Below the pieces are notes generated by a model. The model was not told the origin of the DNA. It saw only the letters and a list, made by a program, of their open reading frames with translations, and did no database searches. 42,336 nucleotides of DNA from Syntrophus aciditrophicus (GTDB lineage Bacteria > Desulfobacterota > Syntrophia > Syntrophales > UBA8958). The stretch is taken from positions 1-42,336 of the forward strand of contig DYRD01000014.1 of assembly GCA_020718905.1 (NCBI GenBank), written 5' to 3'. How positions within the stretch are numbered: the first letter of the stretch is position 1; every line of letters starts with the position of its first letter. This document shows, one piece after another, positions 1 to 42,336 of the stretch. Made by a program: the position numbers and the translations under genes.

Positions 1-1
1 A

Positions 2-271
2 TTTCCCACTTATAAAAACCTGTATCCTGTCCAAACAACCCACACCACCTCTAAGTACCTGTGTGCCGCAAGATCGGTTTCCGCAGAAAATCGCATGCGA
101 ATCTTGCGTCTGGTCGAGAATATGACCTTGGGAACCGCTGCAGTGGGATACCGTACTGAATCCATGCACGGTGCCGGATCCCCTCAGGCGCAGCGTATTA
201 TGATTTCGCGGCAGGGTAATCTTGATCAGAAAAAGTTATTGGCCAAGAAGATAGCCGGGATTTCCGAGTAG
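2..271 (+). CDS. 4-hydroxybutyryl-CoA dehydratase family protein, C-terminal fragment (runs in from the left)
   Basis: The frame is open from base 2 to a TAG at 269-271 and gives about 89 residues. The stretch ENRMRILRLVENMTLGTAAV followed by GYRTESMHGAGSPQAQR and the ending AKKIAGISE matches my memory of the C-terminus of 4-hydroxybutyryl-CoA dehydratase (AbfD) and its vinylacetyl-CoA isomerase relatives in the 4-hydroxyphenylacetate 3-monooxygenase superfamily. The full enzyme is about 490 residues with FAD and a [4Fe-4S] cluster and acts in anaerobic gamma-aminobutyrate/4-hydroxybutyrate metabolism. Only the last fifth is inside the window, so cluster ligands cannot be checked. The first 20 residues or so match the family less clearly. 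Family assignment is likely; exact substrate is uncertain. Confidence 0.75.
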   Translation, partial: FPTYKNLYPVQTTHTTSKYLCAARSVSAENRMRILRLVENMTLGTAAVGYRTESMHGAGSPQAQRIMISRQGNLDQKKLLAKKIAGISE

Positions 272-296
272 GATCTTTGAAAATAATGGGCCGCTC

Positions 297-683
297 TTAC
301 TGAATATATTGGTTAATAATTTAATCGGTTATGCCGCCCGACCTCACAGCAAGATATCCTCGTGCCCAGAGATGCCTGCCCTAAAATTGCTTTTTAAAAT
401 GGGGAAATTCGGATAGCAAAATTTACGAGCTTATGCCTTTGAGCTATTGTACGATCTTACTGATTTCCTGGTTGGGCCGATGAGAAAGAAATCCGTGAAC
501 ATGGTTGCTCTCAATTTTCCCTGTAATTATCTCTGGTTCGTGTTTCGAGGCAATTTGGCGCAGTACATCTCGGACACGAACCGCTACGGGAACAGTTAGC
601 ACCATCTTGCGATATTTCAGGGTCCAGATCTGATGCATCTTTAGATCGCTTTTTGTATGGGCTCCTAAATTAAAACGTCGCAT
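297..683 (-). pseudogene. IS200/IS605-family TnpA transposase remnant with in-frame stops
   Basis: Reading the minus strand from ATG 683, the product starts MRRFNLGAHTKSDLKMHQIW and contains the HUH-type motif HVH (in SNHVHGFLS), typical of Y1 transposases of IS200/IS605. After KIVQ there is a TAG (444-446), and the same frame continues with further stops: LKGISS-stop-ILLSEFPHFKKQF-stop-GRHLWARGYLAV...ITD-stop-IINQYIQ-stop. The segments between stops are well-conserved IS200 sequence, including the C-terminal Tyr region (NQYIQ), so the frame is intact but interrupted by at least four nonsense codons of both TAA and TAG type. The last TAA (297-299) is near the usual family end. No functional product is expected. 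Confidence 0.8.
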
Positions 684-704
684 AGCGACAGTGTATAAAC
701 TTTT

Positions 705-722
705 CTTCGCCTGAAGGCGAGG
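705..722 (-). repeat. Subterminal hairpin of the IS200-like element
   Basis: The sequence TCGCC-TGAA-GGCGA (707-720), extended by wobble and C-G pairs to 705-722, forms a short hairpin 22 bases upstream of the transposase start. IS200/IS605 elements carry such imperfect palindromes near their left end as TnpA recognition structures, so this is probably the element's left end. The cleavage site and the right end were not identified. Confidence 0.45.
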
Positions 723-757
723 GGGTTCAACCATCCCCGAACGGGACACTAAGAAAA

Positions 758-1081
758 ATGCCTCCTATACAGGAAAGAGATATCGAATCTGTGCTCGATG
801 AAAAAGTGAGGCCCCTTCTGCGAGCCCATAATGGAGATATCGAGCTCATGAGAATTGAAGCAGGAGATGTTATCCGACTGCGACTGGCGGTGGCCTGCGT
901 TGCGTGTATAGGGGCGGAGCAGACCATTCGCGATATCATTGTTGCTGCCATTCGCGAGTCCTTCCCCTCGGTTGGGGGTGTACTGGTCGAGTCGGGCGTA
1001 AGCGAGGAACTTGTAGCCGAAGCCCTTCATTTTTTAAAGAGGGGCAAATGCTCTGGTGGCCCGCGCTCCCCAAAAGTTTAG
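758..1081 (+). CDS. NifU-like C-terminal domain protein (Fe-S cluster scaffold type)
   Basis: This 107-residue protein begins MPPIQERDIESVLDEKVRPL and continues LLRAHNGDIELMRIEAGDVI, which is the pattern of the NifU C-terminal (Nfu) domain. The Nfu cysteine pair is present as C-V-A-C near residues 47-50, within ACVACIGAEQT. Nfu proteins bind a [4Fe-4S] cluster between subunits and pass it to apo-proteins. The usual Pro after the second Cys (CxxCP) is replaced by Ile, and an extra tail (FLKRGKCSGG...) follows the domain, so it is a divergent version. The start has only a weak purine-rich stretch upstream, and the gene lies directly behind the dead IS200 element, in a region that looks acquired. 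The physiological client is unknown. Confidence 0.7.
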   Translation: MPPIQERDIESVLDEKVRPLLRAHNGDIELMRIEAGDVIRLRLAVACVACIGAEQTIRDIIVAAIRESFPSVGGVLVESGVSEELVAEALHFLKRGKCSGGPRSPKV

Positions 1082-1275
1082 CCTATGAATATTTTACGCA
1101 AAAAAAAATTGACAGTACCCCTAAATCCTGCTACCGTTTTGCTACCATGATTAGCCAAAACAACATCCAACAACCACATATGAGACATAAACGCAATACC
1201 CTAATGCCCTCGAAAATACTGAATAAAATGAAATATCGTAAAACAGTGAATATCAATAAAAACAAGATGCTGCAC
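1082..1275. other. AT-rich non-coding stretch with a GCTACC direct repeat
   Basis: No credible gene is present. The motif GCTACC occurs twice at an 11-base period (1130-1135 and 1141-1146), just left of the tRNA-Cys remnant. Closely spaced direct repeats beside a tRNA 3' end can be integrase arm-binding sites; that reading is an inference. The rest is A/T-rich and featureless. Confidence 0.3.
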
Positions 1276-1321
1276 TCTGCGAAACCGTTATTCACCGGTT
1301 CGAATCCGGTTGCCGCCTCCA
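1276..1321 (+). pseudogene. tRNA-Cys 3'-half remnant, probable attachment-site scar
   Basis: Bases 1294-1310 form a perfect T arm (ACCGG-TTCGAAT-CCGGT). They are followed by the acceptor strand TGCCGCC (1311-1317), a T at discriminator position 73, which is the tRNA-Cys identity base, and an encoded CCA (1319-1321). Similarity to tRNA-Cys starts in the anticodon loop (CTGCGAA instead of CTGCAAA). No matching 5' acceptor strand GGCGGCA, D arm or anticodon 5' stem is found upstream, so this is only the 3' half. A 3' tRNA fragment starting at the anticodon loop is the usual duplicated core left by tyrosine-integrase islands. It is not a working tRNA. Confidence 0.75.
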
Positions 1322-1400
1322 TATAAAAATAGCGGGTTGCAGATTCTATGGATTCTTTAAACCCTCGTAGTAAAAAGCGGTTGTGAAGCGGGTTTTTTTC

Positions 1401-1442
1401 AGGCGGTCAGTATCTCTATCGGGATTATTGACCGCCTTTTTT
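1401..1442 (+). terminator. Intrinsic terminator downstream of the tRNA-Cys remnant
   Basis: AGGCGGTCA (1401-1409) pairs with TGACCGCCT (1429-1437), extendable by three more pairs, and is followed by a T run to 1442. Its position about 80 bases after the tRNA 3' end suggests it was the native terminator of the tRNA-Cys gene. Confidence 0.75.
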
Positions 1443-1543
1443 GTTGCCCCGGCGGTCACCTTAATAAAACATATGTGTAAGTATACAGAAACAAGGGCTA
1501 TATATGGAATTGCCTTTGAATATGAAAAGCGACGGAGGAAAAA

Positions 1544-3055
1544 TTGCATGTAAAGGTTGAGAACAATCGTCATCTTTTAAAAAGATCCCTTGAAGCCGTA
1601 GCCGTTTTCCTTTTTGAAGGCGAGCCTCCTGCCGGGGAGAGTGTGGCGGCTATTGACAAAGCAGCCAAGGGCATGATTCACCAAATATGGGAGGAGCATG
1701 ACTTTGAAGGAAAGCTCCACCAGACAACTATCCTCTATCCCTGCGACGATACCGCTATCCGGCGTCTCATCCTGATCGGCCTTGGCAAGCGGGAAGATTT
1801 TTCCGCTGACAAGATGCGCAGCGCCGGCGCCAAAGCGGGACAAACGGCGCGTTCACTGAAGGCCAAGTCTCTCGCCGTGGCCCTTGCGGCCGACGAAATC
1901 GGATTATCATGGGAAGTGGCTACGGAAGCGAGTGTGGAAGGGATCATCCTCGGACTTTATCAATATACGGAGTTCAAGACCCTGGACCGGGAGAGCTTCA
2001 ATGAGGTTGAGCTGTTGCAAGTCTTCATCAAGGATAATGAAAATATGTCCCTTGTCAAAGCGGCGGCCGCAAGAACGGAAAAAATCTGCCGGGCCGTTCA
2101 TTTCGTCAGAAATTTGGTCTCTGCCCCTGCAAATGCAATGACCCCAACCATTATGGTCCGGGAAGCCCTCGCAATTGCCAAGGGCCATAAAAAAATTAAA
2201 ACGACGGTCCTGGAGGCTGCCGACATGAAGCGTCTGGGGATGAATGCCCTCCTCGGTGTGGCAAAGGGGAGCGCCGAGCCGCCTAAATTCATTATTATGG
2301 AATATCGGGGAACCGGAAAGGAACAATCGCCCATTGTTCTTGTCGGAAAGGCCCTTACTTTCGATAGCGGCGGTATCTCCCTGAAACCTGCGGAGAAAAT
2401 GGATGAGATGAAAACGGACATGGCGGGGGGAGCTGCTGTAATTGGCGCCGTATGTGCGGCGGCGGATTTACAATTGCCTGTAAACGTCGTGGCCCTGATT
2501 CCGGCTACGGAAAATCTCCCCGGGGGAAGGGCCCTCAAGCCGGGAGATATTCTCAAATCACTGTCGGGAAAGACCATCGAAGTCCTCAATACGGATGCCG
2601 AAGGGAGGCTGATTTTAGCCGATGCCCTTGCCTATGCCGGGCGATTCAAACCCGTGGCGATTATCGATATTGCCACCCTTACCGGGGCCTGTGTTGTCGC
2701 CCTCGGAGATCATGTCATGGGGATGATGGGTACAGATGACAACCTGAAGAAGAGGATCAAAAAGGCATCGGAACAGACGGGAGAATTGCTTTGGGAACTT
2801 CCGCTCTGGGACAGCTACAGTGACTTGATCAAAAGCGATATTGCCGATTACAAGAACGCTGCGGGAAGGCCGGGGGGGGCAATTACCGCTGCCGCCTTCC
2901 TCAGTAAATTTGTCGGTTCCTATCCCTGGGCGCACCTCGATATTGCCGGACCGGCCTGGCTGACCAAGGATCAGGCATATAATCCCAAAGGGGCGTCAGG
3001 AGCGGGAGTCCGTCTTTTTGTGCAACTCCTTAGAAACTGGTCGGATGCTGTCTGA
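1544..3055 (+). CDS. pepA: Leucyl aminopeptidase (M17 family)
   Basis: The 503-residue product is full length for M17 cytosolic aminopeptidases, which remove N-terminal amino acids from peptides using two divalent metal ions as a hexamer. The N-terminal macro-like domain spans about residues 10-150 and the catalytic domain about 180-495. The catalytic segment VGKALTFDSGG holds the metal/active-site Lys269 and Asp274; Asp292 and the signature NTDAEGRL (349-356: Asp351, Glu353, Arg355) are all present. The start is TTG at 1544 behind GGAGG at 1534-1538; the nearby ATG at 1548 is out of frame. The gene lies 6 bases before an OppD-type ATPase, so it probably shares an operon with peptide-uptake functions. 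Confidence 0.93.
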   Translation: MHVKVENNRHLLKRSLEAVAVFLFEGEPPAGESVAAIDKAAKGMIHQIWEEHDFEGKLHQTTILYPCDDTAIRRLILIGLGKREDFSADKMRSAGAKAGQTARSLKAKSLAVALAADEIGLSWEVATEASVEGIILGLYQYTEFKTLDRESFNEVELLQVFIKDNENMSLVKAAAARTEKICRAVHFVRNLVSAPANAMTPTIMVREALAIAKGHKKIKTTVLEAADMKRLGMNALLGVAKGSAEPPKFIIMEYRGTGKEQSPIVLVGKALTFDSGGISLKPAEKMDEMKTDMAGGAAVIGAVCAAADLQLPVNVVALIPATENLPGGRALKPGDILKSLSGKTIEVLNTDAEGRLILADALAYAGRFKPVAIIDIATLTGACVVALGDHVMGMMGTDDNLKKRIKKASEQTGELLWELPLWDSYSDLIKSDIADYKNAAGRPGGAITAAAFLSKFVGSYPWAHLDIAGPAWLTKDQAYNPKGASGAGVRLFVQLLRNWSDAV

Positions 3056-3061
3056 GGATTC

Positions 3062-4045
3062 ATGAACATGCCTCCGGTCCTTGCCGTCGACAACCTCTCG
3101 ACTTGTTTCGATACCGAACAGGGGGTTCTGAAAGCCGTAAATGAGGTCAGTTTTCAGTTGGACGCCGGAGAAACTCTTGGCATCGTCGGCGAATCGGGAT
3201 GCGGAAAGACGGCCCTGTCCTTATCCATCATGCGCCTTGTTCCCATGCCTCCCGGTAGATATGTTTCGGGACGGATCAAACTTAGCGGGGTCGATCTCCT
3301 TTCCCTCCCCGAAAAGGAGATGCGAAAGGTGCGGGGGAAAGACATCTCCATGATCTTTCAGGAACCGATGACCTCCTTGAATCCCGTCTTCCGCATCGGA
3401 GTTCAAATCAGCGAGACGATCAGGCTTCATCAAGGACTGAATCGCACCGAATCCCATCAAAAAGCCATAGAAATGCTCCGCCTGGTAGGAACAGAGGTTC
3501 CGGAAAAAAGAATCAACGACTATCCTCACCAGCTCAGCGGCGGCATGAGACAAAGGGTCATGATCGCCATTGCCCTGGCTTGTCATCCCCAGTTGATGCT
3601 TGCCGATGAACCGACCACAGCCCTTGATGTAACCATTCAGGCGCAGATACTCGCCTTGATCAACGCCCTGAAGAGGGACATGGGAACTTCGGCGATTCTC
3701 ATAACCCATGATCTGGGGGTTATCGCGGAAAACGCGCAGCGGGTTGCCATAATGTATGCGGGTAAGTTCGTTGAATATGCAAATGTAAAGGACTTATTTT
3801 CCGCTCCCCTACACCCTTACAGCGAGGGGCTCCTCAATTCTATTCCGCGAATTGAGGGATTCTATGACCGGCATAAACGTCTCCCCATGCTTCCAGGGGG
3901 AGTACCCGATCTCAGCCGACTTCCCGAGGGATGCAGCTTTAACGATCGTTGTCCATATGTGATGCCCATATGCAGGAATGAAGAACCGGCTTTGGCGGAA
4001 AACAATTTTCCGAAACGATATGTACGCTGCTGGAAGTATCAATAG
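3062..4045 (+). CDS. Oligopeptide/dipeptide ABC transporter ATP-binding protein, OppD/DppD type
   Basis: This 327-residue ATPase has Walker A GESGCGKT (43-50), signature LSGGM (158-162), Walker B LMLADEP (178-184) and a switch His in ITHDLG. It also has the C-terminal OppD/DppD extension with the Cys cluster CSFNDRCPYVMPIC, which binds an Fe-S cluster in some DppD/OppD proteins (family knowledge). It would energise import of short peptides, or nickel or other ligands, at the inner membrane together with OppF, two permeases and a binding protein. Only the partner ATPase follows here; permeases and binding protein are not in the window. The coupling to pepA favours peptides as substrate. Confidence 0.88.
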   Translation: MNMPPVLAVDNLSTCFDTEQGVLKAVNEVSFQLDAGETLGIVGESGCGKTALSLSIMRLVPMPPGRYVSGRIKLSGVDLLSLPEKEMRKVRGKDISMIFQEPMTSLNPVFRIGVQISETIRLHQGLNRTESHQKAIEMLRLVGTEVPEKRINDYPHQLSGGMRQRVMIAIALACHPQLMLADEPTTALDVTIQAQILALINALKRDMGTSAILITHDLGVIAENAQRVAIMYAGKFVEYANVKDLFSAPLHPYSEGLLNSIPRIEGFYDRHKRLPMLPGGVPDLSRLPEGCSFNDRCPYVMPICRNEEPALAENNFPKRYVRCWKYQ

Positions 4046-4046
4046 A

Positions 4047-4838
4047 ATGACTTCGCCATTATTAACAGTCCATAATCTATATAAATCTTTTCCCCTTCAG
4101 GGAGGAATGTTTACGTCTTCCGAAGAAAAATGTATTGCCGTCCGGGATGTTAGCTTGAGCCTCCAGGCAGGGGAAACCCTGGGCATTGTTGGGGAAAGCG
4201 GCTGCGGTAAAACCACCCTGGCAAAAATGATCGCCCACATTGAAAAGCCCACGACTGGAGAAGTCAGATATAAAGGGCAGAATATTTTCAAATATGACAA
4301 AAAACAACTGAAGGCTTATCGAGGGAAAACACAGTTCATCTTTCAAGATCCCTATGCTTCCCTGAACCCGCGCCTCACGGCCGGAGATATCATCGGGGAA
4401 CCATTTATTATTCATCGCCGCAACCTCGCTCAAGATGTCGATCCCAACTTTAGAAATATCATGAAGATGGTAGGCTTGTCAAAAGACCATGAGCGGCGCT
4501 ATCCTCACGAGTTCAGCGGCGGTCAGCGCCAGCGGATTGGAATTGCCCGGGCTATAGCCCTGCGGCCGGAGATCATAATTGCCGATGAACCGGTTTCAGC
4601 TCTCGACGTGTCGGTCCAGGCCCAGATCCTAAATTTAATGAAGGATCTTCAGGATGAGTTTAAGCTAACCTATATTTTTATTTCTCATGACATGGGGGTT
4701 ATACGCTTCATAAGTGACAGGATTGCCGTCATGTATCGGGGAAGTATTGTCGAAATGGCAAGTAATCAGGAGTTGTTTGACAACCCGCAGCATCCTTATA
4801 CGAAAACCCTGCTGGCAGCGGTACCCCGATTTCGATAA
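4047..4838 (+). CDS. Oligopeptide/dipeptide ABC transporter ATP-binding protein, OppF/DppF type
   Basis: From ATG 4047, one base after the oppD-like stop, the product is 263 residues. It carries Walker A GESGCGKT (49-56), signature FSGGQRQR, Walker B IIIADEP and a His switch in ISHDMG. The frame is open further upstream, but that part overlaps the oppD-like C-terminus and is not homologous, so 4047 is preferred. The protein ends at HPYTKTLLAAVPRF, just where the OppF C-terminal oligopeptide domain would begin, so it is a short version. It pairs with the upstream ATPase as the heterodimeric motor of a peptide importer whose membrane subunits must be encoded elsewhere. Confidence 0.87.
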   Translation: MTSPLLTVHNLYKSFPLQGGMFTSSEEKCIAVRDVSLSLQAGETLGIVGESGCGKTTLAKMIAHIEKPTTGEVRYKGQNIFKYDKKQLKAYRGKTQFIFQDPYASLNPRLTAGDIIGEPFIIHRRNLAQDVDPNFRNIMKMVGLSKDHERRYPHEFSGGQRQRIGIARAIALRPEIIIADEPVSALDVSVQAQILNLMKDLQDEFKLTYIFISHDMGVIRFISDRIAVMYRGSIVEMASNQELFDNPQHPYTKTLLAAVPRFR

Positions 4839-5014
4839 TATACAAGGTATTAAGGGAACACCGGAACAAAAAAACTTGATTTTCTGAAAAAGTAGTGATA
4901 GCGGACTTCTACCGATAGGTAATGAAATTATCCTTAGATACCGGGTCAATACGAATGAGTTGGTGGAGCAGGTCGGGATTGAAAATAAATTTCGCGCCTT
5001 ATTTTTGAACCATG

Positions 5015-5053
5015 ACGGATAATATGTCCTAATCCGTTGTGGTTTTTTATTTT
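5015..5053 (+). promoter_or_regulatory. Hairpin plus T-rich tract in the cold-shock gene leader
   Basis: ACGGAT (5015-5020) can pair with ATCCGT (5032-5037), followed by a T-rich stretch (5041-5053) shortly before the csp ribosome-binding site. It may be a weak terminator of the upstream operon or a folded 5' UTR of the kind known for cold-shock mRNAs. The stem is only six pairs, so this is tentative. Confidence 0.3.
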
Positions 5054-5078
5054 CACCGAATGGAAAGGAGGGAGTATT

Positions 5079-5279
5079 GTGGCAGAGGGTAAAGTCAAGT
5101 GGTTTAACGAGAAGAAAGGATGGGGCTTCATCGAAAATGATGAAGGGGGAGATGTTTTCGTTCATTTCAGTGCCATCCAGGGATCAGGATTCAAAACGCT
5201 TTTCGAATCACAGCGGGTAAGCTTTGATATCGACCAGGGGAATAAGGGCCCGGCAGCCATAAATGTTCAGCCCTTATAG
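5079..5279 (+). CDS. Cold-shock protein, CspA family
   Basis: The 66-residue protein begins [19 protein letters not shown] and contains the RNP1 motif KGWGFI and RNP2 motif DVFVHFS of the CspA cold-shock domain, a five-stranded OB fold that binds single-stranded RNA/DNA and melts mRNA structure. The GTG start at 5079 follows the strong AGGAGGGAG at 5066-5074; upstream in-frame codons show no homology. It is monocistronic: a strong terminator lies 22 bases after the stop. Family assignment is certain, the particular paralogue is not. Confidence 0.93.
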
Positions 5280-5293
5280 GGAATAATCCTTAT

Positions 5294-6694
5294 TTAAAGA
5301 GATGCCCCGGTGTCACCGGTTGACACCGGGGCATTTTCGTTTTTACCCTTCCGCTTACGAATGTTTGCCAATTCCTTATATGACCAGGCCATAATCACAA
5401 AGAAGGCGGCCGTTGCCGAGACGGGTTGCGCCATCCAGACTCCGTCTATACCCATGAAAGATGAAAACAAATACATTAATGGGATAAGGAAGAGGGCATC
5501 CCTGATGAAGAGCAGGACCATGGAAGTTAGGCCCTTCCCAAGGCCTATTAACAAATTTATCCACACCAGGCACGGTCCTGCGAGGATAAGAGGAGAGACA
5601 ATCATTTTCAGCGCCGGGGCGGCGATGGCGATTAATTCCGAGTCTTTCGTGAAAAAGCCGAGAATGGGAACGGCAAAGAGAATGATCAGGATACTGCATG
5701 TACCTGCGAAAAAAGATGAACAATATAGAGCAACTCCGACAGTATTGATCAACCGTTCATAGAGACGGGCCCCCAGATTGAAGCCCACCAGCGGCATGAC
5801 GCCGTGACCGATTCCAGACAGGATCATCATTACCAAACCGTTGATACGAAAACATATCCCGAGGGTGGCAAGTGCCAAATGCCCATAAGGGGCAAGAATT
5901 TGATTGTAGACGATAATTACCACGGCGAAGACCAGATTCATGACCACGGAGGGAAGGCCGGTCTGGTAAATGGAGCGGATAATGCCAAAATCCGGCTTCA
6001 GGTCGGCAAGGGAAAGTTGAAATTTGAAGGACTTGTACAGTAAAAAATACAGGGAAACGAGACCCGAAGCGGTCTGGCCGGTAACCGCCGCCATGGCGGC
6101 ACCTTCGATTCCGAAGGCAGGAACTCCGCACCATCCGAAAATGAGCAGCGGGTCCAAAACCGCCCCCAGCAACGTAAAGATTAGAATCGCATACATGGAA
6201 AGATTTGGTTGGCCTGCTGCCCGAAAAAGATTGTTCGCCATTATCAAGAACAGCAGGAAGGGGGCGCCGATGACGACCCAAAGAAGATAGCGCCTTGCCA
6301 AGACGACAGTTTCCGGTGTCCCGCCAAAAACCTTGAGCATCAAATCTGGGACCGAGAAAGTAACGGCGATGAGGAGGGCTCCGGAAAAAATGGACAAGAT
6401 GATAACCTGGCCGGCGGTTTTCCTTGCCTTGTCTATTTCACCGGCACCTAACATGCGGGCGGCGTAAGAGCCCGCACCAACCCCGGTACCGCCGCCGATA
6501 GCCGCAAAAATCAACTGGATGGGAAAGGTGATGGTAAAGGCGGCAATCGTTTGCGGACTGAGCCGCGCCAGCCATAGGGTGTCCATGAGGTTGTAGACAG
6601 CCATGGCAAGCATAGCGAGCATGGACGGCCAACTCATTTTCAAAAGCAGCGGCAGGATCGGACCTTCGCCAAGATTTAAGCTCTTTTGATACAT
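5294..6694 (-). CDS. MATE family efflux transporter
   Basis: The 466-residue integral membrane protein has about 12 hydrophobic segments arranged as two homologous halves, typical of the MatE fold. It begins MYQKSLNLGEGPILPLLLKM with the family pattern PSMLAMLAMAVYNLMDTLW in the first helix and an analogous QTGLPSVVMN at the start of the second half (near residue 245). MATE proteins expel cationic drugs, dyes or metabolites in exchange for Na+ or H+; the substrate cannot be read here. The last codons (NAPVSTGDTGASL) are encoded by the arm-loop-arm of the terminator shared with csp. It is divergent from the PpiC lipoprotein gene. Confidence 0.9.
   Translation of the reverse strand: MYQKSLNLGEGPILPLLLKMSWPSMLAMLAMAVYNLMDTLWLARLSPQTIAAFTITFPIQLIFAAIGGGTGVGAGSYAARMLGAGEIDKARKTAGQVIILSIFSGALLIAVTFSVPDLMLKVFGGTPETVVLARRYLLWVVIGAPFLLFLIMANNLFRAAGQPNLSMYAILIFTLLGAVLDPLLIFGWCGVPAFGIEGAAMAAVTGQTASGLVSLYFLLYKSFKFQLSLADLKPDFGIIRSIYQTGLPSVVMNLVFAVVIIVYNQILAPYGHLALATLGICFRINGLVMMILSGIGHGVMPLVGFNLGARLYERLINTVGVALYCSSFFAGTCSILIILFAVPILGFFTKDSELIAIAAPALKMIVSPLILAGPCLVWINLLIGLGKGLTSMVLLFIRDALFLIPLMYLFSSFMGIDGVWMAQPVSATAAFFVIMAWSYKELANIRKRKGKNENAPVSTGDTGASL
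5302..5345 (+). terminator. Strong terminator shared between csp and the convergent MATE gene
   Basis: ATGCCCCGGTGTCA (5302-5315) and TGACACCGGGGCAT (5321-5334) form a perfect 14-bp stem with a 5-base loop, followed by a T-rich stretch on the plus strand. It ends csp transcription. On the minus strand the same inverted repeat is coding sequence for the last residues of the MATE protein. Confidence 0.8.
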
Positions 6695-6763
6695 ATGCGT
6701 TCGGGTAACATGTACCTAAAAGCTATTGCAAGAAATTAATGCTTGAAAGATAATCCGTTATCC

Positions 6764-6791
6764 TTGACGAGGCATAATGATTGTGTATATA
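6764..6791 (+). promoter_or_regulatory. Sigma70-type promoter for the PpiC lipoprotein gene
   Basis: TTGACG at 6764-6769 and TATATA at 6786-6791 are separated by 16 bases and lie about 80 bases upstream of the translation start. Confidence 0.55.
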
Positions 6792-6871
6792 AGTCACCAT
6801 TGTCTAATAATGTGCCTAAAGGACAAGGGATCAAGAAAATATCCAGGAAGAAAGATCATGAGGAGTTTAAT

Positions 6872-7957
6872 TTGAAAAAATCTATATGTCTGTTATTGAT
6901 CATCATGCTCCTGTTTGCGGCGGCGGGCTGCAACGGAGGGGAAGAAGCCAAGAAAATCAAGGCATCCGCCGAAACAGAAGTCCAAGTACCTCAGCCAATT
7001 ACCCAGGCTGCTCCCCCGCTCGTTTCCGGGCCTTCAGCTCCCACAGCGACGACGCTTAGTCCTAACGATGTGATTGCCGAAGTGGATGGTTTTAAATTAA
7101 CCCGCGCTCAACTTGACCTGGAAGTTAAAAAGAAAATGCAGGACATGCAGGGCAAAATACCTGCCGACCGGATAACCCAGGCGACAGCGGCACTGAGAAA
7201 AGAGCTGATCGAAGATTTTGTCATCCGCACCTTGCTCCTCAATGAGGTCAATCGGAGAAAAATCGTCGCTACGGATAAGGAAGTTGCCGATCGTTTGAAT
7301 ATTATGAAGGAATCTCTCCAGGCAGGCACAACTATGGAGGAATTCTTGAACAAGAGCGGGGTCACAAGCGAGCAGCTCCGTCCGGAAATAACCCTTGGCA
7401 TCCGTATCAGCAAACTTGTGAATACATCCAAAAGATCAAAAGCCGCCCCTGCGGAAAAGGAAATCCAGCAATTCTACAAAAACAATAAAGAAAAATTTCG
7501 GACGCCCGAATCTGTCCATGCGCGGCATATCTTAGTGGCAAAGACGGCGGGGGAAGATGAAAAGTCAAAAAAAGCCAAGCGCGAAAAAGCAGAGAATCTT
7601 CGGAAACAAATCGTTGCCGGGAGTGATTTCGCCGAGGTGGCGAAAGCTAATTCCGATTGCCCGAGTAAGAACCAGGGTGGCGATCTTGGAACTTTTTCCA
7701 AAGGGCAGATGGTAAAACCCTTTGAAGATGCCGCCTTCAGCCAGAAGAAGGGTGAAATCGGACCGGTCGTGGAGACGGATTTCGGCTATCATATCATTGA
7801 GGTCCTTGATCGCCAGCCAGCGAAGATTCAAAATCTCGACAAAGAGACAAAATCGAAGATTGCGGCGTTTCTTCAGCAGAAAAAGAATTATGAGGCATTC
7901 AACGAAATCATGCAGGGGCTGAAGGCCAAGGCTCATATCGTAATCGCTGAAAAATAG
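6872..7957 (+). CDS. Peptidyl-prolyl isomerase lipoprotein, SurA/PpiC (parvulin) type
   Basis: From TTG 6872, preceded by GAGGAG at 6860-6865, the product is 361 residues. It starts with a lipoprotein signal, KKSICLLLIIMLLFAAAGC, with lipobox Cys at residue 20. The open frame extends 43 codons upstream but that part is charged and would bury the signal peptide, so TTG is preferred. After a Pro/Thr-rich linker comes a SurA-N-like helical chaperone region (about 70-190) and a parvulin domain (about 213-315) with VHARHILV, GGDLGTFSKGQMVKPFEDAAF and FGYHIIEV. It probably assists folding of exported or outer-membrane proteins in the periplasm. Confidence 0.88.
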   Translation: MKKSICLLLIIMLLFAAAGCNGGEEAKKIKASAETEVQVPQPITQAAPPLVSGPSAPTATTLSPNDVIAEVDGFKLTRAQLDLEVKKKMQDMQGKIPADRITQATAALRKELIEDFVIRTLLLNEVNRRKIVATDKEVADRLNIMKESLQAGTTMEEFLNKSGVTSEQLRPEITLGIRISKLVNTSKRSKAAPAEKEIQQFYKNNKEKFRTPESVHARHILVAKTAGEDEKSKKAKREKAENLRKQIVAGSDFAEVAKANSDCPSKNQGGDLGTFSKGQMVKPFEDAAFSQKKGEIGPVVETDFGYHIIEVLDRQPAKIQNLDKETKSKIAAFLQQKKNYEAFNEIMQGLKAKAHIVIAEK

Positions 7958-7982
7958 CTCAGCACGATAAAGAGGAGGGTGT

Positions 7983-8699
7983 ATGAGAACAAGAGAAGCG
8001 GGCAAGGTAAACAGTAACCTCTCGTACCTGGGAAGGAAAGAATTGGGGATGTATCTGCTGGAAGGGGAGAAAGAATCCATGCTCATCAGCGCCGGGATCA
8101 GCTTCATCCTGGGCGACATCCTCGCACAGATAAAATCGTTCGGCATTGACGAGAATAAGATCAAATCCCTGCTTATCCTGCATTCCCATTTCGATCATGT
8201 GGGGACAGTTCCCTATTTCAAAAGGACGTATCCCGCGATCGATATTTACGCCTCCCAAAGGGCGTGGGACATTCTCACGATGCCCAAGGCCATCGAAACA
8301 ATGAATGCCTTCAGCCCGGCTTTAAAAACCCTGCTCCCTTCCGACGCCGGGGGCATTCCCATTGACGACGATATTTTCCCTTCGGGAAACTCCAACTACA
8401 CCCAGTTTGAGCAGAGTCTGGAAAAGATGAAGGATCTGGAAGTAGATTATTACTGCGCCGATCATTATGGTTATATCAGTGGGGAGGAAGCCCGCGATTA
8501 TACCCGGCAGACTATTGAGGCAACCCGCCGACTGCGCGCTCGGATAGAAGAAATTTATAAAAAATCGAAAGATATTGAGTCTTCAGCAAATATTCTGACG
8601 GAGGAACTCTTCAGACGGCATCCCGATTACTTCATCTCAAAGGAGATCATTGCCGGCGTGTTTGGACAGATGGTTAAGCATATCGCCAAAACTTTATAA
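7983..8699 (+). CDS. Metallo-beta-lactamase-fold protein with an internal deletion
   Basis: The ATG at 7983 follows GAGGAGG. The 238-residue product has the metal motif HSHFDHVG (HxHxDH), the SDAGG Asp motif and the late ADHYG His, but lacks the H-x-PGH segment that should lie between IETMNAFS and ALKTLLPSDAGG. In full-length relatives I recall (about 300 residues), some 70-80 residues including the third metal ligand fill this gap, so an in-frame deletion is inferred. The frame is open, so a stable but probably catalytically impaired protein could be made. Substrate is unknown. It is convergent with ybeY, with one base between the two stops. Confidence 0.75.
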   Translation: MRTREAGKVNSNLSYLGRKELGMYLLEGEKESMLISAGISFILGDILAQIKSFGIDENKIKSLLILHSHFDHVGTVPYFKRTYPAIDIYASQRAWDILTMPKAIETMNAFSPALKTLLPSDAGGIPIDDDIFPSGNSNYTQFEQSLEKMKDLEVDYYCADHYGYISGEEARDYTRQTIEATRRLRARIEEIYKKSKDIESSANILTEELFRRHPDYFISKEIIAGVFGQMVKHIAKTL

Positions 8700-8700
8700 C

Positions 8701-9156
8701 TTACCGCTGCAAGGAGAAACCGTTCAGATACAGGAAGAGTTCATCCTCCTTATCCTGCATGCGGCGGGTATCTTCTTTATCGCCGGTTTCGTGATCATAG
8801 CCCAGGAGGTGAAGAAGGCCGTGAATCATGAGAAACTCAAGGGATTCCTTTAAACTGTTGCCGGAGGCTTCTCCTTCACTCAGCGCTTTTTCTACGGAAA
8901 TGATAATATCTCCCAGCAGCAGGGGATTGACATCGCCGTAATCACCTTCGGACATGGCAAAGGAGATGACGTTAGTCGGATTATCCCTGCCGAGGTAGAG
9001 ACGGTTGATTTCCCGAATTTCCTCGTTGTCCACCAAAAGCAGGCTGAGCTCCCGGTCTTCGAGATGGAGGCGCTTGAGCAGACGGACAAGGCTACGGCGA
9101 ATCTGCCTGCGGTTTATGGTGATTCTTTTCTGCCGGTTTTCGATCAGGATAGTCAT
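8701..9156 (-). CDS. ybeY: Endoribonuclease YbeY, rRNA maturation factor
   Basis: From ATG 9156 the protein is 151 residues and contains the zinc motif HGLLHLLGYDH (His112, His116, His122; H-x3-H-x5-H), with the family segment NPTNVISFAMSEGD upstream. YbeY is a single-strand endoribonuclease for 16S rRNA 3' maturation and ribosome quality control. A further upstream ATG (9192) is possible, but MTILIENRQ is the usual family start. The start lies inside the 3' end of pgpH in another frame, so translation is probably coupled. It is the last gene of phoH-pgpH-ybeY. Confidence 0.93.
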   Translation of the reverse strand: MTILIENRQKRITINRRQIRRSLVRLLKRLHLEDRELSLLLVDNEEIREINRLYLGRDNPTNVISFAMSEGDYGDVNPLLLGDIIISVEKALSEGEASGNSLKESLEFLMIHGLLHLLGYDHETGDKEDTRRMQDKEDELFLYLNGFSLQR

Positions 9157-11500
9157 AGAGGGATTTGATTTTGTCGTTATTGGCTTGCCCATGAATGTCG
9201 TTGTAATAGGTTACACGGTGATGAAATACCCCGTTTAGAATCCTCACAAAGCTCTCTTGAATCAGATTGAGATCCTTTAAGGTTAAATCAGATTCGTCAA
9301 GCTGTCCGTCCATGAAGATCTTGTCGATCCGGTCGCGGACAAGGTTTTGTATTCTCGACGGCGTTGGCTGGACAAGGGTTCGGGAAGAGGCCTCGATCAC
9401 ATCCCCAAGCAGCACCAGCCCCGCCTCCTTTGTCTGCGGACGCGGTCCGGGATAACGAAAATGGCTCTCCGGCAAGGCGCGTATGGATGGATCTTTGTCC
9501 CGTTTGGCCTTTTCATGAAAATATCCCACCAGACTCGTCCCGTGATGCTGCCGAATGATATCGGTAATTCTCTGGCCAAGCTTGCAGGCAGACGCGAGGT
9601 CGCATCCATCTTTGACATGGGAAATGATTACTAAAGAACTCATCCGGGGAGAAAGCTTATCATGCCTGTTTTCACCCTTACCCTGATTCTCGATAAAATA
9701 GAGCGGTTTTTTCATTTTGCCGATATCGTGGTAATAGGCGCTTACCTTGCAGAGAATGGAATCGGCGCCTATGGCCTCTGCTGCGGCTTCAACCATGGAA
9801 CCGACAATGATGGAATGATTATAGCTGCCCGGCGCTTCGATGATCATGCGCTGAAAAATCGGCTGATTGAGATTGGCAAGTTCCAGAAGCCTGATGTCGG
9901 TCGTAAAACCGAACAGGGATTCAAAGATGGGACCAACGCCCGCAACGATAATGCCGCTCATCACGGCTCCCGTAAAACCGGCCAGGAATTTATAGAGCGT
10001 ATCTAAAGACGCCTGTTGACCCGTAAGGAGAGACAGGGCAAGGATAGTAATCATGTTCATTAAGCCAAGAAAAAGACCAATCCTTATAAAAACCGTTCGC
10101 TTTCGATAATGATCTCCCTTGTAGATAACAATAATGAAGCCAAAAAAGGCAAAAAGAGGAAGGTATAGCTGTGGCGGCGGAATCATGAAGGCAATCAGAA
10201 AACATATAAATATCGAGAAGAGCAGGGCAACCTGGCGATTGAAAAGATATCCCGTCAAGAGGGTACCGACAGCAAAGGGAGTGGCATAAAGGATCGTCTC
10301 GGTTGCTAAAAACGGGAACGATTGATGGATGGCCCCGGAAATGAAGATCACTGCCTTTATTAATGAAAACTGTAAAATCATTACTACGGTAAGGCAAAAA
10401 AGGTGGCGATTCTGAACAGCCGGACTTACCGGGGTGGATGAACCCTTTTGTGAAAGAAACAGCAACGACGAAGCGAAGAAGCATATCAACAAAAACATTC
10501 CGGTGAACCCCGCGCTGAGCGATGTATTCCGTTGGCTATGCTGTTTGAAGAAGGCGTTAATCTTATCAAGATCGGTTACCGTTATCTTCTCACCTTCCCG
10601 CACGATCATTTCATTTTTTTGAACTTGGAAATTCACGGGAAGGACGGCATCCATAGCAGCCCGCCGATGCATTTCCGTTGCCTGGCGGTTAAAAGTCAGA
10701 TTGGGCTGCAAAAGTTTGCCTGCAAGAGAAACGGCGGTCTTCCGCAGCTCGGGGTCAACTGCCGAAAATATGGATTTTGCCCTTTGTTTCAGCAACTCCT
10801 GGGCATCCTGTAACTTCATGATTTCGGTAAGGTGCTTTTCTTCTTGTTCCAATAATGTGCGAACATTTTTGATAAGGATGCCCCGTTCCTGCTCAGACGG
10901 AGAAAAAACGACATTGGTGATCATCCGATCCCGGTAAACATCCATGATCAAGGCAGAGATCTTTTCCGCCAGGGATGAGGAAAATTCACGTTGTTCCAAA
11001 ATCGCCAACTCTGCGCCGGTGAGATTTATCTCGAGAGATTTTTCGAATATCCCGGGGCTGCTTGTTTTCTTGCCGTCCGTAGCGAGTGTTGCCGTATCAT
11101 CGTCATCGGCGGTCGTCCTTTGCCGGCTCTCCTGAACGGCAAGAAAGGCTTTCATGAGGCCGCCGCGGATCTGAACAGGTATTTGGTCGTCGTAATCGAA
11201 TATAGAAGGAACAGCTTTTGCCGCCTCTATCCTTTTCAAATCCGTCGATGCCTTTTCTTCAACAAGAAAATCGCGGTCCGCCTTGATATTTTTATTGGCA
11301 ATGGCCCCGACCTTGTACTCAGATCGCGATATCGGACCTGACGGCGACAGCAAAAGAGTTAACATCAGACTCAAGGAGACAAGCAAAAACCAGCGATGGA
11401 AGTGGGGATTTTTGAAAAACGCCGGGATATTCCCAGGCTGGGCAAACCACTTTTTCCAAATCGGTAAATGCTTTTCAGTAATCGCCTGCATGTTGGTCAT
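9092..11500 (-). CDS. 7TM-HD membrane phosphohydrolase, PgpH-type (c-di-AMP phosphodiesterase family)
   Basis: The 802-residue protein has a cytoplasmic start, TM1 at about 36-52, an extracytoplasmic 7TMR-HDED region (about 55-325), a block of transmembrane helices (about 330-530) and a C-terminal HD domain. In the HD domain, NHSIIVGSMV (561-570) supplies the first His and YYHDIGKMKKP holds the HDIGK motif (His591, Asp592). This architecture matches PgpH/YqfF proteins, which hydrolyse cyclic di-AMP in Firmicutes; activity in this lineage is inferred. Its ATG overlaps the phoH stop by four bases (ATGA) and ybeY overlaps its 3' end, so the three are translationally coupled. Confidence 0.88.
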   Translation of the reverse strand: MTNMQAITEKHLPIWKKWFAQPGNIPAFFKNPHFHRWFLLVSLSLMLTLLLSPSGPISRSEYKVGAIANKNIKADRDFLVEEKASTDLKRIEAAKAVPSIFDYDDQIPVQIRGGLMKAFLAVQESRQRTTADDDDTATLATDGKKTSSPGIFEKSLEINLTGAELAILEQREFSSSLAEKISALIMDVYRDRMITNVVFSPSEQERGILIKNVRTLLEQEEKHLTEIMKLQDAQELLKQRAKSIFSAVDPELRKTAVSLAGKLLQPNLTFNRQATEMHRRAAMDAVLPVNFQVQKNEMIVREGEKITVTDLDKINAFFKQHSQRNTSLSAGFTGMFLLICFFASSLLFLSQKGSSTPVSPAVQNRHLFCLTVVMILQFSLIKAVIFISGAIHQSFPFLATETILYATPFAVGTLLTGYLFNRQVALLFSIFICFLIAFMIPPPQLYLPLFAFFGFIIVIYKGDHYRKRTVFIRIGLFLGLMNMITILALSLLTGQQASLDTLYKFLAGFTGAVMSGIIVAGVGPIFESLFGFTTDIRLLELANLNQPIFQRMIIEAPGSYNHSIIVGSMVEAAAEAIGADSILCKVSAYYHDIGKMKKPLYFIENQGKGENRHDKLSPRMSSLVIISHVKDGCDLASACKLGQRITDIIRQHHGTSLVGYFHEKAKRDKDPSIRALPESHFRYPGPRPQTKEAGLVLLGDVIEASSRTLVQPTPSRIQNLVRDRIDKIFMDGQLDESDLTLKDLNLIQESFVRILNGVFHHRVTYYNDIHGQANNDKIKSLYDYPDRKPAEKNHHKPQADSP

Positions 11501-12471
11501 GACGATATTTCCCTCTCCATGGTGCTTTTTCGCGTCCGATCGATATGATTGTAAGCCCTGATAACCTCCTGAACGAGGGGATGCCTGACTACATCGAGTT
11601 CTGAGAAATGAACAAAACCGATCCTGTCACTTTTGCGGAGGATTTTTTCCGCTTCGATCAGGCCGGAGGTTTTTTCCGTGGGCAGATCGATCTGAGTGAT
11701 ATCGCCAGTAATGACCGCCTTAGAACCGAAGCCGAGGCGGGTCAGGAACATCTTCATCTGCTCGGATGTCGTATTCTGGGCCTCATCGAGAATAACGAAG
11801 GCGTCATTCAAGGTTCGGCCTCGCATAAACGCCAGGGGTGCGACCTCGATGATTCCTTTATGCATGAGGGCGGTAGCCTTTTCGACGTCCATCATGTCAA
11901 ATAAGGCATCGTAAAGTGGCCTGAGGTAAGGATTAACTTTTTCGGCAAGATCGCCGGGCAGGAAGCCGAGTTTTTCACCGGCTTCTACGGCGGGTCTGGC
12001 AAGGGCAATACGGGAGACCTTCTTTTCCAGGAGCGCGGCAACGGCCATCGCCATCGCCAGATAGGTTTTACCGGTTCCGGCAGGTCCGATCCCGAAGACC
12101 ATGTCATAATTTCTGATGGCGTCGATATATAGTTTCTGGGCGATGCTCTTGGGAGTGATAAGTCTCTTTTTCGAGGATATGAAAACCTTATCGAGGAAGA
12201 TCTTTTCCAGGCTGGCGGCGCCGTCTTCGGAAAGGATGCGGTGGGCGTAATCAATATCCTGGGGAAAAAGGGGATAACCATTCTCTAAAAGGGCATACAA
12301 CTGGACGAGGAGGTTCTTGACCAAATGTACCGCCGTTGCTTCTCCGGCTACGGGGACAAGCCTTTCTATATGCTTGAGATGCTTGTCATGTTCCCCGAGC
12401 AAATTCCTGAAGAGGGCGTTGTCGGGGAAATGGAAATTCTCTGAGTTTGTAGCCTGAAGCTTCGCTTTCAA
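11497..12471 (-). CDS. PhoH family ATPase
   Basis: This 324-residue protein has an N-terminal KH-like/PhoL region (about 10-105) and a P-loop ATPase core with Walker A GPAGTGKT (129-136), ALARPAVEAGEKLGFLPGDL and Walker B FVILDEAQN. The ending motif GDITQIDLP is characteristic. PhoH/YbeZ proteins are RNA-helicase-like ATPases genetically linked to YbeY in ribosome maturation, which fits the operon here. The likely start is TTG at 12471; no strong ribosome-binding site is visible, so the start is less certain than the identity. Confidence 0.9.
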   Translation of the reverse strand: MKAKLQATNSENFHFPDNALFRNLLGEHDKHLKHIERLVPVAGEATAVHLVKNLLVQLYALLENGYPLFPQDIDYAHRILSEDGAASLEKIFLDKVFISSKKRLITPKSIAQKLYIDAIRNYDMVFGIGPAGTGKTYLAMAMAVAALLEKKVSRIALARPAVEAGEKLGFLPGDLAEKVNPYLRPLYDALFDMMDVEKATALMHKGIIEVAPLAFMRGRTLNDAFVILDEAQNTTSEQMKMFLTRLGFGSKAVITGDITQIDLPTEKTSGLIEAEKILRKSDRIGFVHFSELDVVRHPLVQEVIRAYNHIDRTRKSTMEREISS

Positions 12472-12602
12472 GTTGTCTCTTAAATTTCTTTGTGATGTGC
12501 AGATCTTTTTCTAAACTGGCTTAAATGCTATCACGTCCGTAAACCAAATAAACACGGGAACATCACCATCCGACTGTACAAACGGCGATGCTGCTATGCA
12601 GG

Positions 12603-13853
12603 TCATTTTTGCAGGAAAAGATGGGCAAACACCTTCGCATTGCCCATCATGTTTGCAATCAGGCAGTTTTCGTTCGGTTGATGGGCCGTCGGTGTTGTCC
12701 GGCACCAGACGGCGACGGGATACCCTTCCCGCCGCAGATAGGCGGCGACCGTCCCGGCCCCGATACCCTGGGGGGTGGCCTGGACGCGATACACCCGGTC
12801 AATGGCTTGCTTGAGGAAGGTGACGATAGGACTTTGGGGATCCGTCGCCTCCGGGGCCTGAACCTCCTGCGCCGAAGAGATACCGATAGCAACCCCGAAT
12901 TCCTTCTCGATCGCTTCCGCCACTTCCCGCATGACCTGCTTGACCTTGGACAGATCATAGAGGGGCAATACCCGGCAGTCCATATAAAAGTTATCCTCGC
13001 CGGGAATTGTATTGACGTTCGGGACATTAGCGTCTTTTCGCGTTGGTTCGAAGGTGCTTAAGGGGGGATCGAAGAGGGGATTGCTTGCCGGGAACCGTTC
13101 ATGAAGGGCCGCATACAGGCGCACCGCCAGGTGCGAGGCAGCCAGAAAAGCGTTTATTCCCTGGTATGGCTTGCTGCCGTGGCATTGTTTTCCCAGGGTC
13201 CGAAAATGAACCCAGAGGATGCTTTTTTCAGCGATTTCAAGCAATGTTCCCTCTTCATTTCCAGAATCGGGGACGCAAATCACGTCCGTTTTTCGAAAGG
13301 GATTCTGTTCGTGCCGGAGAAGATAGGCGAGCCCCCAGCGGCTTGCCGTTTCTTCGTCGGATACAAAGACCAACCCTGGAGTTCTTGCCGGCTGTAGGCC
13401 TTCATCGTAGCAAGCCTTTAAGGCATACAGGGAGGCGACCAAGTCCTGCTGATTATCCACGACACCCCGGCCGATGATATAGCCGTCTTGGACATAGGCG
13501 TGATAAGGATCATGCCTCCAGAGTCCCGGTTCCCCCGGGGGAACAATATCCATGTGGCTGATGATCCACGTTTGTTCTGTGGATGAAGCCGCAGGACCAG
13601 GATAGCGGACGATGATGTTGGGGCGGCGTCCTGAAGATACACGCTCGTCGGGGGCGTCAATGATCTCCAGATCCGTCATACCAAGGCATGTCAGGACATC
13701 CCCAAGAAAGATTGCTTTCTTCATTTCCCCGTCCCCGCCGCTTTCCGGGGCGATGGCGGGTATGGCCGTAAGCTCAATCTGCAGGCTGACCATGTCCTTT
13801 TCATAGGCATCAATGCGCCGGGCTATACGGTCAAAAAGCTGCTCGTCAATCAT
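12603..13853 (-). CDS. M20 family metallopeptidase (ArgE/DapE/CPG2-like)
   Basis: The 416-residue protein has the M20 two-metal site: SHMD (His100, Asp102), GRGVVDNQQ (bridging Asp133), SDEE (catalytic Glu167, metal Glu168), PDSG (Asp196) and a C-terminal His in TAHQPNE. A dimerisation/lid domain lies between about 205 and 330. Such enzymes hydrolyse dipeptides or acylated amino acids; the diaminoacid-type DapE relatives are alternatives and the substrate cannot be read. It is the last gene of a unit whose two preceding M16 protease genes are broken; the M16B frame ends 8 bases inside this start. This gene itself looks complete. Confidence 0.88.
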   Translation of the reverse strand: MIDEQLFDRIARRIDAYEKDMVSLQIELTAIPAIAPESGGDGEMKKAIFLGDVLTCLGMTDLEIIDAPDERVSSGRRPNIIVRYPGPAASSTEQTWIISHMDIVPPGEPGLWRHDPYHAYVQDGYIIGRGVVDNQQDLVASLYALKACYDEGLQPARTPGLVFVSDEETASRWGLAYLLRHEQNPFRKTDVICVPDSGNEEGTLLEIAEKSILWVHFRTLGKQCHGSKPYQGINAFLAASHLAVRLYAALHERFPASNPLFDPPLSTFEPTRKDANVPNVNTIPGEDNFYMDCRVLPLYDLSKVKQVMREVAEAIEKEFGVAIGISSAQEVQAPEATDPQSPIVTFLKQAIDRVYRVQATPQGIGAGTVAAYLRREGYPVAVWCRTTPTAHQPNENCLIANMMGNAKVFAHLFLQK

Positions 13854-14719
13854 AATTAGCCGTTATCCTTTTAATATCATGGCATTTTCCCACCATTTGC
13901 TTATAGCCGGCCTCGCTTCCCATAATTAGGGTTATGGAATTTTCCGGGGTGAGAACATTGCCGGGAGAAAATCATCGGGCAGCTTGTCAAAGGCAAGCAA
14001 GGCCTGTTGCGTAACGATTTGGTGCAAGGAATCGAACCGAAAGATAAAGCTGTTCATGATTGCCTTTTTTGCCCCATCAATCTCCTTGTGAGACAGTCCT
14101 TCTCGTTTTGCCTTCCCCAGAATATCCTGAATCACCTGGACGGTTATCGGCGCGGACGAAGATTTAGACATGGCATAAGCACCAAAAACTCCGTAATCGC
14201 GTCTGGCTTGGTAGAAACTGCCCGTAGAGTAGGCAAGGCCCCTGTTGGTGCGCACCTCCTGAAAAATACGGGAACGGAAGCCCCCGCTCCCTAGAACGAA
14301 ATCGATTACATCGAAGGCGTAATATGCATCAGAACCCTGCTTTTAAGATCTTTGCCGAGCTTTAAACGACCTTCGTCAAATAATGGTTCCTGAAGAAGCT
14401 CGGAAAAAATTCCCAATATCTTTTCAAAGTCTTTCTTTAAAGAAAATACCGACCACTGTGTCTGCGCGCCCGATTTAACGATGAGGTTTAGCTTGACGAC
14501 AGGCAACTCATGATTCTCAAGGATATATACGGTAAGGCCATTAGACAGGGTGAACCGGTATGGCTGGGTAGGGGCGAAGTTTAGAGGACGATAAGTAATT
14601 TTGGCCGGTTCGGGAGAGACGAACGGCGCGGCGCTCAATGTATCGGATTGGCAAAAACTAAAGCCAATTATCAACGTGATGAGAGAAATAATAATGCGCG
14701 GTAACGAATGCTTCTTCAT
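13846..14719 (-). pseudogene. M16 (pitrilysin-like) zinc protease, second subunit, broken
   Basis: The N-terminal part (from ATG 14719) has a signal peptide and LSNGLTVYILENHELPVVKL, then jumps from IVKSG straight to WSVFSLKKDFEKILGIFSEL, missing about 60 residues. After KSRVLM the frame breaks. The next frame continues YYAFDVIDFVLGSGGFRSRI, RTNRGLAYS and QALLAFDKLPDDFL, then breaks again. A third frame gives LTPENSITLIMG and stops at 13846. These pieces cover the M16 non-catalytic-subunit fold in order but with several deletions and frameshifts. It would have been the partner of the HxxEH subunit upstream, starting one base inside that gene's stop (TGATG). Confidence 0.82.
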
Positions 14720-15856
14720 CAGTCCTTTTTCATGATGGCGATGGTACGGTTATCAGGGGTCAGGTAACGGTTTGCCGTATCTCTTAGATCCTCAGGGGTA
14801 ATATTTTCGATGTTTTTTCCATAGTTCACAATATAGCGCCAGTCCCCAAGAATCGTCTCACAATAGGAAAGCATGCCCGCAAGTCCTTCATTGGAACTCT
14901 GACGCCTGATAAAATCTGCCTGCAGCTGGTTCTTTACCTTGCGGAGTTCCCAGTCCGTTACGGGTACCTTCTTTAGATCGTCGATCATGCTATCGATGGC
15001 CCCGGTGAGCTTGTCAATCTTATGGGGATTGCGAACCGTAGCAAAAATTCCAAGGTGGCCGTTTCGATATCGCCCACCACGGTAATCACCATATTTTGGG
15101 GGGCATGGGTCCACAAAAAAAACTGTTCCAAATCGGTCAGCGAATTTTTCATATAATTGTCCATCCGGATCCGCATCGGTCCGTTGCCTTCTCTCTTCCA
15201 TGACCACATCGCGCTCCTGGTAAAATTACCGAAAAACCGGGTTGGCCATGCGATCAGATTCGATTCTTGCCCAAAGTTCGGCTTTATTTGCAGGCAGGCT
15301 TACATGATAGGTAATCATATCCTGACCCGTCGAGGCATTGATATTGACAGCGCCATTTTCGTTGTAGATCCGATCGATTTCATTGGATCGATACCACTGG
15401 CGATGACTCTTCTGCAATGCCGCCAGCCGTTCTCCCAGCATCCCGACAAGTTTGCTATCCGACTTATCTCCCTTTGCCTTTTCCCGATCCAGGCGATCCC
15501 CGGTTTTACCGATTTTAGTAAGCAGATCCCTTTCCTTGCGACTATTTTTCGTGCCTATTGTTTTTGTCCCCTTGAACATCATGTGCTCCAGGAGATGGGC
15601 AAGGCCGGTCTTACCGTCGATTTCATCCACCGCCCCGGCTTTGATACGAATATAAAAAGGAAACCGTCGGGCTGATATGCCTTTCCAGGATAAGCACCCG
15701 GATGCCGTTTTTCATGGTGAAGGCATGAACGCGCTCTTCCAGTTTTGTTCCTTCCTGGGCAAATGACAAAGGCGCCCAGAAGGAGATCAGGAGCAGGAGG
15801 AGCAAGGGGGCAAGGAGGAAAAACTCTCCTCGTTGGTTTTTACTGTTTATAAGCAT
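14719..15856 (-). pseudogene. M16 zinc protease, catalytic HxxEH subunit, broken
   Basis: From about ATG 15856 there is a signal peptide (LLLLLLISFWAPLSFAQEG) and MKNGIRVLILERHISPTVSF. A one-base excess in a T5 run (15654-15658 as A5 on the plus strand) then shifts frame. The next frame carries AHLLEHMMFKG, which holds the HxxEH zinc motif, and ends near 15226 (ESDRMANPVFR). Further frames carry VVMEERRQRTDADPDGQLYE, then APQNMVITVVGDIE, then the C-terminal part ending IENITPEDLRDTANRYLTP. About 100 or more residues of the middle are missing. Product would be inactive. Secreted M16 pairs normally act as periplasmic peptidases. Confidence 0.83.
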
Positions 15857-16094
15857 TGCTGTCATCTTTAAGGACCGCATGTATTCTGCAGGCGGGATAT
15901 ATCAATCCGGTTATACCCAACAGGATCATGAAGGAAGCAGAGAAGAAAAGCATAATGAATTCCAGTGGGTTTTTGATAAGATAGGCGCCGAGGAGGGTGT
16001 TTGTGCCCAGGAGCAGCAAGATAAGAGAAAATCCCCCGATCACCAGGAGTTTCAACCAACATAACCACGAAACGGCAAGCTTTTTTGAATCCAT
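15840..16094 (-). CDS. Small two-helix membrane protein, function unknown
   Basis: The 84-residue product has two hydrophobic segments, about residues 9-34 (SWLCWLKLLVIGGFSLILLL) and 44-66 (LEFIMLFFSASFMILLGITG), with a short charged tail containing KDDSNAYK. I do not recognise a named family. It starts at ATG 16094 without a clear Shine-Dalgarno sequence, and its stop lies a few codons inside the start of the M16A pseudogene, so it headed the peptidase transcription unit. It could be a membrane partner of the exported proteases, but that is only contextual. Its frame is intact although the two following genes are broken. Confidence 0.55.
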   Translation of the reverse strand: MDSKKLAVSWLCWLKLLVIGGFSLILLLLGTNTLLGAYLIKNPLEFIMLFFSASFMILLGITGLIYPACRIHAVLKDDSNAYKQ

Positions 16095-16167
16095 GCTTTA
16101 TTCGTACAATTTTATAGGGACTTAATCAAGAGGTATTATCAAAACCGCCTTATCATAATTGCGGATG

Positions 16168-17336
16168 TTAAGTTTGTCTCGTCAGTCCTTTTAAGGCATG
16201 GTAAGTTTCCGTTGTCAAAGTGGGGCTTGCACAGGGAAGAAGGGAATTGTTGTGATACAACGGTTCTTCTGCCAGGGGATAGGAAGATGCACGGCAGGCC
16301 TCGTCCCATAACAACGTTCCGGGTATGGGTGAATACTCGGCGAGAATCGGTCTGGCTCCCCGGGAACGGACGTAAAGTATGCTTTCCCGTATTTCCTGCG
16401 CTCTTTGACCTGGCAGGCCGCAGAGGAGATAGACGCCGATCTCATTTGCTCCATAGCCGGCTTCTTGCAGATAGGTGGCCGCCTTTTCGAAGGCAGCGTT
16501 ATCAACCTTATAGCCATTTGCTGCGGATCGCTGAGCAGGGCATCGTCATAAAAAGAGAAGTTTCTTACCCCGAGGCTATCCTGCCAGTGGCTCAGCTCAT
16601 TGACGACCTGAATCGGGTCCCGTCGATCATAGCTGTCATAGAGCTGCCTGGACGCACAATAGGGACAACGGAACGGACAGCCGCGGGAAGTGAGCAGGGG
16701 TATCTGTTCCGGCACCGGCAACAGCTCGAAAGCAGGGTAGGGCAGATGATCGAGAGCATGTTCGTCAGGTATATAACGGACAGGCTCTCCAAGGATATCT
16801 TTCATGATGAAGGGAATATGACCCTCACCCCGTCCGGAGAGGACATGATCCGCCCCGGACCTTCGGGCATGGTCAGGGCAAAGAGTCGCATAAACCCCGC
16901 CGAGAATAACCGGCACGCCGGGGAGGATATCCTTTACGAGGGAAATAATATCAAAGACGCCCGGATACCAATAAGTCATCATGGAGGTAACCAGGACGAG
17001 GCGTGGTTTTTCCATCTCCTTAAGAATCATCTTCAAGATATGGCGTGGAAGTCCATAACGGTGATACGGTTTTTGAATGCCCGCGAGGGCTGCGGGCCTG
17101 GCAATTTTTTCCCTTATTAACTTGCCGTGCCCCCCTGCTTTTCTTGCCGGCCTTTTGACTGCTCCCGGAGAAATGCCATCGAGAGGGCCGCTCTCCAGAC
17201 AATCGATTAATTGCACGTCCAGGCCGTTTTTCCGCAGACAGGAGGCCATATGTAGCAAGCCGAGGGGCTTCATCCAGAAGTCGTAGGCGGAAAAATCATT
17301 TATCCAGGGGTTGATCAATAAGATAGGATTACTCAT
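16168..17336 (-). pseudogene. B12-binding-domain radical SAM protein, broken
   Basis: The first part (ATG 17336, MSNPILLINPWINDFSAYDF) has a cobalamin-binding-type N-terminal domain (PVILGGVYATLCPDHA) and the radical SAM cluster motif CPFRCPYC (CxxxCxxC). It reads correctly to YDDALLSDPQQMA, then the frame breaks and about 60-70 family residues are missing. A second frame resumes with FEKAATYLQEAGYGANEIGV, YLLCGLPGQRAQEIRESI and AEYSPIPGT, and ends at 16168. So the barrel's middle strands are gone. Intact relatives are uncharacterised radical SAM enzymes with a B12 domain; the reaction is unknown. It is divergent from dtd, and that intergenic region is also compressed. Confidence 0.8.
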
Positions 17337-17380
17337 CCAGGTCAAATTAGCAAATATTTAACGGCATGACAATAAAAGAC

Positions 17381-17787
17381 TTGAAGGCGATCTTGTTTAC
17401 TGCTAACACCCCCGGCCATCCGTCGGGGTTGAAAAGGGAGACACGACGAAGGACGCCGATTATCTCGTTGACAAAATCATCAACCTGAGAATATTTGAAG
17501 ATAGCGAGGGAAAGATGAACCTGTCCCTGCTCGCTAAAAATGGAGAGTTTATGGTCATCTCGCAATTCACGCTTTTGGGGGATTGCCGCAAAGAAGGAAG
17601 AAGACCTTCTTTTTATCAGGCCGAAGAGCCGATAACTGCAAGAAAACTTTACGATTATTTCATCGTAAAAAGCAGGGAGAAGAAGGTAGATAAAGTCGGG
17701 ACGGGGGAGTTTCAGGCCATGATGAAGATCGATCTGCGCAACGATGGACCGGTGACCCTCTTGCTTGACAGCAGGACCGCTTTCTAA
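17381..17787 (+). pseudogene. dtd: D-aminoacyl-tRNA deacylase, broken
   Basis: The 3' part (from about 17425) reads GVEKGDTTKDADYLVDKIIN and continues with the catalytic SQFTLLGDCRK and NDGPVTLLLDS motifs of DTD, which hydrolyses D-amino acids from tRNA. The 5' part is compressed. TTG 17381 gives MKAIL and a short residue run resembling the DTD N-terminus, but in another frame and missing the GKGLLVLL strand. In the frame of the 3' part a TAA lies at 17402-17404. The first usable in-frame start would be ATG 17515, giving only 90 residues instead of about 150. It is therefore probably inactive. Other cell functions for chiral proofreading are not visible here. Confidence 0.75.
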
Positions 17788-17802
17788 TAAGTGAGGAGAC
17801 TG

Positions 17803-18282
17803 TTGAAGGAACAGGAATACACCCCCCCGTGCAACATCAGAATCGATAAAGAGGGCGTCTGGTATTACCAGGGCGCCGAAATGTTTCGGAGGGAATTTGT
17901 AAACTATTTCTATCAGAACTTGCATCTCGATGAAACAGGAAGATATGTAATCATTCTTCCCGACGACCGCTGTTACGTTGATGTCGAAGATGCGGCCTAT
18001 ATTATTAACGCCGTTGATTACAAAAGATCGGAAAGGGGCAACGGCAAGGGAATAAACCTCCTCCTCTGCGATGAGACAAGCGAAGCGCTTGATCCCCGCA
18101 CCCTTTGGATCGGTCCCGACAATGTCATGTATTGCCGGGTACGGGAAGACACATTCAAGGCCCGCTTCTCAAGAGCGGCCTATTATCAGCTTGCCGAACA
18201 TATCGAACATGATGAAGTCCAAGAGATGTTTTACTTGAAGATTGACGGACAACATTACAATATTGAAACTAAATTTATTTAA
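17803..18282 (+). CDS. DUF1285-like conserved protein
   Basis: From TTG 17803, just behind GAGGAG (17793-17798), the product is 159 residues; a GTG at 17791 is an alternative but overlaps the ribosome-binding site. The N-terminal segment IRIDKEGVWYYQGAEMFRRE, followed by FYQNLHLDETGRYVI and VDVEDAAYII, resembles DUF1285, a two-subdomain fold of unknown function found in many proteobacteria. The C-terminal half has a phosphate-loop-free, acidic composition with no catalytic motif. It sits between the dtd remnant and guaB on the same strand with only 27 bases to guaB, suggesting co-transcription. No function is proposed. Confidence 0.65.
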   Translation: MKEQEYTPPCNIRIDKEGVWYYQGAEMFRREFVNYFYQNLHLDETGRYVIILPDDRCYVDVEDAAYIINAVDYKRSERGNGKGINLLLCDETSEALDPRTLWIGPDNVMYCRVREDTFKARFSRAAYYQLAEHIEHDEVQEMFYLKIDGQHYNIETKFI

Positions 18283-19770
<1,488 letters not shown>

Positions 19771-19771
19771 C

Positions 19772-22700
19772 ATGGAGCACGCTGATTTCGTCCATCTCCA
19801 CGTCCATACCCAGTATAGCCTTTTAGACGGAACTATTCGCATCGATGACCTGCTGAAGAAGGCAAAGGAACATCATATGCCCGCTGTGGCCATGACGGAC
19901 CACGGCAATATGTTCGGGGCCATCGATTTTTATCAGCACGCCTATCGCTATGGCATCAAACCCATAATCGGCAGCGAAATGTATGTTGCCCCCCGCAGCC
20001 GCCATGAAAAAAGTTCCCAAGGAATAGGCGAAACTTCCCGTCATCTTGTGCTCCTGGTCAAGAACATGCAGGGCTACAAAAATCTCTTGAAATTATCGTC
20101 GGCGGGATATCTGGAAGGTTATTATTACCGGCCCCGGGTAGACAAGGAGCTTCTTCGCCGGCACCATGAAGGTCTCATTGGTATGAGCGCCTGTCTCCAC
20201 GGTGAAATTGCCAATCACATTCTCAAGGGAAATACTGAGGGAGCCCTGAGGGCTGCGGAAGAATACATTGACATTTTTGGGGCGGAAAATTTCTATCTGG
20301 AGATAATGGAGAATGGTCTTCCCGAACAGAAGATCGCCAACGAAGGATTGATGGAGATAAGCCGAAGGTTATCCATCCCCCTGGTAGCTACGAATGACTG
20401 TCATTACCTCAACCAGGCTGACGCCGAGGCCCATGAGGTGCTTTTATGCATCCAGACCGGAAAGACCATCGAAGACCCGAATCGAATGAAATTTCAGTCG
20501 GATCAGTTCTTCTTCCGCTCCCCCGAGGAAATGAAAGCCCTCTTTTCCTATTGCCCCGAAGCGATAGCAAATACCATTACCATAGCCGAAAAATGCAACC
20601 TTACTATGGAGTTCGGTCAATTTTATCTTCCCCACTTAAAACTTGATAATGATCAGAGCCTCGACGAGCATCTTGGGAAAGTCGCCAAAGAAGGGCTCGC
20701 TCGTCTGGCTCCGATTGTGAATCCCGGGGGAGATTTGGAAGTTGCCAGGAATTATGAAAAGCGTCGAACCGAGGAGCTGGCCATGATCAAGTCCATGGGA
20801 TTTGCAGGATATTTCCTCATTGTGGCCGATTTTGTCAATTACGCGAAAGAGCAGAAGATTCCCGTCGGACCGGGCCGCGGGTCGGCGGCGGGTAGTCTCG
20901 TGGCCTACGCCACGGGAATAACCAACATCGATCCGATTCGTTATGGTCTCTTCTTTGAACGTTTCCTCAACCCGGACCGCAAGAGCATGCCCGATATCGA
21001 CATCGACTTCTGCCAGGAGCGCCGGGACGAGATCATCCGCTATGTCACGGATAAATACAGCAGTGACAATGTCGCCCAAATAATCACCTTCGGAAAGATG
21101 CTTGCGAAAGGGGTTATCAGGGACGTTGGCCGGGCGATGAATATCCCTTACGGCGAGGTGGACGCCATCGCGAAGATGATTCCAAATGTGTTGAATATTA
21201 CCCTTGAAGACGCCATAAAGATGGAACCGCGCCTCAAGGAAGAGGCGAAGAAAAACGAGCGTATTCAAAAGCTCCTGACCTATTCGCGGGCCTTGGAGGG
21301 ATTGAACCGCCATTCATCGACCCATGCCGCTGGGGTAGTGATTTCCGATGTGCCGCTGGTCAATCGCGTCCCCCTGTATAAAGGAACCAAAGATGAAGTA
21401 GTAACCCAGTTTTCCATGAACGACATCCAGTCCGTAGGACTGACAAAATTTGATTTCCTCGGTCTCAAGACCTTGACGGTGATCAAAAACGCCCTCCAGA
21501 TGATCAAAGAGGGCAGGGGGATTGACATTGATATCGATAAGTTACCCCTCACCGATGAAGCAACATATGAGCTCTTGCAGCGAGGCAACACGGACGGCAT
21601 TTTTCAATTGGAAAGTTCGGGAATGCGCGAGATTCTGACCGGTATGAAACCGGACTGCATCGAGGATATCATCGCCTTGATTGCCCTCTATCGTCCGGGG
21701 CCGATGGGAATGGTTCCCGATTTTATTTCCCGCAAATTGGGAAAAACACAAATCAGTTATGAAGTGCCACAGCTCAAGGATATCTTAAGGGAAACCTACG
21801 GGGTTATCCTCTACCAGGAACAAGTCATGCAGATTGCCAGCGCTATCGGACGCTACACCATGACGGAGGCGGATACGCTACGCAAGGCAATGAGCAAAAA
21901 AAAGGTTGCCGAGATGGACAAGGAAATGCCGAAATTCCTTGCCGGGGCCAAACAGAATCACATCCCCCCGGAAAAGGCTACCCGTATCTGGGAACAAATG
22001 AATAAATTTGCCGAATATGGTTTTAACAAATCACACAGCACCGCCTACGCGATGATTTCATACCAGACCGCCTATCTCAAGGCCCATTATCCGGAAGAAT
22101 TCATGGCGGCCCTGCTGACCAGCGAGAAGGATAACCGCGATAAAATCATCCGCTATATCAACAGTTGCAAAGAGATGGGTATCAATGTCCTGCCGCCGGA
22201 CATCAACGACTCCCTGAGTGATTTTACCGCCTCCGCCGGTCATATCCGCTTTGGTATGGCGGCGGTGAAAAATGTCGGCGAGGGGGCGGTGGAATCCATT
22301 CTGGAAGCCAGGAAGGGTGATAAATATCCCTCCTTCCAGGATTTCAGTCAGCGAGTCGATCTAAGGCGGGTGAACAAGCGGGTCATCGAAAGCCTTATCA
22401 AATGCGGAGCCTTTGACTCTCTGGGTCATAAAAGAAAGGCGCTCTTCAGTTCTTATGAAGAGACCATGAATTTGGCCCAAAAGCTGCGCAAATCAAAAGC
22501 CAGCAGCCAGGTCAGTCTCTTGGAAGGCCTGGATGCCGCCGCCGGGGGCGGTAGTATGAACGGCGCCATCACCCCTCCGGAGGTAGGCGAATGGGACCAC
22601 AAAGAGCTGCTCATGCATGAAAAAGAAGCGCTGGGATTCTATATTACGGGACACCCGTTATCGAGATACCGGCAAAAACTGGAATTCATCACCAATGCAA

Positions 22701-23236
22701 GCTCCACCAATCTCGCGGAGAGAAGAGACAAAGAGGAAGTCATCATCGCCGGCGTAGTTAGCAACATCAAGGAGTTGACAACAAAAAGAAAAGATATCAT
22801 GGCCTACATAACTCTTGAGGATCTTTATGGTTCCATGAACGTAATCTGTTTTGCCGATATTTATCAACGGTCTAAAGCCCTGTTGAAAGGCGATGAACCT
22901 CTCCTGCTTAAAGGTCAGCTTGATATCTCCGAAGAAAATGTCAAAATCATCGCTAATGACATCACCGCGCTTCAGGATGCCCCGGATATCTCTCCTTATT
23001 ATTCGTCCGTACATTTCCAGGTAGAAACGCAAAGTATGTCAAGTGAAGATTATATTTTGCAGATCAAATACTTATCTGATAAGTATAAGGGAACAGCTGA
23101 AGGTTTTATCCATTTGCTGAACGGAAACAGCGAAACGATAATCTTTTTAGGTAGCGATTGCCGCTTTCAGTTGACTCCGGAACTCTTGCAAGCCACCCGC
23201 CTCGTCCTGGGACCCAATTCCATCAAATATCGGTAA
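19772..23236 (+). CDS. dnaE: DNA polymerase III subunit alpha
   Basis: The 1154-residue replicative polymerase begins with the PHP domain (FVHLHVHTQYSLLDGTIRID), followed by the C-family polymerase core with the catalytic carboxylates in MPDIDIDFC (about residues 407-414). It also has GPGRGSAAGSLVAYATGI and RHSSTHAAGVVIS, then helix-hairpin-helix and OB-fold parts (EEVIIAGVVSNIKELTTKR onward). Length fits DnaE1-type enzymes. The start ATG at 19772 is one base after the guaB stop, with no separate ribosome-binding site visible, so translation is probably coupled. No lesion was found over nearly 3.5 kb, in contrast to several neighbouring metabolic genes. Confidence 0.97.
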   Translation: MEHADFVHLHVHTQYSLLDGTIRIDDLLKKAKEHHMPAVAMTDHGNMFGAIDFYQHAYRYGIKPIIGSEMYVAPRSRHEKSSQGIGETSRHLVLLVKNMQGYKNLLKLSSAGYLEGYYYRPRVDKELLRRHHEGLIGMSACLHGEIANHILKGNTEGALRAAEEYIDIFGAENFYLEIMENGLPEQKIANEGLMEISRRLSIPLVATNDCHYLNQADAEAHEVLLCIQTGKTIEDPNRMKFQSDQFFFRSPEEMKALFSYCPEAIANTITIAEKCNLTMEFGQFYLPHLKLDNDQSLDEHLGKVAKEGLARLAPIVNPGGDLEVARNYEKRRTEELAMIKSMGFAGYFLIVADFVNYAKEQKIPVGPGRGSAAGSLVAYATGITNIDPIRYGLFFERFLNPDRKSMPDIDIDFCQERRDEIIRYVTDKYSSDNVAQIITFGKMLAKGVIRDVGRAMNIPYGEVDAIAKMIPNVLNITLEDAIKMEPRLKEEAKKNERIQKLLTYSRALEGLNRHSSTHAAGVVISDVPLVNRVPLYKGTKDEVVTQFSMNDIQSVGLTKFDFLGLKTLTVIKNALQMIKEGRGIDIDIDKLPLTDEATYELLQRGNTDGIFQLESSGMREILTGMKPDCIEDIIALIALYRPGPMGMVPDFISRKLGKTQISYEVPQLKDILRETYGVILYQEQVMQIASAIGRYTMTEADTLRKAMSKKKVAEMDKEMPKFLAGAKQNHIPPEKATRIWEQMNKFAEYGFNKSHSTAYAMISYQTAYLKAHYPEEFMAALLTSEKDNRDKIIRYINSCKEMGINVLPPDINDSLSDFTASAGHIRFGMAAVKNVGEGAVESILEARKGDKYPSFQDFSQRVDLRRVNKRVIESLIKCGAFDSLGHKRKALFSSYEETMNLAQKLRKSKASSQVSLLEGLDAAAGGGSMNGAITPPEVGEWDHKELLMHEKEALGFYITGHPLSRYRQKLEFITNASSTNLAERRDKEEVIIAGVVSNIKELTTKRKDIMAYITLEDLYGSMNVICFADIYQRSKALLKGDEPLLLKGQLDISEENVKIIANDITALQDAPDISPYYSSVHFQVETQSMSSEDYILQIKYLSDKYKGTAEGFIHLLNGNSETIIFLGSDCRFQLTPELLQATRLVLGPNSIKYR

Positions 23237-23294
23237 TCATCATCGATGCGACGGCGTCGCTTATCGGCAATCACCTTAAAACACCCGGTGATAT

Positions 23295-23340
23295 AAAAAA
23301 GGCCATGGATATAGGGTATGGACGATACGATGGGGGCCTT
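23295..23340 (-). terminator. Possible terminator downstream of the dnaJ-like gene
   Basis: On the minus strand AAGGCC (23340-23335) can pair with GGCCTT (23304-23299), followed by a T6 run. The loop is long (about 30 bases) and the stem short, so this is tentative. Confidence 0.35.
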
Positions 23341-23359
23341 CCGACATTATATTTTCGGA

Positions 23360-24316
23360 TTATAGACCTTCCTCATTCAGTTGTTTGATAATTATCGCTT
23401 GTTTTTCAGTGAGATGTTTAGGAACGATAATATTTATCTTTACATATTGATCCCCTTTAGCTGCTCCCTTTAATCCGGGAACTCCATAACCCTTCATCCG
23501 AATCTTGGTGTTGTTCTGAGTCCCCGGAGGTATTTTCAGGCGTTTTGTCGCCCCGTCTAGCGTCGGTACATCGATACTTGTTCCGAGGGCCGCCTGACTA
23601 AAGTTGACGGATTTCTCGTAAAAAATATCGTTCCCGTCGCGGGCAAAGAGTGGATGAGGAAGGATGGTTATATTCAAATAGAGATCTCCCGCAGGACCGC
23701 CGTCATAACCATGTCCGCCCTTTCCCATGAGTCGCAGCTTCTTCCCCGTGCTGATTCCGGCAGGGATCTTAACATTGATTTCATCGACGTGATCTTCCCG
23801 TTGCAGGGCCAGTTTCTTTTCGGCTCCCGTCACCGATTCCTCCAGGGATATGGAAAGATTGTATTGCAAATCTTGACCATGCTGGGGCATATGACCATAG
23901 GATTGACCGCCCCCGCCAAAAAGATCGGCAAAAGGATCGAAACCTTGCTGAGAGGTCCCACGTCTGCGGGTTCCACTTCCTGAACCTGCCCGCGTCCTTC
24001 CTCCGGAACCGCCCAAATCAAATCCAAATCCTCTCAATAGATCGTTAAGGTCAAAATTTCTGAAGATATCCTCCTGGGAATACTTTTGACGGAACTGGTC
24101 TGCCGAGCCATACATGTCGTATTGATTGCGTTTTTCCTGATCGCTCAGGACGGCGTAGGCCTCGCTTATCTTCTTGAACTTTTCCTCGGCCTGGGCTTTA
24201 TTGTTTGGGTTTTTATCGGGATGCCATTTTAAAGCGAGTTTACGATAGGCCTTTTTAATTTCTTCCGTGGTCGCCTGCTTGTCTATTCCTAATAGCTGGT
24301 AATAATCTTCGGCCAT
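23360..24316 (-). CDS. DnaJ-type co-chaperone without zinc finger (CbpA/DnaJ class II)
   Basis: The 318-residue protein has a J domain at about 4-70 ([26 protein letters not shown]), a Gly/Phe- and Ser-rich linker (about 90-145) and two C-terminal substrate-binding domains ending with [20 protein letters not shown]. The CxxCxGxG zinc-finger repeats of DnaJ are absent, which places it with CbpA/DnaJ class II proteins. It stimulates DnaK's ATPase through HPD. A sigma70-like promoter lies directly upstream. Start ATG 24316 is preceded by a purine-rich GGGAAGGGCGGTGG stretch. Confidence 0.92.
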
Positions 24317-24349
24317 TTTCCACCGCCCTTCCCTTCTAATGTGCCTCTA

Positions 24350-24377
24350 AATATAGATACGAGGTTCTTTTTGTCAA
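24350..24377 (-). promoter_or_regulatory. Sigma70-type promoter for the dnaJ-like gene
   Basis: On the minus strand TTGACA (24377-24372) and TATATT (24355-24350) are separated by 16 bases, about 35 bases before the start codon. No heat-shock CIRCE-type inverted repeat was seen. Confidence 0.6.
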
Positions 24378-24421
24378 GACATCAGATCACAGCAAAAGAA
24401 GAAATAAAAGTGTTTGTTCTC

Positions 24422-25030
24422 TTAAGCAGCCCTGCCGAGATGAAAAGCCTTCATGTTGGCATCGACGACTTTCTTCGGAAAAACTTCCCAGAGAATTTTT
24501 TCCCACATGGCGACCTCCAGGTCCAACCAGTTCGACAGGACGCCGAGGAGGGCGGTGTTTTCTGTCCGCAGGTTTCCCGCTTTGCGAGCTATTTCATGTG
24601 CTTTTACCACTTTTATGTTTTTAAATGTTTCCTGCACGAGATCAATGGCCTCTTCCGGATAGGTCATATCCCCAAGATTGACAGCCGGAGGATAAAGCTC
24701 GAGTTCATTGATGATTATGCTGCTGTCCGGCTTAAGGTAATCCAGATAGCGCAGGGATTCCAGTTTTTCAAAGGCCAGGAGAATGTCGACATTCCCTTTT
24801 CGTTCAATAGGGGAATAGACCTTGCGGCCATAGCGGACATGACTGGTTACGCATCCACCGCGTTGGGCCATGCCGTGGACTTCACTCTTCTTGACATCCA
24901 TTCCCGACTCCATCATGACCAGGCAGAGGATGTCACTGGCCCGTAGAATACCCTGGCCGCCGACACCGGCCATGAGGACGCTTCTTACTTCCTGCGGATT
25001 AAATTTTACAATATTTGATTTTTTAGTCAT
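24422..25030 (-). CDS. iorB: Indolepyruvate ferredoxin oxidoreductase, beta subunit
   Basis: The 202-residue protein begins MTKKSNIVKFNPQEVRSVLM and has the gamma-domain signature AGVGGQGILRASDIL, EVHGMAQRGGCVTSHVRYG and a C-terminal helical region. It is the pyruvate:ferredoxin oxidoreductase gamma-type subunit that, with IorA, oxidises aryl-pyruvates (from transaminated Trp, Phe, Tyr) to aryl-acetyl-CoA, reducing ferredoxin. The frame is complete, and its start lies three bases after the iorA stop. Because iorA is broken, this subunit has no partner encoded here; another IorA or related large subunit elsewhere would be needed. Confidence 0.9.
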   Translation of the reverse strand: MTKKSNIVKFNPQEVRSVLMAGVGGQGILRASDILCLVMMESGMDVKKSEVHGMAQRGGCVTSHVRYGRKVYSPIERKGNVDILLAFEKLESLRYLDYLKPDSSIIINELELYPPAVNLGDMTYPEEAIDLVQETFKNIKVVKAHEIARKAGNLRTENTALLGVLSNWLDLEVAMWEKILWEVFPKKVVDANMKAFHLGRAA

Positions 25031-25033
25031 GAT

Positions 25034-26704
25034 TCATTCCGCCTCCACGATGGCGCCAACTTTGCAAACCTGCTGGCAGATAGTACAACCGGTACATAAA
25101 TCGGCGTCGATAAAAGAATTACCCTCCTGCTTCTTAGCGTTTTTTATAACCTCACCGGCAGGCATATCCGTGAACTTTCGCCAGGCAAGGGGCGGGTAAC
25201 CTAAACCGATACAGTTACGACAACCGATACACTTGTTCACATCGACGCGTAGTGGCTTGAGAGTTTCCGGCTGATGTCTTTTGAAGAGGACACAGGAACG
25301 ACGGGAAATGACAACGGAGGAACCTTGCCTCGCAAGCTCTTCCCGCAGTACATCCCGGGTGTTCTTAATATCGTAAGGATCGATGACCCGCACACTATCG
25401 ATTCCGAGGACTTTGGCCAGTGCGGGGATGTCAAGTTCCTTGGCCTTTACGCCCTTAAGGGTGTAACCGGTACCCGGATGTTCCTGCATCCCCGTCATCG
25501 CCGTGGTCCGGTTATCACAGATTACAATGACGGCCTCTCCCTGGTTGTAGGCCATGTTGAGCAGCGGTGTTATGCCGGAATGAAGAAAGGTCCCATCTCC
25601 GATCACCCCCACAACCTTTCCTTTTCCCCTTTCCTTTAAAGCCTTGCTCATAAGGCTTTGAGCTTTCCCAGCACATGAAAAAGTCCCCGATGGGGGCAGC
25701 CGGGACAGAGATTGGGGGGACGGGCGGGAATGGCGATTTCAGGCAGTTTTATGGCCGTCGCCTGTTTGCCTTTGAGGGCAATTTCAATGACCCCGGGATC
25801 AAATTCATTCGTAAATGGAAAGGTATCCTTACCCGCCACCTCAATGCCCATCGCCCGGATCTGCTCCTCGATGAAAGGATCCAATTCTTCTATAATGTAA
25901 AGTTTTTTGACCTTGGCGGCAAACTCGCGGATCAGCCTTTCCGGCAGGGGATGGACCATGGCCAGCTTGAGATAGGAAAATTCAGGAAAAACATCTTTGG
26001 CATAATTGTAGGGCATCCCCGCAGTAATCACCCCCACTTCGGTCTTGTTAATTTCCAGCCTGTTTTCCGCAAAGGAATCTGCGTATTCCCGCAGGGCCTG
26101 CATCCGCTTTTCCACTTCCAAACGTCTGATTCTGGCCATTGCCGGTACCATGACGTATTTCGACGGCGTGATGCGAATCTCCGTCTTGTCTTCCACGGGT
26201 TGCGGATCTTCGATGATGACCACCGACTTGGAATGGGAGACCCTGGTAGTAGTGCGCAGGAAAACGGGGGTATCGAATCTTTCGCTGATGTCAAAGGCGA
26301 TCTTTATGAATTCCTTCGCCTCTTGGCTGTCTGCCGGTTCGAGCATGGGTATCTTGGCGAATTTTGCATAATTGCGGTTGTCCTGTTCGTTCTGGGAGCT
26401 GTGTGATGATGACCAGGGCGCCGTTGGTACCCGTATAACTGACCGTAAACAGGGGATCGGCTGCGACATTTACACCGACATGCTTCATGGTTACAAGGGC
26501 CCTGGCGCCGGCCACGGCGGCTCCGATTCCAACTTCGAGGCCTACCTTTTCATTAGGGGCCCATTCGGCGTAAACGCCGTCATATTTAGAAAATTCCTCA
26601 AGAATTTCTGTGCTTGGTGTCCCCGGATATCCTACTCCAAACCGTATGCCCCATTCATAGGCGCCTCTGGCGATGGCTTCATTTCCCGACATCAGTACTT
26701 TCAT
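25034..26704 (-). pseudogene. iorA: Indolepyruvate ferredoxin oxidoreductase, alpha subunit, broken
   Basis: Three overlapping frames together spell IorA. 26704-26400 gives MKVLMSGNEAIARGAYEWGI and VSYTGTNGALVIIT. A deletion of about 20 bases (residues like ADDPGMH) near 26400 shifts frame, after which SSQNEQDNRNYAKFAKIPML runs to NLCPGCPHRGLFHVLGKLKA. Near 25650 roughly 35 residues of the TPP domain are missing and the frame shifts again to KALKERGKGKVVGVIGDGTF. The C-terminus retains the ferredoxin-type clusters CIGCRNCIGLGYP and CTGCTICQQVC. The segment lost normally contains GDIGCYTLG and part of the thiamine-diphosphate site, so the enzyme is dead even if fragments are translated. Confidence 0.85.
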
Positions 26705-26725
26705 AGCTACGCTCTCCGCTGTTTG

Positions 26726-27409
26726 CTATCCCAGGATAGCTATTTTTCTTCCGATGATAAGCTTTATTGCCGGATCTTGTGTTTTATCGAGGGCCTTTTG
26801 ATAATATTCGCTTGCCTTTTTATTATCCTTCATGGCCTCATAGGTTCTCGCAAGATTAGCCAGGATATCGCCGGCAAAGGGTTTACCGGCCTTGGCGTTC
26901 AAGGCCTTTTCATACTGTGCCAAGGCGTTTTTGTAATCATTTTCCGCCTCATAGCAATAACCGAGGGCGTTATAAACAAGGATGGTCAACTCGTTTTCTT
27001 CCGATTTATCCCTGAGGTAAACCTGGAAGGCCTTCCGTGCCGCGTCGATCTGGCCGGCATTGAGATATGCATTCCCGATGCGATACTGAGCCAGCAGCGC
27101 CGCTTCCGTGGCTGAATACTTTTCAATTACTTCCTGCAACGGTTTGACGGCGGCCGCCCTATCCTGGGGAGCCTTTCCAATCCGGAATGTATCCATGACG
27201 GCCTTATTGTAGAGGTTCATGGCCTTTGTCTCTTCCGTTTGCCGATAGTAGGACCATCCACCTAACGATACAATCACGACGAGGACCATGGCTGTTACCA
27301 CAGCGAGATTTCGCTTGTGGGTCAGGACATAATCTCTTATTTCCCCCAGGAGCACTTGTAGCTTGTCCGGTTCGGTTATTTCCTGTTTAGACACCTTGTT
27401 TGTTGCCAT
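26726..27409 (-). CDS. TPR-repeat membrane-anchored protein (YfgM-like)
   Basis: The 227-residue product has a cytoplasmic N-terminus (MATNKVSKQEITEPDKLQVL), one transmembrane helix at about 36-54 (LAVVTAMVLVVIVSLGGW) and then tetratricopeptide repeats. TPR motifs are visible as AQYRIGNAYLNAGQIDAARKA, YNALGYCYEAENDYKNALAQ and ANLARTYEAMKDNKKASEYY. The architecture matches YfgM-like proteins, an ancillary SecYEG partner in E. coli; the function here is not proven. GAGGAG lies just before ATG 27409. It sits between apgM and iorA remnants on the same strand and appears intact. Confidence 0.8.
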   Translation of the reverse strand: MATNKVSKQEITEPDKLQVLLGEIRDYVLTHKRNLAVVTAMVLVVIVSLGGWSYYRQTEETKAMNLYNKAVMDTFRIGKAPQDRAAAVKPLQEVIEKYSATEAALLAQYRIGNAYLNAGQIDAARKAFQVYLRDKSEENELTILVYNALGYCYEAENDYKNALAQYEKALNAKAGKPFAGDILANLARTYEAMKDNKKASEYYQKALDKTQDPAIKLIIGRKIAILG

Positions 27410-27485
27410 ATCTTACTCCTCTTTAGTATTGTCAGTATTGTCTCTTGATCTTTCCCTAGCGGTTTCTGCGTAAATCACCATGATC

Positions 27486-28468
27486 CTACTTATGTTTTTC
27501 AAAGAGCGGTCTCCCTTTGTCTATGAAGACGTTCATCAGGTTGCAGCCGGGACTGACTGTCAAACCGGAAGCCTTTGCCGTCTCTTCTCCGTAAGGCAAA
27601 CCGGAGCAACGGTTTTCGCCCGGGAGGGATGAGTAGATGGCAAAGGGGCTGGGATCAGCGGCATGGGTGCGCATGGCGAGCGGCGTGGGATGGTCACTCA
27701 GCACAATGACCCGAACATCTCCCAGTTCACTTATCCCCTTGAGAACCGTGCCGACAACCTTTTCATCGAAATCCTCGATGGCCTTTATCTTTCCCGGCAA
27801 ATTTCCTTCATGGCCCATTTCATCGGGGGCCTCCACATGCACAAACACAAAATCCATTTCCCTAAGGACGGTCAGGGCCTGCTGGGCCTTGCCGAGATAA
27901 TTTGTATCCGTATAACCGGTTGCTCCCTCCACCCGAATGGGCATGAGGCCGGCATAAACAGCGATCGGTGAGTTTATCCATATGGGGAGCCCTGCCCCCA
28001 TAGCCAAATGGCATTGGCCGGCTTCTTGCCCCGTTTTATCCTGGCAAGATTGACGGGGTGCGCTTTCAGCAGCTTCCCGGCATTTTTCATTAATGACCGG
28101 ATGTCCCGGTCGCCATTTCCCCGCGGGAGAAAACCGTTGGTGGTTTGCCCGGTTATGTCATGGGGCGGAGTTGTGCTCATCGTCTCTTTGCCGTGACGCC
28201 AGACCAGGAAAAGATGCCCATATTAGCTGCTTCCAAAGGCCCCCGTCCCGAGTAACAGGCAGCGGGGTCATAACCGAGGACGCTAAGATTAGCCACGTCA
28301 CTACCCGGCGTAAATCCTCTGGGTATAAGTATCTATCAATCCCAGGGTCCCTTTTTGAGCCATAAAATCCATGTGAATGGTCCGGGCTGCCTCTAGCGGC
28401 GTTTTTCCTCCCAATTCATCCAGCTGGTAATCGGCCATGCCGTCCCCAAGCAAGACAAGGTATTTCAT
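27486..28468 (-). pseudogene. apgM: Cofactor-independent phosphoglycerate mutase (ApgM type), broken
   Basis: ATG 28468 starts MKYLVLLGDGMADYQLDELG with the metal Asp motif GDGMAD. An extra T (28327-28328 as AA on the plus strand) shifts frame after GLIDT; the next frame reads [28 protein letters not shown] and AANMGI. About 90 codons are then missing before [20 protein letters not shown]. Within WLWGQG...PHMDKLTDR five bases are lost, and about 25 further codons are missing before YAGLMPIRVEGATGYTDTNY. The last part, with VHVEAPDEMGHEG and VLSDHPTP, is intact to the stop at 27486. The active-site Ser/Thr motif region survives, but the frame is broken at least three times. It formerly interconverted 3- and 2-phosphoglycerate. 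Confidence 0.82.
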
Positions 28469-29537
28469 CAGCCTCTCTCATCCTCGATGCGAATAACGAC
28501 GGTAGGTTCATGAACTATATCCAATTGATCAATTCGCTGCAGGGCCTCCTGGACATCCCGCTCCCGGGCTTTGTGGGTGGTCATTACCACGGGTACCACC
28601 CCGTCCTTGACAATGCTGATATTCATCTCTCCGAGAATTCCGGCTATCTTGGAGAGGACACCCGCCTTGTCTGCGGCCATGAAGCGGGAATAATAATTTG
28701 TTTGAATCTCGGAAAAGGGAACCAGTTTGATATCATCGATGTCGGATGAATACGCGCCTCCACAAGGTCACCCCGCTCAAAGGCAAGCGCCAAAAGCTTG
28801 ATGCGATATCCGAACTCCCTGGCAAATTCGATATCCTGCTGGCTGATCCGGGAGATGCCTTCCCGATAAATGCTTGCGATGTCAACCCGCTTTCCGTAGG
28901 CAAGGGAAAGGGTGATCGCCAGTTTATGGGCCGTATCTATTCCCTCGACATCGAAAGTCGGATCGGCTTCGGCAAAGCCGAGGGCTTGGGCCTCCTTGAG
29001 CACGTGGGCAAAGGCCTTTCCCTCATCCGTCATATTCGAGAGGATGTAGTTCGACGTGCCGTTCATAATGGCCATGAGCGATTTAATCCGGTTCGCTACG
29101 AGGGATTCCTTTAAAGTCTTGATAATAGGAATCGTCCCGCCGACACTGGCCTCAAAGCGGATATCCACCTTTTCCCGGTTCGCCGCCTGAAATATTTCGT
29201 TGCCGTAGGTTGCCAGGAGAGCCTTATTTGCGGTCACAACATGTTTTTTCCTGGTCATGGCCTCCATAATAAAGGTCCGCGACGGTTCATACCCTCCCAT
29301 AAGTTCAATAACGATTTGAATATCCGGATCATCAAGAATATCTTTTGCATCTGTCGTCAGAATGTCAGCCGCCACCTGGACAACGCGGGGTGTTTTAATA
29401 TCGAGATCGGCGATTCTCTTTAAGACAAGCCGGGCACCAAGACGCTTTTCAATTAGATCGCCACTTTCCTGCAGCAGTTTCACAACCCCTGCACCGATAG
29501 TTCCGAATCCGATTAGTCCCAAGGAGATCTTCTTCAT
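28468..29537 (-). pseudogene. hom: Homoserine dehydrogenase, broken
   Basis: ATG 29537 begins MKKISLGLIGFGTIGAGVVK (Rossmann NAD(P) site). It continues through the catalytic domain with VVTANKALLATYGNEIF, IMNGTSNYILSNMT and GFAEADPTFDVEGIDTAHKL up to EARIHPT. There about 70-80 codons (the end of the catalytic domain and the hinge) are missing and the frame shifts. The other frame then gives DDIKLVPFSEIQTNYYSRF and the ACT domain AADKAGVLSKIAGILGE to the stop at 28468-28470, overlapping the apgM start. Homoserine dehydrogenase makes homoserine for Thr and Met. The missing part includes conserved catalytic-domain sequence, so loss of function is likely. Confidence 0.85.
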
Positions 29538-29569
29538 GAAATGGCTTCCCTGAATATTTTTAGCTCGTG

Positions 29570-29596
29570 TTTATAATAGACTAGCGGGTTTGTCAA
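29570..29596 (-). promoter_or_regulatory. Sigma70-type promoter for hom-apgM
   Basis: On the minus strand TTGACA (29596-29591) is followed 15 bases later by TATAAA (29575-29570), or 17 bases later by TAAACA. It lies about 35 bases before the hom start, and the divergent purM transcript begins on the other side. Confidence 0.5.
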
Positions 29597-29721
29597 AATA
29601 AATTGCCCGTTATAGGGAATAATTGACTTTCCCGAGGGATTGAGTTAAAGGGGCAGTGCTGCCACGGGAGCAAATCTTCCTAATCCAATATTATCTAGTA
29701 GCCGCTATAAGGATAAAAGTA

Positions 29722-30765
29722 ATGACTGCATCATATCAACAGGCCGGTGTGAATATTGATCAGGCCAATCTATTTGTGAAAAGAATCAAGCCCCTTGTTA
29801 AAAAGACGGCCAGGAAGGAAGTTATGAGCGGCATTGGCGGCTTTGGCGGGCTTTTCCATCTCGATTTAAAAAGAAATCCCGACCCTGTGCTCGTATCCTC
29901 CACAGACGGGGTGGGAACCAAGCTTAAAATCGCTCAGATACTCAAGCGCCACGATACGATCGGCATCGATCTCGTGGCAATGTGTGTCAATGACGTTATC
30001 GTTCAAGGTGCGGAACCACTTTTTTTTCTCGACTACTTAGCAACGGGAAAAATCCGCATGGGAACAAGTATCGCCATCGTCACCGGCATTGTCAAGGGAT
30101 GTCTTGATGCGGGCTGTGCCTTGATCGGCGGCGAAACGGCGGAGATGCCGGGTTTTTATAATGACGGCGAATACGATCTGGCCGGTTTTTCCGTCGGCGT
30201 GGTAAATGCGGATCGCATGATCGACGGTTCGGAGATCCGCGTTGGCGACCGGATCATCGGTATCGCCTCCAATGGACTGCACAGCAACGGCTACTCTCTG
30301 GTCCGAAAGATAGTTTTCGAGATCGCCAGTCTCGACCCCCAGGCCCACCCCGCCGGTCTCGAATGTACCATTGGCGAGGAAATGTTGAAGCCGACCCGCA
30401 TCTACGTCAAACCTCTGCTCAATATTATTAAATATTTTCATATCAAGGGGCTCGTTCATATTACGGGTGGTGGTTTTCTTGATAACATTCCCCGCATTGT
30501 GCCCCTTCCCTGCAAGGCCGTAATTTATAGGGACAGTTGGCCTATCCTTCCCATCTTTACCCTTCTTAAGGAGTTGGGTAATGTGGAAGAAATCGAGCTG
30601 TTGCGGGTGTTCAATATGGGTGTGGGCATGATGATGATTGTCTCTGAGAAGGATGTTATCGAAATTATGGATAGACTTGTAAAACTCGGAGAAAAGCCTT
30701 ATTGTATCGGTCATATTGAAAAACGTGATCCTGAGGAATCCCCCGTAATATTTTCAGTGCCATGA
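29722..30765 (+). CDS. purM: Phosphoribosylformylglycinamidine cyclo-ligase
   Basis: The 347-residue enzyme is full length from ATG 29722, preceded by AAGG at 29709-29712; the frame is open further upstream but without homology. It converts FGAM to AIR with ATP in purine synthesis. Family motifs are visible: SYQQAGVNIDQANLFVKRIK, STDGVGTKLKIA, CVNDVIVQGAEPLFFLDYLA, GGETAEMPGFY and HITGGGFLDNIPRI. No lesion is present. The purN start overlaps the stop codon (ATGA), giving a purMN operon. Confidence 0.96.
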   Translation: MTASYQQAGVNIDQANLFVKRIKPLVKKTARKEVMSGIGGFGGLFHLDLKRNPDPVLVSSTDGVGTKLKIAQILKRHDTIGIDLVAMCVNDVIVQGAEPLFFLDYLATGKIRMGTSIAIVTGIVKGCLDAGCALIGGETAEMPGFYNDGEYDLAGFSVGVVNADRMIDGSEIRVGDRIIGIASNGLHSNGYSLVRKIVFEIASLDPQAHPAGLECTIGEEMLKPTRIYVKPLLNIIKYFHIKGLVHITGGGFLDNIPRIVPLPCKAVIYRDSWPILPIFTLLKELGNVEEIELLRVFNMGVGMMMIVSEKDVIEIMDRLVKLGEKPYCIGHIEKRDPEESPVIFSVP

Positions 30766-31427
30766 AGACAAGGCTCCCCATAGGTATCCTCGTCTCCGGC
30801 AGCGGCTCCAACCTCCAGGCAATCATCGACCATATCGAAGAGGGAAAACTCGACGCCGTCATAAAAGTTGTCATCAGCGACAACCCGCAGGCTTTTGCCT
30901 TGGAGAGATGCCGGCGCCACAACATTCCCTATGTAATCATCAACCATAAAGATTATCCGCTGCGGGATGACTTTGATCAGCAACTGATTTACGAACTGCA
31001 ATCCCGGGGCGTCGAACTGGTGATTATGGCGGGTTTTATGAGGATTTTGACCGCCCGTTTTTTGTCATCCTTTCCCATGCGGATCATGAATATTCATCCC
31101 GCCCTCCTCCCGGCGTTTCCCGGTTTGCATGTGCAAAGGCAGGCCGTTGAGTACGGTGTTCGCTTTTCCGGCTGCACGGTTCATTTCGCCGATGACGGCG
31201 TGGATACGGGGCCCATTGTCATTCAGTCGGTGGTTCCCGTTTATGAAGACGACAACGAAGGGATGCTGGCTCAACGTATCCTGAAGGAGGAACACAAAAT
31301 TTACCCTCAAGCTATTCAATGGTTCGCCGAGGGCAGGCTGGAGGTAAAAGGGCGGAAAGTTCATCTCCGAGCGGCAAAAGAATTGCACGTTACTCCTCAA
31401 CATAACCCGTCCCTGGTGATAAGATAA
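30762..31427 (+). CDS. purN: Phosphoribosylglycinamide formyltransferase
   Basis: The 221-residue enzyme transfers a formyl group from 10-formyl-tetrahydrofolate to GAR in purine synthesis. It has the phosphate loop GILVSGSGSNLQAIID and the catalytic triad region RIMNIHPALLPAFPG (Asn, His), completed by the Asp in DGVDTGPIV. The start overlaps the purM stop by four bases, so translation is coupled. The C-terminal tail after KVHLRAAKELHV is slightly longer than the E. coli enzyme. Intact. Confidence 0.96.
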   Translation: MKTRLPIGILVSGSGSNLQAIIDHIEEGKLDAVIKVVISDNPQAFALERCRRHNIPYVIINHKDYPLRDDFDQQLIYELQSRGVELVIMAGFMRILTARFLSSFPMRIMNIHPALLPAFPGLHVQRQAVEYGVRFSGCTVHFADDGVDTGPIVIQSVVPVYEDDNEGMLAQRILKEEHKIYPQAIQWFAEGRLEVKGRKVHLRAAKELHVTPQHNPSLVIR

Positions 31428-31447
31428 CTCAGAGGAGGAATCGTCAT

Positions 31448-32630
31448 ATGGCGCCGAACAAACTTAATTTTGATATCCAGTCCCTGGCAGAGGCGACCAT
31501 CCCTTCGCTGATCACGCTCAGCTATTTTACCCCCGACACCAAACGCGTCCTATACGATCATGATTTGAAAAAAATTGCGGAATATTGCTGGGACGAAGGT
31601 ATGCCTGCCGCCATCGAAGTGGCGGGACCAAGGGAATTGATCTATTATGACCCGCCGAAAACAAAAGCGGCAATTGTGACCTGCGGCGGTCTGTGTCCGG
31701 GAATAAACGATGTGATCAGGGCCATCGTCATGGAACTTTATAATCGCTACGGAGTCAGCAATATCATCGGTATCAAGTATGGTTTCCAAGGGTTGATTCC
31801 GAGATACGGCCATGACGTGATTGATTTATCGCCGGAAATCGTCAAGGATATACATGCGGGGGGAGGTAGCATCCTTTCTTCATCCCGTGGAAAGCAGGAT
31901 ATCAAGGAAATGGTCACCGTCCTCAAGAGAATGAATGTGGACATTTTCTTCTGCATCGGTGGTGATGGCACCATGCGGGCCACGGAACTCATTACGGAAG
32001 AAATATCGAAGAGAAAACTTGATATCAGCGTGATCGGCGTTCCTAAAACCATCGACGACGACTTGAACCTCGTGGACAAGACCTTCGGTTTTGACACCGC
32101 CATTTCCGCGGCGGTTCATGCCATTGAGTGTGCCCATGTGGAGGCGAAAGGGGCGCCCATGGGCATCGGTCTGGTCAAGTTGATGGGCAGACAATCCGGG
32201 CATATTGCCGTCCACGCCGCTCTGGCCCAGAATGACGCCAATTTTGTCCTGATTCCGGACGTATCTTTCGATCTGTACGGAGAAAAAGGCTTCCTTAAGG
32301 CTTTGGAGACGCGCCTGCGCAAACGTAAACACTGTGTGATCCTCGCTGCGGAAGGGGCGGGTCAGGAGTTTTTCCGTCCCGTAGAAGGGGAAATCGATAC
32401 GGATGCCTCGGGAAACATTAGACTTCGCGGACATAGGCGTATATCTGAAGGAAATCATCGTACACGCCGGCATGGCCGGCAAAACGGGTATGCTGGTCGG
32501 TCGTTTCCGGGGCGAATATGTCCATCTTCCCCTGCATGCGGTCCAGTCAGGCAAGCAGGTCGATCCGTCAGGAAATATCTGGATGCGGGTCATCGAATCC
32601 ACGGGCCAGCCGATATCCATGAAAAATTAA
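31448..32630 (+). pseudogene. 6-phosphofructokinase family, broken near the 3' end
   Basis: ATG 31448 follows GAGGAGG. The N-terminal three quarters are well preserved: TCGGLCPGINDVIRAIV, FFCIGGDGTMRATELI, GVPKTIDDDLNLVDKTFGFD and GLVKLMGRQSGHIAVHAALA, the pattern of the long TP0108-type PFK group. At 32429-32430 one extra G shifts frame inside SGNIRLR-DIGVYLKEII. About 50 codons that should follow (IDPSYIIRS-type substrate loop) are absent before VHAGMAGKTGMLVGR, and the proper C-terminus ends at 32630. The observed frame instead runs on with unrelated sequence to 32638. A dead or strongly altered phosphofructokinase is expected. ATP or pyrophosphate as donor cannot be settled. Confidence 0.8.
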
Positions 32631-32754
32631 TGAATTAGACGGGGATGAAACGAAAAGCGGTATCCGGTATTTTTTCAAAGCCGTCATAAATTGCTTGCAT
32701 ATTTCCATCTTTTATTGTACCAACCACGGTACTACGATTTTAGGAGTAAGGGAT

Positions 32755-32952
32755 ATGTCCAGAATGTGCGAAGTTTGCGGGAAAAAACCGGTTGTCGGAA
32801 ATAATGTCAGCCATGCCAAAAACAAGACCAAAAGAGTCTGGCGCCCCAACTTGCAGAAGATTCGTGCTATCGACGAGAAAAGCGGCGCCGTAAAGAGAGT
32901 GAAGATTTGTACGCGTTGTCTCCGCTCCGGATCCGTGCGCAAGGCCGTTTAA
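32755..32952 (+). CDS. rpmB: 50S ribosomal protein L28
   Basis: The 65-residue protein starts [20 protein letters not shown] at ATG 32755 behind AGGAG (32742-32746) and ends [14 protein letters not shown]. The two CxxC pairs (Cys5/Cys8 and the CTRC near the C-terminus) identify the zinc-binding form of L28, as opposed to the C-minus form. The upstream extension of the open frame lacks homology. It lies directly against the convergent hypothetical gene, whose stop begins at the next base. Confidence 0.95.
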
Positions 32953-33750
32953 TTATAAATCAGGATTAAACCCGGCCCTCCGAATCGCCGTGAGGGTCGG
33001 TGCTAAAAAATCTCCGTAATCCTTCACCAATTCCATTCCCATGTTCATGACGTCGGTAAGTCCGGAGATGGCCTGCCCGTCATCCCGGGGAATGCCATAC
33101 TTGTTCGCAAAAAGCTGGATTCGCCCCTCAAGGGACATAAAACGTCTGATCCGATTGAGAGTGTGTACCGCCGCTCCTTCCTTTAATGCCTCTGCGATGG
33201 TCTTTACGGGCACTCCGTACAACCAGGCGATGTTTTCACTGAATTCGGCGAATTTTTCTAAAGCGGTGAAACTCATGGCTTCGCTGAGGAGGGTGAGAAG
33301 TTTATCGCTCTCGGCAAGCTGCCCCTGATGGAGGGCGAGATCAAAAGTCATCTCGATTATCATGTGAGACCTGTAGGCGGCATGGGCATACGGAATCGGT
33401 TTCCCCATATTTTCATAGATATCAAGCAGGGGTTGTACGAGGGGCTTTCCCTTAAGATAGGTATAGCCGTTGGAATTGGGATTAAATTCAATGACGGGTT
33501 GCCTTGTAATCGCTCCATGATGAGAGATATCATCAACCATCAAGTGAAAATGGACAAAGGCGTTTTTACGGTATTCGGCCGGCAGTAGGCGGTACCGGGG
33601 GATACCGTGGGTGGCCTCGGCAGTTATGTCCTTATGAATCGGCAGCAGATCCGGACAGAGATTGTATATCAGGAGATCGGGATTCTTCATGATAAATTCT
33701 TCTCCGCGGGGATAGTTCATGAGGAGCCAGGTGTGAGTCATCATCAGCAT
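32953..33750 (-). CDS. Conserved hypothetical protein with a His/Asp-rich, possibly metal-binding core
   Basis: I do not recognise a named family for this 265-residue protein. The N-terminal half carries a series of potential metal ligands: His6 (MTHTWLL), Asp34 (NLCPD), His39, His48, the cluster VHFHLMVDDISHHG (His67, His69, Asp73/74, His77/78), then YAHAAYRSHMI (His123, His129) and Asp137. The spacing recalls zinc-dependent phospholipase C-like hydrolases or acyl-carrier-protein phosphodiesterases of the HD superfamily, but neither is certain. The C-terminal half is helical without motif. There is no signal peptide. Start ATG 33750 overlaps the end of the DUF4911-like gene by seven bases, so they are co-translated. 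Confidence 0.6.
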   Translation of the reverse strand: MLMMTHTWLLMNYPRGEEFIMKNPDLLIYNLCPDLLPIHKDITAEATHGIPRYRLLPAEYRKNAFVHFHLMVDDISHHGAITRQPVIEFNPNSNGYTYLKGKPLVQPLLDIYENMGKPIPYAHAAYRSHMIIEMTFDLALHQGQLAESDKLLTLLSEAMSFTALEKFAEFSENIAWLYGVPVKTIAEALKEGAAVHTLNRIRRFMSLEGRIQLFANKYGIPRDDGQAISGLTDVMNMGMELVKDYGDFLAPTLTAIRRAGFNPDL

Positions 33751-33986
33751 GGGGGAAGATCCCTCAGGGTATTATTTTTGCCTTCAATAATCAGAAAATC
33801 AACAGCATTTTTCAGCTCATCCAGGATTATTTGCATATCTTCTTGAAAATCCGGCAGGACCATTATCCGGACGATGGCGATATGGGGATCCATGGTGGTG
33901 ATGGCCCCTATCCTTTCGTACCCTTCCAAAAAAAATTGCAGCTTCACGAGATCTTTTCTTGATAACTGCAAATCGATTGTCTTCAC
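33744..33986 (-). CDS. DUF4911-like small conserved protein
   Basis: The 80-residue product MKTIDLQLSRKDLVKLQFFL followed by YERIGAITTMDPHIAIVRIM resembles DUF4911, a small domain of unknown function known mostly from Deltaproteobacteria and Firmicutes. It forms a two-gene unit with the following metal-binding-like protein, which starts inside its last codons. Sequence is compact, without membrane helix or catalytic motif. Function is unknown. It is divergent from recJ. Confidence 0.6.
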   Translation of the reverse strand: MKTIDLQLSRKDLVKLQFFLEGYERIGAITTMDPHIAIVRIMVLPDFQEDMQIILDELKNAVDFLIIEGKNNTLRDLPPC

Positions 33987-34096
33987 AAGAGTATTTATGA
34001 CAGCCCGAGGGAAGGTGTCAATGAAAATCGAATTTCCTGCTTGACATTATTATCACCGATATGACTAAGATACTCCTATAAAATACAAGAAGAAAT

Positions 34097-35848
34097 GTGG
34101 AAAAATTGAAAAATACCGACGCTCTGCCTGTTACCCAGTGGCGGTTCTCCTTACAACAAGAAGACATAACCGAGCAATTAGCTAATGAGTTTGGTATTTT
34201 GCCCATTATGTCAAAGATTCTGATGAGCAGGAATATCGTCAATCTCATCGACGCAAAAAAATACCTTTTCCCCTCCCTGAACGATCTTCACAATCCTTTT
34301 CTTATGAAAGATATGGATAAGGCTGTTCACCGTGTGATTCAGGCGATTCAGCGTAAAGAGAAAATTGTATTATTCGGTGATTACGATGCTGACGGTATAA
34401 CTTCCATTGCCGTCATGCTTAAATTTCTTTGCTGGCTGCTTCCGGAAACCGATTTCTATATCCCTGATCGCATCGAAGAAGGCTACGGACTTAATCGCGG
34501 CGCCATCGATCTCTTGAAAAGACGATCCGTTGATCTGATTATTACCGTTGATTGCGGCGTTTCAGATCTGGAATGCGTAGCTTATGCAGCAACTTTAGGA
34601 ATCGATACGATTATTCTTGATCATCACGAAGTACCGGAAATCCTCCCTCCTGCCATCGCCGTCATCAACCCTCATCGTCCCGACTGTCCCTTTCCCTTTA
34701 AACATCTTGCCGGCGTGGGAATAGCCTTTAATTTCCTGATCAGTCTGCGAGGAAAACTTCGTCAGGAAGGCTTCTGGAACAACAGGGTATATCCCAATTT
34801 GAGGGAATATCTGGATCTTGTCGCTCTCGGTACAATCGGGGATATTTCTCCCCTTATTGATGAGAACCGGATCTTTACTAAAATCGGCCTCGACTTGATA
34901 ACAGAGGACAAACGCGTCGGTCTCAAAGCTTTGAAGGAAATCTGTGGTATCGAAACTCAGGTCATTGACACCAATAAGGCATCCTTTTGCCTCATCCCCC
35001 GCATTAATGCGGCCGGTCGGGTTGGGTCGCCGACAGAGGCGGTGAAGCTCCTTCTAAGCGATGATCTAGCCGAGGCGCGGGATCTTGCGAGAGTACTGGA
35101 CGGCTATAACCGCAAACGCCAAACCATTGAAAAAAACATCCTGACCGAAATCTTGGCAGAGATCGCGAAAACCGTCGATCCGTACCTGAAATCATCCCTC
35201 GTCTTCGCCTCCCCGAACTGGCATCCCGGGGTCATCGGCATTGTTGCGGCTCGCCTCGTGGATCGTTTTTACCGTCCGGCTATTCTCATCAGCATCAGAA
35301 ACGGCATCGGCAAGGGCGCAGGGCGCAGCATTGCCGACGTTAATATTTACCAAGGGCTGAAAAAATGCGATGCTCTTCTTTTGTCATACGGGGGACATCA
35401 ATATGCCGCCGGCATTTCCATTCGCGAGGAAGATATCGAGGAATTCAAGCACCTCCTGGAAGTAGTGATCAGCGACAATATTCTACCTGTAAACATGATC
35501 TCGCAGACAACCATCGACGCCCAATGTCAGCTCCCTGACGTCAACCAAGATCTCCTCACCCAAATAGGGATGATTGCTCCCTTTGGCCGCCGCAATCCGG
35601 AACCCGTCCTCTGCGTCCGTAACGTCAATGTCACGGCGTCAAACATCGTTGGCAATAACCATCTGCGGTTGCGATTGAACGGCGGCGGGGTATCCTGCAA
35701 CGGCACCTGGTTCAGCAAGGGTCATTTTATTAAGCAATTAACCTCCGGAACCACATCGGACATCGCCTTCACGCCTCAGTTCAATTACTGGAACGGCGTC
35801 AACGAGATACAACTTAAAATGAAAGACATGTCCGTTCCTTCAGTCTGA
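34097..35848 (+). CDS. recJ: Single-stranded-DNA-specific exonuclease RecJ
   Basis: The 583-residue nuclease degrades single-stranded DNA 5' to 3' in recombination and mismatch repair. The DHH domain has FGDYDADGITSI (residues 93-104) and the ILDHHE motif, and the DHHA1 domain has GIGKGAGRSIADVN. An OB-fold follows at the C-terminus (AQCQLPDVNQDLLTQIGMIA, GRRNPEPVL). The GTG start at 34097 is preceded by AGAAGAAAT. No lesion was found, which matters because the surrounding region is rich in small indels and a defect in recombination or repair would be one explanation. Confidence 0.94.
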   Translation: MEKLKNTDALPVTQWRFSLQQEDITEQLANEFGILPIMSKILMSRNIVNLIDAKKYLFPSLNDLHNPFLMKDMDKAVHRVIQAIQRKEKIVLFGDYDADGITSIAVMLKFLCWLLPETDFYIPDRIEEGYGLNRGAIDLLKRRSVDLIITVDCGVSDLECVAYAATLGIDTIILDHHEVPEILPPAIAVINPHRPDCPFPFKHLAGVGIAFNFLISLRGKLRQEGFWNNRVYPNLREYLDLVALGTIGDISPLIDENRIFTKIGLDLITEDKRVGLKALKEICGIETQVIDTNKASFCLIPRINAAGRVGSPTEAVKLLLSDDLAEARDLARVLDGYNRKRQTIEKNILTEILAEIAKTVDPYLKSSLVFASPNWHPGVIGIVAARLVDRFYRPAILISIRNGIGKGAGRSIADVNIYQGLKKCDALLLSYGGHQYAAGISIREEDIEEFKHLLEVVISDNILPVNMISQTTIDAQCQLPDVNQDLLTQIGMIAPFGRRNPEPVLCVRNVNVTASNIVGNNHLRLRLNGGGVSCNGTWFSKGHFIKQLTSGTTSDIAFTPQFNYWNGVNEIQLKMKDMSVPSV

Positions 35849-35923
35849 AAAAATTACTCCCGTTAGTCCGTTATAAATCTCAAGATGAAGCCAACGAGGA
35901 TGGCGCCTTGCTTCAGAACGTAA

Positions 35924-37068
35924 TCACAGCCAGCGTTTCCGTCTGCGGTATGATTTCACGTCCCGATATGCCCGCATGTCTCCCGAGGCGGCCATACCAA
36001 GATAAAACTCCTTGATATCCGGATTTTCCACCAACTCTTCCGCTCTGCCCTCCATGACGATTTTTCCGTTCTCCATGACATAGCCGTGTTGGCGTTCTGT
36101 TCAACCAGAACGATCGTCGCTCCCTGTTCGGCGTTGATTTTTTTTATAATACCGAAGAGCTCCCGCACAATAAGGAGGAGGGGGGGGGCGAGGCCAAGGG
36201 ATGGTTCGTCAAGAAGGAGGAGTTCGGGCCTCTGGCCATGAGGGCCCGACCAATGACGAGCATCTGCAGCTCTCCGCCGCTGCAGTAGCCGGCCCTGGCC
36301 CGACGACGGGCGCGGAAAATAGTTATAGACCATATATCGCCCCGGACATGTTGCCCATGCCGCCGATAAGGAACTGATCGCAAAGGCGAGGAGTTTGTAG
36401 GGAAAAATGGGAATGCCCATCCCCTCGGCGGCCCGGTCGTTGTCCCTGATGGCCACGAAAGCCCGTCCATATTTTGTGCGCATAAGATTGATGGCCAACC
36501 AAAGCATCAGCAGCAGGGCAATGAAAATCACATAAAAGAAGGAAACGTCGCCGCTTATCGCTAGCCCGAAAACATTTGCCTTGGGCAGGGTGATGCCCAT
36601 GGTGCCCTGGGTCACATCTTCCCAGTGGACCAGGACATATTCAATGATGAATTGACCGGCCAGGGTGGCAATCGTCAGATAGAGCCCCTTTAATCTGCTG
36701 GAAGGAAGTCCGAAGATCAGTCCTACCAAGGCGGTGATAAGTCCGGCGGCAGGGACGCTGAGAAGAAAAGGAACATCCCCGCGGGTGGCGAGGAAGGCGG
36801 CGCCATAAGCGCCGACGCCAAAGAATGCTCCGTGGCCCAAGGAAATCTGCCCGGTGTAACCGATGAGGATGTTCAGCCCGATGGCGGCGATACCGATAGA
36901 ATTGAGGATGTATAAAAAATATTGACTGCTGACAAAAGGAGCCAGACCGAAAAGGAGGATCAGACCTGCCGCGGCAAAAAAACGGCCATAATCGGTTTAA
37001 TAGACCTTCAACTGATCGGCATAGTTTTCATGATAGTTGGCGCAGGGATGGAAAACCATTTTTTTCAT
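35924..37068 (-). pseudogene. Fused remnants of branched-chain amino-acid ABC permease LivM and ATPase LivF
   Basis: ATG 37068 starts MKKMVFHPCANYHENYADQL, but codon 24 is TAA (36999-36997) where relatives have Gln. The frame then continues through [40 protein letters not shown] and several helices to KLLAFAISS. From there LivM is shortened and shifted ([14 protein letters not shown] in another frame) and runs straight into LivF sequence. The LivF part has [56 protein letters not shown] and finally [20 protein letters not shown], in alternating frames, ending at 35924. The end of LivM and the Walker A region of LivF are gone. No transporter can be made from this. Confidence 0.82.
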
Positions 37069-37069
37069 A

Positions 37070-37922
37070 TCAGACCCTTTCAATCTCCACCTGGCCGAAG
37101 AGGCCGTAAGGCTTCACCATCAAAATAAACACGAGGACCATATAGGGCACCACGTCCCGCAGGGACGGCGATATATATCCGCCGGTAAGAGTTTCTAATA
37201 GGCCGATAATGAGCCCGCCGACAATGGCGCCGCCGATGCTGTCGAGGCCTCCGAGAATGACCACGGTAAAGACCTTGAGCCCGATGGCGCTGAGATCATG
37301 AACATTGACTCCGTTAATGATACCGAGGATGATACCGCTCATGCCGGCAACTAACGCGGCGATTGCCCAGGAGAGAGCAAATACCTGCTTGACATTGACC
37401 CCTAGGGAGAGGGCGGCCCGTTGATTATCGGCGACGGACCGCATATAAATGCCTTGGGATGAAAATTTAAAGAAAAGTCCGAAGAGGGTGAGAAAGGTCG
37501 TTCCGATCACCAGCGCCAGCGTATAAACGGGCTGCACCGCTACGGTTCCCCAGGTAAGGTTCAACCAGGATGGCAGAAAATCGGGAAAAGTATGGAGATT
37601 ACCTCCCCAGATCAACAATATCAGCCCTTTGAACATTGCCGCGAGACCTACGGTAAGCATGATGACGAAGATCAGGGGCTCACCGATCAAGGGCCGTAAC
37701 GTAAAAAGAGACGTTCCACAAAGAATCCGAGGGAAAAGCATGCCGCTATCGTCAACAGGAAGGCAGCGTAAACGGGCAGTTCCGCCCAGGTTACGAGGAC
37801 GAGGAAGATGTACGCTCCCGTCGCCAGCAGTTCTCCATGAGCAAAATTGAGCACACTCGATGATTTGAAGATCATGACAAAACCCATGGCGGATATTCCG
37901 TCAGTTGTATGAAAAAATCCAT
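37070..37922 (-). pseudogene. livH: Branched-chain amino-acid ABC transporter permease LivH, broken
   Basis: The likely start is ATG 37922 (MDFFIQLT). A deletion of about 10 codons plus a shift leads to GISAMGFVMIFKSSSVLNFA and HGELLATGAYIFLVLV, the LivH N-terminal region. At 37695-37704 the pentamer CGTAA is exactly duplicated (TTACG on the coding strand), adding five bases and shifting frame inside RLFLR-PLIGEPLI. The rest is well preserved to the stop: MLTVGLAAMFKGLILLIWGG, GVNVKQVFALSWAIAALVAG and VILGGLDSIGGAIVGGL. The protein would have formed half of the membrane channel of a branched-chain amino-acid/amide importer. Confidence 0.85.
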
Positions 37923-37935
37923 GGTTCTTCTTTCA

Positions 37936-37972
37936 TCCCCCTCCCCTCAAACCCCTCCCGCAAGGGGAGAGG
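37936..37972. repeat. GC-rich palindromic repeat of the CCCTC...GGGGAGAG type
   Basis: The stretch contains CCCCTCCCCTCAAACCCCTC followed by CCGCAAGGGGAGAGG; CTCCC (37955-37959) pairs with GGGAG (37965-37969). Sequences of this kind recur as dispersed intergenic repeats in many bacterial genomes. Only one copy is visible here, between livH and the acyl-CoA ligase gene. Confidence 0.4.
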
Positions 37973-38023
37973 AAATTTCTGCCATATATCCATCAGGCGC
38001 TTCATGGGGATGGGTATATGTTA

Positions 38024-39949
38024 TTAGACAGCCAGGATGTTAACTTTTGTGGTTATCTCCCCTACCCTGCCGTCACGGTAACGAAGCTTACCTTTTGTCT
38101 CCACTTGTGTCATGTCACGATACATGGACTCGATCAGTTGGAGATAGAGCCCATAGATAAAACGCCTGCGCACCTTGCCGGTGCGGGTCAATTCTTCATC
38201 GTCCGCGTCGAGGAGTTTATATAGGAGCAAAAATTTCCTGATTTTCATCAGATCAGGTAATTGCTTGTTGATTTCCCTTATTTCGTTGCAGATCAGGTCT
38301 TCCACCGCCTGTTGCTGGGATAGATCCAGGTAGGTTGTAAAAGGGATAAGCCTTTCCTCCGCCCAGTTGCCGACGTTTTCCATATCGATATTGACCATGG
38401 CCGTAATGAAAGGTCGCGATTCTCCAAAAGTGACCTCCTCTTTGACATAGGGGCTGAATTTCAGACGGGTTTCAATAAAATCAGGCGAAAAAGCCTGGCC
38501 ACTCTTGTTCTTGATGATGTCTTCCTTGCGGCCGATGATGATTAGATGTCCGTCCTGATCAAGATAGCCGGCGTCCCCCGTCCTCAGCCAACCGTTATGG
38601 AAGGCCTTTTCCGTGGTCTGAAAATCGCGGTAATACCCTGAGAACAGGGAATCGCTTTTCACCATTACTTCCTGATCCGCATCGAGCATGATCTCGACGC
38701 CGGGCAGCGGCTTGCCAACGGTTTCCGGTTTCACCTGCTGATCCGGCTGCACCTGAAAGATGCCCCCTGCTTCGGTAAGACCGTAACACTGTTTGAGATT
38801 CATGCCGATAGCCTGAAAAAATCTGATAACATCGGGACTGACCGGGTGCCCTCCCGTGTAGGCGTTACGGAAACGGGAGCAGCCGATCCGATCGAGGAGG
38901 GGCTCATAAACAAGCTTGGCGGCAAGACGATGTAAGATTTTCTCATGCCAATCCGCCGCTTCCCCGGCAGATTGTTTTTCAATTACCGCACGGCCTGTTT
39001 TTTCGGCCCAATGGAATAGACGGCGTTTAATCCATCCGGCGTCGGCCATCTTGACCCGGATCTTTGAGGCGAGATCCTCCCAGAAGCGGGAGGCGGTGAT
39101 AATCACCGCAGGACCGATCTCGCGAAAATCTTCGGTCACCGTTTCGTGGGTCTCGGGAAAATTCATGGTCATCCCGCTGTAGAGGGAGACGCCGAATCCC
39201 CACATCTGATCAACAATCCAGGCCGGGGGAGAAATGGAAAGCCAGTTCTCTCCGGCCTGCAGAGATATCGCCTCCGTCCACTGCTTCCCGATCGCCGTCA
39301 TGCTCCGATGGGATAGCATGGCAAGCTTCGGCATTCCCGTCGTCCCCGATGTCTGGATCATCAACGCAATATCTTTGGGTTTTCCTTTGTTTAATTCTCT
39401 GTTAAAGATTCCCGGATCCTCGCAGTCCAGTTCTTCTCCCACCCGCAGTAAATCCGCATAGGCCTGCAACCACTCCAGGTCCCGGTAGGAACGCATGCCC
39501 GTAGGATCAACATAGATAACCTTCCGTACATGTTTGATATTGTTCTTAATCTCAAGAAGTTTGTCCACTTGCTCCTGGTCCTGGACAATAACCAGGGCCG
39601 CCTGGGTGCGCTGGATGGAAGCTTGCAGCTCATCGGGGGTAGCCGACGTGAAGACGTTCATCGTGACGGCCCCCAAGGACTGGGCGCCGATTTCCGTAAA
39701 CAGCCATTCGGGATGATTGTTCAGGATCAGGATAACATTTTCCCCGTGACGCAGCCCGAGGGCAGCAAGGCCCATGGTGGTTATGCGGGCATAACGGAAA
39801 TATTCTTCCCAGGTATAGGCATGCCAGATGCCGTATGCCTTTTCCCTTATGGCCGTGAAGTTTTTACCCAATACGGCGGCTTGTCGTGCAAGCATCTGGG
39901 GCAAGGTCAACGCACCGTCGTCTATGGTTCCGATTCTTTTCTCCTTCAT
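38024..39949 (-). CDS. AMP-dependent synthetase/ligase (long-chain acyl-CoA synthetase-like)
   Basis: The 641-residue enzyme activates a carboxylic acid as an acyl-adenylate and transfers it to CoA. Visible motifs are the P-loop QTSGTTGMPK (199-208), NAYTGGHPVSPDVIRFF, the adenine-binding CYGLTEAGG, GWLRTGDAGYLDQDGHLIII and the catalytic Lys region GRKEDIIKNKSGQAFSP. Length fits FadD15/long-chain-type ligases. It starts five bases after the livG stop, within the liv operon. Such ligases embedded in liv-type operons are common in anaerobic aromatic- and fatty-acid degraders, so the substrate may be an aromatic or branched acid taken up by the system; this is inference. The gene shows no lesion although all surrounding transporter genes do. 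Confidence 0.88.
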   Translation of the reverse strand: MKEKRIGTIDDGALTLPQMLARQAAVLGKNFTAIREKAYGIWHAYTWEEYFRYARITTMGLAALGLRHGENVILILNNHPEWLFTEIGAQSLGAVTMNVFTSATPDELQASIQRTQAALVIVQDQEQVDKLLEIKNNIKHVRKVIYVDPTGMRSYRDLEWLQAYADLLRVGEELDCEDPGIFNRELNKGKPKDIALMIQTSGTTGMPKLAMLSHRSMTAIGKQWTEAISLQAGENWLSISPPAWIVDQMWGFGVSLYSGMTMNFPETHETVTEDFREIGPAVIITASRFWEDLASKIRVKMADAGWIKRRLFHWAEKTGRAVIEKQSAGEAADWHEKILHRLAAKLVYEPLLDRIGCSRFRNAYTGGHPVSPDVIRFFQAIGMNLKQCYGLTEAGGIFQVQPDQQVKPETVGKPLPGVEIMLDADQEVMVKSDSLFSGYYRDFQTTEKAFHNGWLRTGDAGYLDQDGHLIIIGRKEDIIKNKSGQAFSPDFIETRLKFSPYVKEEVTFGESRPFITAMVNIDMENVGNWAEERLIPFTTYLDLSQQQAVEDLICNEIREINKQLPDLMKIRKFLLLYKLLDADDEELTRTGKVRRRFIYGLYLQLIESMYRDMTQVETKGKLRYRDGRVGEITTKVNILAV

Positions 39950-39953
39950 AACT

Positions 39954-40729
39954 TCATCCCAGATACGCCCGGATAACTTCTGGATGACGGCCTATTTCAT
40001 CCGCCGTGCCTTCGGCAATTTTTTCTCCGAAATTAAGGACGGCGATACGATGGGAAATGCTCATGACAATAGCCATGTCATGTTCAACGAGGATGATGGT
40101 CTGTCCCCAGACTTCATTGATCTCCGTGATAAACCGAACCATATCTTCCTTACGAGTAGTCGCGGTTCAAGGGCCAGTGCCCTTCCCAACTCCACCCTTT
40201 TCATCAACCCATAGGGTAAGGAGGCCACGTTTTTATTTCTTATGGCCTGTATCTCCAGGAAATCGATCAGCTCTTCGATCAAGCGGCGGTGCCTGACTTC
40301 CTCCCGGCGTACGGCCGGAAGATAGAGACCTGCTCCCGGGAAGGTATAACGGCAGTAAAGATGACGAGCCAGGATCATGTTGGCAAGGACGGTCATCCCG
40401 GGAAAAAGTTCAATATTTTGAAATGTCCTGCCGATACCGACCTTGACGAGGTTATGGGCATGCATCCGGGTGATGTCTCGGGTGTTAAAGATAATATGGC
40501 CGCTTTTGGGTTTGTAGAACCCGGTAATGCAATTCATGAGACTCGTCTTGCCGGCCCCGTTCGGACCGATTACGGCGAATAATTCCCCGTTTCCCACTTT
40601 CAGGTCGATGTTGGCAAGGGCCCTCACACCGCCGAAATTAAGAGACAATTCCCGGATCTCCAACTCGGCGTAGCGATCTTTCTCCTGTCTGGCCGCAAAG
40701 ATTGCCGGTTGTCCACGATAGGTCTTCAT
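39954..40729 (-). pseudogene. livG: Branched-chain amino-acid ABC transporter ATPase LivG, broken at Walker B
   Basis: ATG 40729 gives a normal LivG start with ELEIRELSLNFGGVRALANI, Walker A GPNGAGKTS and VGIGRTFQNIELFPGMTVLA, up to VELGRALALEPRLL. At about 40168-40172 some 40 bases are missing: the Walker B segment (LLLDEPTAGMNP in relatives) is deleted and the frame shifts. The other frame resumes EDMVRFITEINEVWGQTIIL with the switch His in VEHDMAIVMS and ends at 39954. Without Walker B and the D-loop no ATPase activity is possible. Confidence 0.86.
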
Positions 40730-40742
40730 TTGCTTTGAGCGG

Positions 40743-41938
40743 TCACTTCAAAAGTTGAATTTTTTCTTTGCCGGGAATGAAAAACTTCGTCAGCGGCACA
40801 TAAGTCCCGTTTTCCTTGACTTTAACGATACTTGCCTTGAAGGAGGCGCCATGATCCGTTTTCGTATACGTCACATTTGGAACGAGGCCCCCAAAATCTT
40901 CATTCTTGAAGGACTCCAGGGCATTGTTGATCGTTTCGCGGTTAATGTCCCCGTATTTCTCATGAGCTCTGACAAAGGCCCGCTCCATGCTCATGGCCAC
41001 AACCACTCCTTCCCAGTAGGAGGCGTCGAATTTGGTAACCGTTTTGTACCTGCTCCACAAGTCCGTCATGATCTTCATGCCCGACATGGGATCGGAAGGC
41101 AGGCCGCCGGGGAACTGCATCAACAACCTGTCCCTGATTATTCCCTTCCCGAGTTTGAAGAAATCCGGATCCGTCGAGGTCCACGTACCGAAAAACATCG
41201 GTCCGAAGCCTATGCGATCGGCGCTCTTGAAGGTTGTAATGATTGCCGAAGGGAGCATTTGCATGACCACGTACTGGGTCCCCTGCCGCTGCAACCGGAG
41301 CAGTTCCGTCGTCAGATCCACCGTTTTCGGTGGAAATTCTTCAATGGCGACAATGTCGATATTTATTTTCTTGGCGTATTCAGTGCTCGGTTTGTGGATG
41401 GAGCGCCCATAGGCGTTATTGAAGGTAAGCAAAAGGTAAGCAAACCGACCTTCGGCGCCTCTTTTCCTTTGTGAATGGCCCGGATATAATCAAGGATGGC
41501 ATAACAGTCCATCTTATAGCTGCCAAAGGGTGCGAGTATCTCCCAGCTGGTCGAATAATTGATGGTGGGGATTTTGTATGTCTGAATAATCGGTTTGGCG
41601 GCCAGACCCTCCCCGGCGCCCCAGGTGGCAATCATATCAACCTTTTCCTGAACGGCAAATTTGCGCACCGCCGCCACTGCCTCAGGCACTTTGTAAGCCG
41701 TATCGACCAGGGTCATCTCGATGCGGTTTCCGGCCACCCCTCCCTTAACTTCGTTGACATAGCGGAAATAGTCCTGCTGTCCTTTGGCATGATACTGTCC
41801 CCAGGTGGAGGCAGGTCCGGTCATATTGATCGCGGCGCCTACTTTGATGGTCTTTGCCGACGCCACGCCGGCAAAACTGATGCTCAGGAAGCCGGCCAGA
41901 ATGGTGATAAGAAATCTTTGTCCCCTTTGTCTGCGCAT
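40743..41938 (-). pseudogene. livJ: Branched-chain amino-acid ABC transporter substrate-binding protein, broken by a tandem duplication
   Basis: ATG 41938 follows AGGGAGGG. A signal peptide (FLITILAGFLSISFAGVASA) precedes the mature start KTIKVGAAINMTGPAS of a periplasmic-binding-protein type I fold. After KEAPKVGLLTF the frame breaks at an exact 11-base tandem duplication (AAGGTAAGCAA at 41422-41432 and 41433-41443 on the plus strand). Removing one copy restores LLTFNNAYGRSIHKPSTEYA, which continues to the stop at 40743 with ELLRLQRQGTQYVVMQML and FFGTWTSTDPDFF. No other lesion was seen. Ligand could be branched-chain amino acids, amides or aromatic acids. Confidence 0.88.
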
Positions 41939-41960
41939 ATGTTTCCCTCCCTATCGCTCT

Positions 41961-41977
41961 TCACCGCTCGGCGGTGA
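41961..41977 (-). repeat. Small hairpin between attenuator and livJ ribosome-binding site
   Basis: TCACCGC (41961-41967) and GCGGTGA (41971-41977) form a 7-bp stem with a 3-base loop, immediately after the terminator T-run in the livJ leader. It may stabilise the processed mRNA 5' end; role unknown. Confidence 0.4.
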
Positions 41978-42016
41978 AAAAAAAGCCGTGGGCTTCCTTG
42001 CGGTCTGCCCACGGCT
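41977..42016 (-). terminator. Attenuator-type intrinsic terminator in the liv leader
   Basis: On the minus strand AGCCGTGGGC (42016-42007) pairs perfectly with GCCCACGGCT (41993-41984) and is followed by an uninterrupted run of T. It lies between the promoter and livJ, seven bases downstream of the leader ORF stop, so it can only serve as a regulated (attenuating) terminator for the liv operon. An upstream GCTCGT (42041-42036) can pair with ACGAGC (42019-42014), whose last three bases are the first three of the terminator stem, giving a candidate antiterminator. Confidence 0.75.
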
Positions 42017-42023
42017 CGTTCGT

Positions 42024-42107
42024 TTATCTCAGCTCACGAGCACGGCCGGCAGGCCTCCTCAAAAAAGCTAAAAAAGAAATCGGGTTGCTGCTCATCTGAC
42101 TGCTCAT
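42024..42107 (-). CDS. Putative leader peptide of the liv operon
   Basis: An ATG at 42107 opens a 27-codon ORF, MSSQMSSNPISFLAFL then RRPAGRARELR, ending with TAA at 42026-42024, just before the terminator stem. A weak AAAGG precedes it; a second in-frame ATG lies at 42095. It contains Ile, three Leu (TTA, TTG, CTG) and two Phe codons, which could act as control codons for ribosome stalling. Position, length and the terminator right behind match ribosome-mediated attenuation. The peptide itself is not recognised as a known leader, and translation is unproven. Confidence 0.5.
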   Translation of the reverse strand: MSSQMSSNPISFLAFLRRPAGRARELR

Positions 42108-42141
42108 GATTTTAAGTACCTTTAAGCGCTGATGGAGAAAA

Positions 42142-42170
42142 TCATTAATAAATGCGGGGACGAATGTCAA
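42142..42170 (-). promoter_or_regulatory. Sigma70-type promoter for the liv operon
   Basis: TTGACA on the minus strand (42170-42165) is followed after 17 bases by TAATGA (42147-42142). The -35 box is perfect and the -10 box mediocre. Transcription would start near 42135, about 28 bases before the leader ORF. Confidence 0.5.
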
Positions 42171-42240
42171 GATTTTTCTGCCCGTCATTGATTTTCGCTG
42201 CCTAATTTTTCGATCCCGTAGCGGCGGGAATCAAAACTAA

Positions 42241-42336
42241 GATCTGAATCTTTCCCGATCCAGTATTTACTATAGCCCGGGGCCGATCAGTGCGAGGGAT
42301 ATAGAGTTGATGCGTCAGACAGATGAGATTCATTTA
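42241..42336 (+). mobile_element. IS3-family transposase (OrfB) fragment running off the right end
   Basis: From 42241 the plus strand reads DLNLSRSSIYYSPGP and continues ISARDIELMRQTDEIHL to the last base. This matches the N-terminal region of IS3/IS150-type OrfB transposases (LxLSRSSxYY ... LMRxIDEIHLE), just ahead of the DDE catalytic core. A TAA lies directly before it in frame (42238-42240) and no OrfA or normal OrfB start is visible, so it is a 5'-truncated or decayed copy. The rest lies outside the window. Confidence 0.65.

Follow-up and report, generated by a model that had tools for sequence, protein, structure and literature searches.

The window, by which we mean the whole stretch of 42,336 nucleotides that was analysed, is contig C241 of a genome assembled in 319 contigs. 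On its minus strand it carries a liv-type ABC operon, whose genes were named from family matches or from their resemblance to G007, another genome of the same genus, and further downstream a pair of iorAB-like genes:

40743..41938, minus strand, periplasmic substrate-binding protein (Peripla_BP_6), frame broken, with 24 nt deleted and 11 nt inserted, the insertion apparently a tandem duplication
39957..40729, minus strand, livG-like ATPase, frame broken, with a 37-nt deletion
38024..39949, minus strand, acyl-CoA ligase (AMP-binding), 641 aa, intact
37070..37899, minus strand, livH-like permease, frame broken, with a 31-nt deletion and a 5-nt duplication
36352..37068, minus strand, livM-like permease, truncated, with deletions of 103 and 600 nt
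35888..36405, minus strand, livF-like ATPase, 5′ part deleted and frame broken
25037-26704, minus strand, iorA-like gene, in three frames
24425-25030, minus strand, iorB-like gene, intact

Compared with G007, the ligase gene is the only gene of the window operon whose frame is not broken. Outside the operon, the hom-, apgM-, phosphofructokinase- and iorA-like genes at 25037-32627 are split into several frames relative to G007, and the dnaE, guaB, recJ, purM, purN and iorB homologues are intact relative to the same genome (names mostly by eye in both cases). Ahead of the operon, at the contig end, lies a switch made of the following elements, from upstream to downstream:

42142..42170, minus strand, promoter-like pair, TTGACA (42170-42165), 17 nt, TAATGA
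42024..42107, minus strand, 27-codon ORF MSSQMSSNPISFLAFLRRPAGRARELR ending at a stop, which keeps the start codon of the relatives and runs in the wrong frame past a 16-nt deletion (at about 42075)
42093..42100, minus strand, position of the protector arm (segment 1), placed by eye, degenerate in the window and GGCAGATC in three genus relatives
42034..42081, minus strand, ancestral Phe-codon frame DFFFSFFEEACRPCS ending at a stop, its in-frame start codon absent in the window
42036..42055, minus strand, antiterminator 5′ arm (segment 2), GGCCTGCC at 42055-42048 and GCTCGT at 42041-42036
42002..42019, minus strand, antiterminator 3′ arm (segment 3), ACGAGC at 42019-42014 and GGCAGACC at 42009-42002
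41977..42016, minus strand, intrinsic terminator (3:4), a perfect 10-bp stem of AGCCGTGGGC (42016-42007) and GCCCACGGCT (41993-41984) running into T8 (41984-41977)

The first-pass annotation had drawn attention to TTGACA, the 27-codon ORF, the 10-bp stem with its T run and a pairing of GCTCGT with ACGAGC, and all four were found on the minus strand at the coordinates listed above. The two hexamers, however, make up no more than the distal half of the antiterminator, whose main half, formed by GGCCTGCC and GGCAGACC, had been missed. Likewise, the 27-codon ORF that had been taken as the leader does exist, but it is a frameshifted remnant and not the ancestral frame, six relatives reading a Phe-rich frame instead. 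Because the 16-nt deletion separates the ATG frame from the Phe codons, the Phe frame of the window (42081-42034) lacks a start codon, and no ATG, GTG, TTG or CTG is found in this frame. The distance of its stop from the antiterminator arm, 19 nt, is the one seen in 48 of 54 relatives. The window antiterminator contains one C.A mismatch (42053/42004) at a pair that is T-A in all six genus relatives, and its energy is -23.1 kcal/mol, compared to -26.6 to -29.6 kcal/mol in these relatives. The longest complement to segment 2 is 4 nt in the window versus 8 nt in L042, L043 and L058, and a second hairpin 3′ of the terminator, present in G003, is deleted. A terminator scan of the window, limited to loops of 3-8 nt, did not report the 10-bp stem, whose loop is 13 nt; a promoter scan favoured an 18-nt spacer and AATGAT instead of 17 nt and TAATGA. 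Neither scan helped much. A covariance model trained without the window recovers the element with a rough E-value of 9.5e-17 in 318 kb, a match far above chance. The leader ORF with a run of regulatory codons that marks trp/phe-type attenuators is not found in the window copy. The elements of the attenuator claimed for the window itself are in place, but the copy appears degraded and its regulation may be lost.

A DNA search found the leader in six of the seven other genomes of the genus; in the seventh, G001, the binding-protein gene is severed by the contig end. Each of the six leaders lies between a response regulator gene, of the NtrC type in G007 according to Pfam, and the binding-protein gene. 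All six contain a Phe-rich ORF, for instance MNRQISNITISGFFFSFFSFFGEVCRPCS and MARQRKFNLAFFFSFNGFFGEVCSPRS, each followed by a stop, and FFFSFFSFFGEVCRPCS, again followed by a stop, exemplifies the Phe-rich leader peptide of the relatives. On average, the final 24 residues of the 54 distinct liv-type leaders contain 6.15 Phe, 0.98 Tyr and 0.02 Trp, together with 1.41 Leu, 1.02 Ile and 1.81 Val; exact residue totals and leader N-termini are approximate, because the leader ORF and its start codon were picked by a script that prefers aromatic content. At least five Phe are present in these 24 residues in 51 of the 54 leaders; two leaders have four, and L055, whose Phe run appears frame-broken, has three. 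Counted from the start of the antiterminator arm, the stop codon comes 19 nt downstream in 48 of 54 leaders and 8 or 10 nt downstream in the remaining six (L051, L055, L111; L108, L109, L120). Over the 20 codons that precede this stop, the other two frames carry stops in 30 and 53 of the 54 leaders. A -35/-10-like pair is found upstream of 50 of 55 distinct liv-type leaders, window included, using a loose pattern without chance control. The control residue, which the first-pass annotation had left as Leu/Ile versus Phe, is settled: judged from the leader codons, the liv-type switch is controlled by Phe. The 14 leaders found ahead of DAHP synthase genes contain on average 2.86 Phe, 4.07 Tyr and 0.86 Trp in their last 24 residues. 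Liv-type leaders are thus mostly Phe and DAHP synthase leaders a mixture of Phe, Tyr and Trp, so that one architecture is read through different codons.

The antiterminator of the relatives pairs GGTCTGCC..GCTCRT with AYGAGC..GGCAGACC, the genus member G006 deviating in both halves. In an alignment that was fitted to the structure, and so favours it, and whose 74 distinct rows cover the window and the liv, DAHP synthase and ligase types, 87.2% of the antiterminator cells pair and double changes occur at 12 of 17 pairs, in 61 cells. None of 500 shuffles matched these covariation values, and sliding the columns by 1-3 positions left pairing at 24-43%. An unfitted alignment of the six genus sequences shows 98% of cells paired and two double-change pairs; its shuffles reach the paired percentage in 15 of 500 cases and two double-change pairs in 71 of 500, so that these six sequences alone prove little. 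Antiterminator and terminator share segment 3 and are mutually exclusive. Their median energies over 54 leaders are nearly equal (-23.85 kcal/mol for the antiterminator and -23.5 kcal/mol for the terminator), the antiterminator being lower in 33 of 54. When only the 5′ side of the arm was masked, the lowest-energy fold was the terminator in 41 of 54 leaders and the antiterminator in 13. Antitermination must therefore be kinetic, that is, set by the order of transcription. In 28 of 54 leaders, compared to 0.7 expected, a protector GGCAG precedes arm 2 by 28-52 nt; the other 26 lack it in that interval. The longest complement to arm 2 anywhere upstream, a less specific measure, is matched by at most 5 of 100 shuffles in 11 of 55 rows, window included. 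A search of 16 loci against Rfam, with its leader, riboswitch and T-box families, gave no match above the gathering score of any family, and an Rfam scan of the window at E up to 5 gave two weak matches, on the opposite strand only. The first-pass annotation had proposed aligning the leaders of Syntrophales relatives: in these, the Phe-codon frame is conserved and the antiterminator covaries. Order-wide conservation, covariation and the leader peptides of the relatives together uphold its claim of a leader-peptide attenuator ahead of the liv-type operon, and Phe-specific ribosome-mediated attenuation of the trp/phe type is well supported by these comparisons.

The distribution of the switch was followed with two covariance models, R1 built on the six genus relatives and R2 built on 21 leaders. 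Of 20 named contigs that encode the binding protein, 18 have an R1 match upstream of its gene, and in the other two (L046 and L047) the sequence ends before the leader. These contigs belong to MAGs labelled Syntrophus, Syntrophaceae, Smithella, Smithellaceae, Deltaproteobacteria and similar; Smithella is placed in Syntrophales by NCBI taxonomy, and an order of 149 genomes was taken as Syntrophales on the basis of MAG labels. Whatever the downstream gene, R2 matches in 112 of these 149 genomes and in 44 of the 53 genera of the order. Among 297 genomes of the phylum it matches in 34, nine of which, counted from the listing, belong to the order. Downstream genes were classed for 40 fetched R2 places and for loci extracted directly in the R1 and R2 searches. 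The 40 fetched places comprise 23 liv-type operons, 12 DAHP synthase loci and five that are neither. All six operon genes occur in one order in 18 of the liv-type places, and the other five show as many of them as the stretch contains; 11 of the DAHP synthase places also have a pheA-like gene, the twelfth, L139, being cut. A further 22 R2 loci are all of the liv type. The liv-type switch was thus verified in 16 families of the order (including f1), ahead of the genes SBP-LivG-acyl-CoA ligase-LivH-LivM-LivF.

Where the switch is missing, the operon is mostly missing too. The binding protein, searched at E up to 1e-40, was absent from 17 of 22 tested genomes, which were 20 match-free genomes of the order plus G044 and G063, whose switches are of the DAHP synthase type only; 17 further match-free genomes of the order fall outside this test. 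The other five tested genomes are G022, G038, G050, G058 (a fragment) and G001 (cut by the contig end). G044 has no such binding protein, and its only switch is that of DAHP synthase. In the f13 genomes G022, G038 and G050, the binding protein is retained with no R2 match and no visible Phe run upstream, so that the switch has apparently been lost and the protein kept. The corresponding loci (L184, L185 and L186) show a promoter-like site and apparent stem relics, with no Phe run.

Outside the order, 25 genomes have a match and 21 have loci that were read. Three genomes of family f52 carry a liv-type switch. By tblastn, seven of the loci outside the order precede DAHP synthase and three the liv operon. 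Eight others precede an apparent 2-amino-3,7-dideoxy-D-threo-hept-6-ulosonate synthase, an assignment with which a family search agrees in L153 and L166; in L153 the next gene encodes 3-dehydroquinate synthase II. In L157 the switch precedes shikimate kinase and chorismate synthase, and L160 lies at a contig end and is unclassed. These mixed aromatic targets indicate that the model detects aromatic attenuators generally, the liv type being one branch. The leaders of f52 differ from the others, ending in NFFFFD (L150 and L156) or GFFSFFFFC (L152), their stop immediately preceding arm 2; the arms of L152, GGTCTACC and GGTAGACC, represent a double change, and the operon behind them is again the liv operon. 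Leaders such as YYFYFWYYWF are seen in L153, L158, L162, L165 and similar loci before the alternative shikimate-entry genes.

To what end would a transporter operon respond to Phe? The acyl-CoA ligase gene is found inside the operon in all 18 loci that show six genes. Among the 17 liv-type loci with enough sequence, 11 have a PaaK-like gene after livF and on its strand (the six without it being L108, L116, L117, L121, L144 and L145). So do five of eight named contigs tested, one of them, L050, coinciding with the contig of L143, and both of the f52 loci tested; G007 has no PaaK-like gene after livF. A search for the PaaK-like protein in 99 genomes of the phylum matched in 13, and livF lies within 1.5 kb in 11 of these 13 loci. 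The best families of the two PaaK-like proteins tested are PaaK, with scores of 182-224 bits that remain below the curated cut-offs of 646-700. The binding protein of G007 scores 50.3 bits against the LivJ/LivK NCBIfam model, below its cut-off of 477, and the closest solved relatives of the binding protein and of the ligases are too distant for substrate assignment.

CoA-activating genes also follow the switch elsewhere. In four loci (L126, L129, L134 and L135, from G021, G037, G040 and G060), it precedes an acyl-CoA ligase of 510-516 aa; L135 (G060) was assigned no leader because its Phe run is one base out of frame with the conserved stop, across a T7 run. In G030, an 89% complete genome with no match for the binding protein, the switch lies ahead of an SSF-family symporter and an acyl-CoA ligase. 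A weak match in G194 (E 0.0024) precedes CoA-transferase-like and acyl-CoA synthetase alpha-like genes, both of which score below the curated family cut-offs. This locus, L168/L171 (G194:C350), is one of the 21 outside the order; its Phe-rich leader, MKDRGHFRFQGFCFFSFRNGSALFSFQP followed by a stop, stands before genes that are family III CoA-transferase-like and acetate-CoA ligase alpha-like.

The term liv-type, as used in the first-pass annotation, is right by family, but a branched-chain amino acid is an unlikely substrate given the Phe leader, the internal acyl-CoA ligase and the PaaK-like gene of many relatives. From the Phe label, the ligase, the PaaK-like gene and the other CoA-activating targets, we infer that the operon handles an aryl acid that feeds Phe synthesis. 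A possible route involves indolepyruvate oxidoreductase (IOR). The iorAB-like genes (24425..26704) lie about 9 kb downstream of the operon in the window and 14 kb from it in G007, and are on the same contig in G006. Five of the 8 genus genomes and 2 of the 14 control genomes have an IOR-alpha (TIGR03336) above its curated cut-off, which no piece of the window iorA passes. We found no attenuator ahead of iorA in the genus, and no IorA or IorB match in the liv regions, of up to about 21 kb, fetched outside the genus. We gave little weight to the proximity of iorAB and the operon because the stretches of other families do not show it. Seven of the 8 genus genomes have pheA, and Phe salvage is therefore not essential. 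The use of aryl acids via indolepyruvate oxidoreductase is a reported route in Methanococcus maripaludis (Porat et al., as cited in PMC4162585), and PMC5817080 describes IorAB used in the reverse, oxidative direction.

In our preferred reading, which we hold to be probable, the window site is a degraded copy of a Phe-specific ribosome-mediated attenuator placed on an operon for aryl-acid uptake and CoA activation that serves Phe salvage. According to the trp/phe paradigm, when Phe-tRNA(Phe) is ample the ribosome would reach the leader stop and cover arm 2, the terminator would form and transcription would end early. When Phe-tRNA is short, the ribosome would stall on the Phe codons, arm 2 would pair with arm 3 and the operon would be transcribed. 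The transporter would then import an aryl acid such as phenylacetate, which the ligase would convert to its CoA ester, and an IOR-type 2-oxoacid:ferredoxin oxidoreductase could carboxylate this ester to phenylpyruvate, leading to Phe.

Other readings of the switch were weighed against this one. The "liv" label would suggest control by Leu, Ile or Val, and the window ORF indeed reads ISFLAFL, with Leu and Ile codons. However, the frame of this ORF is not conserved, the branched-chain averages of the 54 leaders (1.41, 1.02 and 1.81) compare with 6.15 for Phe, and the DAHP synthase leaders are aromatic too; Leu/Ile control was rejected on the Phe-dominated counts of the liv-type leaders, and branched-chain control as a whole is scarcely credible. 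The element might alternatively be a plain terminator, either constitutive or belonging to the response-regulator gene, of the sigma-54 type, that ends just upstream in the six genus relatives, and would then have no leader function. This is very unlikely, considering that a promoter-like pair, defined without chance control, separates the regulator gene from the terminator, that conservation extends to the leader ORF and to a second structure, which covaries, and that other genes, identified by eye, lie upstream in some copies such as L133, L134 and L135. A conserved and structured element could also be a metabolite riboswitch, a T-box or a protein-bound leader instead of being controlled by ribosomes. 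With what is conserved besides the two stems being a Phe-coding frame with a nearly fixed stop, and the 16 loci having no Rfam match at gathering score, this is highly improbable; a known Rfam element was rejected on the latter ground.

A further explanation accepts the Phe attenuator but assigns the operon to the import of Phe or another aromatic amino acid, the ligases serving otherwise. The binding protein belongs to a family annotated as amino acid binding, and in other systems starvation for an amino acid switches on importers of that amino acid. We nevertheless consider Phe import unlikely: the acyl-CoA ligase lies inside each of the 18 six-gene loci, often with the PaaK-like ligase after them, and in L126, L129, L134 and L135 the switch precedes an acyl-CoA ligase with no adjoining liv-type gene. 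The window copy might, for its part, be intact in nature, the frameshift and the broken neighbours being assembly damage. Nearby hom-, apgM- and phosphofructokinase-like frames (names by eye) are broken as well, and the assembly has 319 contigs and repeated loci. On the other hand, the window operon, which is 84.9% identical to that of G003 over 6257 aligned bases, differs from it by changes that are not homopolymer slips, among them 5- and 11-nt duplications as well as deletions of 16, 24, 31, 37, 40, 103 and 600 nt. In addition, the frames of the acyl-CoA ligase and of the recJ, dnaE and guaB homologues are intact, and no second copy of the binding protein was found in the window genome, where the search gave two distant matches of 22-28% identity. 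Assembly damage thus has some plausibility but is the lesser possibility, and a genuine decay of the window operon and its switch is more likely.

Ribosome-mediated attenuation and Phe leaders are textbook knowledge, exemplified by pheL-pheA and pheM-pheST of gammaproteobacteria. The switch described here shares with these a Phe-rich leader and an antiterminator competing with a terminator, and is likewise expected to be on when charged tRNA-Phe is low. It differs in its target, a liv-type ABC operon with CoA ligases, where theirs are genes for making Phe or for the Phe tRNA synthetase. That a leader controls genes of amino acid transport also has precedents in E. coli, in the Leu-linked premature termination of livJ and in the leader-peptide control of a permease in tnaCAB; the residue, the RNA and the operon differ from those found here. 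Within Syntrophales, the DAHP synthase-pheA attenuators have the same RNA architecture as the liv type and are detected by the same models, but their leaders mix Phe, Tyr and Trp codons.

In the literature, phenylalanine attenuators and the pheST operon are mentioned in PMC1262725. According to Naville and Gautheret (2010, PMC2965389), very few ABC transporters are known to be under transcriptional attenuation. The ABC-leaders of that study resemble our switch in being premature terminators ahead of ABC transporter operons; unlike it, the five examples shown in figure 4 comprise one probable T-box, the others being motifs whose sensing is unknown. Its main text contains no occurrence of "Syntroph", "phenylalanine" or "branched-chain". 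As cited in PMC4162585, aryl acids and indolepyruvate oxidoreductase provide Methanococcus maripaludis with a second route to aromatic amino acids, similar to the one proposed here; the route here is inferred, and Phe leader-peptide control would be the new element. In those parts of the open-licence literature that were covered, we recognised no description of a liv-type operon preceded by a Phe leader, nor of Syntrophales attenuators. The mechanism is already known; the RNA element lies outside Rfam and its operon target is unusual.

The gene sets found behind Phe-reading switches are a liv-type ABC transporter with acyl-CoA and PaaK-like ligases, a separate ligase, an SSF symporter with a ligase and, in a related lineage, a CoA-transferase with an acyl-CoA synthetase. 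They might together form a Syntrophales Phe-salvage regulon, a wider proposal on which we find the case evenly balanced. Phe-reading switches would stand before several unrelated uptake and CoA-activation sets, aryl acids would be turned into Phe by reductive carboxylation, and a parallel de novo aromatic operon would be under a Phe/Tyr/Trp switch; many ligase-containing "branched-chain" transporters would then be aryl-acid importers. Leader codons are a written label of the amino acid served, and hence a strong hint to the substrate class of a common but vaguely named ABC operon. This makes it possible to test whether phenylacetate-like acids, once scavenged, are used by syntrophic bacteria to build phenylalanine. 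A further gain is an order-wide RNA element without Rfam match, in which a single architecture is re-tuned by its codons, mostly Phe in one type and Phe/Tyr/Trp in the other.

The window genome itself contains three DAHP synthase-pheA loci, L031, L035 and L078 (G000:C263, C284 and C286). Those on C263 and C284 score identically, and the leader peptides of L082 (C263) and L078 (C286) differ. The contig end beyond the switch (42173-42336) is a patchwork: 42326-42272 recurs at the start of C130 (96%), 42240-42173 is found again in C259 (93%), next to a damaged copy of the response regulator, and 42336-42241 does not correspond to the regulator-gene end known from the relatives. In the first 800 positions of L018 (G000:C259), a leader remnant consists of the 3′ arm of the terminator and the second hairpin, flanked by a damaged response regulator gene and by a VgrG-type-like ORF (spike protein, named by eye).
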